The translations under genes were made by a program, and so were the position numbers. Below the pieces are notes generated by a model. The model was not told the DNA's origin. It worked only from the letters and a program-made list of their open reading frames with translations, and did no database searches. Below, one piece after another: positions 1 to 64,000 of a stretch of DNA of 64,000 bases. The stretch's first letter is position 1, and every line of letters begins with the position of its first letter. Source of the DNA: Porphyromonas pogonae (GTDB lineage Bacteria > Bacteroidota > Bacteroidia > Bacteroidales > Porphyromonadaceae); the NCBI RefSeq assembly GCF_036320655.1, contig NZ_CP143258.1:2828001-2892000 (forward strand), given 5' to 3'.

Positions 1-123
1 GCAGAAGGGCGTCCGCTAAACGAATTAAGTCCGGAGGAAGACTTTATAGTAGGAGCTCTTTTGGGCTATGATGTGTGTACTCAATGCAAGCGTTATTGCA
101 GAAGGAAAAAAGTGGCAAGCTGA
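1..123 (+). CDS. C-terminal fragment of a small conserved protein (DUF2023-like)
   Basis: An open frame enters from the left edge in frame 1 and stops at a TGA at 121-123, giving the last 40 residues of a protein. The text reads like a real protein: a [11 protein letters not shown] stretch, then GALLGYD, then a C-x-x-C-x-x-x-C cysteine cluster (CTQCKRYC) and a basic tail. From memory this resembles the C-terminus of the DUF2023 family, a small protein of about 120 residues known from Porphyromonas and relatives. That identification is recall, not a search. Its 3' end overlaps, tail to tail, the last 80 bp of the membrane protein gene on the other strand, which is unusual for two healthy genes. 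Confidence 0.5.
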
Positions 124-829
124 TCTCTCGGTTCTTGTATTGCTGAGACTGCTCGAAAAGAATCATAGTAGTATCCTTTTTGACATCTTCATCTTCTTCC
201 AAAATCCCAGAGAGATCCATAGACAAGATAAGATACAAGGCCAATCCATTGAATGCTATAATAAAGAACATACTCCACGAAAGCAGATTGATGCTTTTGA
301 CGATGGAACGATCCAGAGAAAAGCGATAAAATATAAGCCAACACAACACAATATGCAATGTAGCTACAGCCATGGATACCAGCCAAGTGAATCCCAATAA
401 AGTAATAAGCCACGCAAGTGGCATGGCTACGCTATACTCGCGCACCAATAAACCATACTCCCTTTCGGTCAGTGACAATGAGAGAATCCGTGAAAGTCTC
501 GAAACAGAGGCGACTAATACAATAATCCCCAACACATAGAATACTAAGAAAAGAACGCTGCGTAGATTCTCTGCATCCTTGTTCATCTTAAGACCAAAAT
601 TGAAGACCGGTTCCAGAACAAAACGGAGAACTAATACAATAAGGATAAATGAGTAGATACGTTTGCTTGTTTTGACCTCATCGACAAAAGAGATATCCTT
701 CATCTTCAAGAATAGTAATCCAGCAAACAAATCTTTGATCATAAGCCAATAGCCTTTGAGTTTATCCCTGGTCGCACGTAGCGACTCTACAAAGAATTCA
801 TTAACAATAAGCTTCTTATATCCCTCCAT
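44..829 (-). CDS. Multi-pass inner-membrane protein, function unknown
   Basis: A 261-residue protein with about five hydrophobic segments (roughly residues 60-77, 90-110, 132-152, 153-170 and 182-205) joined by short charged loops and followed by an acidic EEDEDVKKD segment. There is no signal peptide and no motif I can tie to a named family; it loosely resembles Yip1-type or other small Bacteroidales membrane proteins. The last 30 or so residues after the acidic segment look unlike a normal protein end and overlap the convergent gene at 1-123, so the original stop may have been lost or the frame shifted near the end. A very good Bacteroidetes promoter lies upstream at 963-993. Confidence 0.6.
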
Positions 830-962
830 AAATAAATCTACAATTGATTAAAATCCCTGCCGAAGTCGTCCCAACTCATAATTACAGCTCTCCAAACAGA
901 ATTATGGGAGCACGTAAAAGGATTTGATTAATAAACAATAAGTCACAATAATTTATCAGCTA

Positions 963-993
963 CAAAAGTAATGATTTTACATTTACTGGCAAA
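963..993 (-). promoter_or_regulatory. Bacteroidetes-type promoter for the membrane protein gene
   Basis: Read on the minus strand, TTTG (993-990), a 19-bp spacer and TACTTTTG (970-963) match the TTTG-n19-TAnnTTTG consensus of the Bacteroidetes housekeeping sigma factor. This would start RNA near 957, leaving a leader of roughly 125 bases before the ATG at 829. An 8-bp inverted repeat (994-1001 with 1029-1036) lies immediately upstream and could be an operator or a relic hairpin. Nothing else is evident in 830-1150. Confidence 0.7.
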
Positions 994-1150
994 AGAGCCG
1001 ATTATGAGTATCGTGACGAATCAACCCTTCGGCTCTCGATCATAAGCATACATTATATATGTATAACGGTTGATCAGCATTGTTGATCAAAAAGTATATG
1101 TCACACCAATATAATTAAACATATTCATCCAACACACAATTATGCAGTAA

Positions 1151-1176
1151 AAAAGGGGGAGAGTAAGTCCCCCTTT
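1151..1176 (-). terminator. Terminator of the fimbrial operon
   Basis: On the minus strand AAAGGGGG, a 9-base loop and CCCCCTTTTTT form a GC-rich stem with a run of T. The left arm overlaps the TAA stop of the last fimbrial gene (stop at 1175-1177), so transcription ends right after the operon. Confidence 0.8.
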
Positions 1177-3475
1177 ATCTTCTCAAAATTACCCTTCCAT
1201 CATACTCCAAGTTCAGTAAACTTTTTGAAGAAATGTAATAATCCAGATAATCAAATTGTATAAACTCTACCAGAGCATTGGTTCGAATGTAGAATGTATA
1301 CTTACTCCATGTGTTATCGACGTAAGAGATGTCTGTGTTGGGATTAAAAGTACCGGGAACAATTTTCAACCTTGAGGGATCGTTGATGGTACCATAAGTT
1401 CCATAATATTCCGAATAAAAGGAGATCAGGCCCTCAATTTTGATAGAATGCCTTGGCAAAACTCTATTAGGATCATCAAGCCACTCTTGTACAGTCTTTG
1501 TATCCTCATTGTCATACGTTACTTTACCATACGTATTGGATACCGTTCTGAGATAATATAGGGTAAAAGGTTTACTTTTATCAATATCATCTTTGACAAT
1601 GATACGATAATGCCCCTTACCATCCAACATCTGTACTGAGATATTAGAATTAGCTCCTGTGTTATTATAAGAATAACGAATGTCTCCATCATAAGGGACA
1701 TTTTGCACTCCACCTACAGGACCATATTTCAATTGCCCCTGCACCATGCTATAATTTCCCAGTGTCACCTTATCATCCTTATAATAATCCGACATGAGAT
1801 TTATTGTCTCAAATGCATCATCATTATTTCTTATAAAATGAAGAGTTACTGTATTTCCTATTGATGGTGCATCCTTCACAGTATATTTATAAAAATATCT
1901 TTGATCTTTAACCTCCAATATCATTTGATCATTCTGTGTTAAATCCGGCGTAAGCTCCCTTGTTTCAATGTAGACCTCAAACGGAAAAGCTGTGGAAGGG
2001 ATTGTTTGAGGAACTTCAAAAGACAAAGACACTTTATTACCAGTATAACGTCCGTGACTCACCAATTCTGGTTTGAATGAGTAAGGAGGTCGCAAAAACA
2101 GTTTAACTTTACGAGTGATAATATTGTCCGTATTGGATAAATTGGGTCTAGCCACAAGATTCATATCAAAGAGCAGTGTCCTATCTTGGGGTATTTTCTT
2201 AAATTTTACAGACAATTTACCTTTCTTATCATCTATAGGATCAGGTGTCATAGACCATGATTGTATATATTCATTTGAAGTATCCCATGAAGGATAAGCT
2301 TTTACATTATTTATACCATGGGTATAAAACACCTCTGCTTCATAGGCCGACGTAGCAGATACATACACTCCACCAAGCTTGGAAAGAGAGAATACAGCAC
2401 TACCATCAGAGACAGATGGATAATTTGCCATCTCCACAGATGCAAAAAGATTGTTACCGGCAGGTTTAGATGCGGCTTCTTCCGGGGTCGCATACCCCTC
2501 GTTCAAAACAGATGACACCTTCACTTTGTAATGATGATTTCTAACTATATCATAAAGGGACGATATCCCTGTAGGTTCATCAAAATGCTTGAGTGCAACC
2601 TTGTAATACCCCATTCTTTTACCCTTATGCTGACCTTTAAAGAGTACAAACATAGGGCTATTGTCCGTATTATATCTTTCAAATACATCTATACCATTTA
2701 GGTAATCGGCAAAAGCCATCGGGCTTTTTTTTGACACATCAGCAGGGACTGTAGGGAGCTGAGGTACCAATGAAAATTCGTAAGAAAGATCTTCTTTAAA
2801 CACAAATGGGGCTACAGAGGCCTTATCATAAGCATTGTAAACAGTAAACCCTGAATAATTGAAATCAGGAGCTACGCACTCTACCGAAATTCGAGCATTG
2901 TTTCTAAGCAATTTAACAACTTTATTATTAAACTGAATTGGCTGCAAACTCGAGAACTCAACTTTTCTCCAAAACTCCAATTTAGAGGAAATCATACCAC
3001 CAATAAGTTGCCCCTCATCTTTCCCTTCCAAGAAATAATCTTGAGGGAAACCTGTCCAATCATGATTTGCAATAAAGTGTATATATCGTTTTTTGGAACT
3101 AGAAATTACATTTACAGAGAAATTCTTTACCACAGATATATAGTCACGTTTCATATCAGGGAGGTATGATTGGTTATCCATAGGCGATGTGCTATTGCCT
3201 CCTAATATAGCTTTGCGGCTGTAGAGGAACTGATGATTTTCATCGAACACCAATAATCTAAGATCTGTGATTTGATCTGGATTATCACCATTTGATTTCA
3301 ATTCACACATGCTCATCCCATCAGCGTAAGCCCCCAAATCAACTTGGAATGATGTCCCTTCTGGCAGAACTTGACATTTTTTCGCTTGCGATAATTCGTC
3401 CTGAGAATTACATCCTAACAAAATGCTGACAAACAAGCCATATAAGAAGAATAAAGTTATTTTTATAGATTTCAT
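1175..3475 (-). CDS. Large fimbrial accessory lipoprotein (last gene of operon, FimE/Mfa5 position)
   Basis: A 766-residue secreted protein. I chose the ATG at 3475 because it gives a clean lipoprotein signal (MKSIK, a hydrophobic core, then LLGC with Cys at 22); a longer frame to 3517 would bury this signal and overlap the previous gene. After the lipobox comes a segment with a DLRLLVFDENHQFLYSRK-like strand typical of the N-terminal fold of FimB/Mfa2-type and fimbrillin proteins, then several beta-rich domains. It begins four bases after the stop of the preceding gene and ends in the operon terminator. By position it corresponds to the accessory or tip component (FimE, Mfa5) of P. gingivalis fimbriae. 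I see no von Willebrand domain. The family link is by fold-like pattern and context. Confidence 0.7.
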   Translation of the reverse strand: MKSIKITLFFLYGLFVSILLGCNSQDELSQAKKCQVLPEGTSFQVDLGAYADGMSMCELKSNGDNPDQITDLRLLVFDENHQFLYSRKAILGGNSTSPMDNQSYLPDMKRDYISVVKNFSVNVISSSKKRYIHFIANHDWTGFPQDYFLEGKDEGQLIGGMISSKLEFWRKVEFSSLQPIQFNNKVVKLLRNNARISVECVAPDFNYSGFTVYNAYDKASVAPFVFKEDLSYEFSLVPQLPTVPADVSKKSPMAFADYLNGIDVFERYNTDNSPMFVLFKGQHKGKRMGYYKVALKHFDEPTGISSLYDIVRNHHYKVKVSSVLNEGYATPEEAASKPAGNNLFASVEMANYPSVSDGSAVFSLSKLGGVYVSATSAYEAEVFYTHGINNVKAYPSWDTSNEYIQSWSMTPDPIDDKKGKLSVKFKKIPQDRTLLFDMNLVARPNLSNTDNIITRKVKLFLRPPYSFKPELVSHGRYTGNKVSLSFEVPQTIPSTAFPFEVYIETRELTPDLTQNDQMILEVKDQRYFYKYTVKDAPSIGNTVTLHFIRNNDDAFETINLMSDYYKDDKVTLGNYSMVQGQLKYGPVGGVQNVPYDGDIRYSYNNTGANSNISVQMLDGKGHYRIIVKDDIDKSKPFTLYYLRTVSNTYGKVTYDNEDTKTVQEWLDDPNRVLPRHSIKIEGLISFYSEYYGTYGTINDPSRLKIVPGTFNPNTDISYVDNTWSKYTFYIRTNALVEFIQFDYLDYYISSKSLLNLEYDGRVILRR

Positions 3476-3479
3476 AGCA

Positions 3480-5966
3480 TCACTGATGTTTATAAGTATC
3501 AAATACACAACGCACATAGGGCTTCATCAGAATAGAAGTATTCGGGTAATATCCTAAAGTCCCATTATCAAGAGCTGTATTTGTAAGTCCGCTTTGTTTT
3601 TGAGCAGCAGTTCCCAAATACTTATTTGAAAATTTATAAGCAACACCCGTTTCTGCACTCCAATAAAATGCGCCCCATAAAAGGTTCTTCACAGCACTTG
3701 TAGGACTTGCCTGAATAGACTCTATGTATTCTAATTCAGCTGTTGTAGGAAGTCGCCAACGGCCTTTATATTTAAAGGTCTTATTAACCTTACGATATCC
3801 TCGCTGAATTTCATAATTGCCCGTACCGTTATTGTAGACTAATGTTTCAAGATATTCCTCATAAACACCGTCCATACCATATTCTCCTTCAAAATAGCTG
3901 GCACATCTATCAGCAGCGTATGTATAAGATGTATAATTAGGTTGATATTGATTTGAATAATTATAATTGTATTCTGACGGATCGTAATAAGGAGTAACAT
4001 CACTAAACCTATCGGAATAGGGTCCATAACCAGCTCCAAACTCACTATTGCCCCACCTCTTGTAGCCACCGGAATATTGGTAAACCGCAGAAGACATACC
4101 ATGCTGTGTTGCAACAATAAATTGAGGCGATATGATCTTATTAGCAATAAGATCGCTTTTTGTAGATCCATCACTATTAGTAGGATCACCGATCTTCTCA
4201 TTACCCACATTTACAACAGTGGTTATCTTATAAAACACATCATTGGTCTGTGGCTTATATTCACCGGTAACAGGATTCGGAGCAATAACACCTAATATAT
4301 CATGAAATCTAAAGTCTGCTCCTGAGACAGATGATGTGCCGCCTTTAAATCCCTCCGATTTCGTACCAGTTACATACTTAGGCGGATACTGTGTTACGTG
4401 TACTTGTTGAGATAGAGCCAGAGCCTCTTCGCCTGTAGGCATTACATGCTTTACAGTAAAATAAATATTAAAAGGGACATAATTTGTAGGAACAGAATGT
4501 TCTATTTTCAATATCTTACGGCTCAAAATACTTTCGTCATTAGTTATTTTAGTACCTCCAAAATTATTGGTGGAATGTTGACTATTATACACCCCATCCA
4601 CATATATTATCATTTTCTGTCCATCATCTATATATTTGATTAGTCTCCCATATTCGTCATAATATTCATATTCTGTTCTATCTATTTTTATTTCAACCGG
4701 TAAATTGGATAGGTATTCTATCTCTCTGTAATTCTGATTAGGCATAATAGGAAACAGCTCTTTGACTACCAGATAGTGAGCACTTTTGATATTTCCGTCA
4801 ATGTTTACATCAATCCAAGGCTGTACCGCTATCGAAGCGGAGAGGTCAATAGGCTCTTCTTCATCTTCTCCTCCGAGAATATTTACGGTACATACTATAT
4901 CATACAGATAATTTCTCTGCAAGCGATACAACCCGGCCTGCTCTTCTTTCGACATATCCGGCATTGGGAATCTATAATTGATAGGTATCCTATAATAATA
5001 AGGCTTAGGTGACAAACCACCTGAAGACAGATTTATCTTGAGCAATAAATAGGTTTCGGACTCAGGATTATTTGTCCAGTCATTTTCATAAGCATAGAAT
5101 GGAACTGAAGTAGAATAAAATAAGTTAGTAGTACTATTTTTGTCCGTATCATTTATTTTATCATGAAAAGCAATCATTTTCATAGGTCGATAAGCATCGG
5201 TTTTCCAGTCTGAGGATTGCATGTTATATAGAGCCGTCTGTAACAATGATGTCTTAGAAGCATAATGAACTAATTTCACTTCCGGGTCACCTACAATATT
5301 ATAAGTAACCTCTACTCCATTTTGTCTCGACTTCACATTGAAATTTTTGACCCGAAGTCTCACTTTTGCAGCAGCCCTCCTAAGCATAATATTATTGGGT
5401 ATAGTGTATTTATAACTATCACCCCATGTTATAGTGGATGTATCAACTTCTCCATCCATTAAAAACTTCATTTGTGCTATATCAGGAGTATTCAACTCAA
5501 CAGATTCTTGTACTAGAGATTTCAAACCATTATAATCAATTGATTGCGGTATGCTGATAGTATGATTTGCGACAATAACTAACCTAAGAGACTTTCCTTC
5601 AATCTGAGAGATTTTATCTCTTGAAACTATAGCTGTAATTACTGCGGACCGAGATTCGCCCGTCTTTTTTAAAAATTGTGGCTCCACATGCCAGTTGAGG
5701 GTACCGTCAGTATTAAAAAAGAAAACATCTATGTTTTCAATTTTGTCCTCATTAAGACTACTGTATTTATTGCCTGGTTCTGTTGCTCGGAGGCTACCTG
5801 ATCCGGCACTGTGATGACCTATAGTTCCCCCGATAGTAATATTTATCTCTATGGACTTAGCTCCGATAGGAGCTTCGAAGGGTTCCATATGATCATGATT
5901 CCTACAAGCACAAGTAAATATGCACACGAGTATTATCAGGGATAAACGAGTAAGAAGGTGTTTCAT
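3480..5966 (-). CDS. Fimbrial accessory/tip lipoprotein, FimD-like with C-terminal lectin-like module
   Basis: An 828-residue protein with a lipoprotein signal (lipobox TCAC, Cys at 21). An Arg-Ala pair at residues 60-61 (SLRATEP) lies where fimbrillins of this class are cut by an Arg-specific protease. The N-terminal half has the fimbrillin-like pattern (ENIDVFFFNTDGTLNW, then AAAKVRLRVKNF) and a YDIVCTVN strand. The C-terminal part contains WRLPTTAELEYIES, a W-G-A-F-Y-W-S-A-E segment and a final YVRCVFD. This is the layout of the paralogous Fib-succ/DUF1566-like, sulfatase-modifying or C-type-lectin-like modules often found at the end of Bacteroidales FimD-like tip proteins. It is the fourth gene of the operon, so it is probably part of the tip complex; ligand binding is inference. 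Confidence 0.7.
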   Translation of the reverse strand: MKHLLTRLSLIILVCIFTCACRNHDHMEPFEAPIGAKSIEINITIGGTIGHHSAGSGSLRATEPGNKYSSLNEDKIENIDVFFFNTDGTLNWHVEPQFLKKTGESRSAVITAIVSRDKISQIEGKSLRLVIVANHTISIPQSIDYNGLKSLVQESVELNTPDIAQMKFLMDGEVDTSTITWGDSYKYTIPNNIMLRRAAAKVRLRVKNFNVKSRQNGVEVTYNIVGDPEVKLVHYASKTSLLQTALYNMQSSDWKTDAYRPMKMIAFHDKINDTDKNSTTNLFYSTSVPFYAYENDWTNNPESETYLLLKINLSSGGLSPKPYYYRIPINYRFPMPDMSKEEQAGLYRLQRNYLYDIVCTVNILGGEDEEEPIDLSASIAVQPWIDVNIDGNIKSAHYLVVKELFPIMPNQNYREIEYLSNLPVEIKIDRTEYEYYDEYGRLIKYIDDGQKMIIYVDGVYNSQHSTNNFGGTKITNDESILSRKILKIEHSVPTNYVPFNIYFTVKHVMPTGEEALALSQQVHVTQYPPKYVTGTKSEGFKGGTSSVSGADFRFHDILGVIAPNPVTGEYKPQTNDVFYKITTVVNVGNEKIGDPTNSDGSTKSDLIANKIISPQFIVATQHGMSSAVYQYSGGYKRWGNSEFGAGYGPYSDRFSDVTPYYDPSEYNYNYSNQYQPNYTSYTYAADRCASYFEGEYGMDGVYEEYLETLVYNNGTGNYEIQRGYRKVNKTFKYKGRWRLPTTAELEYIESIQASPTSAVKNLLWGAFYWSAETGVAYKFSNKYLGTAAQKQSGLTNTALDNGTLGYYPNTSILMKPYVRCVFDTYKHQ

Positions 5967-6007
5967 TTTAACTATCTAATCAATCTCTTTGATAAAAAAT
6001 TTTCTTT

Positions 6008-7552
6008 TTATTCCACTTGTTTAAATACAAGTCTTCTAGTAGGACCTGACTCAATCCCATCAGCAGCAAGTTTAGATGACAATTGTATTTCTTTGCCATT
6101 TATGGTTATGTACAATTCCGTGAGTTTAGGTGTTCCGTCAAACGGTCTTAAAGGAACGACATAAAAGCAATACACCGTTTGATCATCAGCTATACCTCTA
6201 ACACCGGGCTTCTCATTGGCGGCAACATCCAGGTCACTATCTGGTAGAGGCTGAAGTACGAAATCTAATCCATTTGTTAAAGAAGCTTGCCAAATCCCTC
6301 CTTTAGGAGCTCTCATTCTGAATTTTATCTTAGCTTTGCTTTTCCCATTCAAAAGAATTGTTTTACCATCAGGCATCCACTGTCCATTTTCTGGAAATGA
6401 TACAAAAGCAGTATATTGAGGTTCGCCAAATACTATTTCCGAATCAATAAGATTCCATGGCAGGACTTGGAGCGTAACGTTTATTTGTCTAGCATCCGCT
6501 TTGACATGGACATTGAAATGATAATGAATATTGCGAATAACGTCGAAGTTTGGAGATTCAGAACTTACAGAAGCTGTCGCATATTCCAAATATGTCCCAT
6601 TATTAGGAGCATCGGTTACTATAGGAATAAGTTGCTCTCGTCCAGCGTGTGTGACCAATTTAAGATACACAATCCGATCCTGCCCAGTACTCCAAACCAC
6701 TCGGTCTGATAATGGGAACAGTTTTTCCGGAATATAAACCTTGGCTGTACGCTCTCCGTTTACCCCTATATCAGATAGTTGGAATGTAACAGGTATGCTC
6801 TTTGATTCATATACTGCTCCGGTATTCAACTGTTGCAAACTGTATTGAGAAGGGGCATTATAGCATAATGCACTTTTTATATCTTTTGCTCCTTCCCCTT
6901 TCAATGTCAAAGATATTTTGGCACACGCACGTACTAACCCTACTTTATCATCCACGTCTTGAATTCTAAGTACCCCTTTACCGAAACGGCTGACCGGTGC
7001 AAAAGGCTCATTTAGAGCAGATCTTGCAGGTCTGAAGACAAAAGGTGTAATATCTGAACCGTCCCCAATCAATTGATTGTAATAAACACGCGCCATGGGC
7101 AAAGCAAATCCATTATTGGCGGTCTCGTTATGTTCGAAATAATGGGTTTTATTCAGATAATCGTATACCTGTGAACGCGTTACAAGATTTTCCAAATCAC
7201 TCAATGGCACATTAGCGATAAAGATTATATCGTTATACCCTTTGATTACCTTAACTTTGAAGTCTAGCTGAGACAATGGGATAGCTGTCGGATTTGAAGT
7301 AAGAGCATCTTGCGCCTCTACATGTTCAAAAGCGAATCTGTCATTACGTCCCGTAGGGAATACAATCATAGCTAATGAGGTTACCCAATCCTCATGATCT
7401 ACATTATCGGTATTAATTGAAGTGAATGATTGGCTACGAAACTGTGCATGCATAATAGTTTCTTCAGCATTCAACGATTTATCCAAGTTATCCATCGTAC
7501 ATGAAGAAAATAAGCAACAAAAACAAGCAATCAATATAATATATCTATTCAT
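6008..7552 (-). CDS. Fimbrillin-family accessory lipoprotein (FimC/Mfa3 position)
   Basis: A 514-residue protein with a lipoprotein signal (FSSC, Cys at 18). After it, an Arg-containing stretch around residue 39 (HAQFRSQSF) could be a proteolytic maturation site. The N-terminal domain has the fimbrillin pattern (WVTSLAMIVFPTGRN, VIKGYNDIIFIANVP, then RACAKISLTLKG). The middle carries an IRNIHYHFNVHVKA strand followed by the W-x-hydrophobic motif VLPWNLID that recurs near the end of fimbrillin N-domains. The third gene of the operon, 50 bp after the anchor gene and 41 bp before the FimD-like gene. In P. gingivalis the gene in this slot encodes an accessory subunit needed to assemble the tip. 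The family assignment is solid; the exact role is inferred from order. Confidence 0.7.
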   Translation of the reverse strand: MNRYIILIACFCCLFSSCTMDNLDKSLNAEETIMHAQFRSQSFTSINTDNVDHEDWVTSLAMIVFPTGRNDRFAFEHVEAQDALTSNPTAIPLSQLDFKVKVIKGYNDIIFIANVPLSDLENLVTRSQVYDYLNKTHYFEHNETANNGFALPMARVYYNQLIGDGSDITPFVFRPARSALNEPFAPVSRFGKGVLRIQDVDDKVGLVRACAKISLTLKGEGAKDIKSALCYNAPSQYSLQQLNTGAVYESKSIPVTFQLSDIGVNGERTAKVYIPEKLFPLSDRVVWSTGQDRIVYLKLVTHAGREQLIPIVTDAPNNGTYLEYATASVSSESPNFDVIRNIHYHFNVHVKADARQINVTLQVLPWNLIDSEIVFGEPQYTAFVSFPENGQWMPDGKTILLNGKSKAKIKFRMRAPKGGIWQASLTNGLDFVLQPLPDSDLDVAANEKPGVRGIADDQTVYCFYVVPLRPFDGTPKLTELYITINGKEIQLSSKLAADGIESGPTRRLVFKQVE

Positions 7553-7602
7553 AGATTCTTAATATTTCAAGAAATAAAAGATAAAATACCTCAATAAAAA
7601 CA

Positions 7603-8556
7603 CTATTCTCCAAACACAACATCGTAGCTATGTACTAACCAATCATTAATCCATAATTGCGATGCCTGATATAATTCAGGACAATCACATTTACGTACTT
7701 TTAATTTCACATCAAAGTCGTTAAGGCAACGAAGATTGATATTCTCGGTGCTCGGGCTCAATAAAATAGCCCCTACAAGATCCTCCATAAAAATCACTTT
7801 TCCGGTATTTTTATTTTTTACAGTAAGTATACTGTTCCTGCCACTTTCCAACTTGAGAGTAGAGAATCGGGCTACAGCATCCCCCGTCTCTGTATATCGC
7901 ATGATTGTAGGATAATGCACTACTTTATCAGGCATTACAGCTCCGCAAACCGTGTATGATGTATTATTAGAACTAAGCTCTATTATATAATCCTTAGGTG
8001 TCAAAAGGCCTGTCACAGTCACACAAATCCGGTTAGTTATCTCTCGTATATTTGCTTGGGTATGTACAAAAAACATCTCTTCATTATCTCCCACCTGCAC
8101 AGTAGGTGTACTTCCTACATATACCTGATGGCTATCCAAGGTCACAGCACTTTTTTGGTCTTTCTTTAGAGCTAACAGTAAATCAGCCTTAGTGCTTTTA
8201 CCGACAATAAGCTGTTGGGTTCTAAAGTGATTGTCTACATTTGCCCACACTACAAAAGAGTAGTACCCTTTTCTAACCAAAGGGAATAGTATTTCATGAT
8301 CTTTACTCAATAGAGGGGCTTCAACATCAACAGTACTCACATATCTATCATTCTCATCAAAGGCATATATTTGGAGTTTCTTCACACTAGGGTACAATGG
8401 CTGACTGGCACATTCCGTCTGTTCATATACATGGATGTAGACTCCGATAGGACAAGATTTTAAATTGTCGTATATCATTCTGTCACACGATAATATACCA
8501 ACACCTAGTAGAAGTAATCCTATAATAGAAGCATATATTTTTGAGATGCGATTCAT
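7603..8556 (-). CDS. Fimbrial anchor/length-control lipoprotein, FimB/Mfa2 family
   Basis: A 317-residue lipoprotein (lipobox ILSC, Cys at 24) with the hallmark start of the FimB/Mfa2 family: a DNLKSCPIGVYIHVYEQ segment about ten residues after the acylated Cys, then VKKLQIYAFDENDRYV and a GYYSFVVWANV strand. Proteins of this family anchor the fimbria in the outer membrane and limit its length. The length matches FimB (about 300 residues) and Mfa2 (about 324). The gene follows the major subunit gene after a 142-bp gap that holds a strong hairpin, which would let the anchor be made in much smaller amounts than the major subunit. The C-terminus (WINDWLVHSYDVVFGE) ends with the usual W-x-hydrophobic strand. 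Confidence 0.85.
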   Translation of the reverse strand: MNRISKIYASIIGLLLLGVGILSCDRMIYDNLKSCPIGVYIHVYEQTECASQPLYPSVKKLQIYAFDENDRYVSTVDVEAPLLSKDHEILFPLVRKGYYSFVVWANVDNHFRTQQLIVGKSTKADLLLALKKDQKSAVTLDSHQVYVGSTPTVQVGDNEEMFFVHTQANIREITNRICVTVTGLLTPKDYIIELSSNNTSYTVCGAVMPDKVVHYPTIMRYTETGDAVARFSTLKLESGRNSILTVKNKNTGKVIFMEDLVGAILLSPSTENINLRCLNDFDVKLKVRKCDCPELYQASQLWINDWLVHSYDVVFGE

Positions 8557-8597
8557 TTGTAATACCGTTTTATTTAATAACTTATTGACACATAGGT

Positions 8598-8653
8598 AGA
8601 GAAGCGAAGCATATAGCTACCTGCTCATAAGGCGCCATGCACCTCACTTCTCT
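8598..8653 (-). promoter_or_regulatory. Hairpin between major subunit and anchor genes (possible attenuator)
   Basis: Arms 8598-8607 and 8644-8653 pair at 9 of 10 positions around a loop that contains the palindrome GGCGCC (8631-8636). It lies in the 142-bp gap after the major fimbrillin. No long T run follows on the minus strand, so partial termination or RNA processing and stabilisation is more likely than a full stop. Either would set the ratio of shaft subunit to anchor. Confidence 0.5.
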
Positions 8654-8698
8654 TCTTTACACGACAGGATTTAGATAATCCCTAATATTGATAAAAGA

Positions 8699-10204
8699 TT
8701 AGAATTTAATATCATAGGAATGCATACCCCAATTGATCACAGTTATCTCTGTAGCCATATAAGTTTCTTGATCATAAATGGGATCTTCAGGCTTTGGAGT
8801 AGGGTCGTCTGGATCCGGCTTATTAGGATTATTAGGATCAGGATTATATGGGTTACCGGAAAATCCAAGCTTGCTAAAGCCTGCAATATTCACATGGTAA
8901 ATATTATTACGGTATACGGGAGAATTCTTCCATTCTGTTGCATCTATAGAGTCTGGATTCAACCAAGCAAAATAGTACATCTTTCCTGTCTTATATTCGA
9001 TGACTCCATCTTTTGAAGGATCAGACTGTTTATTCGCAGCCTTGGCTTTCTCTTTATTTACATAAAATTTACCATCGATCGTGCCCAAGTAAATTGTTTG
9101 ATCCTTCATATAACTTTCCTTTTCTCCAGAAGCAAAAGCATTATCATCAGGAACAAAAGTTCCGGTTACCATCACATAAGTGGTATTGCCCCTCCTATAC
9201 CCGGTCTCGAGAGCAGTATCTCCAAGCTTACTTCCAGACTGATGAGTGGTTTCCGTTATAAACTTCATCTCAGATTTTACTATTTGCTTAATATTCTCGT
9301 TATTATTCACATTACGAGTAAAAGCCCCTAGTACAAAGCTATTTTGGAGTAATGAATAATCATAGTGCATTCCTGCTGTTACTTGATTATATGATCCTAA
9401 AGCCGGGATATAGTCCCAATGGGGGGATCTACCATCATTGTTTGATAATAAAAATGATGTCTTCTCATATTGAGCCACCGTCCATTTTAAATCCTTGATT
9501 TTTCCCAAGGTTCTTTCAGTCGTAGTCTTAATTTCTACCCCCGAACCCTGATTCAATGACTCATTTATCGTTACAGCCGTACGAGATACGGCACGACGGA
9601 CATTTACTTTGACATTATTTTTTGTTTTAGCATCCCCCTCTTTCACATTCTGTGCTATCACAGCATCCACTGGTTCACCACTCATTATAACCACGTCTTT
9701 GCTATTTTCCCTTTTGGCATAATCAGCAAGAATTCCACCATTAGTATTCTTTTGAACCATGTCATAAGCCTTCCTATATTCAGAGTCAAAATTATCAGCT
9801 GTTGCTGCATTTAAAGCGCTTTTAACAGCACCTCCATTATTCACTACTACATAAACTTTCTTATTTCCCGGTATCGTTTTCCATGCATCAGTCTCATATG
9901 TTCCATCGTTTGCATTGGTTGCAGCTGCTTTTACTGTAACAGTCCTGTGCTCAACCGTCTTATCCCCATTGGCTATAAGATAGATATCAACACTTTTAAT
10001 ATCATCTTGCCCTTCCCAATTCCCTAAAGAATTATAGTTGGAACTTTCTGCTCTCATCTGTGCAGGCACCTTAAGCGATACGCTCATGTACGTAGAACCA
10101 TCAGTATTAGAAGTGAGGTCTGTGTTGTTTACATCTTTGGAACATGATGTAAGTCCCAATAAAAGGGCGCAAATACTTGAAAACAAGTAGTGTTTAATCT
10201 TCAT
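8699..10204 (-). CDS. Major fimbrial subunit, FimA/Mfa1-type fimbrillin lipoprotein
   Basis: A 501-residue precursor with a lipoprotein signal (LTSC, Cys at 21) and an Arg-Ala pair at residues 51-52 (VPAQMRAESS). That is the place where P. gingivalis Mfa1 and FimA precursors are cut by Arg-gingipain so that the subunit can polymerise by strand exchange (type V pili). It is followed by the fimbrillin N-domain pattern (DIKSVDIYLIANGD, KVYVVVNNGG, then NVRRAVSRTAVTI). Near the end a Pro/Asp-rich linker (about residues 450-475) precedes a final ITVINWGMHSYDIKF strand. It is first in the operon, as expected for the most abundant product. No convincing TAnnTTTG promoter could be fixed upstream, so its control region lies somewhere in the long AT-rich stretch beyond 10205. 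Confidence 0.85.
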   Translation of the reverse strand: MKIKHYLFSSICALLLGLTSCSKDVNNTDLTSNTDGSTYMSVSLKVPAQMRAESSNYNSLGNWEGQDDIKSVDIYLIANGDKTVEHRTVTVKAAATNANDGTYETDAWKTIPGNKKVYVVVNNGGAVKSALNAATADNFDSEYRKAYDMVQKNTNGGILADYAKRENSKDVVIMSGEPVDAVIAQNVKEGDAKTKNNVKVNVRRAVSRTAVTINESLNQGSGVEIKTTTERTLGKIKDLKWTVAQYEKTSFLLSNNDGRSPHWDYIPALGSYNQVTAGMHYDYSLLQNSFVLGAFTRNVNNNENIKQIVKSEMKFITETTHQSGSKLGDTALETGYRRGNTTYVMVTGTFVPDDNAFASGEKESYMKDQTIYLGTIDGKFYVNKEKAKAANKQSDPSKDGVIEYKTGKMYYFAWLNPDSIDATEWKNSPVYRNNIYHVNIAGFSKLGFSGNPYNPDPNNPNKPDPDDPTPKPEDPIYDQETYMATEITVINWGMHSYDIKF

Positions 10205-12225
10205 AATTTTAAAACGTTTAAGTATTTATTATTTTCCTAACTGCTTTTCATTATAAAATTTACATGATGACATAATGTATTATACCAACAGCAATCCAAT
10301 AAAATAACCCGAACAGCATACAAATAAATATTCACTTATAAATCTGCTGTTTACACAATTATAAAATTCTTTTGTTAAGGGTGTAAAACATCCGAGTACA
10401 CAATATGCATACCCTTTCTAAAAAAATATATGTGAAGAGCCGTGTGACAGAAGTATCAAAAACGACTACAGTAGAGAGTTTCTCCCATATAACAAGTACC
10501 CAAAGAAGTGTACAACACAACAACATGTTATCCAAAGAATATCAGCGTGTTTGTTACTTCAACATTTGAGTTGTTAAAGGTGGCAAGTCCGTTATTCGTA
10601 ACAAAATGTGTATGCAACTCGACAAAAACTCGAATAGCTCCTACATCAATTCGACGTCAAAATTATGCCATATTAGTAAATAAACAAAACCAATATGTTA
10701 AAATATACAAATTAATGTGCATAATACACAAACGCAATATCACTTGAATAACATTGCATAACATTCTAAAAATAAGATAATAAGAAATCTGTATAGCCTT
10801 AAAATCAGTCAAATAGAAATTAAATGACATTTTTATTAATCTAATTATTAAGAATATGCAAACGCAACTCATAATTTGAATTATTAATACCAAATAAACA
10901 CTAAAATCAAGTATTACCAAGCATAACAAAATGTGATTTAATCAAGAATTACGATTAATAAGAAATATTTCAGTCATGTAAATTCAGATAAAAATAGAGA
11001 AAACTCGATATTTAACATAGTTTAACTACATAAAGATAAATAAGGCTTCAAATAAAAAAGATATTTTGTAAAATAAACACTCTAATTACAATATGAAAAT
11101 GCGCATTTTTAATAAAAAACAGAATATAAACACAACTTTGGATAATAAAAGAATGAGTTAAAAGTTCAAAAATAATCCATTTTTGGACTAATAAACAACT
11201 CTATCGCACTCTAGGGAGTTATCAAAATAGTTTAAAATATACAAACATTGCTTATATATACAAGAACATATAAAACAATAATATAAAACACGCATTAATA
11301 TCAAAGTAATAATTACTGTATAAAATAAACAACAATAAATAAAAACCCAGAGATAAAGTATGCAAACTCCAAAGGAGTGAAATATACGCCAAAAACACCC
11401 CAAAAAGAGAAGAATGAAGAGAGCCCTTGACAAAAACACATATTTTAACAAATAAAAAACGATCAGATGAGGCTTTTCCTTGTATTAAAAGGGAAATGTA
11501 AAGAATATGGCATAGGTTTTGTTTTAGTCATACCACAAAACAAGCTTAACATATTATCAACTACTATGCCACTTAAAAATCCAGCATTTATAAAAGGTTT
11601 CTATATAAAAAATCAAAGTGAAATAACAGTAAACACACAATAATCATTATGTAAAAAAAATAAAAAAACACCAAAGTATAAAAAAACAGAGATTGTTATT
11701 AAGAACAAGTCTAAAAAACAAAACCGTGAGCATTTAACAATAAACGCATGATAGGCAGGGGGTGTTTCATGAAATATTAAATAAATGCACGGTATAAATA
11801 ACAACATTACACAGTAACAAGGCCAATAAACATGAAATATCATAAAGTGGTGGCAGCTAATAGAAGTGTGTAATATATATACTCTTTTGATAAGCAAAAG
11901 ATCAAACAAGATGTAAAACGTTGTTTTTAGATATTTTTCACAGAAGAGGGGGTTATCTGCTATTTACATCAAGTATATTTGTAAAGAATTTAAGATAGGG
12001 TCGCCGCCTTACCCTTATCCTGCTAGATATACAAACCATATAGCAAAGAAATAATGTCAATAAAAACACATTCTAACTATAATAATAAAAACCTCCTATC
12101 TTCTTATTACATCTATGTACCCAATGTAAATCCATAATTTGCTCATAGGAACAATATGTATTTTGCGCCACGAAAGTTCCATCAATTGTACATAAACATC
12201 ATACCTATAATGCAATGGTAATAGA
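10205..12225. other. Long AT-rich non-coding region upstream of the fimbrial operon
   Basis: About 2 kb with no frame that reads like a protein; the short frames on both strands are rich in Ile, Tyr, Cys and Leu, as expected of AT-rich noise. Base composition between about 10,700 and 11,950 is strikingly AT-rich compared with the flanking genes. It holds the leader of the major fimbrillin gene at its left end and runs into the 22-bp repeat array at its right end. In P. gingivalis regulatory genes precede fimA; here I see none. I found no clear inverted repeats marking an invertible promoter, but could not search exhaustively. Confidence 0.6.
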
Positions 12226-12488
12226 CTTGTCATATACGGACGAAAGACCATGATACTTGGGAGCCAACCCTATCATATAAGGACAACAATCCTATCTACA
12301 ATAGCAAAAAGAATCATCATACAAGGACAATAATCTCATCTACAAGGATGGGATAGGTATCTCCTACACAGATGGTAAACTTATCATACACGGACAATAG
12401 ACCTATCATACACGGAGGGTAAACTTATCGTACACGGACAACAATCCTATCTACACGGACAACAGACCTATCATATACAAACTGCCGC
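12226..12488. repeat. Array 1 of a degenerate 22-bp tandem repeat (about 12 units)
   Basis: Consecutive units of 21-23 bases share the pattern C-Y-TATC-R-TA-Y-ACGGACAA followed by four or five variable bases. Good units start at 12226, about 12269, and in the run from about 12378 to 12467 (for example CTTATCATACACGGACAA and CCTATCATACACGG). The total, 263 bases, is close to 12 times 22. Units are direct repeats on the plus strand with no unique spacers, so this is not a CRISPR array. The same unit forms arrays at 28511-28598 and 56416-56547. A weak hairpin (GCAGCCCTT with AAGGACTGC, about 12506-12529) follows the array. Confidence 0.75.
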
Positions 12489-12761
12489 TATTATATACAT
12501 AAAATGCAGCCCTTATACACAAGGACTGCAATATTTATAGAATAGAAAAAGGGTAAGAATATTTCTCAAAGTATGGCTAACATGATGAAAAATATTTTTG
12601 AGAGAGTACTGTAAAATCATCAAAAGTCACAGATAATCAACTTATGTACCCGGGGTCCTATACGCCGTAGAGAAATCCGACATGAGGCAATGACAAGGAG
12701 ACGGATACGGTTGCATCGTCAAGCAAAGGGCATCCGAACATGAGATAAGACAACACCAACC

Positions 12762-12995
12762 TTAATGATGGAATACCGGAGTGGTGACGTCTCTTTCAGC
12801 GGACGAACACTCCGCGCATGCTCGTTCCATATATATGGATAATATCCGAGCAAAAGACTCATCCATCTTTTCTACTACCATGTAGGCTGCATTCTTAGTC
12901 TTATGAGAAGAATAGGATTTCTCAATAAAACCGCGACTAAAATACAAAGCAATGACGATAAAAAGCTGCAATATAATTGACAATATAATATCCAT
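12762..12995 (-). CDS. Possible small membrane protein, doubtful
   Basis: From an internal ATG at 12995 this frame gives 77 residues with one N-terminal hydrophobic segment (MDIILSIILQLFIVIALYF) and then a charged, Cys-containing tail. A longer reading to 13079 exists but starts with unlikely sequence. No family is recognised. It ends in a stretch of ordinary composition, unlike the AT-rich region beside it, and the IS element inserted about 100 bp upstream would separate it from any promoter farther away. It may be a real small gene, a remnant or noise. Confidence 0.25.
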   Translation of the reverse strand: MDIILSIILQLFIVIALYFSRGFIEKSYSSHKTKNAAYMVVEKMDESFARILSIYMERACAECSSAERDVTTPVFHH

Positions 12996-13103
12996 ACACG
13001 ATAAATATAAACTACTACAAATATACAACTCTGAAGTACCCTTTGTCAATAGGTTCCTCAAAAAACAAGAAAAACACAAGCTATAATACTAAATAGTCGT
13101 TCC

Positions 13104-14411
13104 TTAAAAAGCACATTTCAGCGAAAACTTCTCCATTGGGAGTGTTTCGCTGATTTTGTTTATTAGGTACAAAAGAAGTTTCATGGCTCTTTTGAAGTTA
13201 TATGCCGCAGCAGCTAACATTACATTGATAGCATCCCCGAAGAGCCCTTTGTAAAAGTTACGTCCCAAGCGATAATCTGACTTCAAATGTCCGATAGTTG
13301 GTTCTATTCCTGCACGCTTGCAGAAAAGTCGATACTTCTTTTTACGTTGATAATAACTGTCTTTTGCTTTTGGAGTGTCAGGAATCAATATTTGCGTACC
13401 GTTTATTTCTTTTTTCCCACGGTAACCTCTATCTCCCGCCAGTTTCTTAATCCTTTCTCCCGTGAGTCTCTTCACCTGATCGAGGCTTTGCTCTATGGTA
13501 TGTCCGTCGTACTCATTAAGGAAAGAAGAGGCCCCCAAAATCACTCCCGTCATGGAGCGTATAATCGAGACTTTATTTCCAAACTCATATTTTTTGTGCT
13601 CCTTACCTTTACTGATGCATTGAACATCCGGTTCATGAAGAGAATAAATCTTTTGAGTGGAATTACGCCGTTGCCAAAGAATCCTTTCAAAGAGGGAAAT
13701 GAGTTTGTCGTACTCCCTGTTATTACCCGGGTTTCGTTTAAGTTCCCGAACCAAACGTCCGGCTATTGTTCGTAACCGCTTATCCGCTTTAAGAGCTTTC
13801 TTACGGTTCTTGGAATGGTTACGAAAACGTTGATCCCGATAAATTCTTTTCAATACGAAAGTATAGCTTTGACGAATGGGCAGATTGAGAGCCCTTGCGA
13901 TTTTGAGAACCTTGCCTACTATCTTCTTATGCAACTTGGCATCTGTAGGATAAGTCACATTCTTTTCCTGCACGGTGGAGTCTATAAAAGCGGTATCGTG
14001 GTGATCATTCTCAGTTTTGTCATCATTCACACGAATACTTTCTGCAAGAATAAGCTCTATCCCTTTTTCGCCGATACGTTTGCGGAAGTGAACCAGTTCC
14101 GAGGCATTGCAGGGAAAGGAGGGTGTAAACTCCTGCATGCCACAAAAATATTGAAAATAAGCGTTCTCACTCCATTGTTCTACAACAGATTCATCTGAAA
14201 TATTGCGCAAATGCTTGAGAATTAAAAGACCACACATTAAACGAATAGGCTTGCCGGGACGACCATTGTCTGGGCAATACAAGGAAGAAAAAGCCTCTTC
14301 GAACCTTTTCCAATCGATTTTATGGGAAAGTTTATACAGAGGATGTTGCTGGTTGAGCAAATCGTCCAGCGAAGAGAACAGTGATCGAACTGTTTGAGTA
14401 GGGCGTATCAT
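13104..14411 (-). CDS. IS5-family transposase (DDE)
   Basis: A 435-residue transposase. The N-terminal part (NGRPGKPIRLMCGLLILKHL, then ENAYFQYFCG and SELVHFRKRIGEKG) is the DUF772-type domain of IS5/IS1182-like elements. Catalytic acids can be placed in the usual contexts: Asp in FIDSTVQEKNVTYPTDAK, Asp in KLAGDRGYRG and Glu in GIEPTIGHLKSDYRLGR. A basic linker (KNRKKALKADKRLR) lies between the first and second. The length is normal and no frameshift is seen, so it should be functional. Only 5 bases separate the start codon from a perfect 13-bp inverted repeat in the leader. Confidence 0.9.
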   Translation of the reverse strand: MIRPTQTVRSLFSSLDDLLNQQHPLYKLSHKIDWKRFEEAFSSLYCPDNGRPGKPIRLMCGLLILKHLRNISDESVVEQWSENAYFQYFCGMQEFTPSFPCNASELVHFRKRIGEKGIELILAESIRVNDDKTENDHHDTAFIDSTVQEKNVTYPTDAKLHKKIVGKVLKIARALNLPIRQSYTFVLKRIYRDQRFRNHSKNRKKALKADKRLRTIAGRLVRELKRNPGNNREYDKLISLFERILWQRRNSTQKIYSLHEPDVQCISKGKEHKKYEFGNKVSIIRSMTGVILGASSFLNEYDGHTIEQSLDQVKRLTGERIKKLAGDRGYRGKKEINGTQILIPDTPKAKDSYYQRKKKYRLFCKRAGIEPTIGHLKSDYRLGRNFYKGLFGDAINVMLAAAAYNFKRAMKLLLYLINKISETLPMEKFSLKCAF

Positions 14412-14416
14412 AAAAA

Positions 14417-14460
14417 AATCTGCAAGTTTCTACATCCAAAGATACAAAAACTTGCAGATT
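14417..14460 (-). promoter_or_regulatory. Leader hairpin just upstream of the transposase start
   Basis: AATCTGCAAGTTT (14417-14429) and its exact complement (14448-14460) form a 13-bp stem with an 18-base loop, ending six bases before the ATG on the minus strand. Several ISs use such a leader structure to block translation from transcripts that run in from outside; by analogy this is the likely role here. Confidence 0.6.
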
Positions 14461-14601
14461 TATCAAAGAACAGAAGAGTGTAATTTACTGTATATCAGAA
14501 AATAAATACGATTTTAAGGGACGACTAAATACTAAGCTCTAACCCCACAATATAATTAAGATAATCTGCAACTCAGGACTTAGGACCCTTTATAACCCAA
14601 A

Positions 14602-14661
14602 ATAAGGGCACAACTCAGTATAATCACGATATATCTCGATTATTACAGAGTTGCCCCTTAT
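14602..14661 (-). terminator. Long imperfect hairpin, possible terminator of the uptake operon
   Basis: ATAAGGGCACAACTC (14602-14616) pairs with GAGTTGCCCCTTAT (14648-14661) with a small bulge, and an inner AATC/GATT stem extends it. It lies about 115 bases after the last gene of the uptake operon. On the minus strand the bases after it are only moderately T-rich, so termination is likely but not certain. A lone match to the 22-bp repeat core lies at 14747-14760 on the minus strand. Confidence 0.45.
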
Positions 14662-14777
14662 CAAACAGACTATGCTGCATTATGTGCCTATCTGCTCAAA
14701 AATCCTGAGGAATAAGTGCCTGTATGAGGAGAAAAAAACACAAGCAATGTCCGTATAGAGTGAGACACCTGAAGGTG

Positions 14778-15743
14778 TTAAAACCAAAGCTGGCCTGACT
14801 CAGGATCCACATCACCCGTGATGATAGCATAGATATCATTGAGTGCATCCTTCCATGTGATACCATAGGCATGCGCTATTGATTGGAGGAGTTTCATCTC
14901 ATCCGCAGGGATATCTTTTTCAGGGGTTGTGGGCTCTGCATCATTTATACTTTCCAACTGATTGGCATAGACAATTACGGGGATAGATATTTTCAAATCC
15001 CATAGATCTCTTTGACGCTGAGCTTTGCTAGGCTCATAAAAAGGAGAGGTCTTGCCATGCTCATCAAATTTTGATTTTGCAGCATGCATGAGCTCAATAT
15101 TCATATTAAATTGCTTGCGGGTTTTGAGGAATGTGAAATACCCCTTGAAACCAATAGGGTTTTTATCTCCGGACAATTTACCTTCCCCCGAGTGCATGGT
15201 CTTGTCCCAAGGCGTAGTGTCGCAATACATATATTTGTACAAAGACTTAGCATCATTATCGGTAACTTCTTTGACTCCGTCAAAGGTAGGCTCCACATTG
15301 CGAGGAATGAAAAAGTGCTGGTGTATTTTATCTTGCCCGTTCTCTACAAACTGACTGTTCATGAGTTCACCTTTTACATTATAATAATAGATCCATAGGC
15401 CATAGACTTGTCCCCCAATAGCGTTTTTGCCCACGCTTCTCACCAAGAATTTCTTAGGGCTGTCATCAGCAATCTTCCAACCTTCCTTTGTAAGATTGAA
15501 AGTGATTTGCTGTTTTCTTTTCAAATATTTTACACCTTCCACGTCGGGATTCTGATGGAAGGAATAAGTCCCGTGGAGATGCCCATCGACCAGCAGGATC
15601 ACAGCCTTTACCGGATCTTCATGATCCTTGTGAATGACTTCATTGGAAGCAGTAACAGGGTCTTTTTCGCATGAAGCGAAACCAACAACCATCATGGCAC
15701 TAAGCAGTGCCAGCGTAAAAAATCTTAATACTTTTTTATTCAT
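14778..15743 (-). CDS. Histidine-rich lipoprotein of an uptake operon
   Basis: A 321-residue lipoprotein (signal core, then GFASC, Cys at 25). Soon after the lipobox is a His-rich stretch, HKDHEDP, followed by LLVDGHLHGTYSFHQNP, which looks suited to binding a transition metal or haem. The rest includes two aromatic-rich segments (GLWIYYYNVKGE, GYFTFLKTRKQF). I do not recognise a named family. The gene follows the TonB-dependent receptor after 22 bases, so the two are very probably co-transcribed, and it may hand the ligand to the receptor as surface lipoproteins such as HmuY do. That role is inference from context; HmuY itself is shorter and I see no homology to it. Confidence 0.65.
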   Translation of the reverse strand: MNKKVLRFFTLALLSAMMVVGFASCEKDPVTASNEVIHKDHEDPVKAVILLVDGHLHGTYSFHQNPDVEGVKYLKRKQQITFNLTKEGWKIADDSPKKFLVRSVGKNAIGGQVYGLWIYYYNVKGELMNSQFVENGQDKIHQHFFIPRNVEPTFDGVKEVTDNDAKSLYKYMYCDTTPWDKTMHSGEGKLSGDKNPIGFKGYFTFLKTRKQFNMNIELMHAAKSKFDEHGKTSPFYEPSKAQRQRDLWDLKISIPVIVYANQLESINDAEPTTPEKDIPADEMKLLQSIAHAYGITWKDALNDIYAIITGDVDPESGQLWF

Positions 15744-15765
15744 AATTCTATATTTATAATAAGTG

Positions 15766-18093
15766 TTAGAAAATCCAGTTTATCGCCACTCTCACATCAC
15801 GCCCCATATCATGAGCATAATAGCGAGATCTATTGGTGTATTCTTTGTATTGTTTATTGAGTAGATTGTCCGCCGCTATGAGCACTTTTACTTTACTCTG
15901 ATGCGGGAGCTGCCACTGACAACCGGCCTCTATACCCAGTAAGTGATAGGAGGGCGGAGAATAGGGAATAAGATCGGTACGAGGGTCGAAACGTGTTTGC
16001 TTAGCCACAAACCGATGATGTACTGTGATATAAGGGGACTCCCCTTTGAGGCGCCACGGCAAACGCCATGTAAGTGAATGGTCGAGCTTGGGCGCAGGTA
16101 TATAAGGCAGATAGTTGTGAGTAGCAGACTCATTGGCCCAGATAAATGATGAAATCATATGATAAGACCACTGAGAGGCAATGTCCCAAGTAAGATCAAG
16201 ATCAAGACCTCGAAACAAGGCCTTGGTTTGTTTATAGCGAAACACGGGATAAGCCCCTGACACCACGGTCATAATCTGCGTTGTAGGCTCATCATAGATA
16301 TAATTATTGATCTACTGCACATATCCATCCAGCATGATGCGTAGTTGATCAGTCTTATAAGCTAGAGAAGTGATCCACTTATAGCTTTGCTCGGAGCGGA
16401 GGGTGGAGTCGCCCACCATATACATGCCCGAGCCATGCTCCAGTCCATTGCTGTACAACTCATGCACATGGGGAGCTCTCCATGCTACCCCCATATTGGA
16501 AGTAAGGCTCCAGCGGGAGGACAATACATATCTTGTACCCAAGCTGTAAGTAAAGTTGGAGAATCGCCTATGCCCGCCATACCTGCGGCCATAAGCATCA
16601 AAACCATCGGCTCTGGTATCCTGAAAGTCGAGTCTGGCACCTGCCTCTACATTCCACCTGCCACTGCTATATTTCTGAATGCTGTATATACCCCATCCCC
16701 ATTCCGTATAGTTGGGTATTACAGGTACAACACCCGTACCGGGTCTATTGGAGTTGTTGAGGTAAATACTCTGAGCACCTATCCTGGTATGCCACGATGC
16801 ATGATCAAGATCCCATCTGACCTGGTTCTGCAGGGAGTTGAGTCTGAGACTAAGCCCGGGTACATGCGAAAGGTTGTTCCGTCTGATATGATATTCGTTT
16901 CGCCTATCTGCCTGATAAGAAATTTGCCACGAGAGCTTACCCCAATTATCGGATTCGTAGTAAGCCTTGCCATAAACCAAGTGGTGCACCACATGCTGTT
17001 TGGGAATAATAATCTTGCGAGTATAAGGATCGACCTGCACAGGATAGCCAATGGCAATTCTTTCTTTGAGAAGGTCTATATCGCCCAGCTGGGCACTGAG
17101 CATCACTCCTGTCTCAGAGTCATATCTGCTATAATATGCCTCCACCCCATATCTGTACTTGTCCATACCCAAGGACATCGAAAAGTTTTTCTCTCTTACT
17201 CCCGTATTATTAAGGAGATAATTAGCTGTAGCTCTATCTCCGCCATTGATGTATGTACCTTGAATATTCCACGCAAAATCACGTGCAAAAGGCACAGCAC
17301 CCTCAACATACCCGGACAGCACATAGCGATGTCCATTGGAGCCGTAGAGGCTTGAGACTTTGCCATGAACGTCTTGCAGCCTATAGGGCAACAGCCTATT
17401 ATTCATCACAACAACACCTCCCAAGACCTCCGCTCCATAACGCACAGCATCAGCTCCTTTGACAACCTCTATGCTGCCCGAGGTATTCATGTCCAGCTCG
17501 GGGGCATGATCATCCCCCCACTGCTGCCCCGCTTGTCTTACACCATTGTTGATGATGAGGATACGATTGCCGTACATGCCCTGTATCACAGGCTTGGCAA
17601 TCGTAGTACCTGTCTGTATGGAGCTCACTCCGCTTACTTGTTCCAGAAGAGAAGCCAGAGTTTTGCCCAAGGCCTTGTCTATCTGTGACGAGGTGATACG
17701 CTTGTGCACGGCATTCACCGTTATGGGCGCTTTGTCCGAACTCACTATGACTTCTTTGAGCTTATTGAAATTCGCGGACATCCTCACAATGCATACCTTG
17801 CCGGGAGTTATGGCTGTGACAGACATCATCACAGAAGTATATCCCAAGCAACGGATCTCAAAATTGCCTGACAGCTTTGTAGAAGTCGGTATGACTATAT
17901 CGCCATACTTGTCGGGCGTAAAATATTGCTTTGCAACATATACAAATGCAGCATCTACGGGTTCGCCACTATCTTGGTCTATGATACGTAAAATATAGTT
18001 AGTCGCAGGCCGATGCTGCTGGGCATGTACATACCCATACGTCATAATCCATAGAAAGAGAGTAAACAAACCACAAAGAAAGACTCGATACAT
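15766..18093 (-). pseudogene. TonB-dependent receptor interrupted by one in-frame TAG
   Basis: The first part (18093-16312) has a signal peptide ending near VHAQ, a carboxypeptidase-like domain (about residues 30-110), a plug domain and the start of a barrel. The plug contains GQQWGDDHAPELD and SIEVVKGADAVRYGAEVLGG, typical of a Bacteroidetes receptor group. At 16312-16314 a TAG follows LDGYVQ. Reading resumes in the same frame at INNYIYDEPTTQ and runs 181 more residues to INWIF, with the C-terminal aromatic expected of an outer membrane barrel. Both halves are otherwise intact; with one residue at the TAG the protein would be about 775 residues, a normal length. A single base change explains the break. 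It may be a pseudogene, a suppressed stop or a sequencing error. A separate start inside the second half would not yield a working barrel. Confidence 0.85.
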
Positions 18094-18383
18094 CTTATTA
18101 TGCTATGATTAAACAAGTTAAAGAAACTGTATTATAAGGAGTAATCCATGATCAATAATACCCAAGCATGGATACGGCAGGGGAGCAATAACAAAATTGC
18201 ACCTTATTCGGGGCAAGTAAGCATAGCTCATGACGTAGCGCTGACCGCAAGTATTATAACATCAAAGGACACCTTGACTAAATCCCGGGACTGCAACATC
18301 ACACCCAGACAAGCATGGATACAGACACATCATTGATAGCGAACATGCGCACGCTATACCGAGAGATAATCAGTAAAAAGGAG
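18094..18383. other. Gap with two copies of AAGCATGGATAC
   Basis: No gene is evident. The 12-mer AAGCATGGATAC occurs at about 18164 and again at about 18311 in similar surroundings (CCCAAGCATGGATACGG and CAGACAAGCATGGATACAG). This short direct repeat could be a regulator site or chance. No clear Bacteroidetes promoter was found for the receptor in this gap, so it may be read from the small gene upstream. Confidence 0.4.
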
Positions 18384-18725
18384 TTAGATGAAACAATAGA
18401 ACGAGGGAGGAGCCCTCAATGAAATGTGAGAAATGGAATGAAAAAAGATCCGTACATAGCGACACGAATATAGAACGTCCAAAAATGAGATGGGCGTTGT
18501 ACTTTTTACAAATTCGGCTACTGTATACGGTTGGTCGGTAAACTCACAAATAGGACAGTGATGGTGAGTCTCTGCAACTTTGTAACATGACTCAAGGACA
18601 GAGTGTGAGGAGTAGGTATCCGACTCTATGTGAAATATGGGATGTAGAGCTGTGACAATGTGGAGCGCTATGAATACGCCCAACAGCAATCGTGCCACTC
18701 TACAGTTATACAAAGATTTTCCCAT
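18384..18725 (-). CDS. Small His/Cys-rich membrane-associated protein of the uptake operon
   Basis: A 113-residue protein with an N-terminal hydrophobic segment (LLLGVFIALHIVTALHPIF) and then a HHHCPICEF motif at about residues 54-62, an obvious metal-binding pattern. Small proteins of this layout (DUF2946-like, H-x-x-H-C-P-x-C) often precede TonB-dependent receptors in Bacteroidetes and are thought to be linked to copper, zinc or haem. The exact family is uncertain. It points the same way as the receptor gene 290 bp downstream. Together with the His-rich lipoprotein it makes transition metal or haem uptake the best guess for the locus. Confidence 0.55.
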   Translation of the reverse strand: MGKSLYNCRVARLLLGVFIALHIVTALHPIFHIESDTYSSHSVLESCYKVAETHHHCPICEFTDQPYTVAEFVKSTTPISFLDVLYSCRYVRIFFHSISHISLRAPPSFYCFI

Positions 18726-18867
18726 AATTATAGTAATGATCGTAAGTAAAAATAGTTAAAATATTTTTGAAAAGGCACAAGCCCTGCCTATTTTTTCTCA
18801 TAAGTTATCGGATCGGAATGGTTGTTTATCGAGAAATGCCTACGCAAAATTTGACACAAGATATAAT

Positions 18868-19054
18868 GAGACTGTTGCAAAAGTCAACAGTCTCGTGGAT
18901 TTTGGAGGCAAAGCCCACAAAAGACACTTTGACCGGGCAGAGAAGGTAAAGTGCAAGGCGCTAAGAGTGAGTGCACAGGGAGTTTACTTCAGGTAAATGA
19001 CCAAGCGCGAATCTCGCAAGCAACGAAGCAATTGGCCTGCTATGCAACGGTCTC
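18868..19054 (+). repeat. MITE-like 187-bp element, copy A
   Basis: It starts GAGACTGTTGCA and ends TGCAACGGTCTC, giving 12-bp terminal inverted repeats with one mismatch. It is flanked by a 5-base direct repeat ATAAT (18863-18867 and 19055-19059). The first 27 bases also fold back on themselves (GAGACTGTTG/CAACAGTCTC). Inside, further short hairpins occur (for example CACTTT with AAAGTG around ACCGGGCAGAGAAGG). There is no coding frame. It lies between the small His/Cys gene and the HU-like gene. Confidence 0.85.
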
Positions 19055-19320
19055 ATAATAGTAATGAGGGTGCGGGGACCTCCTCCAAAGGCTTTATTAC
19101 AGGTAAGAAGCATAGCGTTAAATAAGTCAGGCTTTAAGATACTTATATTGTTAAATATATACGGTGCACATAACATCAAAAGAAACCAAAGCGACATTAT
19201 ATTCTACACTTTTTGCCACCACAATACAAGCAATAGGGTGAAGATCAAGCTACTATATTTTGACGTAAAAACAGGCATTCTTTTACAAAATATTTATTTG
19301 CACAGAAACGCCAAAAACAC

Positions 19321-19352
19321 TTGACAAAGGGGGTGTAAATGTTATATCTTTG
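19321..19352 (+). promoter_or_regulatory. Promoter of the HU-like gene
   Basis: TTG (19321-19323), a 21-bp spacer and TATCTTTG (19345-19352) fit the Bacteroidetes consensus TTTG-n19-21-TAnnTTTG. A nearly identical segment, TTGACAAAGGGGG up to TATCTTTG, occurs at 56007-56037. The leader to the ATG at 19444 is about 85 bases and contains CCTCCGG/CCGGAGAGG complementarity (19371-19377 with 19399-19407). Confidence 0.7.
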
Positions 19353-19443
19353 TGAAGCAGGCCCTCCGGTAAACTTATATTATTGACACTACCAATCCGG
19401 AGAGGAATGCCTTGTTTATTAATTTATTAAAACTTTATTTATT

Positions 19444-19899
19444 ATGAATTTTTCTTTGAATGAAAGAGTGCTGAAAGTAGGCGAAAAGAAAGGCACAAAA
19501 ATCTATGTGGCACGTCCTGTGTGCCAAAGACAACGTTTTACATTTACAGAGCTTTGTAAAAAAATGAGCGATGGCTCCACGGTAAGCGAACCTGATGTAG
19601 CAGCCGTGTTTTACAAGTTTGTAGCATCTCTCAAGGAGCTATGCAGTCTGGGATATGTAGTGGATGCAGGCCCCTTGGGAAGCTTCAGACCTTCTTTTAG
19701 AAGCAAGTCTGTAGATGATCCTCAAAAATTTGATGTAGAAAAGAACATCTCTCATGCCAAGATTTTGTTCATGGCCAAATCGAGCTTCAGGCGTTTAGAA
19801 AAAATGCAATATTTCCCAGTTCCGAAAGGGTATAATAAACTCAAAAAAGAACCGAAAAAGCCCGTAACTCCCGTTATTGATCCCGGGAGCGGACTGTAA
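19444..19899 (+). CDS. HU/IHF-like DNA-binding protein (HU-HIG type)
   Basis: A 151-residue protein. Residues from about 1 to 130 fit the long HU-like family of Bacteroidetes: a start without signal, RFTFTELCKKMSDGSTVSEPDVAAVFYKFVASLKEL (helical dimer part), then GYVVDAGPLGSFRPSFRSKSV (the beta arm region, with the G-x-F-R-P-S-F pattern), then a helix with conserved basics. The C-terminal tail is short and Lys/Pro-rich. These proteins bend and coat DNA; members of this subgroup are often found beside phage-type amidases. Its own promoter and the long hairpin after it suggest it is expressed more strongly than the following cassette. Confidence 0.8.
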   Translation: MNFSLNERVLKVGEKKGTKIYVARPVCQRQRFTFTELCKKMSDGSTVSEPDVAAVFYKFVASLKELCSLGYVVDAGPLGSFRPSFRSKSVDDPQKFDVEKNISHAKILFMAKSSFRRLEKMQYFPVPKGYNKLKKEPKKPVTPVIDPGSGL

Positions 19900-19950
19900 T
19901 AGTTGCCTTGCTATTATAGAGCAGATAAGTTGAAAAAAAGCTGATGTGAA

Positions 19951-20007
19951 TGCTCTTTGCCCAATCCTACTCCGGAAAGCATGCGCCGGAGAAGATTGGG
20001 AAGAGCA
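19951..20007 (+). terminator. Long hairpin between HU-like gene and lysis cassette
   Basis: TGCTCTT, CCCAATC and TCCGG (19951-19975) pair in order with CCGGA, GATTGGG and AAGAGCA (19986-20007), giving three stacked stems split by small internal loops. No T run follows, so it may act as a partial terminator, attenuator or processing site that keeps the amidase genes low. Confidence 0.55.
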
Positions 20008-20182
20008 TGAAGCTATCTGGCTGTAAGTTGAGCGACCTATCCATATTCTACGCATTACACTCATCTTTAGACATCCCTACTATTCTTCCCCACCTATGTC
20101 ATCTGCCGGCATGACTTGGGTGAGGCAGGAAGAGAGTACCTTATATTCCATTTTATTTATCTTTTATATTTACATATTTACA

Positions 20183-20638
20183 ATGAAAAAACAAGATGTT
20201 CGATATATCATTATCCACTGCTCCGCTACCCGCTGCAACATGACTTATACAGCTTTTCAGCTCGATCAAGATCATAGGATGCGTGGGTTCAAAATGGCAG
20301 GTTACCACTTTTACATACGTCGTGACGGAGAAATAGAATCCATGAGACCCACCAACCACATTGGGGCACATACTTTGGGTTACAATAGCCAAAGTATAGG
20401 AATATGCTACGAGGGGGGACTCTCCACTACGGGCAAAGCCGCAGACACAAGGACAGATGCACAGAAAAGGGCGATCATCAGACTTCTGAGAGTACTTAGA
20501 GCCGACTATCCCTATGCCACCGTATGCGGGCATCGAGACTTGAGCCCCGATCGCAACAAAGACGGTATGATCACTCATGACGAATGGCTGAAGGAGTGCC
20601 CCTGCTTTGATGCCCTGAGGGAGTATGCAAGGCTATGA
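20183..20638 (+). CDS. N-acetylmuramoyl-L-alanine amidase (Amidase_2, endolysin-like)
   Basis: A 151-residue enzyme; the ATG at 20183 is chosen because it gives the standard MKKQDVRYIIIHCSAT start, whereas the longer frame adds a meaningless hydrophobic prefix. Family motifs are in place: IIIHCSAT with His12, YHFYIRRDG around His42, and GHRDLSPD with His117 followed by CPCF with Cys139/141, matching the zinc ligands of T7-lysozyme-like amidases. Residues 123-134 (D-x-N-x-D-G-x-I-x-x-x-E) read as an EF-hand-type calcium loop inserted before the last ligand. There is no signal peptide, as in phage endolysins that need a holin. It overlaps the next gene by ATGA. It cleaves the bond between N-acetylmuramic acid and L-alanine in peptidoglycan. 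Confidence 0.9.
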   Translation: MKKQDVRYIIIHCSATRCNMTYTAFQLDQDHRMRGFKMAGYHFYIRRDGEIESMRPTNHIGAHTLGYNSQSIGICYEGGLSTTGKAADTRTDAQKRAIIRLLRVLRADYPYATVCGHRDLSPDRNKDGMITHDEWLKECPCFDALREYARL

Positions 20639-20841
20639 AACCAACACATCATCAACTAAGATACACGGAACTGATAATGGCTTGCCTCCTGGCTACGGCT
20701 GGGATGTGTCTACTCTTTGTCGCCTTCTATGCCCCACCTCAAGGGGAAATACACACAAGTGTACTGGTGGCGTATGGAGAAGTAATGACCTTTGCCGGAG
20801 GGCTCATGGGGATAGACTATCATTACCGAAGGAATGCTTAG
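20635..20841 (+). CDS. Holin-like two-helix membrane protein
   Basis: A 68-residue protein with two hydrophobic segments (about residues 12-33 and 40-60) and a short charged C-terminus (DYHYRRNA), the classic form of a small phage holin. Its ATG overlaps the amidase stop (ATGA), so translation is coupled. The amidase has no signal peptide of its own, so a pore protein beside it makes functional sense. No family name can be given from sequence alone; holin is inferred from size, topology and position between an amidase and a spanin-like lipoprotein. Confidence 0.6.
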   Translation: MKPTHHQLRYTELIMACLLATAGMCLLFVAFYAPPQGEIHTSVLVAYGEVMTFAGGLMGIDYHYRRNA

Positions 20842-20887
20842 AGAATTAATAAGGACAAAAGCCAATGTTTATAATTTCAGACACAAC

Positions 20888-21391
20888 ATGAATACAAATT
20901 TTATATACTTTATCGCATTATCGGCTATGGTGGCTTTAAATACGAGCTGCAGAACTTCTAAAAAACCGATCCAGGTAGTGGCAGCACATACATCCATAGG
21001 GCTGGTTAGTGTAGATAGTTCTGTAAAAAGTAAAGCAGAGAAAAGGATCGCCGAGACTAGGAGTATGACTATAGAGGAAGAAATTACCGAGATCACGGGG
21101 ATTCCTTCGGGCAACATGCATAAGACCCAAGTGAAAAGAATGAAACGGTACCTTTATGCAACTACAAACAAACAACAGGAACAGGAGCAGACATTATATT
21201 CTCTAAAGAAGACAGACACGCTATGCATGCAATATGACCAAAATCGCCTGAACAAATCGGGCTCGAAAATACGGGAAAGTATTATGAATGTAAAATGGAT
21301 TCTAGGCATGGTACTGGCAATCTCTCTCACAGGAATAATAATTTATAGATTGCATCCCTATCTGATCAAGAAAATGAGATATTCTTGCTGA
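20888..21391 (+). CDS. Lipoprotein with C-terminal membrane anchor (unimolecular spanin-like)
   Basis: A 167-residue protein. The ATG at 20888 gives a good lipoprotein signal (hydrophobic core, then LNTSC, Cys at 21); an upstream start at 20834 would add a basic prefix and overlap the holin-like gene. The middle is charged and Gln/Lys/Glu-rich, likely helical. Residues 137-153 (WILGMVLAISLTGIIIY) form a single membrane helix followed by a basic tail. A lipid anchor at one end and an inner-membrane helix at the other is the layout of unimolecular spanins such as T1 gp11, which join and fuse the two membranes in phage lysis. The assignment rests on topology and context, not on sequence similarity. 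Confidence 0.55.
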   Translation: MNTNFIYFIALSAMVALNTSCRTSKKPIQVVAAHTSIGLVSVDSSVKSKAEKRIAETRSMTIEEEITEITGIPSGNMHKTQVKRMKRYLYATTNKQQEQEQTLYSLKKTDTLCMQYDQNRLNKSGSKIRESIMNVKWILGMVLAISLTGIIIYRLHPYLIKKMRYSC

Positions 21392-21443
21392 TAGCTATAG
21401 CATACCCACAAACCGATAAGCAATTCAAAACAGGTGATTAACA

Positions 21444-21630
21444 GAGACTGTTGCAAAAGTCAACAGTCTCGTGGATTTTGGAGGCAAAGCCGACAAAAGA
21501 CACTTTGACCGGGCAGAGAAGGTAAAGTGCAAGGCGCTAAGAGTGAGCGCACAGGGAGTTTACTTCAGGTAAATGACCAAGCGCGAATCTCGCAAGCAAC
21601 GAGGCAATTTGCCTGCTATGCAACGGTCTC
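21444..21630 (+). repeat. MITE-like 187-bp element, copy B
   Basis: Same ends and interior as the copy at 18868 with a few substitutions (for example GAGGCAATTTGCC near the right end). Flanked by the 5-base duplication TAACA (21439-21443 and 21631-21635). It sits between the spanin-like gene and ndh. Confidence 0.9.
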
Positions 21631-21745
21631 TAACAATATTATCCTGATTGACCCAACCTCTCACACAGCAAATACAACCTTTTTTCTTTAATGGATGTTG
21701 TATTCTATAACATAAATTATTTTAATAACACCGATACATTATAAT

Positions 21746-23053
21746 ATGAATGCGAACATACCCGACAGTAAATTACCCCGATTAGTGATTATCGGTGGAG
21801 GTTTCGGTGGGCTTAAACTGGCACAGAAGATAGATGATAAAAAGTTTCAGACTGTACTGATAGATAAGAACAATTACCATCAATTTCCTCCACTGATCTA
21901 TCAAGTGGCTTCATCAGGGTTGGAGCCAAGCTCCATAGCTTTCCCTTTCAGGTCCGTACTGCGAAGGCGGAAGAACTTTTACTTCCGACTTGCTGCCTTG
22001 GAAGCTGTGGATACAGAGAATAAAACGATACGCACCAATATAGGCGAACTAAAGTATGACTATTTGGTATTGGCCTGTGGAGGCACTACAAATTATTTTG
22101 GGAACAAACACATCGCACGCTACGCGCTACCTATGAAATCGCTGTATGAATCGATGAACCTACGCAATGTATTGCTACAAAACATAGAGAAATCCTTGTT
22201 TACCTCAAAACCGGAAGAGAGAGATGCTCTACTCAATATAGTCATTGTAGGAGGAGGTCCATCAGGAGTGGAGATAGCAGGAGCATTAGCCGAAATGAAG
22301 AATTATGTAATCCCCAAGGATTACCCTGACCTTGACATCCGGCATTTTCACATCCATTTGATTGATGCTTCACCGAGATTGCTTTTGGCCATGTCGCCTC
22401 AAAGCTCTGAAGCGGCAAAAAATGGGTTGAAATCGCTGGGTGTAGAGTTGCACCAAAACACACTGGTAACAGACTATGACGGAGAAACAATTACGTTCAA
22501 GGACAATACCACTTTGAGGAGCAAAACGGTGATCTGGGTTAGTGGTATCATAGCCAATGCCGTAGAAGGGGTACCATCCGATGCCATAGGTCATGCAAGA
22601 CGCATACTTGTGGATGAATATAATGCTATCAAAGGCATTCGTGATGTATATGTTATAGGTGATCAGTCACTACTTACTGATGACCCTAAATATCCTCACG
22701 GACATCCGCAACTGGCGCAAGTAGCACTACAGCAAGCATCACAACTAGCAGTAAACTTAAAAAGGATAGAAGAAAAGAAAGCTCTACACCCCTTCAGATA
22801 CAAGGATCTCGGCTCCATGGCTACTATAGGTAGAAACAGGGCTGTGGCTGAGATAGGTAAAATCAAATGGAGTGGTTTCCTGGCATGGGTATTATGGTTG
22901 GTAGTCCACTTACGCTCGATACTCTCAGTACGTAACAAGGTGGTAGTACTCTTCAACTGGATGTGGAATTATGTGACCTACGACCGATCATTACGCCTTA
23001 TACTCAAACGTAACATACCCACTGAGCCTCACGAGAACAACACCAACAAATGA
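21746..23053 (+). CDS. ndh: Type II NADH dehydrogenase (NDH-2)
   Basis: A 435-residue flavoprotein that passes electrons from NADH to quinone without pumping ions, on the inner face of the cytoplasmic membrane. Residues 13-22 (LVIIGGGFGGL) form the FAD-binding dinucleotide fold; NNYHQFPPLIYQVA is the family's signature near the flavin. A second fold, NIVIVGGGPSGVEIAGALAE at about residues 165-184, binds NADH, and YVIGDQSLL gives the FAD ribityl-binding Asp. The C-terminal quarter has amphipathic, Trp-rich helices (FLAWVLWLVVHLRSILSVRNK) that attach the enzyme to the membrane. The length is typical. It is transcribed alone and ends at a strong terminator shared with the convergent kor genes. 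Confidence 0.93.
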   Translation: MNANIPDSKLPRLVIIGGGFGGLKLAQKIDDKKFQTVLIDKNNYHQFPPLIYQVASSGLEPSSIAFPFRSVLRRRKNFYFRLAALEAVDTENKTIRTNIGELKYDYLVLACGGTTNYFGNKHIARYALPMKSLYESMNLRNVLLQNIEKSLFTSKPEERDALLNIVIVGGGPSGVEIAGALAEMKNYVIPKDYPDLDIRHFHIHLIDASPRLLLAMSPQSSEAAKNGLKSLGVELHQNTLVTDYDGETITFKDNTTLRSKTVIWVSGIIANAVEGVPSDAIGHARRILVDEYNAIKGIRDVYVIGDQSLLTDDPKYPHGHPQLAQVALQQASQLAVNLKRIEEKKALHPFRYKDLGSMATIGRNRAVAEIGKIKWSGFLAWVLWLVVHLRSILSVRNKVVVLFNWMWNYVTYDRSLRLILKRNIPTEPHENNTNK

Positions 23054-23127
23054 TATAATAAAGGCGTACAGCTCAAAATAAATTATAAAGCTTGTTAATC
23101 GGGAATAAAAACCAGTAATAGGAAACG

Positions 23128-23168
23128 AATAAGGGTCGACTGAGAAGCATCTCAGATCGACCCTTATT
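23128..23168. terminator. Bidirectional terminator between ndh and korB
   Basis: AATAAGGGTCGA (23128-23139) pairs exactly with TCGACCCTTATT (23157-23168), and an inner CTGAG/CTCAG stem closes a 6-base loop. A-rich and T-rich flanks allow it to serve both convergent genes. Confidence 0.85.
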
Positions 23169-23202
23169 GTTTTCAGATTATGTTATGGTACAGGAGGGAC
23201 TA

Positions 23203-24228
23203 TCATTCTTCCTTAACCTGCCACACAGCGCCTTGCATAAGGAGATCATGCAGTGTACGTGTAGGATCTTTGGCTTGGAGCTCTTCGATCTGAGTCTTTA
23301 CCTCCTGATCATATACAGGAGTCTGTACATCACGTATTACACCCATAGCAATGGGGAGGTCTCCCCCCATCATGGAAAGCATCATGTGTAAAGTATTGTT
23401 CTCTTCGTGAGCATCATGCACCAAGATATCATCCATAGTATAGCCATCCTCACCTATAGTCACTGCTTTGAGCTTAAAGCCATCCAGAACAATACCTTTG
23501 TTTTTATCCTTACCAAAGATCATAGGCTTGCCATGCTGCAATGTAATAGTCATATCGTCACGTACTTCTTTGAGTGAGTAACCTTTGTGAATACCATCAT
23601 TGAAGATCACACAGTTTACCAACACTTCTATTACTGAAGTTCCCTGGTGTTTAGCGCCCTGCACCATACAGAGCTGAAGGTTCTTCATATCCACATCGAG
23701 GCTACGCGCAAAGAACTGCCCGCGTGCTCCCAAACAAAGTTCTGCCGGGATGAAAGGATCTTCCACAGTACCGTAAGGCGAGCTCTTGGAAATAAAGCCT
23801 CGAGCCGAAGTGGGCGAATACTGACCTTTGGTGAGACCATAAATACGGTTGTTGAACAGCACAATGTTGATATCAACATTCCTCCTGACTGCATGGATAA
23901 AATGGTTACCACCGATAGCCAAGCTGTCGCCGTCACCTGTAGCCAGCCATACCATCATATCAGGATTTGCCGTCTTTACACCGGTTGCTATGGCAGCGCC
24001 TCTTCCATGAATAGTATGGAATCCGTATGTATTCATATAGTAAGGCAAGCGTGAGGAGCAACCGATACCGGATATCACTACCGAGTTATGAGGAGCTACC
24101 CCAACCTCAGCCATAGCCTTCTGCATGGTTGCGACTACTGCATGGTCACCACAACCCGGGCACCACCGCACGTATTGGTCGCTTTTATAATCTTTAGCTT
24201 CAAAAGCGCATTTATTCATCGTTTCCAT
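23203..24228 (-). CDS. korB: 2-oxoacid:ferredoxin oxidoreductase, beta subunit (KorB)
   Basis: A 341-residue thiamine diphosphate subunit. It has the RWCPGCGDHAVV start typical of KorB/PorB beta chains, the cofactor-binding segment WLATGDGDSLAIGGNHFIHAVRRN (about residues 94-117) ending in NIVLFNN, and GLTKGQYSPTS. With the alpha subunit it converts 2-oxoglutarate (or a related 2-oxoacid) plus CoA to the acyl-CoA and CO2, reducing ferredoxin. In Bacteroidales this pair usually provides succinyl-CoA. The gene starts 5 bases after the alpha-subunit stop, a tight operon. Substrate preference cannot be read directly from the sequence. Confidence 0.9.
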   Translation of the reverse strand: METMNKCAFEAKDYKSDQYVRWCPGCGDHAVVATMQKAMAEVGVAPHNSVVISGIGCSSRLPYYMNTYGFHTIHGRGAAIATGVKTANPDMMVWLATGDGDSLAIGGNHFIHAVRRNVDINIVLFNNRIYGLTKGQYSPTSARGFISKSSPYGTVEDPFIPAELCLGARGQFFARSLDVDMKNLQLCMVQGAKHQGTSVIEVLVNCVIFNDGIHKGYSLKEVRDDMTITLQHGKPMIFGKDKNKGIVLDGFKLKAVTIGEDGYTMDDILVHDAHEENNTLHMMLSMMGGDLPIAMGVIRDVQTPVYDQEVKTQIEELQAKDPTRTLHDLLMQGAVWQVKEE

Positions 24229-24233
24229 AAATA

Positions 24234-26093
24234 TTATTCCTCCATGATTTTAGTTAAGGCATCCAAGAGTTCTCCCTCATCGAGCGGTTGACCGGTGACA
24301 CGGTTGTACTGCTTGGGCACAAAACCATCGATCATACCTCTGAGATACTTGGCAAATTGTCCGCTGTTTTGCTCCACAACCACGACTTTAGAGTATCGGG
24401 TAAGAACATCCCGAGCATTGCGGGGTAACGGATTGATAAACATAAAATGAGCCAATGCTACCTTATGACCTCGCTCGCGTAATTCTTCCATTGCTTCGTA
24501 CAAGTGCCCATAGGTACCGCCCCACCCTACGATGAGCAGGTCAGCATCAGCAACATCACCCTGTACCTTCACATCAGGAATCACAGAAGCTACATTATCC
24601 ACCTTTTGCTGTCTCACAGCGACCATCTTCTCATGATTGGCCGAGTCTGTACTGATAGCTCCGGTGTAATAGTCCTTTTCCAACCCGCCTAAACGGTGCT
24701 GATAGCCTTCATCACCGGGAAATGCCCAGTATCTTACCATTGTATCTTCGTTACGGGTATAAGCACACCATTTTTCAGGTTTAGTATCGAATTGCTTTAC
24801 CGTATTTGGAGTAATAGAAGGATAATCTTCGATTGTGGGAATGCGCCAAGCGGTAGAGCCATTGGCTATAAATGAGTCAGTAAGCAGTATGACGGGTGTC
24901 ATAAATTCCACAGCTATTTTGGCAGCCCAATAAGCTGCATCAAAGCATTGTCCGGGAGTAATACCGGATATAATAGGCAGAGGCGACTCACCGTTGTGTC
25001 CGTATAGAGCCTGCATCAAATCGGTCTGTTCGGTCTTGGTTGGCAATCCCGTAGAAGGACCACCACGTTGTACGTCTACTATTACAAGGGGTAATTCCGC
25101 CATAATAGCCAAGCCGATAGCTTCACTCTTGAGAGCAAGTCCGGGCCCAGAAGTTGTGGTAACTGCAAGGTTACCAGCAAAAGAAGCTCCTATAGCAGTA
25201 CAGATCCCGGCGATTTCATCTTCCGCCTGCACCGTTTTCACGCCCAGAGCTTTGAGTTTGGCCAATTCGTGCAAAATATCAGTTGCCGGAGTGATGGGGT
25301 AACTACCCAAAAAGAGAGGAAGCCCTGATCGCTCGCTAGCCGCAACCAATCCTAAAGATGTAGCCTTATTACCATTGATATCTACATAGTAACCGGGCGT
25401 TTGCTTCTGGCTCTCTACACGGTATATGCTAGCACTGGCATGTGTATTGGCTCCGAAGTTAAATCCATCGTACAATGCCCTGTTATTGGCATCTCGCACG
25501 GCTGGTTTCTTACCGAATTTTCTGTTGATAAAGTCTTTGGCATGATCCAACGGTCTGTCGAACAACCAACAGATAAGCCCCAAAGCAAACATATTCTTGC
25601 ATCGGAGCGCTGATTTATTGTCCAAGCCGAATTCCTTCAGATTATCCTTGACCATTGAAGATATGGGAGCCGCCACTAACTGCTGGGTAGTGAGGCCTAT
25701 CTCTGAGAGTGGATCATCGGTAGAAAATTCTGCTTTTTCGAGATCTTTTGCTCCAAAAGAGTCACTATCTATGATAATGATGGAGTTCGGTTTAAGGTTC
25801 TTTTTGTTTACCTTCAGTGCGGCGGGGTTCATAGCCACCAACACGTCGGCTTTAGCTCCGGGTGTGTATACACTACTTGTTCCGATGTGTACCTGAAAGC
25901 CGGATACTCCGCTGAGAGTTCCTTGTGGTGCACGAATTTCTGCGGGGAAATCAGGCAATGTGGAAATAGAGTTTCCATACATCGCGGACAGATCGGAAAA
26001 GATTGTTCCGGTAAGTTGCATACCGTCTCCGGAGTCTCCTGAGAAACGTATTACAACGTCTTTCAGTGTTTTTATGGTTGTCTTTTCTGCCAT
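24234..26093 (-). CDS. korA: 2-oxoacid:ferredoxin oxidoreductase, fused gamma-alpha subunit (KorA)
   Basis: A 619-residue protein. The first 190 or so residues form the gamma domain (VIRFSGDSGDGMQLTGTIFSDL, PDFPAEIRAPQGTLSGVSGFQVHIG); from about residue 225 the alpha domain follows, with the pyrimidine-binding region SYPITPATDILHELAKL, the QAEDEIAG motif and TTTSGPGLALKSEAIGLA. The gamma-alpha fusion is the normal form in Bacteroidetes. It is first in the operon and is preceded by a good promoter. Active with KorB in the cytoplasm; reduced ferredoxin would feed anaerobic electron transfer. Confidence 0.92.
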   Translation of the reverse strand: MAEKTTIKTLKDVVIRFSGDSGDGMQLTGTIFSDLSAMYGNSISTLPDFPAEIRAPQGTLSGVSGFQVHIGTSSVYTPGAKADVLVAMNPAALKVNKKNLKPNSIIIIDSDSFGAKDLEKAEFSTDDPLSEIGLTTQQLVAAPISSMVKDNLKEFGLDNKSALRCKNMFALGLICWLFDRPLDHAKDFINRKFGKKPAVRDANNRALYDGFNFGANTHASASIYRVESQKQTPGYYVDINGNKATSLGLVAASERSGLPLFLGSYPITPATDILHELAKLKALGVKTVQAEDEIAGICTAIGASFAGNLAVTTTSGPGLALKSEAIGLAIMAELPLVIVDVQRGGPSTGLPTKTEQTDLMQALYGHNGESPLPIISGITPGQCFDAAYWAAKIAVEFMTPVILLTDSFIANGSTAWRIPTIEDYPSITPNTVKQFDTKPEKWCAYTRNEDTMVRYWAFPGDEGYQHRLGGLEKDYYTGAISTDSANHEKMVAVRQQKVDNVASVIPDVKVQGDVADADLLIVGWGGTYGHLYEAMEELRERGHKVALAHFMFINPLPRNARDVLTRYSKVVVVEQNSGQFAKYLRGMIDGFVPKQYNRVTGQPLDEGELLDALTKIMEE

Positions 26094-26172
26094 AACGTAG
26101 AAGATTTATGTAGAGGTTTTGTCACAAAGTTTAAGTTGACATATAATATCAATTCCATAATGTACGACGGAA

Positions 26173-26204
26173 CAAAGCTAACCAATAATTAAGATGTCCA
26201 CAAA
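26173..26204 (-). promoter_or_regulatory. Promoter of the korAB operon
   Basis: On the minus strand TTTG (26204-26201), a 20-bp spacer and TAGCTTTG (26180-26173) match the Bacteroidetes consensus. The leader before the korA ATG is about 75 bases. Confidence 0.7.
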
Positions 26205-26341
26205 CATTTTCAAATAAATTTATGTCTATTAGCAACTTTGCCATTCGAAACGATAAACCTCAATAAGAAATTATGTGATTATTAAGTGATTATTATAAGA
26301 AAAGGGAAGTGGATACTCCCCTTTGGCCATCAGGGAAAAGC

Positions 26342-27379
26342 CTATAATCCCATCTGTTTTTTTGTTGACAACATGCCACACGCGGCCGAAATATCTTCAC
26401 CACGCGAGGCTCTTATGGTAGCTGTGAATCCTTTGTTTTCCAATGAGTGTCTAAACTCTTCCATACGTGCATCATTTACAGGGGCAAGATCCACATCGGG
26501 TATTTTATGAAAGCGTATCAGGTTGATGCGGCACGGTATACCCTTCAGTATTTTGGCCAACTGAGCTGCGTGCTGCGGTGAATCATTGCGCCCTCTGAAT
26601 ACAATGTATTCAAAGGATACCCTCCGCTGTCCTGAAAAATCATATTGTCTGATTAGATCTAGCGTATCCATGAGCGCCATACCTTTCTCAGCAGGCATAA
26701 TCTCCATACGTTCTTCCGGATAAGGGTTGTGCAAGCTCACTGCCAGGTGGCAAGTGGTCTCATTCAGGAAGCGTTCCAGACCTTTGCGCACCCCCACGGT
26801 TGATAGTGTAATGCGCTTAGGACTCCACGCCAGTCCCCACTCCGCCGTCATGACTTCTATACAGCGCAGCACGGCGTCCAGGTTGTCCAGCGGCTCGCCC
26901 ATTCCCATAAAAACGATATTGGTGATCAGGTCGGATTCCTCCACAGAAAACACCTGATTCAATATCTCGGCAGCACTGAGATTGCCCTTCCACCCTTGTT
27001 TACCGGTCATGCAGAAAAGGCAATCCATCTTACAACCAATCTGCGAAGATATACACAAAGTAGCACGCTCGCCATCGGGTATATACACAGCCTCCACCTT
27101 GCCATTATTTTTCACTTCGAACAGATATTTCCGAGTACCGTCTGTTGAGAGCTCCGAACATAGCGGTACATACCGCCCCACTGTAGAGTGAGCGTGTAAT
27201 AAGTCTCTATTGCGCTTGGATATATTAGTCATTTCATCCACCGAAGCAACCTTTTTCTTGTAAAGCCACTCGGCAATCTGCTTGCCCGTAAAGCGGGGCA
27301 TGCCCAGACCTACGGCAAAATCGGTGAGCTCTGCAAGAGTCATCCCTAATAGTTTCGGTCTGTTATCTTGAAAATCCAT
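26342..27379 (-). CDS. rlmN: Dual-specificity 23S rRNA/tRNA adenine-C2 methyltransferase RlmN
   Basis: A 345-residue radical SAM enzyme that methylates C2 of A2503 in 23S rRNA and of A37 in some tRNAs. The cluster-binding cysteines are C116, C120 and C123 (GCKMDCLFC), followed by MTGKQGWKGNLSAAEI, the SAM-binding GMGEPLDN and the late SVALHNP-like segment (HLAVSLHNPYPEERM). The methyl-carrying cysteine near the C-terminus is present (ISAACGML, C334). The N-terminal accessory domain (about residues 10-90) is complete. It is transcribed towards korA but separated from it by a promoter. Confidence 0.95.
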   Translation of the reverse strand: MDFQDNRPKLLGMTLAELTDFAVGLGMPRFTGKQIAEWLYKKKVASVDEMTNISKRNRDLLHAHSTVGRYVPLCSELSTDGTRKYLFEVKNNGKVEAVYIPDGERATLCISSQIGCKMDCLFCMTGKQGWKGNLSAAEILNQVFSVEESDLITNIVFMGMGEPLDNLDAVLRCIEVMTAEWGLAWSPKRITLSTVGVRKGLERFLNETTCHLAVSLHNPYPEERMEIMPAEKGMALMDTLDLIRQYDFSGQRRVSFEYIVFRGRNDSPQHAAQLAKILKGIPCRINLIRFHKIPDVDLAPVNDARMEEFRHSLENKGFTATIRASRGEDISAACGMLSTKKQMGL

Positions 27380-27999
27380 TAAATCAGTATCTTTGATTAC
27401 TACAATTGTAATTAATTAGAAGAAGCGTATCAAATCTACGAGGACAACACCTTATCCCCGACAAATACCGCAACCGTCTAACAACCACAAAAATACATGA
27501 AATAATTGACAGATGTAGCCTATATCTCAAGATACTTGCATAGTAGACCTTGATTCACTTACCTTATGTATACGTTTAGTAAGATATTTACAACTTGGCA
27601 CAGTCAGCCAAGATAATCACAGACAGGGCAGAATGCCAGAAACCATTTCCCAATGTATCGCATATATTCCACTGTAGTTTCATGGCTGTCCGTATAGGGG
27701 GGGGGTATCCTTCACATGCTATATGAGATCAATCACGTCTTTACGCTCAATACCATGAAATATAACTATATTTACATGGATGTTTACCGTGTGCTATGCG
27801 ATGTCGCATACAAGATGTATATGCAATATACTGATAATGACTCGCACCTCCACACACCGGGTATAGACAGAGGAAGAGTCATTAGGGGAAATACGATGGA
27901 GAGTAAGTCACAATGTTGACAACTGCTCCTTGTAGGAGTAAAAGCCCGAATAGCCACCGAACCCCCTCTCTTCCCAATATGACAATTGAGTAACAAACA
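27380..27999. other. Intergenic region with a G9 tract and one 22-bp repeat core
   Basis: About 620 bases without a convincing gene. At 27686-27696 a single core of the 22-bp repeat appears in reverse (CTGTCCGTATA), and it runs straight into nine G residues (27697-27705). A 67-codon frame at 27716-27919 has no recognisable feature. Nothing else is evident. Confidence 0.5.
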
Positions 28000-28416
28000 A
28001 TGGAAGAAGTAAGAATAGACAAATGGATGTGGGCTGTAAGGATATTTAAAACCCGCTCCATAGCCACCGACGCTTGTAAGAAAAACAGGGTCATGATCAA
28101 CAATACCGCAGCCAAGCCCTCACGCACCATAAAGGTAGGCGATGTGATATCCGTAAAGAAGCCTCCCATAACCTATTCGTTCAAGGTGCTACAACTATCG
28201 CAAAATAGGATGGGAGCAAAGCTTGTCAAGGATTTTATGGAAAACATTACCCCACCCGACCAATATGAAATCCTTGAGATGCAGAAAATATCAGGCTTTG
28301 TAGACAGAGCCAAAGGTTTGGGGAGACCTACAAAGAAAGATCGCCGTGAGCTGGAACAATTCAGCGACGATATGCCGCAAGACTTCGAGTTTTTTGACTG
28401 GGACGAAGAGTGGTAG
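28000..28416 (+). CDS. hslR: S4-domain RNA-binding protein, Hsp15 (HslR) type
   Basis: A 138-residue protein with an S4 domain at the N-terminus (RIDKWMWAVRIFKTRSIATDACKKNRVMIN, then KPSRTIKVGDVISV), the layout of E. coli Hsp15, which binds 50S subunits that still carry nascent peptidyl-tRNA after translation stalls. The C-terminal part, GLGRPTKKDRRELEQF followed by an acidic tail (FFDWDEEW), is the usual Bacteroidetes form. Transcribed alone, with no evident operon partner. Confidence 0.85.
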   Translation: MEEVRIDKWMWAVRIFKTRSIATDACKKNRVMINNTAAKPSRTIKVGDVISVKKPPITYSFKVLQLSQNRMGAKLVKDFMENITPPDQYEILEMQKISGFVDRAKGLGRPTKKDRRELEQFSDDMPQDFEFFDWDEEW

Positions 28417-28510
28417 CCCATCACATGAGCTTGAATGTAGATAAACGGCTTGCACGCCTTTAACCATGCCAAAACCTCTATATATTTCCCTATATCGGAG
28501 GCTCCAAAAT

Positions 28511-28598
28511 TTCATCCTATACGGACGAATGACCTATCCTATACGGACAATCGTTTTATCATAGACGGACAATTGTTTTATCGTATACGGACTAATGA
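28511..28598 (+). repeat. Array 2 of the 22-bp tandem repeat (four clean units)
   Basis: Units start at 28511, 28533, 28555 and 28577, each exactly 22 bases, with a shared core ATC-x-TATACGGACAAT (one unit has TAGACGG). It lies 94 bases after hslR. The last unit is followed by an exact inverted copy, described separately. The units match those of the arrays at 12226 and 56416. Confidence 0.85.
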
Positions 28599-28632
28599 CC
28601 TTATATGATAGGTCATTAGTCCGTATACGATA
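28579..28632. repeat. Perfect inverted repeat formed by the last 22-bp unit and its reverse copy
   Basis: The 23 bases 28579-28601 (ATCGTATACGGACTAATGAC in the middle) are repeated exactly in reverse complement at 28610-28632, with an 8-base loop. As RNA it would be a very stable hairpin; as DNA it could be a cruciform or a two-sided protein site. Confidence 0.85.
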
Positions 28633-28725
28633 GAATTTTCATCAGTAAATATCAAGACTTCAACAAACCACAGCATACTCAATCTAAGCAGACAAATTTC
28701 TATGTAAATAAGTATGACGTTTCAT

Positions 28726-28912
28726 GAGACTGTTGCAAAAGTCAACAGCCTCATGGATTTTGGAGGCAAAGCCGACAAAAGACACTTTGACCGGGCAGAG
28801 AGGGTAAAGTGCAAGGCGCTAAGAGTGAGTGCACAGGGAGTTTACTTCAGGTAAATGACCTAGCGCGAATCTCGCAAGCAACGACGCAATTTGCTTGCTA
28901 TGCAACGGTCTC
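28726..28912 (+). repeat. MITE-like 187-bp element, copy C
   Basis: Full-length copy with the 12-bp terminal inverted repeats and the 5-base duplication TTCAT (28721-28725 and 28913-28917). It is placed between the 22-bp array and the promoter region of the first SusC gene. Confidence 0.9.
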
Positions 28913-29147
28913 TTCATAGGATGCAAGCCCAAACAAAACTTCTATACCAACATCATCAGATAATCGAAAAGGCTGTTATTTTAAAAGAATTTAATTGATT
29001 TCATCTTTTTACCAACTATTTACACTTTTTACCCCACATGCAAAACCCACTTAATAAATATAAGATAAAAAAAACTCGCATATAAAAATGCAAAACGTTA
29101 ATAATTTTAAAATACATCAGAAATATAACCAAGAACCGAAATAAAAT

Positions 29148-29155
29148 TAACTTTG
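29148..29155 (+). promoter_or_regulatory. Likely -7 element of the first SusC/SusD operon
   Basis: TAACTTTG matches TAnnTTTG. A matching -33 TTTG is not evident at 19-21 bases upstream, so the promoter may need an activator, as is common for polysaccharide-utilisation loci. Leader to the ATG at 29277 is about 115 bases. Confidence 0.5.
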
Positions 29156-29276
29156 CATTTAGTTATAAACGGAAACACAACGTGTATTACTAAAAAACCA
29201 CACAAACAAGGCCATTTATTGAAATTAATTGAATATAAACTAAGAAAAAATCATATATACCACTTATAAATTCACT

Positions 29277-32200
29277 ATGAAACAAAAGCACTTTGGTTTA
29301 TTGACACTCGTACTTTCAATGCCGTTATTGGGAGCCGGCCACCTGCAGGCTGCCACTGTTGCGGACAAGAACGAGAGTGTAAATCTTCCCGAGCTCAACA
29401 TGCAACAGGGGAAAAAAATAACCGTAAAAGGGAATGTTACTGACAACAAAGGCGAAGCTCTGATAGGCGTGAGCGTAGCCATCAAAGGGACTTCCTCCGG
29501 TGCCACTACCGATGTAGACGGCAACTTCACATTGCAAGTGACCCCGGGCGCAACGCTTGAGATCACCTACGTGGGTTACAAACCACAAACCGTGAACGTA
29601 ACCAACCAAACCTCTCTCAAGATTGTGATGCAAGAGGATGCTACGGCTCTTGATGCTGTGGTAGTAACCGCTCTCGGCATCAAACGTTCGCAGAAAGCTC
29701 TGAGCTACAATGTTCAGGAAGTAAAAAGCGAGGCTCTTACCACGGTGAAAGATGCTAACTTCATGAACGCCCTCTCCGGCAAAGTAGCGGGGGTAAACAT
29801 CAATGCTTCATCAGCAGGTATCGGCGGTGCTACCCGTGTGGTAATGCGTGGACCTAAATCTATGACCCAGAGCAACCAAGCCCTGTACGTAATAGACGGT
29901 GTGCCCATCTTCAACACCAATGGCGGAGCCACGGAAGGCATATACTCAAGTCAGCCCACCGGTGAAGGTATATCAGATATCAACCCGGATGACATTGCAT
30001 CCATTTCGGTTCTTAGTGGCCCTGCAGCAGCTGCTTTATATGGTTCGTCGGCAGCACAAGGTGTGATCATGATTACAACTAAAAAGGGTAGAGAAGGTAA
30101 GATTTCTGTGATGTTATCCAACAGCTCTTCGTTTTCTGCCCCCTTCATCATGCCGGAGTTCCAGACAGAGTACATAAACAATACAGGAGAAGTTAAAACC
30201 TGGGGCAGTAAACAAGCATCGCCTTTCGGGGCTTATGACCCAAAGAAATTTTTCAACACCGGCTCCAACATTCAGAATACTGTATCTCTGACTATCGGGA
30301 ATGAAAAAAATCAGACTTACCTATCCATAGGCTCTACCAATGCAAAAGGTATTATACCCAATAGCAAGTACGACCGTTACAACTTCACCTTCAGGAACAC
30401 GACTAAATTCTTGGATGACAAGCTGACACTGGACTTCGGCTTTAATTTCGTGAAGCAGAAGGATCAGAACCTCATGGCACAGGGGCAGTATTTCAACCCC
30501 CTCGTAGCTCTATACCTATTTCCTAGAGGCGAGAGCTTCGAGTCAGTACGCACCTATGAGATATGGGATCCTACCAGAAAAATTTATACGCAAAACTGGA
30601 ACTTCGGTGATGCCTTAAAAATGCAGAACCCATACTGGACGGCTAATCGCATGAACCGATATGCCGACAAAAAGAGATACATGGGTAACATATCACTGAA
30701 ATATCAGATCTTCGATTGGCTCGATGTCACAGGACGTGCCAGAGCGGATATTGCCAATATCTTATATGAAGATAAAAGATATGCCAGCACCATCGATATC
30801 TTTGCCCACTCTCCTTACGGATTCTACGGATATAACAAAACCGAAGAGAAATCGGTATATGCGGACTTGATGGCAAACATTAACAAACGCTTCGATGATT
30901 ATTCTATCTCGTCCAATATCGGTATATCTACCAATAAGACCGATTTGGACAGTAGAGGTTTCCAAGGAGGGCTTAGAAACCCATCGAATATGTTCAATCC
31001 TAACCAAATCAACTACGGCACCCCCACCAATGACAACAGACCTATATATACAGATCACTCACACTTGAGCAACTCTGTTTTTGCCAACGTGGAGTTGGGA
31101 TGGAAAAACATGCTCTATCTTACGATGACAGGACGCGAAGATTGGGACTCCGCTTTGGCGTACACCAACGGTAATCCATTCTTCTACCCCTCCGTAGGTT
31201 TGTCCGGTATCATCTCTGACATGGTAAAATTACCGGAATGGTTCAATTACCTCAAAGCAAGGGCATCATGGGCAAAAGTAGGATCACCTATCCCTGCTCA
31301 CATTTCTTCGCCCAACAGATACGTTTACAACCCTGCTTCACAGAGCTACAGCACTGTAACGTACAAATTCCCTCAAGATTTCTTCCCCGAGCAGACTTAC
31401 TCATGGGAAGGTGGTATCACAGCTAAATTCCTCAATAATAAGTTGAGCCTTGATGCTACATTCTACCAATCCAATACAAAAAATCAGACATTCTTGATGC
31501 CTATAACACCTACCGAAGGCTTTGATCATGAGTATATACAAGCCGGCAATGTGAGAAACAGAGGTTTGGAATTGTCTCTGGGTTATAACAATACATGGGG
31601 TGATTTTAACTGGAACAGTGTCTTGACCTATAGCACAAACAGAAACAAGATTATAGAGCTTATCCCGGGTTCCAAAGAGCCGATCTCCAAAGGCGGTCTC
31701 AACGGAGCCAATGTGTACCTCAAAGAAGGAGGTTCTATGGGTGATATCTACATTAACAAGGATATCAAAAGAGATCCCGAAGGCAACGCTATCCTTGACG
31801 CCAAAGGTAATATTATGCTTACCGACCTACCCTCTCCTATATTCAAAGGATCAGTATTGCCCAAAGGCAATCTGGGATGGGTTAACGATTTTACATGGAA
31901 AGGTATCAATTTTGGGTTCATGTTCTCCGCTCGATTTGGAGGTATAGTTCTCTCACAAACTCAAGCTATTTTGGACGAATACGGTGTATCGAAAGCTTCC
32001 GCAATAGCCCGTGACAACGGAGGTATCCCCGTGAACAAAGGCATTATCAGTGCAGAAGGTTTCTACAGCGTTACAGGCGGCGACAATCCTCTGTGGTCAC
32101 AATACATCTACGATGCCACGAATGTACGCCTGCAAGAAGCTCACTTATCATATACCCTTCCTTCCAAATGGCTGAGCAACAAAGCAAAGCTCTCACTTGG

Positions 32201-32351
32201 CATCACTGCCAGAAACCTGTTTATGATCTATAACAAAGCTCCATTTGACCCTGAGCTCACGGCTTCGACAGGAACTTACTACCAAGGCTTTGACTACTTT
32301 ATGCAGCCTAGCTTGAGAAACTTCGGATTCAACATTAAACTGCAATTCTAA
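29277..32351 (+). CDS. SusC/RagA-type TonB-linked outer membrane transporter (locus 1, first)
   Basis: A 1024-residue outer membrane receptor. It has a signal peptide (to about HLQAA, residue 26), a carboxypeptidase-regulatory-like domain at about residues 47-125 (ITVKGNVTDNKGEALIGVSVAIKGTSSG), then the SusC-type plug (VVVTALGIKRSQKALSYNVQEV, ALYVIDGVPI, DDIASISVLSGPAAAALYGSSAAQGVIMITTKKG) and the barrel ending in IKLQF with a terminal Phe. It forms a pair with the SusD-like lipoprotein 23 bp downstream: SusD acts as a lid on the SusC barrel and the complex imports oligosaccharides or peptides with TonB energy. Association with a GH18 gene points to glycan import. Confidence 0.93.
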   Translation: MKQKHFGLLTLVLSMPLLGAGHLQAATVADKNESVNLPELNMQQGKKITVKGNVTDNKGEALIGVSVAIKGTSSGATTDVDGNFTLQVTPGATLEITYVGYKPQTVNVTNQTSLKIVMQEDATALDAVVVTALGIKRSQKALSYNVQEVKSEALTTVKDANFMNALSGKVAGVNINASSAGIGGATRVVMRGPKSMTQSNQALYVIDGVPIFNTNGGATEGIYSSQPTGEGISDINPDDIASISVLSGPAAAALYGSSAAQGVIMITTKKGREGKISVMLSNSSSFSAPFIMPEFQTEYINNTGEVKTWGSKQASPFGAYDPKKFFNTGSNIQNTVSLTIGNEKNQTYLSIGSTNAKGIIPNSKYDRYNFTFRNTTKFLDDKLTLDFGFNFVKQKDQNLMAQGQYFNPLVALYLFPRGESFESVRTYEIWDPTRKIYTQNWNFGDALKMQNPYWTANRMNRYADKKRYMGNISLKYQIFDWLDVTGRARADIANILYEDKRYASTIDIFAHSPYGFYGYNKTEEKSVYADLMANINKRFDDYSISSNIGISTNKTDLDSRGFQGGLRNPSNMFNPNQINYGTPTNDNRPIYTDHSHLSNSVFANVELGWKNMLYLTMTGREDWDSALAYTNGNPFFYPSVGLSGIISDMVKLPEWFNYLKARASWAKVGSPIPAHISSPNRYVYNPASQSYSTVTYKFPQDFFPEQTYSWEGGITAKFLNNKLSLDATFYQSNTKNQTFLMPITPTEGFDHEYIQAGNVRNRGLELSLGYNNTWGDFNWNSVLTYSTNRNKIIELIPGSKEPISKGGLNGANVYLKEGGSMGDIYINKDIKRDPEGNAILDAKGNIMLTDLPSPIFKGSVLPKGNLGWVNDFTWKGINFGFMFSARFGGIVLSQTQAILDEYGVSKASAIARDNGGIPVNKGIISAEGFYSVTGGDNPLWSQYIYDATNVRLQEAHLSYTLPSKWLSNKAKLSLGITARNLFMIYNKAPFDPELTASTGTYYQGFDYFMQPSLRNFGFNIKLQF

Positions 32352-32374
32352 TCTAATTTATTACTCTGAAAAGT

Positions 32375-33937
32375 ATGAAAAATAAATATATCGGGAAGGC
32401 TATGAAAATAAGCTGCCTCATCTCTTTGGCTGCAGTAATGCTTACGGGGTGTACTTCTGATTTTGAGAAGATAAACAACCCGGGAGAAAGCGCCAGCAGT
32501 ACGGATTTGAGTATCGATAACTATCAAATAGGCTCTTTCCTCGTACAATTGGAAAACAATGCGTTTCCCGAGCAGGAGAATGCATATCAAATGAATATGG
32601 ACCTTATCGGTAATTACTTGGGGCGATATCTTACATATAGCAACAATGGTTTTACCAATAAAAACTTTGCCAGATTCAATGCTCCGGACGGATGGGTGAG
32701 ATATCCATTCTCAGATATGACACCGAAAGTTGTAAGTGCCTTCAACGAAATCAAAAGACTCTCCACAAAGGAAGACCTCAACTACAACTGGGCTCTCATC
32801 CTCAGAACTTACGCTATGCTTAGCCTTACGGATAAGTACGGCCCTTTTCCGATGGGGCTAAATGCTAACAACCCAAAGGCTTATAATTCTCAGAAGGATA
32901 TTTACATCTCTTTGTTCCAAGATCTGGATACTTCTATCAAATTTCTCGAAGGCTTTGTAGTAGCCAATCAAGGCAAGAAGTTCAATGCCGAATTTGACAA
33001 AATATACAACGGAGATTTCTCTAAATGGCTCAAATTTGCCAATTCGCTAAAACTGCGCATGGCTATCAGAATACGCTTTGCAGAGCCCGAAATCGCAAAA
33101 AAATATGGTGAAGAAGCGGTGAAATCAGGCGTCATGACTTCCAATGATGACAATTGCCTTATCACATACGTGCCCAGCGGATTGTACAAAACCTCTGTAG
33201 AGTGGGGAGACAGCCGAGCATGTGGTGATATCGATGCTTATATGAATGGCTACAAAGACCCTAGAATTGAGAAGTACTTCAAACCAGCATCAAAAGCCGT
33301 AGAAGACAGAAAAATAGTAGGTTGTTTGGCAGGAGCCAATGTAGGTGATAAGAAAATTGCTACTGCACTGTATTCCGCTGCAAATGTGGAAGAAACCTCA
33401 AGAGGAGTCTGGATGACATTGGCCGAAGTTTACTTCTGTAAAGCAGAAGGAGCCCTTGCAGGTTGGACAGGCATGGGGGGAAGTGTAGAAGAGTTGTACA
33501 ATCAAGGTGTAAAAGCATCATTCGATCAATGGGGTGCAGGCAATGCTGATGAGTACCTGAAAAACACCACCAACAAGCCCAACTCCTATAAAGATGCAGA
33601 AGGCGGGTACGGACAAAACATGCCGGCTTCCAGCAGTATCACTATTAAATGGAGTAGCACTGACAGCCCTGAAGTTCAGATGGAACGCCTCATCACGCAG
33701 AAGTGGATAGCCATGTACCCTAATGGACAAGAGGCATGGAACGAAATACGTCGTACAGGATACCCCAAAGTATTTGACATCCCCACTTCCAAGAATGGCT
33801 ACACCTTGTTGGTTCCTAACAGAATTCCGTTCGACAATGAAGAGAAAGTGAAAAATCCGACCAATTACACAGAAGCAGTGAAGCTGTTGGGTGGGGCTGA
33901 TGACTATGGAACTAAAATGTGGTGGCAGAAAAAGTAA
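32375..33937 (+). CDS. SusD/RagB-like surface lipoprotein (SusD-like_2 type)
   Basis: A 520-residue lipoprotein (lipobox LTGC, Cys at 26). The helical TPR-like scaffold of the family shows in INNPGESASSTDLSIDNYQIG, in ILRTYAMLSLTDKYGPFPM and in WLKFANSLKLRMAIRIRF; the conserved end QKWIAMYPNGQEAWNEIRRTGYP fits the SusD-like_2 subgroup. It binds the substrate at the cell surface and closes the SusC channel. It follows its SusC by 23 bp and is followed by the GH18 gene after 19 bp, so all belong to one operon. Confidence 0.92.
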   Translation: MKNKYIGKAMKISCLISLAAVMLTGCTSDFEKINNPGESASSTDLSIDNYQIGSFLVQLENNAFPEQENAYQMNMDLIGNYLGRYLTYSNNGFTNKNFARFNAPDGWVRYPFSDMTPKVVSAFNEIKRLSTKEDLNYNWALILRTYAMLSLTDKYGPFPMGLNANNPKAYNSQKDIYISLFQDLDTSIKFLEGFVVANQGKKFNAEFDKIYNGDFSKWLKFANSLKLRMAIRIRFAEPEIAKKYGEEAVKSGVMTSNDDNCLITYVPSGLYKTSVEWGDSRACGDIDAYMNGYKDPRIEKYFKPASKAVEDRKIVGCLAGANVGDKKIATALYSAANVEETSRGVWMTLAEVYFCKAEGALAGWTGMGGSVEELYNQGVKASFDQWGAGNADEYLKNTTNKPNSYKDAEGGYGQNMPASSSITIKWSSTDSPEVQMERLITQKWIAMYPNGQEAWNEIRRTGYPKVFDIPTSKNGYTLLVPNRIPFDNEEKVKNPTNYTEAVKLLGGADDYGTKMWWQKK

Positions 33938-33956
33938 TAATATATTGATAAGACAA

Positions 33957-35114
33957 ATGAAAAACTTAAATATAATTTCATCATTCCTGATCACTGCTTG
34001 CACGTTACTGACATCTTGCAGCAAATGGACTGAGACAGAAATAAAAGAACCCCTCAGCCTTGTAGGAACTAATAAAAGTGAAGCTTACTACAAGCAACTG
34101 AGAGAATACAAAAAAACTGACCATGCTGTAGCATTCGGGTGGTTTGGTAACTGGACAGGTACAGGATCGAGTCTTCAAGGTTCTTTGGCCGGCCTGCCCG
34201 ACTCAGTGGATTTTGTATCTCTGTGGGGTGGTTGGAAAAACCCCACTGCCGAACAGATCAAAGATCTGCGCTTTGTACAAGAAGTCAAGGGTACTAAAGC
34301 CCTTGCATGCGGGCTCATCTTTGACATCGGGGACCAGATCACCCCTGCCATGCCCAAAGAAATGGAAAAAGCAGGTAAAACATGGGAAGAGTGGAGATAC
34401 GAATATTGGGGATGGTCTACCGCGAATGATGAAGAAGGGCTGAAAAAACGCCAAGCTGCAGTGATCAAATATGCGAATGCAATCTGTGATACAGTATATA
34501 AATATGGCTATGATGGCTTTGATATTGATGCGGAGCCCAGCTATGCCCAGCCTTTCCAAACCAAGAAAGAGCTATGGGAACTAAATAAATCAGAAAAAGA
34601 TCGTACCCTCATGCCTCTTTTCGTAGAAACATTGGCTAAGCGTATTGGTCCGATGGCACAAGATGAAGCCGGAAGAAAGAAACTTTTGGTCATAGATGGT
34701 GAGCCGGAAGCTGTACCAGCTAAGTATGGTAAGTATTTCAATTATTTTATTCTTCAGGCTTATGATGATGGCTCACAACCCTCAAAGAGTCGATTCTCAA
34801 GCCAAATAGACCACTTCAAATCGGTTTTATCTGTAGAGGATATCTGCAAAAAAGTGATCATCACTGTAAATTTCGAAAGCCATGCTCAGACTGGAGGCAG
34901 ACCTATGGGACAGATCATGACTTATGCTCAGTACAATCCTGTAATAAACGGGGTCACTTATCGCAAGGGCGGAGTAGGTTCCTATCATATGGAATATGAA
35001 TACCTCGCCACGCCGGCCGACAATGTAGCAGGCATTGACATGAGAGATATGAAAGGCGCTACTTATCCTTGGTTGCGTAAGTCTATCCAACTAATGAATC
35101 CTGTCATCAAATAA
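33957..35114 (+). CDS. GH18 family endoglycosidase-like lipoprotein
   Basis: A 385-residue lipoprotein; the ATG at 33957 is chosen because it begins a clean signal with LLTSC (Cys at 21), while the longer frame starts inside the SusD gene. The GH18 catalytic signature D-x-x-D-x-D-x-E is complete: YDGFDIDAE with D186, D189, D191 and Glu193 as the catalytic acid. Other barrel strands (DHAVAFGWFGNWTG, VDFVSLWGGW, YFNYFILQAYDD) fit the endo-beta-N-acetylglucosaminidase branch (EndoS/EndoBT-like) rather than true chitinases. Such enzymes cut between the two core GlcNAc residues of N-linked glycans. The lipid anchor and the SusC/SusD partners suggest it works at the cell surface. The substrate is inferred from family and context. 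Confidence 0.85.
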   Translation: MKNLNIISSFLITACTLLTSCSKWTETEIKEPLSLVGTNKSEAYYKQLREYKKTDHAVAFGWFGNWTGTGSSLQGSLAGLPDSVDFVSLWGGWKNPTAEQIKDLRFVQEVKGTKALACGLIFDIGDQITPAMPKEMEKAGKTWEEWRYEYWGWSTANDEEGLKKRQAAVIKYANAICDTVYKYGYDGFDIDAEPSYAQPFQTKKELWELNKSEKDRTLMPLFVETLAKRIGPMAQDEAGRKKLLVIDGEPEAVPAKYGKYFNYFILQAYDDGSQPSKSRFSSQIDHFKSVLSVEDICKKVIITVNFESHAQTGGRPMGQIMTYAQYNPVINGVTYRKGGVGSYHMEYEYLATPADNVAGIDMRDMKGATYPWLRKSIQLMNPVIK

Positions 35115-35130
35115 CAAACATCAAAGACCT

Positions 35131-36351
35131 ATGAAATTTTTTAGAAATAAGACTAACGGTCTATTCCTTACCTTGATGATATCTGTGCTCATAGCCGGGT
35201 GCAACGACGCAGAATATTCCGCAAAAAAGGATCAGGCTTACATAGCACAAACCAATACGCGCACCAACCAGTCTGAGAAACTGAAAGTGGCAAATGAAAA
35301 CGTGAGTACGGATATCAGTGTAAGGGTATCAGACCTTCAGAATACAGACGTAGACTTTTCTCTACAGATTGATGAGGAAGCTCTGGCTGCTTTCAACAAG
35401 CAAAACAATACCAATTACAAACCGCTTCCCAAAGCTATGGTTACGGTATCGGACACCAAAGTGTTGATAAAAAAGGGTAGCACATTCTCAAATCCGCTGA
35501 AAATCACAGTGAAGCCTCTGAGTGCAGAGATGAAAGACTCGGGTGAGAAATACGCTGTTGCCTTCAAACTCTCCAATGCGGGAGGTAACAATATGGCTAT
35601 CTTACCGGGAGCCGATCGTTTGGTTTATATCATAGAACCGGTAATCGTTACCCAAGCCCCTGTCTTAGGGAGTGACAAGTTGGGTTACCGCTGTGGTATG
35701 GCTAATGCTGAGAAATCAGTGGATCTTAAGTCTTGGACCGTAGAAATGCGTGTAAACATGAGCGGATTTGTTATCAATAATCAAGCTTTGTTCGGTAACT
35801 GGGGTAAAGACTCTGAAATCTATATGCGCTTCGGGGATGCTGCTACACCATTTAATACGCTACAAGTGAAATTCGGCAAAGCCGGACAATTCGACAGATC
35901 TAATGCTGTCTTTGAACCTAACTCTTGGTACCATATCGCAGTCACCTATGACGGGACTAAAGTAACACTATATATCAATGGACAAAAAGATCTCGATACG
36001 GATAAGCCCGCCGGTACAGTATTCAATCTTGGAGAGAAGATATGGGTGGCAAGCTCCAGTGCGCAATACTTTAGAAACGCATGTATGATGAGCGAAGTGC
36101 GCATATGGAACATAGCTCGCAGCCAAAAACAAATCCAGGAGAATGAGTTTTCCGTAAGTCCTACTACTCCGGGCTTGATGATGTATTGGAAGATGGACGA
36201 AGGCAAAGGAAGTCTATTGAAGAATTCGATAAAAGGAGCTCCGGACATGAATATCTACAATACAAGCGACGAGAAATATATGGAAAAAGCCGCTCCAAGA
36301 TGGATGGACAATATTAGATCAGACGGTAAAGGGCGTACAAAAATTGATTAA
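35131..36351 (+). CDS. DUF1735 plus LamG-like surface lipoprotein
   Basis: A 406-residue lipoprotein (LIAGC, Cys at 24). The first half is a DUF1735-type beta-sandwich (SVRVSDLQNTDVDFSLQIDEEALAAFNKQNNTNYKPLP, then KVLIKKGSTFSNPLKITVKPL). From about residue 190 a LamG/concanavalin-like domain follows (SWTVEMRVNMSGF, NSWYHIAVTYDGTKVTLYINGQKD, MSEVRIWNIARSQKQI, MMYWKMDEGKG). Proteins of this form are surface glycan-binding components of loci with GH18 endoglycosidases. It follows the GH18 gene after 16 bp. No catalytic residues are recognised, so binding is more likely than cleavage. Confidence 0.8.
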   Translation: MKFFRNKTNGLFLTLMISVLIAGCNDAEYSAKKDQAYIAQTNTRTNQSEKLKVANENVSTDISVRVSDLQNTDVDFSLQIDEEALAAFNKQNNTNYKPLPKAMVTVSDTKVLIKKGSTFSNPLKITVKPLSAEMKDSGEKYAVAFKLSNAGGNNMAILPGADRLVYIIEPVIVTQAPVLGSDKLGYRCGMANAEKSVDLKSWTVEMRVNMSGFVINNQALFGNWGKDSEIYMRFGDAATPFNTLQVKFGKAGQFDRSNAVFEPNSWYHIAVTYDGTKVTLYINGQKDLDTDKPAGTVFNLGEKIWVASSSAQYFRNACMMSEVRIWNIARSQKQIQENEFSVSPTTPGLMMYWKMDEGKGSLLKNSIKGAPDMNIYNTSDEKYMEKAAPRWMDNIRSDGKGRTKID

Positions 36352-36414
36352 TTATTAGCGGGAGGGATGATCATCAGAAGACTCTCTCCCGATATAAAAA
36401 ACATCTAATTAAGA

Positions 36415-37437
36415 ATGAAAAAGAAATTACTTTTGGCATTTGCTTCCGTTGTGTTTTGCAGTCCTATTTTCACATCTTGTGACAAAGGCATTGAAATAGG
36501 ATCGGAACTAAATCCAACCGAAAAAATAGACGTTACGTCCATAAAGGCCTACGTAAGTACCGGAATAACCCCCTTCAATACAGAGAAGCTGGAAGTGATA
36601 GAAAATCCGACATCAATATCAGGGCCAAAAGACACCATCAAGTTTTATGCTTATCTTACTGCTCCGGCTAATGAAGATGTAAATATTACGCTGGCAACAT
36701 CAGCAGACACAACACTGCTCAACGAATATAATACAGCAAACGATAAGAAACTTAAATCAGCCCCAGAAGGCATAGTGAATTTTGTGAATCGCTCTGTAGT
36801 AGTCAAAAAAGGAGAACTAAAATCAGAGCAACCATTGAAAATTGCTTTCAAAGATTACAATCTTCTAAAGAATTATACTGACGGAGCATTAGCTGTATTG
36901 AGAATCGAGAAGACTTCAAACAACATTAAAGTAAGTGAGAACTTCGGACAATTCTTCGTTGATTTTACTAAAAACAAAATCAATATTAAAGAGAACGGTG
37001 ACTTAACTAAGAAGACAGCTATAGATAGCAAAGAACTAAAAGCCAAAGCGAACAATCAATATAGCGCGACTTATAAGGCTGAGAATGTTATTGACAAAAA
37101 TATCAAAACTATATGGTTGGGAGCTCGTTCTACACCGAATCTCAATTTAGAGATAGAGATGTCACAACAAGAAAAGCTAAGTGGTATAAAGATCATAACA
37201 CCAGATAATCGTTATGAGGGATACTCTGCAAAGAAAGTTAAATTATTGACAAGCGAAAATGGAACAGATTGGGAAGTTCAGGGCGCATATACTTTAAATG
37301 GAGCAACAGTAAATCCTCCTGCATCTTTCAATCTTGAATTCTATGCTCCTGTGAGTTGTAAACTAATAAAATTAGAGATTTTGGATTCTTATTATAGTGC
37401 ATTTGCATCAATCGCAGAAATAGAGCTATACAAATAA
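36415..37437 (+). CDS. DUF1735 plus F5/8 type C (discoidin) surface lipoprotein
   Basis: A 340-residue lipoprotein (FTSC, Cys at 22). The first half is again a DUF1735-like sandwich (KFYAYLTAPANEDVNITLATSADTTLLNEYN, SVVVKKGELKSEQPLKIAF). The C-terminal 130 residues form a discoidin-like carbohydrate-binding domain (NQYSATYKAENVIDKNIKTIWLG, LNLEIEMSQQEKLSGIKI, VKLLTSENGTDWEVQG, IAEIELYK). It lies 63 bp after the LamG protein and is followed by a strong terminator, so it closes the first transcription unit. It probably holds the target glycan at the cell surface for the endoglycosidase. Confidence 0.8.
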   Translation: MKKKLLLAFASVVFCSPIFTSCDKGIEIGSELNPTEKIDVTSIKAYVSTGITPFNTEKLEVIENPTSISGPKDTIKFYAYLTAPANEDVNITLATSADTTLLNEYNTANDKKLKSAPEGIVNFVNRSVVVKKGELKSEQPLKIAFKDYNLLKNYTDGALAVLRIEKTSNNIKVSENFGQFFVDFTKNKINIKENGDLTKKTAIDSKELKAKANNQYSATYKAENVIDKNIKTIWLGARSTPNLNLEIEMSQQEKLSGIKIITPDNRYEGYSAKKVKLLTSENGTDWEVQGAYTLNGATVNPPASFNLEFYAPVSCKLIKLEILDSYYSAFASIAEIELYK

Positions 37438-37462
37438 TCCGGTATTTTAAACTGTAAGATGT

Positions 37463-37502
37463 GAAGGGTGTGTCATAAAAATGACATGCCCTTCTTTTTT
37501 AC
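37463..37502 (+). terminator. Rho-independent terminator after the first glycan operon
   Basis: GAAGGGTGTGTCAT (37463-37476) pairs with ATGACATGCCCTTC (37481-37494), including two G-U pairs, around an AAAA loop and before a run of T. Confidence 0.85.
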
Positions 37503-37526
37503 TGAAATAAGGAAATTTCGTAAAAT

Positions 37527-37713
37527 GAGACTGTTGCAAAAGTCAACAGTCTCATGGATTTTGGAGGCAAAGCCGACAAAAGACACTTTGACCGGGCAGA
37601 GAAGGTAAAGTGCAGGGCGCTAAGAGTGAGTGCACAGGGAGTTTACTTCTGGTAAATGATCAAGCGCGAATCTCGCAAGCAACGAAGCAATTGGCCTGCT
37701 ATGCAACGGTCTC
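37527..37713 (+). repeat. MITE-like 187-bp element, copy D
   Basis: Full copy with terminal inverted repeats. Flanks are AAAAT on the left and ATAAT on the right, a 5-base duplication with one difference. It sits between the terminator of the first glycan operon and the promoter of the second SusC gene, so it splits what may once have been one locus. Confidence 0.85.
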
Positions 37714-37946
37714 ATAATGCTAATATTAATTACAAGGGGTATGGCGCCACCAATTAATTGTATTAAAGACAATTAATCAAAAACATATTTTTTTAACATC
37801 AAATTAAGTGTATAAATAAATGTACTATATCTGGTAACATACCATAAAACTCATAAATTCCGCATCCAATAAGCAATTGGGATAAATTGGAATATTTCTC
37901 TTCTTATTGAAGTTTTATATAAAAGATGTTATTTAGTCGTTTTTTG

Positions 37947-37977
37947 TTGTTTTTGATGTTTTTTAGAAGTAGCTTTG
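37947..37977 (+). promoter_or_regulatory. Promoter of the second SusC/SusD pair
   Basis: TTG (37947-37949), 20 bp, then TAGCTTTG (37970-37977), in a T-rich context, matches the Bacteroidetes consensus. The leader to the ATG at 38077 is about 90 bases and no gene lies in the rest of 37714-38076. Confidence 0.7.
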
Positions 37978-38076
37978 CGCCGAGTTTTGATTTTAGTAAT
38001 CAAGCTCTTAAATAAAATACTTTATAAAGTATAGGCAAACATTACTCAATGTAAATTAAAAAAAGTTCTAAATCCT

Positions 38077-41000
38077 ATGAAAAGAAACTTTTTATGGTCA
38101 TTGATGGCATTATTGATCCTAATCCCCAACATGGCTTTTGCTCAAAAGGCAATCACAGGAACCGTTGTGGACGAAAACAATGAGCCATTGATCCAAGCAA
38201 GCGTTGTGATCAAAAGCAACACTACAATCGGAACAGTTACAGATGCCAATGGAAAATTCACTATCAAAGCATCGCCCAATGATGTTTTGCTTTTTTCTTA
38301 TCTGGGCTACACTCCTCAAGAAATCAAAGTTGGAAGTAAAACCACCATCAATGTAAAACTTGCTCCGGACAGTAAGATGCTCGGCGAAGTTGTTGTGACA
38401 GCTATGGGTATCAAAAGATCTGAAAAGAGCTTGCCCTATGCTACCCAAAAAATAAGTGGTAAGGCTCTGACAGAGGTCCCCACCACTAACTTCCTCTCAA
38501 ATTTTGCCGGTAAAACAGCCGGTATGTCTGTATCCGGATCCGGATCCAGTGTTGGTAGTTCTGTAAAAATTATACTTCGTGGTAACCGCTCTATCTTTGG
38601 CAATAACCAACCTCTATATGTAGTCGATGGTACACCTATCAATAGTGGAGCATTTAGCCAGACAGGAGCCGAAGGTGGCTACGGTGGTGGTATCGACGTA
38701 GGTGACGGATTATCAGCCATCAATGCAGATGATATTGAAAGCATCAACGTGCTCAAGGGTGCATCTGCTGCTGCTCTCTATGGTAGCCAAGCTGCCAACG
38801 GGGTTATCATGATAACAACTAAAAAGGGTAAAGAAGGTAAAACTTCTATCAATATCAGCTCTGCATTTCAGGCTGACGTACCTTATATGACCTACAAATT
38901 CCAAGGTGATTATGGTATGGGTGTAAACGGAGTATCCAAAGTAACTGATGCAGGATGGGGTCCTAAACAGGCTGTTAACAATAGCTTTGTAAGAGATTTC
39001 TTCCGTACGGGAACTTCATTTATCACAGGGGTGAACATTTCCGGAGGTAGCGAGAAACTTCAGAACTTCCTATCTTACCAAAACACTTCTGCTGCAGGTA
39101 TCGTAGATAAAAATACAATGTCAAAGCACAATATTTCATTGCGCTCTACAACCAATTTATTTGACAAATTCATTGAAGTCGATGGTAGTGTGGCTCTTAC
39201 TAAACAAAAAATCAACCACGCTCCGACCTCTCCGGGACAATACTTTAACCCTGTAGTGGGACTTTATTTGTATGCCGATGGCACAGATTCATTCAACAAA
39301 TACAAACAAGACTACGAGTTGTTTGATCCTAAGACAAACATGATGCAACAAAACTGGCCTGTAATCGGAGATATCAACTTCAATCCTTACTGGCTGGTAA
39401 ATAACCACAATTACCTGAGCAATATGAATAAGGCGATCACTAAGTTGAACTTAAAGTTCAATCTTACAGATTACCTCAACTTCCAGCTCAGAGGTAGCTA
39501 TGACCGTACTTGGATAGAAAACGAACGTAAAGTAATGGCTGCAGCTTTCCCTTCAGGAAAACGCGGGGGACGTTACGAATACATGAATGATCAATTTATC
39601 TGGGCTTACGGAGACATGTTGTTGCAGTTCAATAAAACATTTGGCAAACTATCTGTTTTGGCCACATTAGGCTCAAGCATCTCCGACAACCAAGTTCGTA
39701 AACATGAATATAAACTTGGTGATTTGCAGATCCCCGGCATCTTTGATGTAAATAACTATATCAACGGCGATAAGCCTGGAGTAGGTCAGACCAAAGAGCA
39801 CAGACAGTTGCAAAGTGTATTCGGCACAGCATCACTCGGTTATGATGACCTTGTATACCTTGACTTCACTGCACGTAATGACTGGTCCTCTACACTGCCT
39901 AAGCAAAATAGAAGCTTCTTCTATCCTTCTATAGGATCCTCATTCATTTTCAGCAAGCTCATGCGTGACAACGATGTTTTACCTTCATGGCTCAACTTCG
40001 GCAAATTGCGTTTGTCATGGACACAAGTAGGTAATGATATGCCATGGGGACTTACCAATCCATTGGACAAACTCAAAGCCGGCGGTGGTATCGAAGCTAA
40101 TACAGTAAAACCATTTACAGATTTGAAGCCTGAAAAGTCTACATCAGTGGAAGCAGGTCTCAACCTTCGCATGTTTGATAGCCGCCTTACTCTAGACATG
40201 GCATGGTATCAAACCAACACTGTAAATCAATACTTCTTGGTAGATAATACATCAGGTTCAGGTTACTCTCAGTATTATATCAATGCCGGTAAAGTACAAA
40301 ACAGAGGTTTCGAAGCTACATTAGGATTTACACCCATACGCAACAATGACTTCGAATGGACAGGAACCCTCAACTTCGCCACCAATAAAAATAAGATAAT
40401 ATCTCTTCCTGATGTGTACAAAGACAAGGGGCTTCCGCTTAGTGCAGGAGCTTTCAGCTATCGCTTGTACGAGGGTAAAGAATGGGGTGAGATGTACGCA
40501 AAACGCATCAAAAGAGATGAACAAGGGCGTGTAATCCTCAGCCAAAAAGGAAGTGAAGATTACCAGCTATCACAAACTAGTGATGAAGAGAGAATAGGAA
40601 ATGTAAATCCTGATTTCAACCTGGGTATGTACAATGAATTCCGCTATAAGAACTTCTCATTAGGATTCCAGCTCGACGGACGTTTTGGCGGCAATGTGAT
40701 TTCCACTACAGAGGCTATGCTATCAGCAAAAGGTCGTAGTGAGCAAACAGGTAATGCTCGTAATGCCGGAGGTGTAAAGGTTCCTGCCGTACTCAATAAA
40801 TATGATGCCAATAATAAGCTCATCAGCTCAGAAGAGTTTACTGGTCTCATTAATGCTCAGAAATATTATCAGAAAGCAACAGCTGCAGATGTAGCTCTTT
40901 ACAAAGCTACAAACATCCGCTTGCGTGAGTTATCTCTTTCTTATAATTTACCCAAAATTCTCATTGATAAAACCAAGTTCATTACAGGCGCACGCATATC

Positions 41001-41154
41001 ATTTATAGGTCGCAACCTCTTCTTCATTTACAGAGATGCTCCTTATGATCCCGAAATTGCCCTTAGCACGAGTGGCAATGGTGGTGGTAACGCAGATAAC
41101 TTCAGTTTGCCTTCAACCCGCAGCTTTGGTATTAGCCTAAATGTGAACTTCTAA
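38077..41154 (+). CDS. SusC/RagA-type TonB-linked outer membrane transporter (locus 1, second)
   Basis: A 1025-residue receptor with signal peptide (MKRNFLWSLMALLILIPNMA, cut near AFAQ). The regulatory-like domain (ITGTVVDENNEPLIQASVVIK) spans about residues 25-110. The plug is of SusC type (GEVVVTAMGIKRSEKSLPYA, PLYVVDGTPI, DDIESINVLKGASAAALYGSQAANGVIMITTKKG) and the barrel ends in ISLNVNF. It resembles the first SusC of the locus in motif order and shares the A-M/L-GIKRS variant, so the two pairs probably arose by duplication and import related substrates. Its own promoter lies upstream. Confidence 0.93.
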   Translation: MKRNFLWSLMALLILIPNMAFAQKAITGTVVDENNEPLIQASVVIKSNTTIGTVTDANGKFTIKASPNDVLLFSYLGYTPQEIKVGSKTTINVKLAPDSKMLGEVVVTAMGIKRSEKSLPYATQKISGKALTEVPTTNFLSNFAGKTAGMSVSGSGSSVGSSVKIILRGNRSIFGNNQPLYVVDGTPINSGAFSQTGAEGGYGGGIDVGDGLSAINADDIESINVLKGASAAALYGSQAANGVIMITTKKGKEGKTSINISSAFQADVPYMTYKFQGDYGMGVNGVSKVTDAGWGPKQAVNNSFVRDFFRTGTSFITGVNISGGSEKLQNFLSYQNTSAAGIVDKNTMSKHNISLRSTTNLFDKFIEVDGSVALTKQKINHAPTSPGQYFNPVVGLYLYADGTDSFNKYKQDYELFDPKTNMMQQNWPVIGDINFNPYWLVNNHNYLSNMNKAITKLNLKFNLTDYLNFQLRGSYDRTWIENERKVMAAAFPSGKRGGRYEYMNDQFIWAYGDMLLQFNKTFGKLSVLATLGSSISDNQVRKHEYKLGDLQIPGIFDVNNYINGDKPGVGQTKEHRQLQSVFGTASLGYDDLVYLDFTARNDWSSTLPKQNRSFFYPSIGSSFIFSKLMRDNDVLPSWLNFGKLRLSWTQVGNDMPWGLTNPLDKLKAGGGIEANTVKPFTDLKPEKSTSVEAGLNLRMFDSRLTLDMAWYQTNTVNQYFLVDNTSGSGYSQYYINAGKVQNRGFEATLGFTPIRNNDFEWTGTLNFATNKNKIISLPDVYKDKGLPLSAGAFSYRLYEGKEWGEMYAKRIKRDEQGRVILSQKGSEDYQLSQTSDEERIGNVNPDFNLGMYNEFRYKNFSLGFQLDGRFGGNVISTTEAMLSAKGRSEQTGNARNAGGVKVPAVLNKYDANNKLISSEEFTGLINAQKYYQKATAADVALYKATNIRLRELSLSYNLPKILIDKTKFITGARISFIGRNLFFIYRDAPYDPEIALSTSGNGGGNADNFSLPSTRSFGISLNVNF

Positions 41155-41167
41155 TTATTACAAAGCA

Positions 41168-42817
41168 ATGAAAAATAAATTTTTTACATACGCCATTGCA
41201 ATTGCATCAGGAGTAATTGCTTTGAGCAGTTGTACAAGTAGTTTTGACGAATATAATACCAATGAGTCGGGTGTTTCAGGCAAAAAGAAAGAAGCACACT
41301 TCTTATATGTAGCGGGGGGCATACCTCAAATGGAGCAGTCTATCTACTTCAACTATGACAACTCCGACTGGGCATTCCAGATTATGCAAAATCTAAGTGC
41401 AGATCTTTTCTCCGGCTATTTGACTCCCCCTACACCGTTCAATAATGACCTCAACAATATCAATTACTTTATGATGACGGGGTGGAACTCTCATTCATTC
41501 GAGCGCTACAACAATAATATTATGAAGCCTTGGCTTGAAACCAAAAATGCGATAGGAAAAGATAAGAAGTTTAGCGAGGTGTATGGTGTTGCATTGATTT
41601 TGAAAGTAATGGGAATGCAGCGTATGACTGATATATACGGTCCAATACCCTACTCAAAGTATGGCGAAGGTGGTGTATCCAGTGTATATGACAGTCAAAA
41701 AGAGATCTACAGCCAATTCTTCAAAGAACTTGATGAAGCCGTGAAATTGATCCGGGATTATCAAGCAGGGCCTAACAAAGATGTAAATGCACTGAAAGAC
41801 TACGATGATATCTTCGGTGGTGATTTCAACATGTGGCTCAAGCTTGCCAACTCTCTTCGTTTGCGCGTAGCTATCCGCATCTCTAAGGTAAACCCTGATT
41901 TGGCAAAAAAACAAGGCGAACTTGCGATGAGCGACAAAGCCGGGGTACTGGAAAACAAAGATGTGCTGGTATCTACCAAGTCAATGAAGAATCCGCTTTG
42001 TATCGTTGCTGATGCATACGGAGATTCACGCATGAGTGCTGATATGGAATCTATTATGGTAGGCCTCAAAGATCCTCGTATCAGCAAATACTTCTCCTTC
42101 GCAACGGATGAAGAAATCGTGAAGAAATATGGCAAGGAGCATTATCAAGGTATACGTCAGGGAACCCATATGGTCAACAAAGATTTGAGAAAAAATTACT
42201 CGACTCTTTCAGATGCTTACATGCAAGTCAATGCCCACTCTACACCCGTACAGCTCATGACTGCTGCCGAAGTTTACTTCATTCGTGCAGAAGGAGTATT
42301 GCGTGGTTGGAGCAATATGGGTGGTACTGCTCAAAGTCTTTATGAAATGGGTATCAAAACCTCTTTTAACCTTCGTGGAGTGACAGGAGCGGATGAGTAC
42401 ATCAAAAACTCAACCAACAAACCCACTGCTTATGAAGATATAAAAGAACCCAAATATAATAGCCAACCTGTGTCTACAGTGACAGTGGCATGGAATGATG
42501 GCGATGATAATGAGAAAAAATTAGAAAAGATCATTACCCAAAAATGGATCGCCAACTGGCCAGAGGGTCAGGAAGCTTGGTCAGAGTTTCGTCGTACAGG
42601 TTATCCACGTCTTTTCCCTATCATTGTCAATAATAGTGCGGGTACCATTGATTCTAAGATCATGATACGTCGCTTGCCTTTCCCTGATAGTGAGCGCAAA
42701 AACAACAGTGCCGAGCTTGAAAAAGCCATCAAACTTCTTGGTGGTCCGGACAATGGCGGCACCAAACTTTGGTGGGATACCAATGCAGGAGCTGCAGATG
42801 GTAAACCCAACTTCTAA
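41168..42817 (+). CDS. SusD/RagB-like surface lipoprotein (SusD-like_2 type, second pair)
   Basis: A 549-residue lipoprotein (LSSC, Cys at 22) that starts 13 bp after its SusC. It has the same subgroup marks as the first SusD-like protein: VALILKVMGMQRMTDIYGPIPYSKYGEGG, MWLKLANSLRLRVAIRIS, MTAAEVYFIRAEGVLRGW and QKWIANWPEGQEAWSEFRRTGYPRLFP. It binds the imported ligand at the cell surface. The operon ends at a strong terminator 35 bp downstream. Confidence 0.92.
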   Translation: MKNKFFTYAIAIASGVIALSSCTSSFDEYNTNESGVSGKKKEAHFLYVAGGIPQMEQSIYFNYDNSDWAFQIMQNLSADLFSGYLTPPTPFNNDLNNINYFMMTGWNSHSFERYNNNIMKPWLETKNAIGKDKKFSEVYGVALILKVMGMQRMTDIYGPIPYSKYGEGGVSSVYDSQKEIYSQFFKELDEAVKLIRDYQAGPNKDVNALKDYDDIFGGDFNMWLKLANSLRLRVAIRISKVNPDLAKKQGELAMSDKAGVLENKDVLVSTKSMKNPLCIVADAYGDSRMSADMESIMVGLKDPRISKYFSFATDEEIVKKYGKEHYQGIRQGTHMVNKDLRKNYSTLSDAYMQVNAHSTPVQLMTAAEVYFIRAEGVLRGWSNMGGTAQSLYEMGIKTSFNLRGVTGADEYIKNSTNKPTAYEDIKEPKYNSQPVSTVTVAWNDGDDNEKKLEKIITQKWIANWPEGQEAWSEFRRTGYPRLFPIIVNNSAGTIDSKIMIRRLPFPDSERKNNSAELEKAIKLLGGPDNGGTKLWWDTNAGAADGKPNF

Positions 42818-42851
42818 TATCAACATCCGATATTACTGATTTATTACAATA

Positions 42852-42896
42852 AGGCTGTCTCACAATATTTTATTGCTGAGACAGCCTCTTTTTTTC
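42852..42896 (+). terminator. Rho-independent terminator after the second SusC/SusD pair
   Basis: AGGCTGTCTCA (42852-42862) and its exact complement (42877-42887) form an 11-bp stem with a 14-base loop, followed by CTTTTTTT. No gene is evident between here and purB at 43147. Confidence 0.88.
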
Positions 42897-43146
42897 AATG
42901 TACTGACCATTCCATGCCTGACTGATATGATAAGCAAAAAACTTGATGACTGATTTTGAAGCATTGAGAGTGTGCAGAGTCGGATAATTATAACTAATTT
43001 TAGGGAGTAAAAATAAATTCTCGAATAACGAATCAAAGCAAGCCTGTGAGGGCTATGCCGTAGACGAGAGTAATAAAAACGAAATTGAACTTACAGGACA
43101 ATTCATTGTACCGTAATTGTAAAACTAAAATATTTCATATCAAAAG

Positions 43147-44487
43147 ATGCAGTTTGATGCCTTAAATGCTATTTCTCCGATCGATGGTCGATACAGAAAC
43201 AAAGTAGAATGCTTGAGCTCTTATTTCTCTGAAGAAGCTTTGATAGCCTACAGAGTACGGGTAGAAATCTTGTACTTCATAGCCTTATCTCATGAGTTGC
43301 CAGAGCTTGGCAAGCAAATGAATCCACAAAGAGAGGAGGCTTTGCACAATATCTATCGCAACTTCAGCCCGCAAGATGCTCGAAGCATCAAAGAGATTGA
43401 AAACGTAACCAATCATGACGTAAAGGCTGTGGAATATTTTATCAAGGAACGATTCGAAGCTTTGGGCATAGGTGAAGAAAAAGAATTTGTACATTTCGGG
43501 CTTACCTCACAAGATATCAACAATACAGCTTTCCCTCTGATGATCAAGGAAGCCTTGTTCGACGCCCTATTACCTTTGCTCGACAAGCTTATTGCATATC
43601 TTGATGCCTTAGCATCCGAATGGAATAATATCCCCATGCTGGCCAAAACTCATGGGCAGCCTGCATCACCTACTCGACTGGGCAAAGAGATTGAAGTATT
43701 CATCTACCGCCTACGCACACAACGTACACAATTACTTGCTATACCCCACTCCGCCAAGTTTGGCGGTGCCACAGGGAATTTCAATGCACACCGCGTAGCA
43801 TATCCAGAGCACGACTGGCGAAGGTTTGCCGCAAACTTCGTAGAATCGATGGGACTGGAGCGAGAGATGTTTACTACTCAAATATCCAACTATGATAATC
43901 TAGCATCACTCTTTGATGCACTCACTCGCATCAACGTGATCATGATAGACATGGCTCGTGACTTTTGGATGTATATTTCCATGGAATATTTCAAACAAAA
44001 GATCAAAGAAGGAGAAGTGGGTTCATCTGCCATGCCTCACAAAGTGAACCCTATAGATTTTGAAAATGCGGAGGGTAACTTGGGCATGGCCAATGCTATT
44101 TATGGGTTTTTGGCTCGTAAACTTCCTATTTCAAGACTCCAACGCGATCTCACTGATTCTACTGTACTGCGCAATGCCGGTGTACCTTTGGCTCACACTA
44201 TGATCGCATTAGAAAGCCTCAGAAAAGGCTTTGGAAAATTACTGATCAACAAAGAAGCTATAGCCCGTGATCTTGACAATCACTATATGGTAATTGCAGA
44301 AGCTATACAAACCGTATTGCGCCGTGAAGGTTATCCAAAGCCTTATGAAACACTCAAAGCTCTTACCCGAACCAATGAGGCCATTACAGCCGAGTCTATG
44401 GAACGTTTTATTGACACATTAAATGTATCGGAAGAGGTAAAAAAAGAGCTAAAAGCAATAACTCCCTCAAATTATGTGGGTTTATAA
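43147..44487 (+). CDS. purB: Adenylosuccinate lyase
   Basis: A 446-residue member of the fumarase/aspartase superfamily that splits fumarate from adenylosuccinate and from SAICAR in purine synthesis. The signature loop GSSAMPHKVNPIDFENAEGN (about residues 297-316) holds the catalytic serine. The N-terminal motif SPIDGRYRNKVECLSSYFSE, the HFGLTSQDINNTAFP segment and KTHGQPASPTRLGKE (with a catalytic His) are all present. This SPIDGRY form with the C-terminal KALTRTNEAIT extension is the E. coli-type PurB. Cytoplasmic homotetramer. The gene stands alone. Confidence 0.95.
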   Translation: MQFDALNAISPIDGRYRNKVECLSSYFSEEALIAYRVRVEILYFIALSHELPELGKQMNPQREEALHNIYRNFSPQDARSIKEIENVTNHDVKAVEYFIKERFEALGIGEEKEFVHFGLTSQDINNTAFPLMIKEALFDALLPLLDKLIAYLDALASEWNNIPMLAKTHGQPASPTRLGKEIEVFIYRLRTQRTQLLAIPHSAKFGGATGNFNAHRVAYPEHDWRRFAANFVESMGLEREMFTTQISNYDNLASLFDALTRINVIMIDMARDFWMYISMEYFKQKIKEGEVGSSAMPHKVNPIDFENAEGNLGMANAIYGFLARKLPISRLQRDLTDSTVLRNAGVPLAHTMIALESLRKGFGKLLINKEAIARDLDNHYMVIAEAIQTVLRREGYPKPYETLKALTRTNEAITAESMERFIDTLNVSEEVKKELKAITPSNYVGL

Positions 44488-44619
44488 ATTCTTTTAGCTA
44501 ATTTTGTGATCCCAAACTACTCCATTATTAGAAAAAGGAATAATAATCTAATTTTAATAAACAATTCATTTGTAACGCAACCGTGAGGCTGCTTAATTAT
44601 CTAAATCAATTCAGTATCA

Positions 44620-46098
44620 ATGATTAATGACGAACAAGGGAAAGATCCCGAAAAAAAAGAAGAACAGATTTTTAGAATCCGCCGCGAGGCAAGTTCTGAT
44701 GAATCTTCTGCTGATGATAAGACTGTCCGTCGTACTGCGCGTCCCATAGCCTCGGCTAATGGCACGGCTATTAATTCCGATAGCGAAGCTGCCGGAACGC
44801 ACAAGCGTCGCCGCATCCGCATCGGTGCAGAACCGATCAGGGCAACCAGCCCGTCTTTTACCAGAAGAGAAACAACTGAAGAAAACACAACAAGATTCGA
44901 ACGTCCACAAAGACCTTCTTATCCGTCCTCTTCAGGCAGAACTCCACGTGACTCATACTCTTCACCCTCTTACAGAGATCGTGATGAAAGGCCCTCATAC
45001 CAAAACAGTAACAGACCACAGAGATCTTCATATGACAGACCTTCCTATCAAGAAAGAGGGGCATCATATCAAGATAGAGGCTCTTACCAAGACAGAAACT
45101 CTTATCAGGATAGAGGTTCATATCAAGATAGGGGGGCATATCATGAGAGAGGTTCTTACCAACCTTATCCTACAGAAGGGTATAGAGCCGGTAGCCCTTA
45201 TGAAGAACGAAGGCAAAGACCACAACGCCCTCAGCAAAGAAGGCCCAATAACGGTGGCGGAGGGGGATACGATAGAAATCGTAACCCGAGAAAAACTTTT
45301 AACAATGGCGGTCGTCCGCAAAAGCCGACCCGTGAGCCTATCAGACCCATTAAGTATAAAGAAGTAGTATCCGATCCTAACGAAGAGATCCGCTTGAACA
45401 AATACTTGGCTAATGCCGGAGTATGCTCCCGACGCGAAGCTGATCAGCTAATCCAAAATGGAGAGATCACCGTAAACGGGCAAGTAGCCACTGAGCTCGG
45501 AACACGGGTGACACGCCAGCACGTAATAGAATACAAAGGCAAAAAAGTGGAGATAGAGAGCAAAGTATATGTATTGCTCAATAAGCCCAAAAACTGTGTG
45601 ACCACATCGGATGATCCTGAGTGCCGTACCACAGTTATGGACATCGTACGCCACGCTTGCCCTGAGCGGATCTATCCTGTAGGACGTCTCGACAGGAATA
45701 CCACCGGCGTGCTTCTGATCACCAATGACGGTGATCTGGCAGCCAAACTTACACACCCGGCTTTCCTCAAGAAAAAAATATACCATGTATGGCTCAATAA
45801 GCCCGTATCCATAGAGGATATGCAAAAGATTGCCGATGGTATAGAGCTTGAAGACGGGGAGATACATGCTGATGCCATTAGCTATGTAAAAGAAGATGAT
45901 CAAACTCAAGTAGGTATTGAGATACACTCCGGACGTAATCGTATTGTGCGTCGTATATTCGAGCATTTGGGATACCGTGTGATGAAACTCGACCGTGTGT
46001 ATTTTGCCGGTCTTACCAAGAGGAACCTGCCTCGCGGCAAATGGCGTTATCTCAACGAACAAGAAGTAAACAACCTGCGCATGGGCGCATTTGAATAA
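44620..46098 (+). CDS. rluB: Pseudouridine synthase of the RluB/RsuA family with a long disordered N-terminus
   Basis: A 492-residue protein in two parts. Residues 1 to about 245 are low-complexity, rich in Arg, Ser, Tyr, Gln, Pro and Gly, with a run of S/A-Y-Q-D-R-G/N repeats at about residues 140-180. From about residue 255 an S4 domain follows (IRLNKYLANAGVCSRREADQLIQNGEITVNGQ), then the catalytic domain with YPVGRLDRNTTGVLLITNDGDLA, where Asp358 is the catalytic Asp, and GRNRIVRRIFEHLGYRVMKLDRV. It makes pseudouridine in 23S (RluB) or 16S (RsuA) rRNA; the target is not decided by sequence. The long tail is a known feature of Bacteroidetes members. Its end lies 22 bp before asnS, so the two are probably co-transcribed. 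Confidence 0.88.
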   Translation: MINDEQGKDPEKKEEQIFRIRREASSDESSADDKTVRRTARPIASANGTAINSDSEAAGTHKRRRIRIGAEPIRATSPSFTRRETTEENTTRFERPQRPSYPSSSGRTPRDSYSSPSYRDRDERPSYQNSNRPQRSSYDRPSYQERGASYQDRGSYQDRNSYQDRGSYQDRGAYHERGSYQPYPTEGYRAGSPYEERRQRPQRPQQRRPNNGGGGGYDRNRNPRKTFNNGGRPQKPTREPIRPIKYKEVVSDPNEEIRLNKYLANAGVCSRREADQLIQNGEITVNGQVATELGTRVTRQHVIEYKGKKVEIESKVYVLLNKPKNCVTTSDDPECRTTVMDIVRHACPERIYPVGRLDRNTTGVLLITNDGDLAAKLTHPAFLKKKIYHVWLNKPVSIEDMQKIADGIELEDGEIHADAISYVKEDDQTQVGIEIHSGRNRIVRRIFEHLGYRVMKLDRVYFAGLTKRNLPRGKWRYLNEQEVNNLRMGAFE

Positions 46099-46120
46099 TT
46101 GTATTGAAATTGCCTAAACG

Positions 46121-47518
46121 ATGAAAAGAACAAAAATCATCGATCTTCTCAAGGGAGATCTGATAGGACAGCAAGTGAACGCAAAAGGCTGGGTTCGCAC
46201 TCGTCGCGGTAACAAAGCCGTAAGTTTTATTGCACTGAATGACGGTTCCACTATCCATAATATTCAGGTAGTAGCCGATCTGACTCTTTTTCAAGACGAA
46301 ACACTTGCCAAAATCACCACCGGAGCTTGCATCAGTGTGGTAGGACAATTAGTAGAGTCACAAGGAGCCGGTCAGCATGTAGAGATCCAAGCTCAGGAAA
46401 TAGAAGTGTACGGCACGGCAGATCCTGCCACCTATCCGTTACAAAAGAAAGGTCACTCACTGGAGTTTCTGCGTGAAATAGCGCATTTACGCCCACGTAC
46501 CAATACGTTTGGAGCCATCTATCGTATGCGCCACCACATGGCCATGGCTATACATACCTTTTTCCATGAAAGAGGATTCTTCTACTTCCATGCACCACTG
46601 ATTACAGGTAGTGACTGCGAAGGAGCGGGACAGATGTTCCAAGTAACAACGCTGGACATGGACAACATGCCCAAAACAGAGACAGGCGAAGTGGATTACT
46701 CCAAAGACTTCTTTGGAAAACACACAGCACTTACTGTTTCCGGCCAGCTCGAAGGCGAGATGGCTGCTATGGCACTAGGTGCGATTTATACATTCGGGCC
46801 CACATTCCGTGCAGAGAACTCTAATACTCCTCGCCACTTAGCGGAGTTTTGGATGATAGAGCCTGAAGTCGCTTTCTTGGAAATCCAAGAAAATATGGAT
46901 TTGGCTGAAGACTTTATCAAATATTGTGTGCAGTGGGCTTTGGATCATTGTTTAGATGATATCACATTCCTTGCAGAGCACTTTGACAAAGAACTCATCG
47001 ATCGTCTCAAATTTGTTTTGGAAAAACCATTCAAACGCCTTGCATACACAGAGGGTATAGAGATCCTTGAGAAGGCTGTAAAGGATGGTCGCAAATTCGA
47101 ATTCCCCGTTTATTGGGGAGCAGACCTCGCCAGCGAGCATGAGCGTTATCTTGTAGAGGACCACTTCAAAACTCCCGTAATCATGACTGATTATCCCAAG
47201 GAGATCAAAAGTTTCTATATGAAGATGAATGATGACGACAAGACGGTAAGAGGTATGGACGTTTTGTTCCCAAAAATTGGAGAGATCATCGGAGGTTCAG
47301 AGCGTGAGTCAGACTATGACAAACTAATCAAAAGAGCTAACGAAATGGGGGTTCCTGAAAAAGATATTTGGTGGTATCTCGATTCTCGTCGCTATGGCAC
47401 AGCTCCTCACTCAGGTTTTGGCCTTGGCTTCGAGCGATTATTACTCTTCGTTACAGGCATGGCAAACATCAGAGATGTAATTCCATTCCCCAGAACGCCA
47501 AACAATGCGGAATTCTAA
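46121..47518 (+). CDS. asnS: Asparaginyl-tRNA synthetase
   Basis: A 465-residue class IIb synthetase that charges tRNA-Asn. The N-terminal OB-fold anticodon-binding domain ([25 protein letters not shown]) spans about residues 15-110. Class II motif 2 ([28 protein letters not shown]) and motif 3 ([35 protein letters not shown]) are intact, as is the [13 protein letters not shown] loop. The normal length and motifs leave little doubt. It is separated by 22 bp from the upstream pseudouridine synthase gene. Confidence 0.96.
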
Positions 47519-47552
47519 GAATCCCCCTAAGGTATAACAATATCATTATAAG

Positions 47553-47589
47553 AAAGCAGCTGTCTCATTTATAGGCATCTGCTTTTTTG
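47553..47589 (+). terminator. Terminator after asnS
   Basis: AAAGCAG (47553-47559) pairs with CTGCTTT (47579-47585), followed by a run of T. The stem is short but the position fits. Confidence 0.6.
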
Positions 47590-47616
47590 TTAGAAAACAC
47601 ACCAAGAGCACAAGCT

Positions 47617-47643
47617 GAGACTGTTGCAAAAGTCAACAGTCTC
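47617..47643 (+). repeat. Stub of the MITE-like element (left 27 bases only), copy E
   Basis: Exactly the first 27 bases of the 187-bp element, GAGACTGTTG, a short loop, then CAACAGTCTC, with the rest absent. It forms a 10-bp hairpin. It lies between the terminators of the convergent genes asnS and the DUF3575 gene. Confidence 0.8.
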
Positions 47644-47661
47644 CATATGTATAAATAAAAA

Positions 47662-47696
47662 CAGGTATGGCAAAATGAGAGGTTTTGCCACACCTG
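47662..47696 (-). terminator. Terminator of the DUF3575 gene
   Basis: CAGGTATGGCAAAA (47662-47675) pairs with TTTTGCCACACCTG (47683-47696) with one mismatch. On the minus strand a T-rich stretch follows. Confidence 0.75.
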
Positions 47697-47738
47697 CGAT
47701 ATTTTATTACAGGAATAATCCTGCTTGATATTCCTTAC

Positions 47739-48329
47739 TTAATTGAAAAGGTATACAAGGGAGATGGTAGCACGGGTAAGGCCGAAATAATCTTTTTTGA
47801 GATCTGAGGCTATTTTTGTACCACAATTGCCACAGTTGTATTTGTCATAGTCGAAGTGGATGTATCCGCCACCGACACTGGCTTCGAGGTTCCAATGATC
47901 ACCGAGGATGAATTGATAACCAAGGCTCACACCGCCACCGTAAAACCATCCTTCGTAGCGGTATTTATTCATCTCACCCCATTCGCTTTTGGTCGTAGTG
48001 TATCCAAGCTGTATGCCTTTTACATTGGCTACATTCATTTGTCCTACATGGCCGTGCACACCTATAAAAGCTCCGTTGAACGCTTCACAGAACCAATAGC
48101 GAAACTCGGGCTGTGCCAGCCAATGCTTCCATTTCTTACCATCAGAGAATGTAAAGGGATTGACTCCGCCGTAAATATCCAGCGTGGTCTTTTTGCTGAA
48201 GGCAAACTCCAGCGCAAGGTTTGGTGTGCCGGTTGCATCATATAACAAGTTATTCTTGAGCGCTACGTGCTGAGCAGATGCAAAACTCATCGTAACAAGA
48301 AAAAGGAGTGCTCCTATAATTTTTCTCAT
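47739..48329 (-). CDS. DUF3575 outer membrane barrel protein
   Basis: A 196-residue protein with signal peptide (MRKIIGALLFLVTMSFASA, then Q). The start at 48329 gives the usual signal; a start 7 codons earlier is possible. Features of DUF3575 are clear: VALKNNLLYDATGTPNLALEFAFSKKTTLDIYGGVNPF, WKHWLAQPEFRYWFCEAFNGAFIGVHGH, GGVSLGYQFILGDHWNLEASVGGG, and a final SLVYLF strand. These are small outer membrane barrels usually found beside DUF3868 genes and Mfa-like fimbrial genes in Bacteroidales. Here the DUF3868 partner is divergent. Two cysteines (NCGNCG) lie in an outer loop. Function is unknown; a link to fimbrial assembly is suspected from context in other genomes. Confidence 0.8.
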   Translation of the reverse strand: MRKIIGALLFLVTMSFASAQHVALKNNLLYDATGTPNLALEFAFSKKTTLDIYGGVNPFTFSDGKKWKHWLAQPEFRYWFCEAFNGAFIGVHGHVGQMNVANVKGIQLGYTTTKSEWGEMNKYRYEGWFYGGGVSLGYQFILGDHWNLEASVGGGYIHFDYDKYNCGNCGTKIASDLKKDYFGLTRATISLVYLFN

Positions 48330-48508
48330 TTTGTGCAGTATTTTATGCATATCAATGCTTACACATGATTATAAAAAACATGAAGACATCGATAATGATG
48401 TTAAGTATTAAAACAAAGAGGCTATTTAAGAATATTTAAATTTTTGTCGAAAAAGGAAACATACCTTAAACGCTCTTTCTGTATTGTTATATGAATCTAC
48501 CTTATGTG

Positions 48509-48539
48509 CAAATATACTTAAAAACTAATATATTGCAAT
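48509..48539 (-). promoter_or_regulatory. Promoter of the DUF3575 gene
   Basis: On the minus strand ATTG (48539-48536), 19 bp, then TATATTTG (48516-48509) fits the Bacteroidetes consensus with one -33 mismatch. The leader is about 175 bases. Confidence 0.55.
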
Positions 48540-48641
48540 AATTTTGGAGTCAAAATACGGTTTAGAGTTAAATAATCAGGGATATTTCATCAGAAGGGGT
48601 GATAATGTTTAAAAAATATAATATTTATCCAACTAAATGAG

Positions 48642-48649
48642 TATATTTG
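48642..48649 (+). promoter_or_regulatory. Likely -7 element for the DUF3868/OmpA gene
   Basis: TATATTTG matches TAnnTTTG; no clean -33 TTTG at the expected spacing. Together with the element at 48509-48539 it makes a divergent promoter region in the 380-bp gap. Confidence 0.5.
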
Positions 48650-48712
48650 TAAGGTTATATGCAATTTATCTTACCTTAAACTGAGTATGTTTTTGATAAT
48701 CTTTTAAACATT

Positions 48713-50203
48713 ATGAGTAATAGATATTACAAGAATTTGCTTTTGTTGGCATCCATGATCCTATTTGCAGTGAGCACATATGCTCAGGAAGCTTACGGAG
48801 GTAAAGTAAATTATAAGAATGCATCTGTGGAAATGAAACCGGGAGGTAAGGATCACAAAGGCATTGTAGATGTGAAGTTGACGGCTGATTTCGGCCAGAT
48901 AAACCTCAAGAGTAGCCAGATGGTGCAACTGACACCTTTCCTTGTTTCAAAGGATGGGGTGTATAAAATTCCTGTTGATTCCTTCTATGTAGCAGGGTGC
49001 AATCGCTATAAATCAGTGAAGCGCCAAGTGGCTCTCAATCAAGTTGAGCCCTATGCATCTATGTTTGCTGCCGGTAAGGTGGCATCGCTCAAGGAATATA
49101 AAAGCGGTAAGAGATCGGCTGTGGTATTCAACAGACAGTACGACTATCAACCTTGGATGCGCGACGCAAAGCTTATTGTAGAAGAAAAAGTAACAGGCTG
49201 TGCCAATTGTGATGTGGAGCAAAATGCCCTAAACATCCTTGACGCTCATCTCAAACCCCTTCAGCCATCGTTCCATCTTGTTCTCATCGTGCCTCAAATT
49301 GAGAAGGTAAAAAGACGCAGTGAGAGCATGGAAGCTTATATCAATTATAAGCAAGGACGTGCCGAGATACTCAAAGACTTTAAGAACAACCAGTCAGAGC
49401 TTGACAACATCTCTGCTTTTATGAAGAAGTTGCAAACGGACAAGAATCTGAAGATTTCAGACTTTATGTTGGCCGGATACGCATCACCCGAAGGTAATTT
49501 CAATAGTAATATGAAGCTATCACAGCGTCGTGCTGAAGCTTTGGCCAGTTACATGAAACGCAATTATGACCTTTCCGGTAAGAATCTCAATGTAAAATGG
49601 TACGGTGAAGACTGGAATGGACTCTCAAACTTGGTTTCGGGAAGCAATCTCGGCAACAAAGGTGAGATTCTTGCCATCATCGAAAAGAACAATACTGATG
49701 TTCGCCGTGAAGCAGAGATCAGAAAGCTGGACAATGGCGTGACTTACAACTTACTTCTCAATGAATATTACCCCAAATTGCGCCGCAATACACTCACAGC
49801 ATCGTTCGTGGTGAAAGAGTTTACCACAGACGAAGCCTTGGAAGTATACAGAAAGAACCCCGTGCTGCTGAGCCAGGAGGAACTTTATCGAGTGGCCAAT
49901 ACATTTGAGAAGGGAAGCGACGAGTATATCAAAGCTATGCGTGTAGCCATGGAGCTTTTCCCAAAAGATAGAATCGCCAAGATCAACTACGCTATTTCTC
50001 AGATACAACTCAATAATCCCACTCATGCATTAGAAGTGATCAGTGCTGCTGACCAGAACAATGCAGACGTACTCAATGTCAAAGGTGTGGCTCTTGCCAA
50101 AACCGGCAAGCTGAAGGAAGCAGAAGCTTGTTTCATACAGAGTGCGCGTATGGGTAACCAAGAAGCTCAGAAGAATCTTGAAGAGCTCAAGCGTGTAATG
50201 TAA
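48713..50203 (+). CDS. DUF3868 – OmpA-like – TPR protein
   Basis: A 496-residue secreted protein (signal MSNRYYKNLLLLASMILFAV, cut near TYAQ). Residues up to about 165 fit DUF3868 (QLTPFLVSKDGVYKIPVDSFYVAGCNRYKSV, WMRDAKLIVEEKVTGCANC). A region at about 230-350 resembles an OmpA-type peptidoglycan-binding domain (ISAFMKKLQTDKNLKISDFMLAGYASPEGNFNSNMKLSQRRAEAL). The C-terminal 120 residues contain TPR-like helices (EALEVYRKNPVLLSQEELYRVANTF, VLNVKGVALAKTGKLKEAEACF). Such proteins usually lie next to DUF3575 genes and fimbrial clusters and may couple an outer membrane machine to the cell wall. The pair here stands 38 kb from the fimbrial operon. Confidence 0.8.
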   Translation: MSNRYYKNLLLLASMILFAVSTYAQEAYGGKVNYKNASVEMKPGGKDHKGIVDVKLTADFGQINLKSSQMVQLTPFLVSKDGVYKIPVDSFYVAGCNRYKSVKRQVALNQVEPYASMFAAGKVASLKEYKSGKRSAVVFNRQYDYQPWMRDAKLIVEEKVTGCANCDVEQNALNILDAHLKPLQPSFHLVLIVPQIEKVKRRSESMEAYINYKQGRAEILKDFKNNQSELDNISAFMKKLQTDKNLKISDFMLAGYASPEGNFNSNMKLSQRRAEALASYMKRNYDLSGKNLNVKWYGEDWNGLSNLVSGSNLGNKGEILAIIEKNNTDVRREAEIRKLDNGVTYNLLLNEYYPKLRRNTLTASFVVKEFTTDEALEVYRKNPVLLSQEELYRVANTFEKGSDEYIKAMRVAMELFPKDRIAKINYAISQIQLNNPTHALEVISAADQNNADVLNVKGVALAKTGKLKEAEACFIQSARMGNQEAQKNLEELKRVM

Positions 50204-50227
50204 GAGTTGCCTGTGGACAGATAAGTG

Positions 50228-50265
50228 AGATGGGGTCTGACATGGTTATTTGTTTGGCCCCATCT
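50228..50265 (+). terminator. Possible terminator after the DUF3868/OmpA gene
   Basis: AGATGGGG (50228-50235) pairs with CCCCATCT (50258-50265), with a longer loop. No T run follows, so function is uncertain. The remaining 240 bases to the next gene hold nothing I can name. Confidence 0.4.
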
Positions 50266-50506
50266 GCTTCATAGAAAGAGCTACCAGCTCCTGCTTCTAT
50301 ATGTGGTAGTTAGTATAGATGCGAGGAGAGTGTGCGCAATGATCCGGTTGTATCCGGACTATGTGAAGTAGTAAGAAGTATTTTTGAGTCATGCCTGAGG
50401 TTCATTAAACTATCCATTTTAAGATATGTCATACAAGGCAGATGTAGTGCGAGTAAGTTGTTTTATTCGCCTAAAATAATTTACTTTATGCTTCGTTAAA
50501 ATAAAG

Positions 50507-51301
50507 ATGCAATACGAATTAAAGAAATACTTTGTCGTTGGCGCCCTCATGATGCTGTATATGGTGGCCTGTACTCACTTGGCATTCGGTCAGAAACCGG
50601 ACACCAAGAATGGTACGCCCTTTAGTCTTAATTCTCAGCTCAATACATTGTGGGGTAATAAGAATCACTATGGTATCAATGTGCCATTGATGTATGATCC
50701 CAATCAGGCATTCAACCCTCAACAATCCTTTTTGCAAATAACTCCGCAAACCTTTTCGAGTACGATGTTGCCGTCTGGTCTGTTTTACAATCCGTACAGC
50801 TTCACACCCGAGAAATCTTATCGCATGTACATTGTATATGGATCTCCTTATACTATTTATGATGTAAGATCCCTGGATTTTCCCGCTGCTTTTAGTGACC
50901 CACGATGGAAAAAAGCCTTTTCGCCCTATATCTTCAATGTAAGAGAGGTGGAAACACTGCGTGAGCAAAGCAAAGTGCAGACTCATGAGGCTTCACCCTC
51001 GGAGGTCAACCTCAAACTTAGCTATGATGCCAATAACTTTACACGCTCTGCCATACCGGGAAATACGGTAAATATCACCCAGCGTGGCTCGGACGGGCTT
51101 ATCGATATACAATTTGCTCCTACCGGAGGGAATGTTCGGCTGGAAGTATTTGACCTTCTCGGGGAGAAGAAATATTCATCGTCGTTTACCGGCATATCAG
51201 GTTATTTCACTGTGCCTCATCGGTTCAACCAGGGAGCACATCTATTCAGAGTACAGCAACCCGGTAAATCGGCTGTCGTTAAGAAGATCATGGTTCGCTG
51301 A
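50507..51301 (+). CDS. Secreted protein with probable T9SS C-terminal sorting domain
   Basis: A 264-residue protein with a hydrophobic N-terminal signal (about residues 8-28, ending AFGQ). The middle is Pro/Phe/Tyr/Asn-rich without a known domain. The last 75 residues (LIDIQFAPTGGNVRLEVFDLLGEKKYSSSF, then GAHLFRVQQPGKSAVVKKIMVR) have the order of a type A C-terminal domain of the type IX secretion system: a strand with VEVFDLLG-like text, a G-x-x-x-F-R-V turn and a final KKIMVR. Such tails are cut off after export and the cargo is attached to A-LPS. The role of the cargo part is unknown. Confidence 0.6.
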   Translation: MQYELKKYFVVGALMMLYMVACTHLAFGQKPDTKNGTPFSLNSQLNTLWGNKNHYGINVPLMYDPNQAFNPQQSFLQITPQTFSSTMLPSGLFYNPYSFTPEKSYRMYIVYGSPYTIYDVRSLDFPAAFSDPRWKKAFSPYIFNVREVETLREQSKVQTHEASPSEVNLKLSYDANNFTRSAIPGNTVNITQRGSDGLIDIQFAPTGGNVRLEVFDLLGEKKYSSSFTGISGYFTVPHRFNQGAHLFRVQQPGKSAVVKKIMVR

Positions 51302-51461
51302 TCCCTTTTGAGTAGTCTTTTTGACCATTAATACCTTATCTTTTGCATTCTTGCACAAGCGTTATACCATTATTCTTGTTTATTGTTATCTTTGTCGGAT
51401 AATAAAATTTCTTACGCCTTCGTTCAAAATAGTAGAATTTTGTAAGAACAAAACTTAATAC

Positions 51462-54400
51462 ATGAATTGGAAACGTTTTAATCTGGCCAATAATCTGTTG
51501 GGGTGGCTCACCTTTGTGATCTCATCAGCAGTATATTTACTCACAATAGGCCCTACTGCGAGTCTTTGGGACTGCGCCGAATTTATTGCATGTGTTAACA
51601 AACTCGAAGTGGGTCACCCGCCCGGTACTCCCTTCTTCATGCTGGTATATAATATATTCTCCAACTTTACTTCGGATCCCACACGTGTAGCCGTCTTGTG
51701 CAATGCCACAAGTGCTATTCTCAGCGGGTTCACTATATTACTTCTTTTCTGGACCATCACGCACATGGCTCGTCGCGTCATTGTCCCCACGTTCCGACCA
51801 TATGATGAGAACAACTCCAAGGAGATGACTATGGGGCAAGGACTCGTTATTCTTGGAAGCGGTCTTGTAGGAGCGATGCTCTATACCTTTACAGATTCCT
51901 TCTGGTTTAGTGCCGTGGAAGCAGAGGTATACGCTTTCAGCTCATTCTTTACCGCACTTGTATTCTGGATGATGTTTAAGTGGGAAGACCGCATGCACGA
52001 AGAGCGTGCCGATATCTGGATCATCCTCATAGCCTACTTCATGGGACTCAGCATCGGTGTACACTTGCTCAACCTCCTGTGTATCCCCGCCATGGCTCTC
52101 GTCTACTATTACAGACGTTTTACCAAGCCTACAGCCAAGGGGGCTATATATACCATTCTGGTCTCTTTTGCGCTCATCATCATCATGATGTATGGGATAG
52201 TGCAGGGAGTGCCCAAGGTAGCCGGCGTCTTTGATATATTCGCCGTCAATACACTGGGACTCAGTTTCAATTCCGGCTTGTATATTTATCTCGTGGTACT
52301 CGGAGCATGCTTGGTATGGGCTATCTATGAGATGGAACTCAATCTGCGTGGACGTAAAGGGAATATGAATCGCCTTCGGATATCCTTCCTCCTAAGCGTG
52401 ATGCTTATGGGGATACCTTTCTTTGGCGATGGTCTCCTGATCGGTGTTGTATTGAGCGCCATCCTTGCTGTGTGGCTGTTCAAGTCCAAGAAGCTCAATA
52501 TCAAACTTCTTCACACCATTCAGCTGTGTCTTACAGTCATTGTGATCGGGTTCTCTTCATACGGAGTTATTTTGGTAAGAGCAGTCGCCAATACTCCTAT
52601 GAATGAAAATGATCCCAGCAATGCCTTTGCTTTGCGTAAATATCTGGCACGTGAGCAGTATGGAAGTAAACCGCTCGTTTTCGGCCCCACATTTGCGTCC
52701 CGACCTTTGAGCATCAAAGAGACAGGCGATGTGATAAGCTCCCAGCCCAAGAAAGATATTCATGACAAAGACAAGTACGTCGTGCTGTATAAGAAATCGG
52801 AATACGAATACTCATCAGACTCTCAGATGCTTTTCCCCCGCGTATTCTCTTCAAATCCACGGCATATACAAGGCTATAATATCTGGATGGATAGAGCTCC
52901 CGATGATTACAGTGTCCCATCATTCGGTGACAATCTGATGTACTTCTTCAAGTATCAGGTCAATTACATGTATTGGCGCTATTTCATGTGGAATTTTGCC
53001 GGACGGCAAAATGATATACAAGGCGACGGTGGTATGTTGTACGGTAATGCCTTCACAGGGATACCTGTTATCGACCGCATGATCGTGGGCAATACCAATA
53101 ATATGCCCGATGACATCACCCAAAATAAAGGACACAATGTCTATTATCTGCTTCCCTTATTGCTCGGTATACTAGGTATCGTATTCCAGCTCTTGAAAGG
53201 AGAGAAGGGTACCGAAAGTTTCTGGGTTACATTCTTCCTATTCTTTATGACAGGCTTAGCCATTGTGGTCTATCTCAATCAAACTCCCGGCGAACCTCGA
53301 GAGCGTGACTATGCCTATGCGGGGTCATTCTACGCCTTTGCCATATGGATAGGCTTCGGTGTGGCGGCTCTTTGGGAGCTTCTGCAAAGAGCCAAGCTCA
53401 AAGAGGTGCCAGCCGCAATCCTCGCCACCGTGTTGGGGCTGATAGTACCCATACAGATGGCGGGTCAGAACTGGGACGATCACGATCGATCCGGCCGTAC
53501 CATCGCTCGTGACCTCGGTATCAATTACCTCGAGAGTTGTGACAAAGACGCAGTGCTTTTTTGCTTTGGTGATAATGATACCTTCCCTCTCTGGTACATC
53601 CAAGATGTTGAGGGTGTGCGCACCGATGTGCATACAGCTAACCTAAGCTATCTGGGCAGTAACTGGTATATCGATCAGAAGCATCGCCAGGCCTACAATG
53701 CTAAGCCTCTACCGCTTAAATACATGAACGGGCAGTTTACCTATTATAATGATATCGGTCGTATAGCGGATACTAATACCCCTATGGATCTCGATCATGC
53801 CTTAGCTGCTTTGGTGTCACAAAATATACGCAACGAGTCTGTAATCCCGTCTCGAACACTCATTGCTCCCGTCAATAAGGAAAATGCTATCAAACACTTC
53901 CCTGACAATATGAAGGGGCTGATACTAAATCAATTCCCTATATCGCTCAAGGATATGCGTTATGTAGGTTTGGATGGCCTAGCCGTGTTGGATGTAATCA
54001 ATGCCAACCAATGGAAGCGACCTATATACTGGACTATCAGCAGTCCTCGTGACGCCTTTACCAACCTGCCCAATTTCCTTGTACAGTCAGGATATGCAGT
54101 GCAACTGCTACCTATTGATTTGGTTTCGGACAGCGTAGATGTGGAGCCTATAGACGTAGACAAGACCTATGACTTAGTGATGAATAAGTTCCGCTATGGT
54201 GGTGCGGAGAAAAAAGGCGTTTATTTCGATTACACCTGCCGTAACTCCATGTATTCATTCCGTAGCCATGTGTTTGCGCCCTTAGCAAAAGCATTGCTCG
54301 ATAGAGGAGACAAGGCTAAAGCACAAGCAGCATTGAAAAAATGCTTGGCAGTACTCCAGCCCGATGTCTTGCCACATGACAGGTCAAGTCTCAATCTCAT

Positions 54401-54746
54401 CCAACTTCTTTTCGAAGCTGATATGAAGAAAGAGGCCGAAGATGTAGCCCGTCAGGTGATGTCTCGCTCGATGCGTGCGGTAGACTGGTTCTTCACGCTT
54501 GATAGCGATAAGTTCCTACAGGCATTCCATGAAGGAGAGGTGGAAAAAGAGATGGGTACAGCTATTACCGTGGTGAAAATAGCTAACCAATACAATAGCG
54601 CTGTACTCAACAACTATATACCTCGTCTCGAACAATATACTAAGATACTATCACCGGAGCCGGACAGACAGATAGCCACACAGCAACCGTCCCAACATGC
54701 CGACTCCTCAGCCCAGCCTATAGCGGGAGACAGTAGTGCTCAGTGA
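51462..54746 (+). CDS. DUF2723 (TMEM260-like) large membrane protein, probable GT-C glycosyltransferase
   Basis: A 1094-residue protein with about a dozen membrane helices in the first 600 residues and a soluble C-terminal part. The DUF2723 mark is near the start: [26 protein letters not shown] (about residues 35-60), with an acidic pair in the first outer loop as in GT-C glycosyltransferases. A second conserved part is [28 protein letters not shown] (about residues 605-632), then [20 protein letters not shown]. The eukaryotic relative TMEM260 is a protein O-mannosyltransferase; a glycosylation role here is inferred from that. The tail (about residues 940-1040) has TPR-like helices and a Gln/Ser-rich end. 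The NodB-type deacetylase gene follows after 15 bases. Confidence 0.8.
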   Translation: [1094 protein letters not shown]

Positions 54747-54761
54747 TAAAAAAGCGATAAT

Positions 54762-55394
54762 TTGTTAGAAAAATTTCTTTGTAGAGTACCGATGTTCTAC
54801 CGCGCCCTCATCCCGGGTGCGCGGTGGTGCATCCCCTCGCACAAGGGCATGAGTGCCTACCTCACTTTCGATGATGGCCCCATCCCCGAGGTTACCCCCT
54901 GGGTGCTCGACACATTGGATGAGTTGGATGTCAAGGCCACTTTCTTTTGTGTGGCCGACAATGTACGACGCTATCCTGATCTTTTCGAAGAGATCAAAAG
55001 ACGAGGACATCAGGTGGGCAATCACACCTACCATCATATCAAAGGATTGGAACACTCTACAAGGTCGTATATCGAAGACGTGGAGGAGGCGCATGAGTTG
55101 ATACAATCACGTTACTTTCGTCCGCCACATGGTCACCTGCGTTTCCCGCAAGTGCGTGAGTTGGGGCAACGGTACGAAATCATCATGTGGGATGTGGTGA
55201 CACGTGATTACAACGCTAAGTTGTCACCCGATCAGGTTTTCAACAATGTGGTTACTTATGCCAGAAATGGATCTATCATTGTATTTCACGACTCTCTCAA
55301 AGCAGAGAAGAATATGCGTATAGCTATGCCCCGTGCTGTACAGTGGCTCAAAAGTCAGGGGTATAGGTTCATTCGTATAGGTGACGCTCCATAA
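54762..55394 (+). CDS. NodB-type polysaccharide deacetylase
   Basis: A 210-residue enzyme of carbohydrate esterase family 4. Motif 1 is YLTFDDGP (Asp37-Asp38), motif 2 NHTYHH (His88 and His91/92), motif 3 RPPHGHLR (about residues 120-127), and IVFHDS near 175 supplies the late His. The start is TTG at 54762, which gives the usual family N-terminus (LEKFLCRVPMFYRALIPGARW); an ATG at 54792 is a shorter alternative. It has no evident signal peptide. It follows the DUF2723 gene closely, probably in the same transcript. The family removes acetyl groups from GlcNAc-containing polymers; the substrate here is unknown. Confidence 0.85.
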   Translation: MLEKFLCRVPMFYRALIPGARWCIPSHKGMSAYLTFDDGPIPEVTPWVLDTLDELDVKATFFCVADNVRRYPDLFEEIKRRGHQVGNHTYHHIKGLEHSTRSYIEDVEEAHELIQSRYFRPPHGHLRFPQVRELGQRYEIIMWDVVTRDYNAKLSPDQVFNNVVTYARNGSIIVFHDSLKAEKNMRIAMPRAVQWLKSQGYRFIRIGDAP

Positions 55395-55497
55395 GCTTCC
55401 CGCATTACCTTATATGATAAATAAATGATAGCGACACCTCCGTGGTATTGCTATTGCTGTTTATGATCCGTCGGTTCCTGGTGCGATGTAGTATCCT

Positions 55498-55683
55498 GAG
55501 ACTGTTGCAAAAGTCAACAGTCTCATGGATTTTGGAGGCAAAGCCGACAAAAGACACTTTGACCGGGCAGAGAGGGTAAAGTGCAAGGCGCTAGAGTGAG
55601 TGCACAGGGAGTTTACTTCCCGTAAATGACCAAGCGAGAATCTCGCAAGCAACGAAGCAATTGGCCTGCTATGCAACGGTCTC
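55498..55683 (+). repeat. MITE-like element, copy F (186 bp)
   Basis: Full copy with one base missing in the interior (CGCTAGAGTG instead of CGCTAAGAGTG). Flanked by the 5-base duplication ATCCT (55493-55497 and 55684-55688). It lies downstream of the deacetylase gene. Confidence 0.9.
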
Positions 55684-55790
55684 ATCCTGTACTTTCATAC
55701 ATTTTCTCATCATTGGTTTTACTTTGCAAGGTTTCGTCATCCGTCAGCGCACACTCCATGTCTGTCTTAGCTCGATATCCATATCAAGAG

Positions 55791-55864
55791 TTATCAACAG
55801 TCTTACCTGAGTTGTTGATAACTCTCGATAAAGTATCAACAACTTGTGCATAAGTTGTGGATAA
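55791..55864. other. Cluster of DnaA-box-like 9-mers
   Basis: Within 74 bases lie two perfect matches to the DnaA box TTATNCACA, both on the minus strand (TGTGCATAA at 55845-55853 and TGTGGATAA at 55856-55864). Two near matches TTATCAACA lie on opposite strands (55791-55799 plus, 55813-55821 minus) and a weaker GTATCAACA at 55833-55841. The first two near-matches form an 11-bp inverted repeat (AGTTATCAACA/TGTTGATAACT). It may be an origin-like site or a DnaA-titrating site. Gene directions around it do not favour a chromosome origin. Confidence 0.5.
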
Positions 55865-56006
55865 TATCTTGGTCTCCTATATATAGCCAATATAACACCA
55901 CCTTTGCACTTGTCATATCAAAACGCATATTGAGATATCATAATGTCAGTTTGCACTATCCTCCCATAATCCGCCTATTTTTCATGGAGACGCTTCTGAT
56001 CTGCAC

Positions 56007-56037
56007 TTGACAAAGGGGGCAAGATGTTGTATCTTTG
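56007..56037 (+). promoter_or_regulatory. Second copy of the HU-gene promoter
   Basis: TTG (56007-56009), 20 bp, TATCTTTG (56030-56037), embedded in a segment almost identical to that at 19318-19352 (CACTTGACAAAGGGGG shared exactly). It points towards a weak small frame starting at 56077. Confidence 0.65.
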
Positions 56038-56076
56038 TTGTTGGACGATCCTACTAGAATCACAGATCAATATTGC

Positions 56077-56319
56077 ATGCCGGTTAAGATCAATTTATCA
56101 AGACATGGAGACTATAACACATCATACTCTATCACTGCACATCCATTGCATAGCTTGTCCTTCTACGGACAGGTTCCCGTTGTATCTCACCTCATTATTT
56201 CCTCCTTTTATCCCGTATCTCGCTCCCTTACACTACATGGAGTATCACTAAGGTATGGCTCTTATACAATGATGCTATCGCCTGAGTTTCATCATCACTT
56301 CAATCCCCCTAACCCATAG
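56077..56319 (+). CDS. Doubtful small protein behind the duplicated promoter
   Basis: An 80-codon frame beginning MPVKINLSRHGDYNT, a start that faintly recalls HU-like proteins, but the rest (Ser/His/Pro/Tyr-rich, ending FHHHFNPPNP) does not fit any HU fold. It begins about 40 bases after the promoter copy. It could be a decayed HU-like gene, a new small gene or noise; the promoter is better supported than the gene. Confidence 0.2.
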   Translation: MPVKINLSRHGDYNTSYSITAHPLHSLSFYGQVPVVSHLIISSFYPVSRSLTLHGVSLRYGSYTMMLSPEFHHHFNPPNP

Positions 56320-56415
56320 CCCATCCAAGTGGTTGCTTTCACTCCTCCAATCTTCTACCTTATTATCTTTATCTTCACTTGCACTTCTCTCCAACCTATC
56401 ATAATAAGTCAGCAA

Positions 56416-56547
56416 ATCCATGTACAGAGTTGGCCGACTTATCGTACACAGTCAACCATCCTATCGTACACGGTCAGCTCACTTATCCTATACGGTCAAT
56501 CATCCTATCTTATACGGACGATAGACTTATCCTAATAGATTTATCCT
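56416..56547 (+). repeat. Array 3 of the 22-bp tandem repeat (about six units)
   Basis: Four clean units of exactly 22 bases start at 56438, 56460, 56482 and 56504 (for example CTTATCGTACACAGTCAACC and CCTATCGTACACGGTCAG), with a more decayed unit on either side. C-C and C-T beginnings alternate, so the true period may be 44. The core is TATC-x-TAYACGGTCA, one base different from the GGACA form of the other arrays. The rest of 56548-56954 is AT-rich and shows nothing else. Confidence 0.85.
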
Positions 56548-56954
56548 CCTCCGTAGCAAATCCACTATTTTTTATTGTGATTAAACAAATAGAAGATAAT
56601 AGGTATACTTTCTTCAATTATTAATTTTATTCATAGCATATGAGCCTCCAATTTATTTAGCCATACTTTTCGATGGATTTAGGGCGGAAAAAAGTGATTT
56701 CTTATTTAGACTTTGTACAAATAAGCCTCATGACGTAACTAAAAAACGGTCAATTTTGAGAAAATCTTCTAGTTATTCAACTTATTTAGTTACAAGTTTA
56801 TCAGCCTTTTATTTTCCATGCTGTTGTGCCGATACAATCCTCCAAACTATCATTTTGTCAGGATTTCTATTCATTTTGGCTCTGACAAAGCATTTTAAAC
56901 TATAAAATTCTCCGATTCATGGCGTTAATATGTTATTTTTATAATTATGTTTAC

Positions 56955-56962
56955 TAACTTTG
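56955..56962 (+). promoter_or_regulatory. Likely -7 element of the CPBP protease gene
   Basis: TAACTTTG matches TAnnTTTG and lies 24 bases before the ATG at 56987. It overlaps the beginning of the longer reading frame (56960), which supports the ATG at 56987 as the real start. Confidence 0.55.
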
Positions 56963-56986
56963 CAGCTTCTAACTAAAACTTTTTTT

Positions 56987-57643
56987 ATGAAAAATAATTT
57001 GGATATTACCAAAGCCGCCATTTTAGGAGTAGTGTATATTATATTATTGGGTTCTCAAACTTCCCAAATGTTTATTTTGTCACTGCTCCCGATACAATTA
57101 GCACAAGGATTTATTGCTAATGTTATTATATACACATTGCCCATAGTATTGGCTGTCGTTTTTTATGGGAAAGAAGTGTTCTACAATTTCAGCTATTTCA
57201 AAGAAAAGCCGGCTAAGAAAATAGGTTTTTTGTTCCTGGCCTTTGCATTGGCCATTTTGGGAAATGCTCTCACTTCATTGCTACAGGGAGATAACGATCT
57301 TTCATTTAATCAACAAGGATTCAATCAAGTATCCAACGAGGTTCCTATCATATTTCCTTTACTACTGCTCGGCATCTTAGGCCCTTATGTGGAGGAAATC
57401 ATTTTTAGGCATATTATGATAGGAAAGCTTTCACGATACATTCCTGTGATTGTATTGGCTCCTATCTCTCTTATTTTATTTGATCTGATCCATGTGCATG
57501 TTTTCATGGATTTTCTGTCTTATCTCCCCTTGGCCATAATACTAACCGGGGCATACATTCTCAGTGGAAAGAATATCTCTTTTACACTAACCCTACACTG
57601 TTTCAATAATATTCTCACCGTTCTTGTCGCAGTACTCTCATAA
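56987..57643 (+). CDS. CPBP-family intramembrane metalloprotease
   Basis: A 218-residue protein with about seven hydrophobic segments. The three motifs of the CAAX protease/bacteriocin-processing family are present: PYVEEIIFRHIM (Glu136, Glu137, Arg141), FDLIHVHVF (His169) and HCFNN (His204, Asn207/208). These residues form the intramembrane active site. Members cleave prenylated or peptide substrates or give bacteriocin immunity; the bacterial substrate is not predictable. It stands alone with its own promoter, surrounded by repeats, and is more AT-rich than the genes to its left. Confidence 0.85.
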   Translation: MKNNLDITKAAILGVVYIILLGSQTSQMFILSLLPIQLAQGFIANVIIYTLPIVLAVVFYGKEVFYNFSYFKEKPAKKIGFLFLAFALAILGNALTSLLQGDNDLSFNQQGFNQVSNEVPIIFPLLLLGILGPYVEEIIFRHIMIGKLSRYIPVIVLAPISLILFDLIHVHVFMDFLSYLPLAIILTGAYILSGKNISFTLTLHCFNNILTVLVAVLS

Positions 57644-57849
57644 ATGATCGTCGCTTATTTCCCGATGAGAAGCATGAGTGCTTACAAAAATGATAAATCT
57701 TTTGGGACGTTATTTAGTACGCCGGAGTTGTGAGATGTGTTATTAGTCTTTAGGTGTATGTGACATTGTCATGGAGCAGCGCTTTGCTCTAAATCCTAAG
57801 AGTTTGATACAACTGCACCACCCTTTCACTCTCAATGTCGGATAATACA

Positions 57850-57889
57850 ATAATCCCCGCCACCGTGCATACGGTGAAGCGGGGATTAT
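57850..57889 (-). terminator. Terminator of the third SusC/SusD operon
   Basis: ATAATCCCCGC (57850-57860) pairs exactly with GCGGGGATTAT (57879-57889), with an inner CACCGT/ACGGTG stem and a GCAT loop. A very stable structure placed 30 bases after the SusD gene. Bases 57644-57849 show nothing else. Confidence 0.85.
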
Positions 57890-57919
57890 GCTTGTTAATA
57901 ATTATTAGAGACCGTTACA

Positions 57920-59575
57920 TTAGTAACCCGTATTTTGTTTCAGTTTGGGATTATTGTCCAAAGCTGATTGTGGTATAGGCAGGAAACGATTGTGAGGTTT
58001 GAATGAGCGATCTTCTATCTTTTTATCTTTCGGAGATGCATTCACGTTGATAGTTGCTCTCAACTCAGGATTCTTCTCAGAAGCATTTACAGTGCCCACG
58101 TAGCGCTCCAAAACGCCATTGAGAGCTTTCTCGGCAAGTAGTTTGCCGTCAGCCGTCTTCCAGCGCAAGAGGTCGTCACGGCGCAGGCCTTCACCTGCAA
58201 ATTCCACGCCACGCTCTCTGTGGATAAGCTCCCTCAGAGTTTCTTTAGATGCATATTTGGCTTTATCCACAGCGGGCATACCGGCACGTTTACGCACAGC
58301 ATCGATAGCTTGGTACACCTCGTTTGATGGGCCTGCGAGTTCGTTCGACGCTTCGGCGAAGGTGAGTAACACTTCCGCATAGCGGAATACAATGGGCGAT
58401 GCCCCTGTACTCCATATATCGGCATACTGCGTCATGGGGTGCGTATACTTTGCCCATGAGAGAGCTGTCTTGGAGGAGTTGTCTGCTGCCGTAGGGAAGT
58501 TAGGATTGGCTTTGCCGTTTATTTCCTTGTCCAGCGTATTCAATACCACCGTAGAACCATCATTGGTAATAAAATTACACCCCGGATATTCGATAGTCAT
58601 AGCCATACGAGGGTCTCTACCTTTGAACGGATGTGTGGCATCAAATCCGGATTGTGGCTCATGTATGGTGAGGCCGTTGGCCATCTCATAAGTATCCACG
58701 AGGTTTTTGGTAGGTACAAGGCATGACCATCCACCAAAGCCATTGTTGTATAACGAGCCGATCTCACCATTGCCCCATCCTGTGTGCTTGCTAAGAGGTT
58801 TGGTGTTGGGGATATATTCCACAGCCAAGATTATCTCACGTGATTTTTTGCCTTTGAGAGTAAAAATATCACTGTATACCGGCTCCAGGTTGTAGACATT
58901 GAGATCCATGATTTTTCTGGCACGGTCTTTGGCCGTAGCCCAGTCACCGTAGTAAAGTGCTTGGCGCATACGCAAGGCCAGAGCTGCGCCTTTGCCCATA
59001 CGTCCCAGTTCGGCCGGTGTAGCTTTGAGTTCAGGGACGATAGCATCCAGCTCCTTCTCAATGAATGCGCGCACATTAGCCTCCGTTTCACGTGGTACTT
59101 TAGCTTCTTCAGAGTTATTATATACTCCTATAATAGGTACCCCGCCATAGTTCCAGTTGAGTATAAAATAGTTGTAAGCGCGTATCAGGCGCACCTGAGC
59201 CGTGAGGTCCTTTTTAGCCCCCTCCTCTGCAAACTTTACGCCACCTATTTTCCCCATAAACTCATTACACCTACGGATCATAGTGAAATTATACATATCC
59301 ACCCCGGGGTTACTGGGGCTGATGGTGCCATTGCCTATGGGATTGTATCCCTCCCAAGAGAATTGGTTGTATCCGAAATCCGAAGTACAATCCCAGTACA
59401 ACAGCCTGGGGCCTTTTTCCCAGCCATCATAGCAACCGACTGCAAATTTTTGTGCTTCGTTTTCTGTCCATACCGTATTTCCCGGGAGAGCATCATGCGG
59501 GACGGTATCGAGCGAGCAAGAGGCTGTGATCAGAGCTACTGCTCCGAGTGCTATATAGTTTTTTAATCGTATCAT
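57920..59575 (-). CDS. SusD/RagB family surface lipoprotein (third pair)
   Basis: A 551-residue lipoprotein. The ATG at 59575 gives the proper signal (MIRLKNYIALGAVALITASC, Cys at 20); a longer frame to 59614 overlaps the SusC gene. Classic SusD features: SLDTVPHDALPGNTVWTENEAQKFAVGCYDGW at the start, AQVRLIRAYNYFILNWNYGGVPIIG, VFRYAEVLLTFAEASNELAG, AIDAVRKRAGMP, LIHRERGVEFAGEGLRRDDLLRWKT and a closing NRFLPIPQSALDNNPKLKQNTGY. This is the standard SusD/RagB family rather than the SusD-like_2 type of the first locus. It pairs with the SusC gene 19 bp upstream. Confidence 0.95.
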   Translation of the reverse strand: MIRLKNYIALGAVALITASCSLDTVPHDALPGNTVWTENEAQKFAVGCYDGWEKGPRLLYWDCTSDFGYNQFSWEGYNPIGNGTISPSNPGVDMYNFTMIRRCNEFMGKIGGVKFAEEGAKKDLTAQVRLIRAYNYFILNWNYGGVPIIGVYNNSEEAKVPRETEANVRAFIEKELDAIVPELKATPAELGRMGKGAALALRMRQALYYGDWATAKDRARKIMDLNVYNLEPVYSDIFTLKGKKSREIILAVEYIPNTKPLSKHTGWGNGEIGSLYNNGFGGWSCLVPTKNLVDTYEMANGLTIHEPQSGFDATHPFKGRDPRMAMTIEYPGCNFITNDGSTVVLNTLDKEINGKANPNFPTAADNSSKTALSWAKYTHPMTQYADIWSTGASPIVFRYAEVLLTFAEASNELAGPSNEVYQAIDAVRKRAGMPAVDKAKYASKETLRELIHRERGVEFAGEGLRRDDLLRWKTADGKLLAEKALNGVLERYVGTVNASEKNPELRATINVNASPKDKKIEDRSFKPHNRFLPIPQSALDNNPKLKQNTGY

Positions 59576-59594
59576 AGTTATACAATATATCTTA

Positions 59595-62500
59595 TTAGAA
59601 TGTAACATTAACACCTACAGAGTGAGTGCGCAATAGAGGATAAGAAGAAAGACGTCCGCTGGTAGCTTCGGGGTCTACATTGATTCTCATCCTGTCGATA
59701 GTAAACAAGTTTTCAGCTGAGTAGTAAATGCGTAGGTTGCTGAGTCCCCAATTGGTGATAAGGCTTTTGGGAAGGTTGTAGCCGAACTGCAAGTTCTTGA
59801 GACGGATGAAATCAGTGCTATACAACCAGAAAGATGAGTTTACTTGTCGCGCACTGCTGGGTGAGTCTGTTCCGTAAAACAGTCTAGGCATCTTGGCATG
59901 ATCCTTATTGGTTTCGCTCCATGCTTTTTTCCATATTGTGGCTGGGTGAGAAGAGTCGCCAAGGAAAGCACCTTCCACTTCGTAAGCATCATAAAGACGT
60001 GAAGCCTTGGCCTGACCACTAAACATAAGGGATAAGTCAAAGTTTTTCCATCCGGCATTCAGGTTTAGAGCGAAGGTATATACAGGCTCAGTACTGTTGC
60101 ACATTACACGGTCGTCACCATTGAGCTTACCATCACCGTTGGCATCAACATAGCGCAAGTCTCCGGCTTTGAACTTACCACCGCCAAAAGGATTCCCAAA
60201 CTTTGCCGTAAACTCGTCAGCCTCTTGCTGAGAATTGAAAAATCCGTCTGTTTTGTAAATATAATAGGATTTGAAGGAGTGGTTTACAGCATTGCGTATT
60301 GTACCATCGTCCATATAAGCTACGTCTCCAAGATCCAAGATGCGATTCTTATTGTATGCAAAGTTACCGGAGGCACCCCATGTCCAGTCTCCTTTGGTGT
60401 CGTTGTATGCGAGAGTCACTTCCAAACCACTGTTTCTCATGGCTCCGACGTTGTCTTTGTATGCTCCCAAAGCAAACTCACGAGGTACGCTTACGTCCAT
60501 AATGATACCTGTAGTTTTGCGATTGTAATAGTCTATGGTTCCTGAGACTTTGTTTTTGAACAATGCAAAATCCAAACCGATACCCCAGTTGGTCGAGCGC
60601 TCCCACGACACGGTGGAGAGTCGGTAGTTGTCGTGTGCAAATCCGGGGCGTAGCTCTTCATTGAATGGATAAGTGGGTTTGAGACCGTACACATCAAGTG
60701 CAGGATAGAAATCTGTCAAAGCTTCCTGATTACCCAGAATACCCCATGATGCACGTATCTTCATATCACTAAGCCAGCCGGCTGTGTTTTCCATAAATGC
60801 TTCCTGTGATAGACGCCATGCAGCAGAGAATGAGGGGAAGTATCCCCAACGGTGACCTTTGGAAAAACGAGAGGAACCGTCGGCTCTCAAATTGGCTTCG
60901 AACAGATATTTTCCGGCAAAATCATAATTGATACGTCCAAACCAAGAGAGCATCTTGAGCTGGCGAGTAAATCCTTTGTTTGTTTGCGTAGAGACATCCC
61001 CGGCATCCAGGTCGGTAAGGTCGTTATTGGGAAAATTCTTACGATAGGTATGCTCTTCTTTGTAGTTATAATCTTCGGTGTGCCATCCCAATAATCCTTT
61101 GAGGTGGTGTTCGCCAAATGCTTTCTCATAGTTGAGCAGTGCGTCGAAGTTTTTACGGCTCCATATGTAGAATCGATCATCAAGGTAGCTGGGCTCGGTA
61201 TCTTTGGTTGCATTGTAGCGGAAGTATTTTTGGAAATAATTGTAATTCTGCAAGTCTCCGATATACGATCCCGTAATACTGAATTTCAGTCCGTCGATAA
61301 TGTCATAATCAATTTTGCCGATACCGGTAAAGTTATGATTGTCACGGTTTACTTTGAGTCCATTGTCAAGCCATGCTATAGGATTACCATCGGACACAGT
61401 GCCCCAAGTGCCGTCTGGGTATCTCGATACGATCCATGGAGCTACCAGGTTGAGCTGGCGTATGAGCTGATCTGAACTTCCTCCGAGATAAGCCGAGCTG
61501 GGATCAGAGTATTGATTCTTGATATAGGCAAGATTGAGGTGAGCGTTGAGTTTTGATGTAATCTGCAGATCCAGGTTGGTTCGTGCATTTACCTGCTCAC
61601 GACTTGCATTCTTCATGATTCCTTCTTGGTTGAGGTATCCTACGGATGCCATATATCTCACCCCTTCTGTTCCTCCTGTGATATTCACGTTGTGGCGGTG
61701 CATGACACCTGTTTTATATGCCAGATCGTACCAGTTAGTATCGGGGTAGGCGGGATCATTCCCATTTTTGAACTTCTGAAGCTGCTCGGGAGTGAACTTC
61801 GGAGTTTTACCATCGGCTTCGAGTATACCGTTGAGCATGGATGCGTAATCGTATGAGCTCAACCTATCCACCAGGCAAGTGGCATTCTGAAAGCTTACAT
61901 AACCGCTATACGAAACTCTGGGTTTGCCGCTCATCCCCCTCTTGGTAGTCACAAGGATAACACCGTTGGAAGCTTTGGAGCCGTAGATGGCAGCTGAAGC
62001 AGCATCTTTAAGGATAGATATGCTGGCAATATCGTTAGGGTCTAAAGCGTTGAGCGTGCCCGCTTCAACACCATCGATGAGGATATAAGGAGAAGCATTG
62101 TTGAGTGTACCTGTGCCTCGTACACGTATCTGTCCATTGTCCATACCGGGTGCCCCGTTAGTGCCGGATATGGTAAGTCCCGGAGCAAGTCCCTGTAATC
62201 CATTGGTAAGGTTTTGGATAGGCCTGTCTTGTAGCTTCTTGTTAGTTATGGAGGCCACGGACCCTGTAAGATTTTCTTTTTTCTGAGTGCTATAGCCCAC
62301 TACCACCACTTCACTCAGGATTTTGGAGTCCTCTTTCATGATTACATCCATCGGTTTACCGGTGAACTTCATCGTTACAGGTTGATAACCTACGTAACTA
62401 AACTTGATCATGTCTCCTTGGATTGCTGTAATGGTAAATTTACCGTCTACATTAGTAAGACCGCCTTGTCCTGTGCTGGAAGCCACAACGCTTACTCCGA

Positions 62501-62747
62501 TGAGAGGTTCGCCTTTATCATCTTTTACTATCCCGGTTACTTTCTCTTTTTGCGGATTCTGTATGTCATGGGATTGTACTGAGGTTACGTTAGAGGTGTT
62601 TAGTAAAGAAATGTTTGTCGTATTGCTACTGTTTGCGTATATATTTGTCGCGAATGTAGTACAAAGCAATATAGAGCAACCTACTCGGGCTACTCTTTCG
62701 AGAAACTTGCCCGAAATATCGCTGTTAGGTAGATTTTTTATTCTCAT
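59595..62747 (-). CDS. SusC/RagA-type TonB-linked outer membrane transporter (third pair)
   Basis: A 1050-residue receptor with an unusually long N-terminus before the signal core (hydrophobic segment at about residues 25-42, ending IYANS). A carboxypeptidase-regulatory-like domain (VTGIVKDDKGEPLIGVSVVASSTGQGG) spans about residues 70-145, then the plug (SEVVVVGYSTQKKENLTGSVASI, NASPYILIDGVEAGTLNALDPNDIASISILKDAASAAIYGSKASNGVILVTTKRG). The barrel ends in VGVNVTF. It imports an unknown ligand with its SusD partner. No glycoside hydrolase lies in the visible flank; the neighbour to the right is an unidentified Ig-like protein. Confidence 0.95.
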   Translation of the reverse strand: MRIKNLPNSDISGKFLERVARVGCSILLCTTFATNIYANSSNTTNISLLNTSNVTSVQSHDIQNPQKEKVTGIVKDDKGEPLIGVSVVASSTGQGGLTNVDGKFTITAIQGDMIKFSYVGYQPVTMKFTGKPMDVIMKEDSKILSEVVVVGYSTQKKENLTGSVASITNKKLQDRPIQNLTNGLQGLAPGLTISGTNGAPGMDNGQIRVRGTGTLNNASPYILIDGVEAGTLNALDPNDIASISILKDAASAAIYGSKASNGVILVTTKRGMSGKPRVSYSGYVSFQNATCLVDRLSSYDYASMLNGILEADGKTPKFTPEQLQKFKNGNDPAYPDTNWYDLAYKTGVMHRHNVNITGGTEGVRYMASVGYLNQEGIMKNASREQVNARTNLDLQITSKLNAHLNLAYIKNQYSDPSSAYLGGSSDQLIRQLNLVAPWIVSRYPDGTWGTVSDGNPIAWLDNGLKVNRDNHNFTGIGKIDYDIIDGLKFSITGSYIGDLQNYNYFQKYFRYNATKDTEPSYLDDRFYIWSRKNFDALLNYEKAFGEHHLKGLLGWHTEDYNYKEEHTYRKNFPNNDLTDLDAGDVSTQTNKGFTRQLKMLSWFGRINYDFAGKYLFEANLRADGSSRFSKGHRWGYFPSFSAAWRLSQEAFMENTAGWLSDMKIRASWGILGNQEALTDFYPALDVYGLKPTYPFNEELRPGFAHDNYRLSTVSWERSTNWGIGLDFALFKNKVSGTIDYYNRKTTGIIMDVSVPREFALGAYKDNVGAMRNSGLEVTLAYNDTKGDWTWGASGNFAYNKNRILDLGDVAYMDDGTIRNAVNHSFKSYYIYKTDGFFNSQQEADEFTAKFGNPFGGGKFKAGDLRYVDANGDGKLNGDDRVMCNSTEPVYTFALNLNAGWKNFDLSLMFSGQAKASRLYDAYEVEGAFLGDSSHPATIWKKAWSETNKDHAKMPRLFYGTDSPSSARQVNSSFWLYSTDFIRLKNLQFGYNLPKSLITNWGLSNLRIYYSAENLFTIDRMRINVDPEATSGRLSSYPLLRTHSVGVNVTF

Positions 62748-63211
62748 ACCAAATTGTGTTTTGTTTTTTATTAGTTTGATATCTTATAAATATCCGGTTA
62801 ATTTTTGTGCATGACTGATGTGATAATAAGTCTGCCCACAAGAATAAAGAACCATAATACTATGGCTTATGAAGTAAGATAATAGTCATAATTGTTTTTT
62901 AGGTTTACCACAAAATAACATTCGAAGCTATAAGTGATCTAAGGTTGACTAATCCTCAGTTCTGCACATTCTTTTATTTGCTTTTTGATGGCATATTCAG
63001 GTTTAATTTAGATGTAAATGTAGAATAATCCGTTGATTTTTGCAATTTAGAGCCTGATTATATGATTGCATTTAGGTAAATATCGGATTATATGTACGAT
63101 TGTTTATAAACAATGCTATAATTAATTGGGATAAATAAAATATAACACCAAAATTTCCTTATAAAAGTAAAGATCAAGCACGCTTTATTACAATCATTTT
63201 AGATTAAATAG
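62748..63211. other. Intergenic region upstream of the third SusC gene, with a perfect palindrome
   Basis: No gene is evident. A perfect 16-base palindrome, ATTGTTTATAAACAAT, lies at 63099-63114 and could be a regulator site. I could not place a full TTTG/TAnnTTTG promoter for the SusC gene on the minus strand. Confidence 0.4.
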
Positions 63212-63256
63212 AAGCGCCTGTGCAATCAATGGGAATTATTGACGACACAAGCGCTT
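63212..63256 (-). terminator. Terminator of the right-edge gene
   Basis: AAGCGCCTGTG (63212-63222) pairs with CACAAGCGCTT (63246-63256) with one mismatch, with further pairing inside; on the minus strand CTATTT follows. It lies about 50 bases after the stop of the gene at 63305. Confidence 0.6.
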
Positions 63257-63304
63257 TGTAACAGACGTTTGGACTTTTACGGTCTTTTGTCTGTGATTGT
63301 AATA

Positions 63305-64000
63305 TTAGTAAGGCTTTTTCATGAAAGTAAGAGCAAAATAGGTCTTTTGTTTGAGTTTATACACTTCTATCATAAGCCATAGGCTTTTCTGTTTATTGAT
63401 GCTCAGAAAAGAATTTCCTGCGCTTTGGGGTTCAGAATAACCTTCTTTCTTAAGTAGATCAATAAATTCCTGACTGAAATTGCCCATACCACCTCCTCTG
63501 TCTGTAAAACAAAGGACATAAGGATACAAGACAACACTTTTACTCAAAGCTTTCTCGTCAAAGTAGTAACGACGGAATGGAACCGGTTGCATCGGGCTTG
63601 TGCTTACTGTGAAATCCTGATAGTCCATCCAGAGATCATCATCATATTTCAGTTCGCCCTCCGGCTGGCCTCCGTGTTCTTTCTCCCAGGCCTTGATGTC
63701 GTCGATTTTTTTACCCCATTCCATATTGGGCAATAGCAGTTTTGGGGGATATGACACCGTTATCTCTATCTCTCCTTCGGCATTTTTTGTGTTGAACTTG
63801 AGTTTTGTTTTTCCGGATTTAATGCCTGTAAACGTAAGTGATTTGTCATCGGTAAGCAGCAGTACGCTCTTATCTTCAACTTCTACATCTATAGTCTCTT
63901 TGCCATAATCTCCAAAGTTTTTGTCTAGCTCTATCAGTATCTCTCCCCCCACTAAAACCTGAAGATCCTTGTTGGTTACTTTGATCCGTTCTTTGACTTG
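63305..64000 (-). CDS. C-terminal part of a protein with an Ig-like domain, cut by the window edge
   Basis: The frame stays open to the last base of the window, so the GTG at 63952 is not the real start; the visible part is 231 codons. The first visible 80 residues (KERIKVTNKDLQVLVGGEILIEL up to KSGKTKLKFNTKNAEGEIEITVSYPP) have the pattern of a bacterial Ig-like (BIG2-like) domain, with the hallmark TGIKSGKTKL strand. The remaining 150 residues include MEWGKKIDDIKAWEKEHGGQ and YYFDEKALSKSVVLYPYVLCF and belong to no family I recognise. Probably a secreted or surface protein; its signal peptide would be outside the window. Confidence 0.6.
   Translation of the reverse strand, partial: QVKERIKVTNKDLQVLVGGEILIELDKNFGDYGKETIDVEVEDKSVLLLTDDKSLTFTGIKSGKTKLKFNTKNAEGEIEITVSYPPKLLLPNMEWGKKIDDIKAWEKEHGGQPEGELKYDDDLWMDYQDFTVSTSPMQPVPFRRYYFDEKALSKSVVLYPYVLCFTDRGGGMGNFSQEFIDLLKKEGYSEPQSAGNSFLSINKQKSLWLMIEVYKLKQKTYFALTFMKKPY

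Follow-up and report, generated by a model that had tools for sequence, protein, structure and literature searches.

A phage-type lysis cassette on the chromosome of Porphyromonas pogonae is probably a domesticated lysis system conserved through its family

Why would a bacterial chromosome carry, outside any recognisable prophage, what looks like a complete gene set for the lysis of a Gram-negative cell? The question is raised by four ORFs at positions 19444–21391 of a 64,000 nt window, i.e. the whole stretch of DNA that was analysed, which corresponds to positions 2828001–2892000 of the single-contig 2.92 Mb genome of Porphyromonas pogonae (NZ_CP143258.1). A sequence-only reading of the window had proposed that an HU-like protein, an amidase, a two-helix protein and a lipoprotein form a domesticated lysis system at this place. 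All four ORFs were confirmed there, encoding a HU-HIG protein, an amidase, a protein of 68 aa and a lipoprotein-like product, respectively. Domestication is also the best reading of our data, because the lysis set is complete for a Gram-negative host, lies outside a recognisable prophage, is found family-wide and is under purifying selection. The locus is therefore probably a phage-derived lysis cassette that was domesticated and now belongs to the ordinary chromosome, being passed on for the most part vertically, which suggests that bacteria of the Porphyromonas family may deliberately lyse some of their own cells.

The wall-degrading enzyme of the cassette is encoded at 20183–20638 (+ strand, 151 aa) and matched PF01510 (E 4e-19), the PHROGs family 822 ‘lysis; amidase’ (E 1e-50) and T7 lysozyme, its nearest solved structure by sequence in the PDB (E 5e-22). 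Its N-terminus carries no signal sequence, and the residues H8, Y37, H113, K133 and C135, which we take to be zinc ligands and catalytic residues from what is known of T7 lysozyme, are kept in all 31 aligned cassettes. The domain, these conserved histidine, tyrosine, lysine and cysteine residues and the missing signal peptide identify an N-acetylmuramoyl-L-alanine amidase of the Amidase_2 endolysin (T7 lysozyme) type, in agreement with what had been read from the letters alone. An EF-hand-like loop (DRNKDGMITHDEW, 20512–20590), a possible calcium site, is inserted near the active-site end of the enzyme and gave a weak Pfam EF-hand match below the cut-off (E 0.0087).

The gene that follows (20635–20841, + strand, 68 aa) overlaps the amidase stop codon as ATGA. 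The two-helix topology previously attributed to its product was borne out by a structure model (mean pLDDT 88), i.e. a confident hairpin of two long helices at residues 5–32 and 41–67, both predicted to be membrane helices. Searches against the Pfam, TIGR and PHROG families returned nothing significant for this protein or for the lipoprotein-like ORF. A profile built from the 68 aa protein (A1) defined one compact family with the pattern PPxGEIxxSVLVAxGEVxTFAGALxGIDYxYR, which is also present in phages of Bacteroides and Porphyromonas. In P. gingivalis phage021a, the holin-like gene lies directly before the endolysin gene and overlaps it, this endolysin resembling a different amidase family (CwlD/AmiA), and in Bacteroides phage SJC17 it directly precedes and overlaps the gene at the place where related phages carry the amidase. 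Many of the 80 IMG/VR contigs fetched by the holin family show a holin, an amidase and an ORF of spanin topology in a row; others are without an amidase of the same family beside the holin. Two membrane helices, a small size and a gene adjacent to that of an endolysin are the traits of a class II holin, and on the grounds of family and topology the 68 aa protein is holin-like. A search of viral folds with the model yielded no match at E≤0.001, a two-helix hairpin making such a search uninformative.

The last ORF ends at 21391 (+ strand) and may start either at 20888 (167 aa) or at 20834 (185 aa, with a basic N-terminus). It had been described as a lipoprotein with a C-terminal membrane helix, the layout of a unimolecular spanin. 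The C-terminal hydrophobic helix is indeed present, and the lipobox of the window (ALNTS-C), in itself a weak match, has its cysteine in the alignment column where 21 relatives invariably carry their lipobox cysteine. This cysteine is the one invariant column in the 22 aligned sequences, three of which come from viral contigs, the invariance being due in part to selection of several of the sequences by a lipobox pattern, and identity to the relatives is only 7–21 %. When ORFs combining a lipobox with a C-terminal helix were sought by hydropathy and pattern rules, 20 were found at the cassettes automatically and a further two by eye (L121 and L124), i.e. at 22 of 34 cassettes. The relaxed lipobox pattern used here had been set after a stricter one missed the window's own protein; the background, counted with the same relaxed pattern, was 21 such ORFs in 1.32 Mb of other strand sequence, by which about two would be expected near 34 cassettes, and spanin-like ORFs are thus enriched about tenfold. 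The stricter pattern gave an enrichment as well (15 loci near cassettes versus five elsewhere).

The product is therefore unimolecular-spanin-like, an assignment made on topology. As in the unimolecular spanins of the phage T1 type, it combines a predicted N-terminal outer-membrane lipoprotein signal, weak in the window, with one C-terminal transmembrane domain (as defined in PMC10954549); unlike these, it belongs to no shared sequence family that we found, and its structure model is mostly helical and of low confidence. Its gene is fast-evolving (dN/dS 0.35–0.55) and mobile within the cassette: it stands after the holin gene in the window, between the HU and amidase genes elsewhere (e.g. L115, L120, L123, L127 and L128) or between the amidase and holin genes (L139 and L140), with the topology kept in those 22 cassettes. 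In the remaining 12 of 34, P. gingivalis-like ones included, no spanin-like ORF was found, nor was a remnant of the gene when one was sought in two P. gingivalis-like genomes. Unless cassettes without the gene have a different function, lysis by them would depend on some other means of breaching the outer membrane, and the full lysis model may fail to apply to the P. gingivalis-like species. Of the four-gene order, whose conservation the sequence-only reading had put up for checking, the adjacency of amidase and holin thus holds, whereas the place and presence of the spanin-like gene vary.

At the head of the cassette lies the HU-like gene (19444–19899, + strand, 151 aa), whose product contains the Pfam HU-HIG domain PF18291 well above the curated cut-off (E 3.5e-17; 63 bits versus 26.2) and matched TIGR01201 slightly below the cut-off of that model (E 6e-18). 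The genome encodes eight HU-HIG proteins, and its relatives up to 17. This gene was thought to have its own promoter and to be separated from the amidase gene by a long hairpin, and both sequences are present. The promoter-like site (TTGACA ... TATATCTTTG, 19321–19353, + strand), with TTGACA-18-TATCTT at 19321–19350, is a prediction from a 10/12 pattern match, but shuffles of the region contain six such sites on average; read as TAnnTTTG, it corresponds to the Bacteroidota promoter pattern. As a whole, the spacer between the HU and amidase genes folds with −72.9 kcal/mol (z −2.0), but the stem in the window (19950–20008, + strand) is not beyond shuffles when taken alone (p about 0.1). Of 14 HU–amidase spacers whose length was suitable, nine have a best stem beyond shuffles, as would be expected if the lysis genes were transcribed separately or under attenuation; a hairpin in the spacer may act on their transcription after the HU gene in one of these ways. 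For the HU-HIG protein, the most likely roles are to regulate the cassette by binding DNA or to be released bound to DNA. Extracellular HU proteins are reported in biofilms; nothing in the present data ties the HU-HIG protein of the window to them.

Does the cassette mark the edge of a prophage? None of eight flanking proteins matched a named structural or lysis family of PHROGs; a transposase at 13104–14411 matched a PHROGs transposase family. Throughout the genome of the window, there was no match to the profiles for capsid (PF05065), terminase (PF20441) or sheath (PF04984), a search that covers structural genes close enough to be recognised by these three profiles. Both at the locus and by these profiles, the view that the lysis genes stand apart from phage structural genes was thereby supported. 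The capsid and terminase profiles matched the same five genomes of our family comparison group (38 genomes from two genera), that of the window not being one of them, and neither matched in 30 of the 33 genomes in which amidase and holin lie side by side. A phage or plasmid origin was also sought by nucleotide similarity and set aside, as the comparison gave only short amidase matches in two phages and none in plasmids.

The cassette is flanked by two copies of a 187 bp repeat with the ends GAGACTGTTGCA and GCAACGGTCTC, which are 98 % identical and in direct orientation (18868–19054 and 21444–21630). We considered a transposition unit between them and rejected it. With 40 or more copies genome-wide, the repeat is MITE-like and not special to the cassette. 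Six copies fall within the window, all on the + strand, with the further ones at 28726, 37527, 47617 and 55498. Elsewhere in the window, on the reverse strand at 15766–18093, a TonB-dependent-receptor-like gene is split into two ORFs (16312–18093 and 15766–16272), perhaps by a frameshift.

Across the family, the amidase occurs in 36 and the holin in 34 of the 38 genomes. The two lie within about 500 bp of each other in 33, usually once and among housekeeping genes, so that the genes are not scattered in other genomes; two well-assembled genomes (G003 and G030) lack both. A HU-HIG gene is located near the amidase gene in 26 of 31 family genomes. Distances among the copies of each protein follow those of the host marker KorA in 28 genomes, above permutations in each case, with r=0.71 (Mantel) for the amidase, r=0.55 for HU and r=0.26 for the holin. 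These three genes are under purifying selection, with dN/dS values of 0.03–0.22, 0.06–0.28 and 0.07–0.33, respectively. The flanks of the cassette consist of host genes that differ between species groups, indicating that it has changed its place, be it as a unit or through rearrangement of the genome. In a tree of 134 amidases, 33 of the chromosomal copies of the family formed one weakly supported group that fell with copies from Bacteroidaceae, several of the latter being linked to HU-HIG genes; the extra or divergent copies L142, L145, L147 and L148 were placed elsewhere, and the amidase of the window was placed, weakly supported, immediately beside the main group but not in it. Of the amidase genes mentioned in the P. 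gingivalis papers that were consulted for expression data, none could be tied to this locus.

Other Bacteroidales carry variants of the same arrangement. In a thin sample of the order, the holin profile matched 26 of 393 genomes, four of them from the Porphyromonas family. Five genomes of one genus (g23, family f22; L294–L298) show a holin, an M15-type peptidase and a spanin-like ORF in a row, and the flanks of four of these share an HSP70 and a lumazine synthase gene, the fifth (G058) having other host genes there. In family f105, the order is HU-HIG, holin, M15 peptidase and spanin-like ORF among host genes in one genome (G240), and HU-HIG and holin followed by a single ORF that fuses the M15 and spanin-like parts in another (G141); one genome of family f60 (G421) has HU-HIG, holin and amidase. 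Pfam assignments of the M15-type cassettes come from G058 and G240. A 289 aa ORF at about 6153–7022 of L300 (reverse strand), with lipobox-like and C-terminal hydrophobic stretches, likewise has M15-peptidase-like and spanin-like parts and may be a genuine fusion or the result of a frameshift between two genes. The f22 and f105 cassettes thus have the holin family and the spanin topology in common with the Porphyromonas family, with an unrelated wall enzyme. Since this holin family and spanin-like proteins occur elsewhere together with an M15 peptidase that is unrelated to the amidase, it appears to be lysis rather than one particular enzyme that is kept.

The relatives in Bacteroidaceae differ further. 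Their loci (NCBIfam NF033879) also unite HU-HIG with a related amidase, but a one-helix smalltalk protein of 35–50 aa stands in place of the holin and a spanin-like ORF is mostly missing, and so not every HU–amidase locus is an obvious lysis set. We found no functional study of a HU–smalltalk–amidase locus in the literature. Four such loci in Bacteroidaceae-type genomes (L040, L041, L044 and L057) encode smalltalk proteins of 35–47 aa that end in a cysteine motif.

How would such a cassette work? In phage lysis, the holin permeabilises the inner membrane, the endolysin degrades the peptidoglycan and the spanin fuses the membranes. In the known type 10 secretion systems (T10SSs), a cluster of holin, endolysin and spanin genes located outside a phage lyses a small set of cells, from which cytosolic proteins are released (PMC10847048), and the most economical reading of the cassette is that it has the same mechanism. 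The amidase would fold and wait in the cytoplasm while the two-helix protein would gather in the inner membrane and, when triggered, open it; the amidase would then reach the peptidoglycan and cut it, and the lipoprotein, whose lipid would tether it to the outer membrane and whose C-terminal helix would span the inner one, would fuse both. The cell would burst and spill its contents, an event presumably confined to a small part of the population, and the benefit may lie in the DNA, vesicles or cytosolic protein set free as cargo.

Like the T10SSs of Serratia marcescens (ChiWXYZ/SmaLC) and Yersinia entomophaga (YenLC), the genes at 20183–21391 bring together in one chromosomal cluster a peptidoglycan hydrolase and, as judged by family and topology, holin and spanin functions, outside a prophage, amid host genes and next to a gene for a DNA-binding protein (PMC10847048). 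In contrast to them, the cassette belongs to a different phylum, is without known cargo and has a one-piece spanin-like protein where they have Rz/Rz1-type pairs and HU-HIG where they have a regulator of the LysR or OmpR type. The wall enzyme also differs, being an amidase or M15 peptidase in Bacteroidales and, in the Serratia T10SS, an L-Ala-D-Glu endopeptidase, a distinction from the ChiWXYZ/YenLC enzyme that is made by annotation. With the lysis modules of Bacteroides and Porphyromonas phages, the cassette shares the holin family and often the amidase family and a spanin-topology ORF. These modules have the order holin–endolysin, whereas in the cassette the amidase precedes the holin; furthermore, the cassette has no virion genes, is headed by HU-HIG, is nearly universal in the family and diverges as its hosts do. 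Judged by titles and abstracts, in a search that most subscription papers fell outside, we found no description of a T10SS in Bacteroidota.

The same observations bear on what else the cassette could be. Its phage-type components and its different addresses in different species groups would suit the remnant of a decaying prophage or satellite without present function, but this is very improbable given that dN/dS is well below 1 for all four genes, the catalytic residues are invariant, amidase and holin persist together in 33 of the 38 family genomes and further phage genes do not adjoin them. Scarcely any weight can be given to the idea, raised already by the sequence-only reading, that the lysis genes assist a contractile device or, by extension, a gene-transfer particle encoded elsewhere in the genome. 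Such devices and particles do need lysis for their release, yet the sheath profile PF04984 had no match in any of the 38 genomes, positive controls being included, and PF05065 and PF20441 are without matches in the window's genome and in 30 of the 33 cassette genomes, so that the proposed service to a contractile device was dropped. Altruistic defence would leave the lysis machinery as described and change its purpose alone: HU-HIG would sense invading DNA, be it of a phage or a mobile element, and trigger lysis before the invader matures, i.e. abortive infection. The large number of HU-HIG proteins in this genome and its relatives speaks for this, as does an analysis of the HU superfamily from 2017, which reportedly proposed that the Bacteroidetes expansion serves to recognise invasive DNA. 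Defence systems are usually patchy in distribution, however, and the locus is near-fixed in the family and tracks its host; moreover, no PADLOC defence model matched. We consider this purpose unlikely.

A non-lytic use, in which the holin-like protein would pass small amounts of amidase to the periplasm for wall remodelling or to let proteins or vesicles out of cells that survive, is rather doubtful. It would accommodate the P. gingivalis-like genomes that keep HU, amidase and holin without a spanin-like ORF, as well as the Bacteroidaceae loci that mostly lack one, and holin-dependent non-lytic export has been proposed for some toxins (PMC10847048). Nevertheless, most cassettes keep the spanin-like ORF, which is needed only for breaching the outer membrane, and for the T10SS of Serratia, which had long been regarded as non-lytic, lysis was shown to be the mode of action (PMC10847048). 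A domesticated lysis system thus remains our preferred reading.

In sister families, an unrelated peptidase takes the place of the amidase, an exchange which indicates that it is the lytic function on which selection acts. We regard it as evenly balanced whether Bacteroidota own a widespread class of domesticated lytic release systems, nearly universal in the Porphyromonas family, in which a holin and a one-piece spanin are combined with interchangeable wall enzymes (amidase or M15) and often with a HU-HIG protein, which would either control lysis or leave the cell together with DNA. If they do, such a class would be a genetic basis for the release of DNA, vesicles or cytosolic proteins, T10SS-like release would extend to a second phylum, and a job would be suggested for some of the numerous HU-HIG proteins of Bacteroidota. 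The whole family, P. gingivalis included, would then inherit a phage-type self-lysis programme, undescribed as far as our search went, and the route by which extracellular DNA, vesicles and signal-less proteins get out of the cells would become accessible to genetics.
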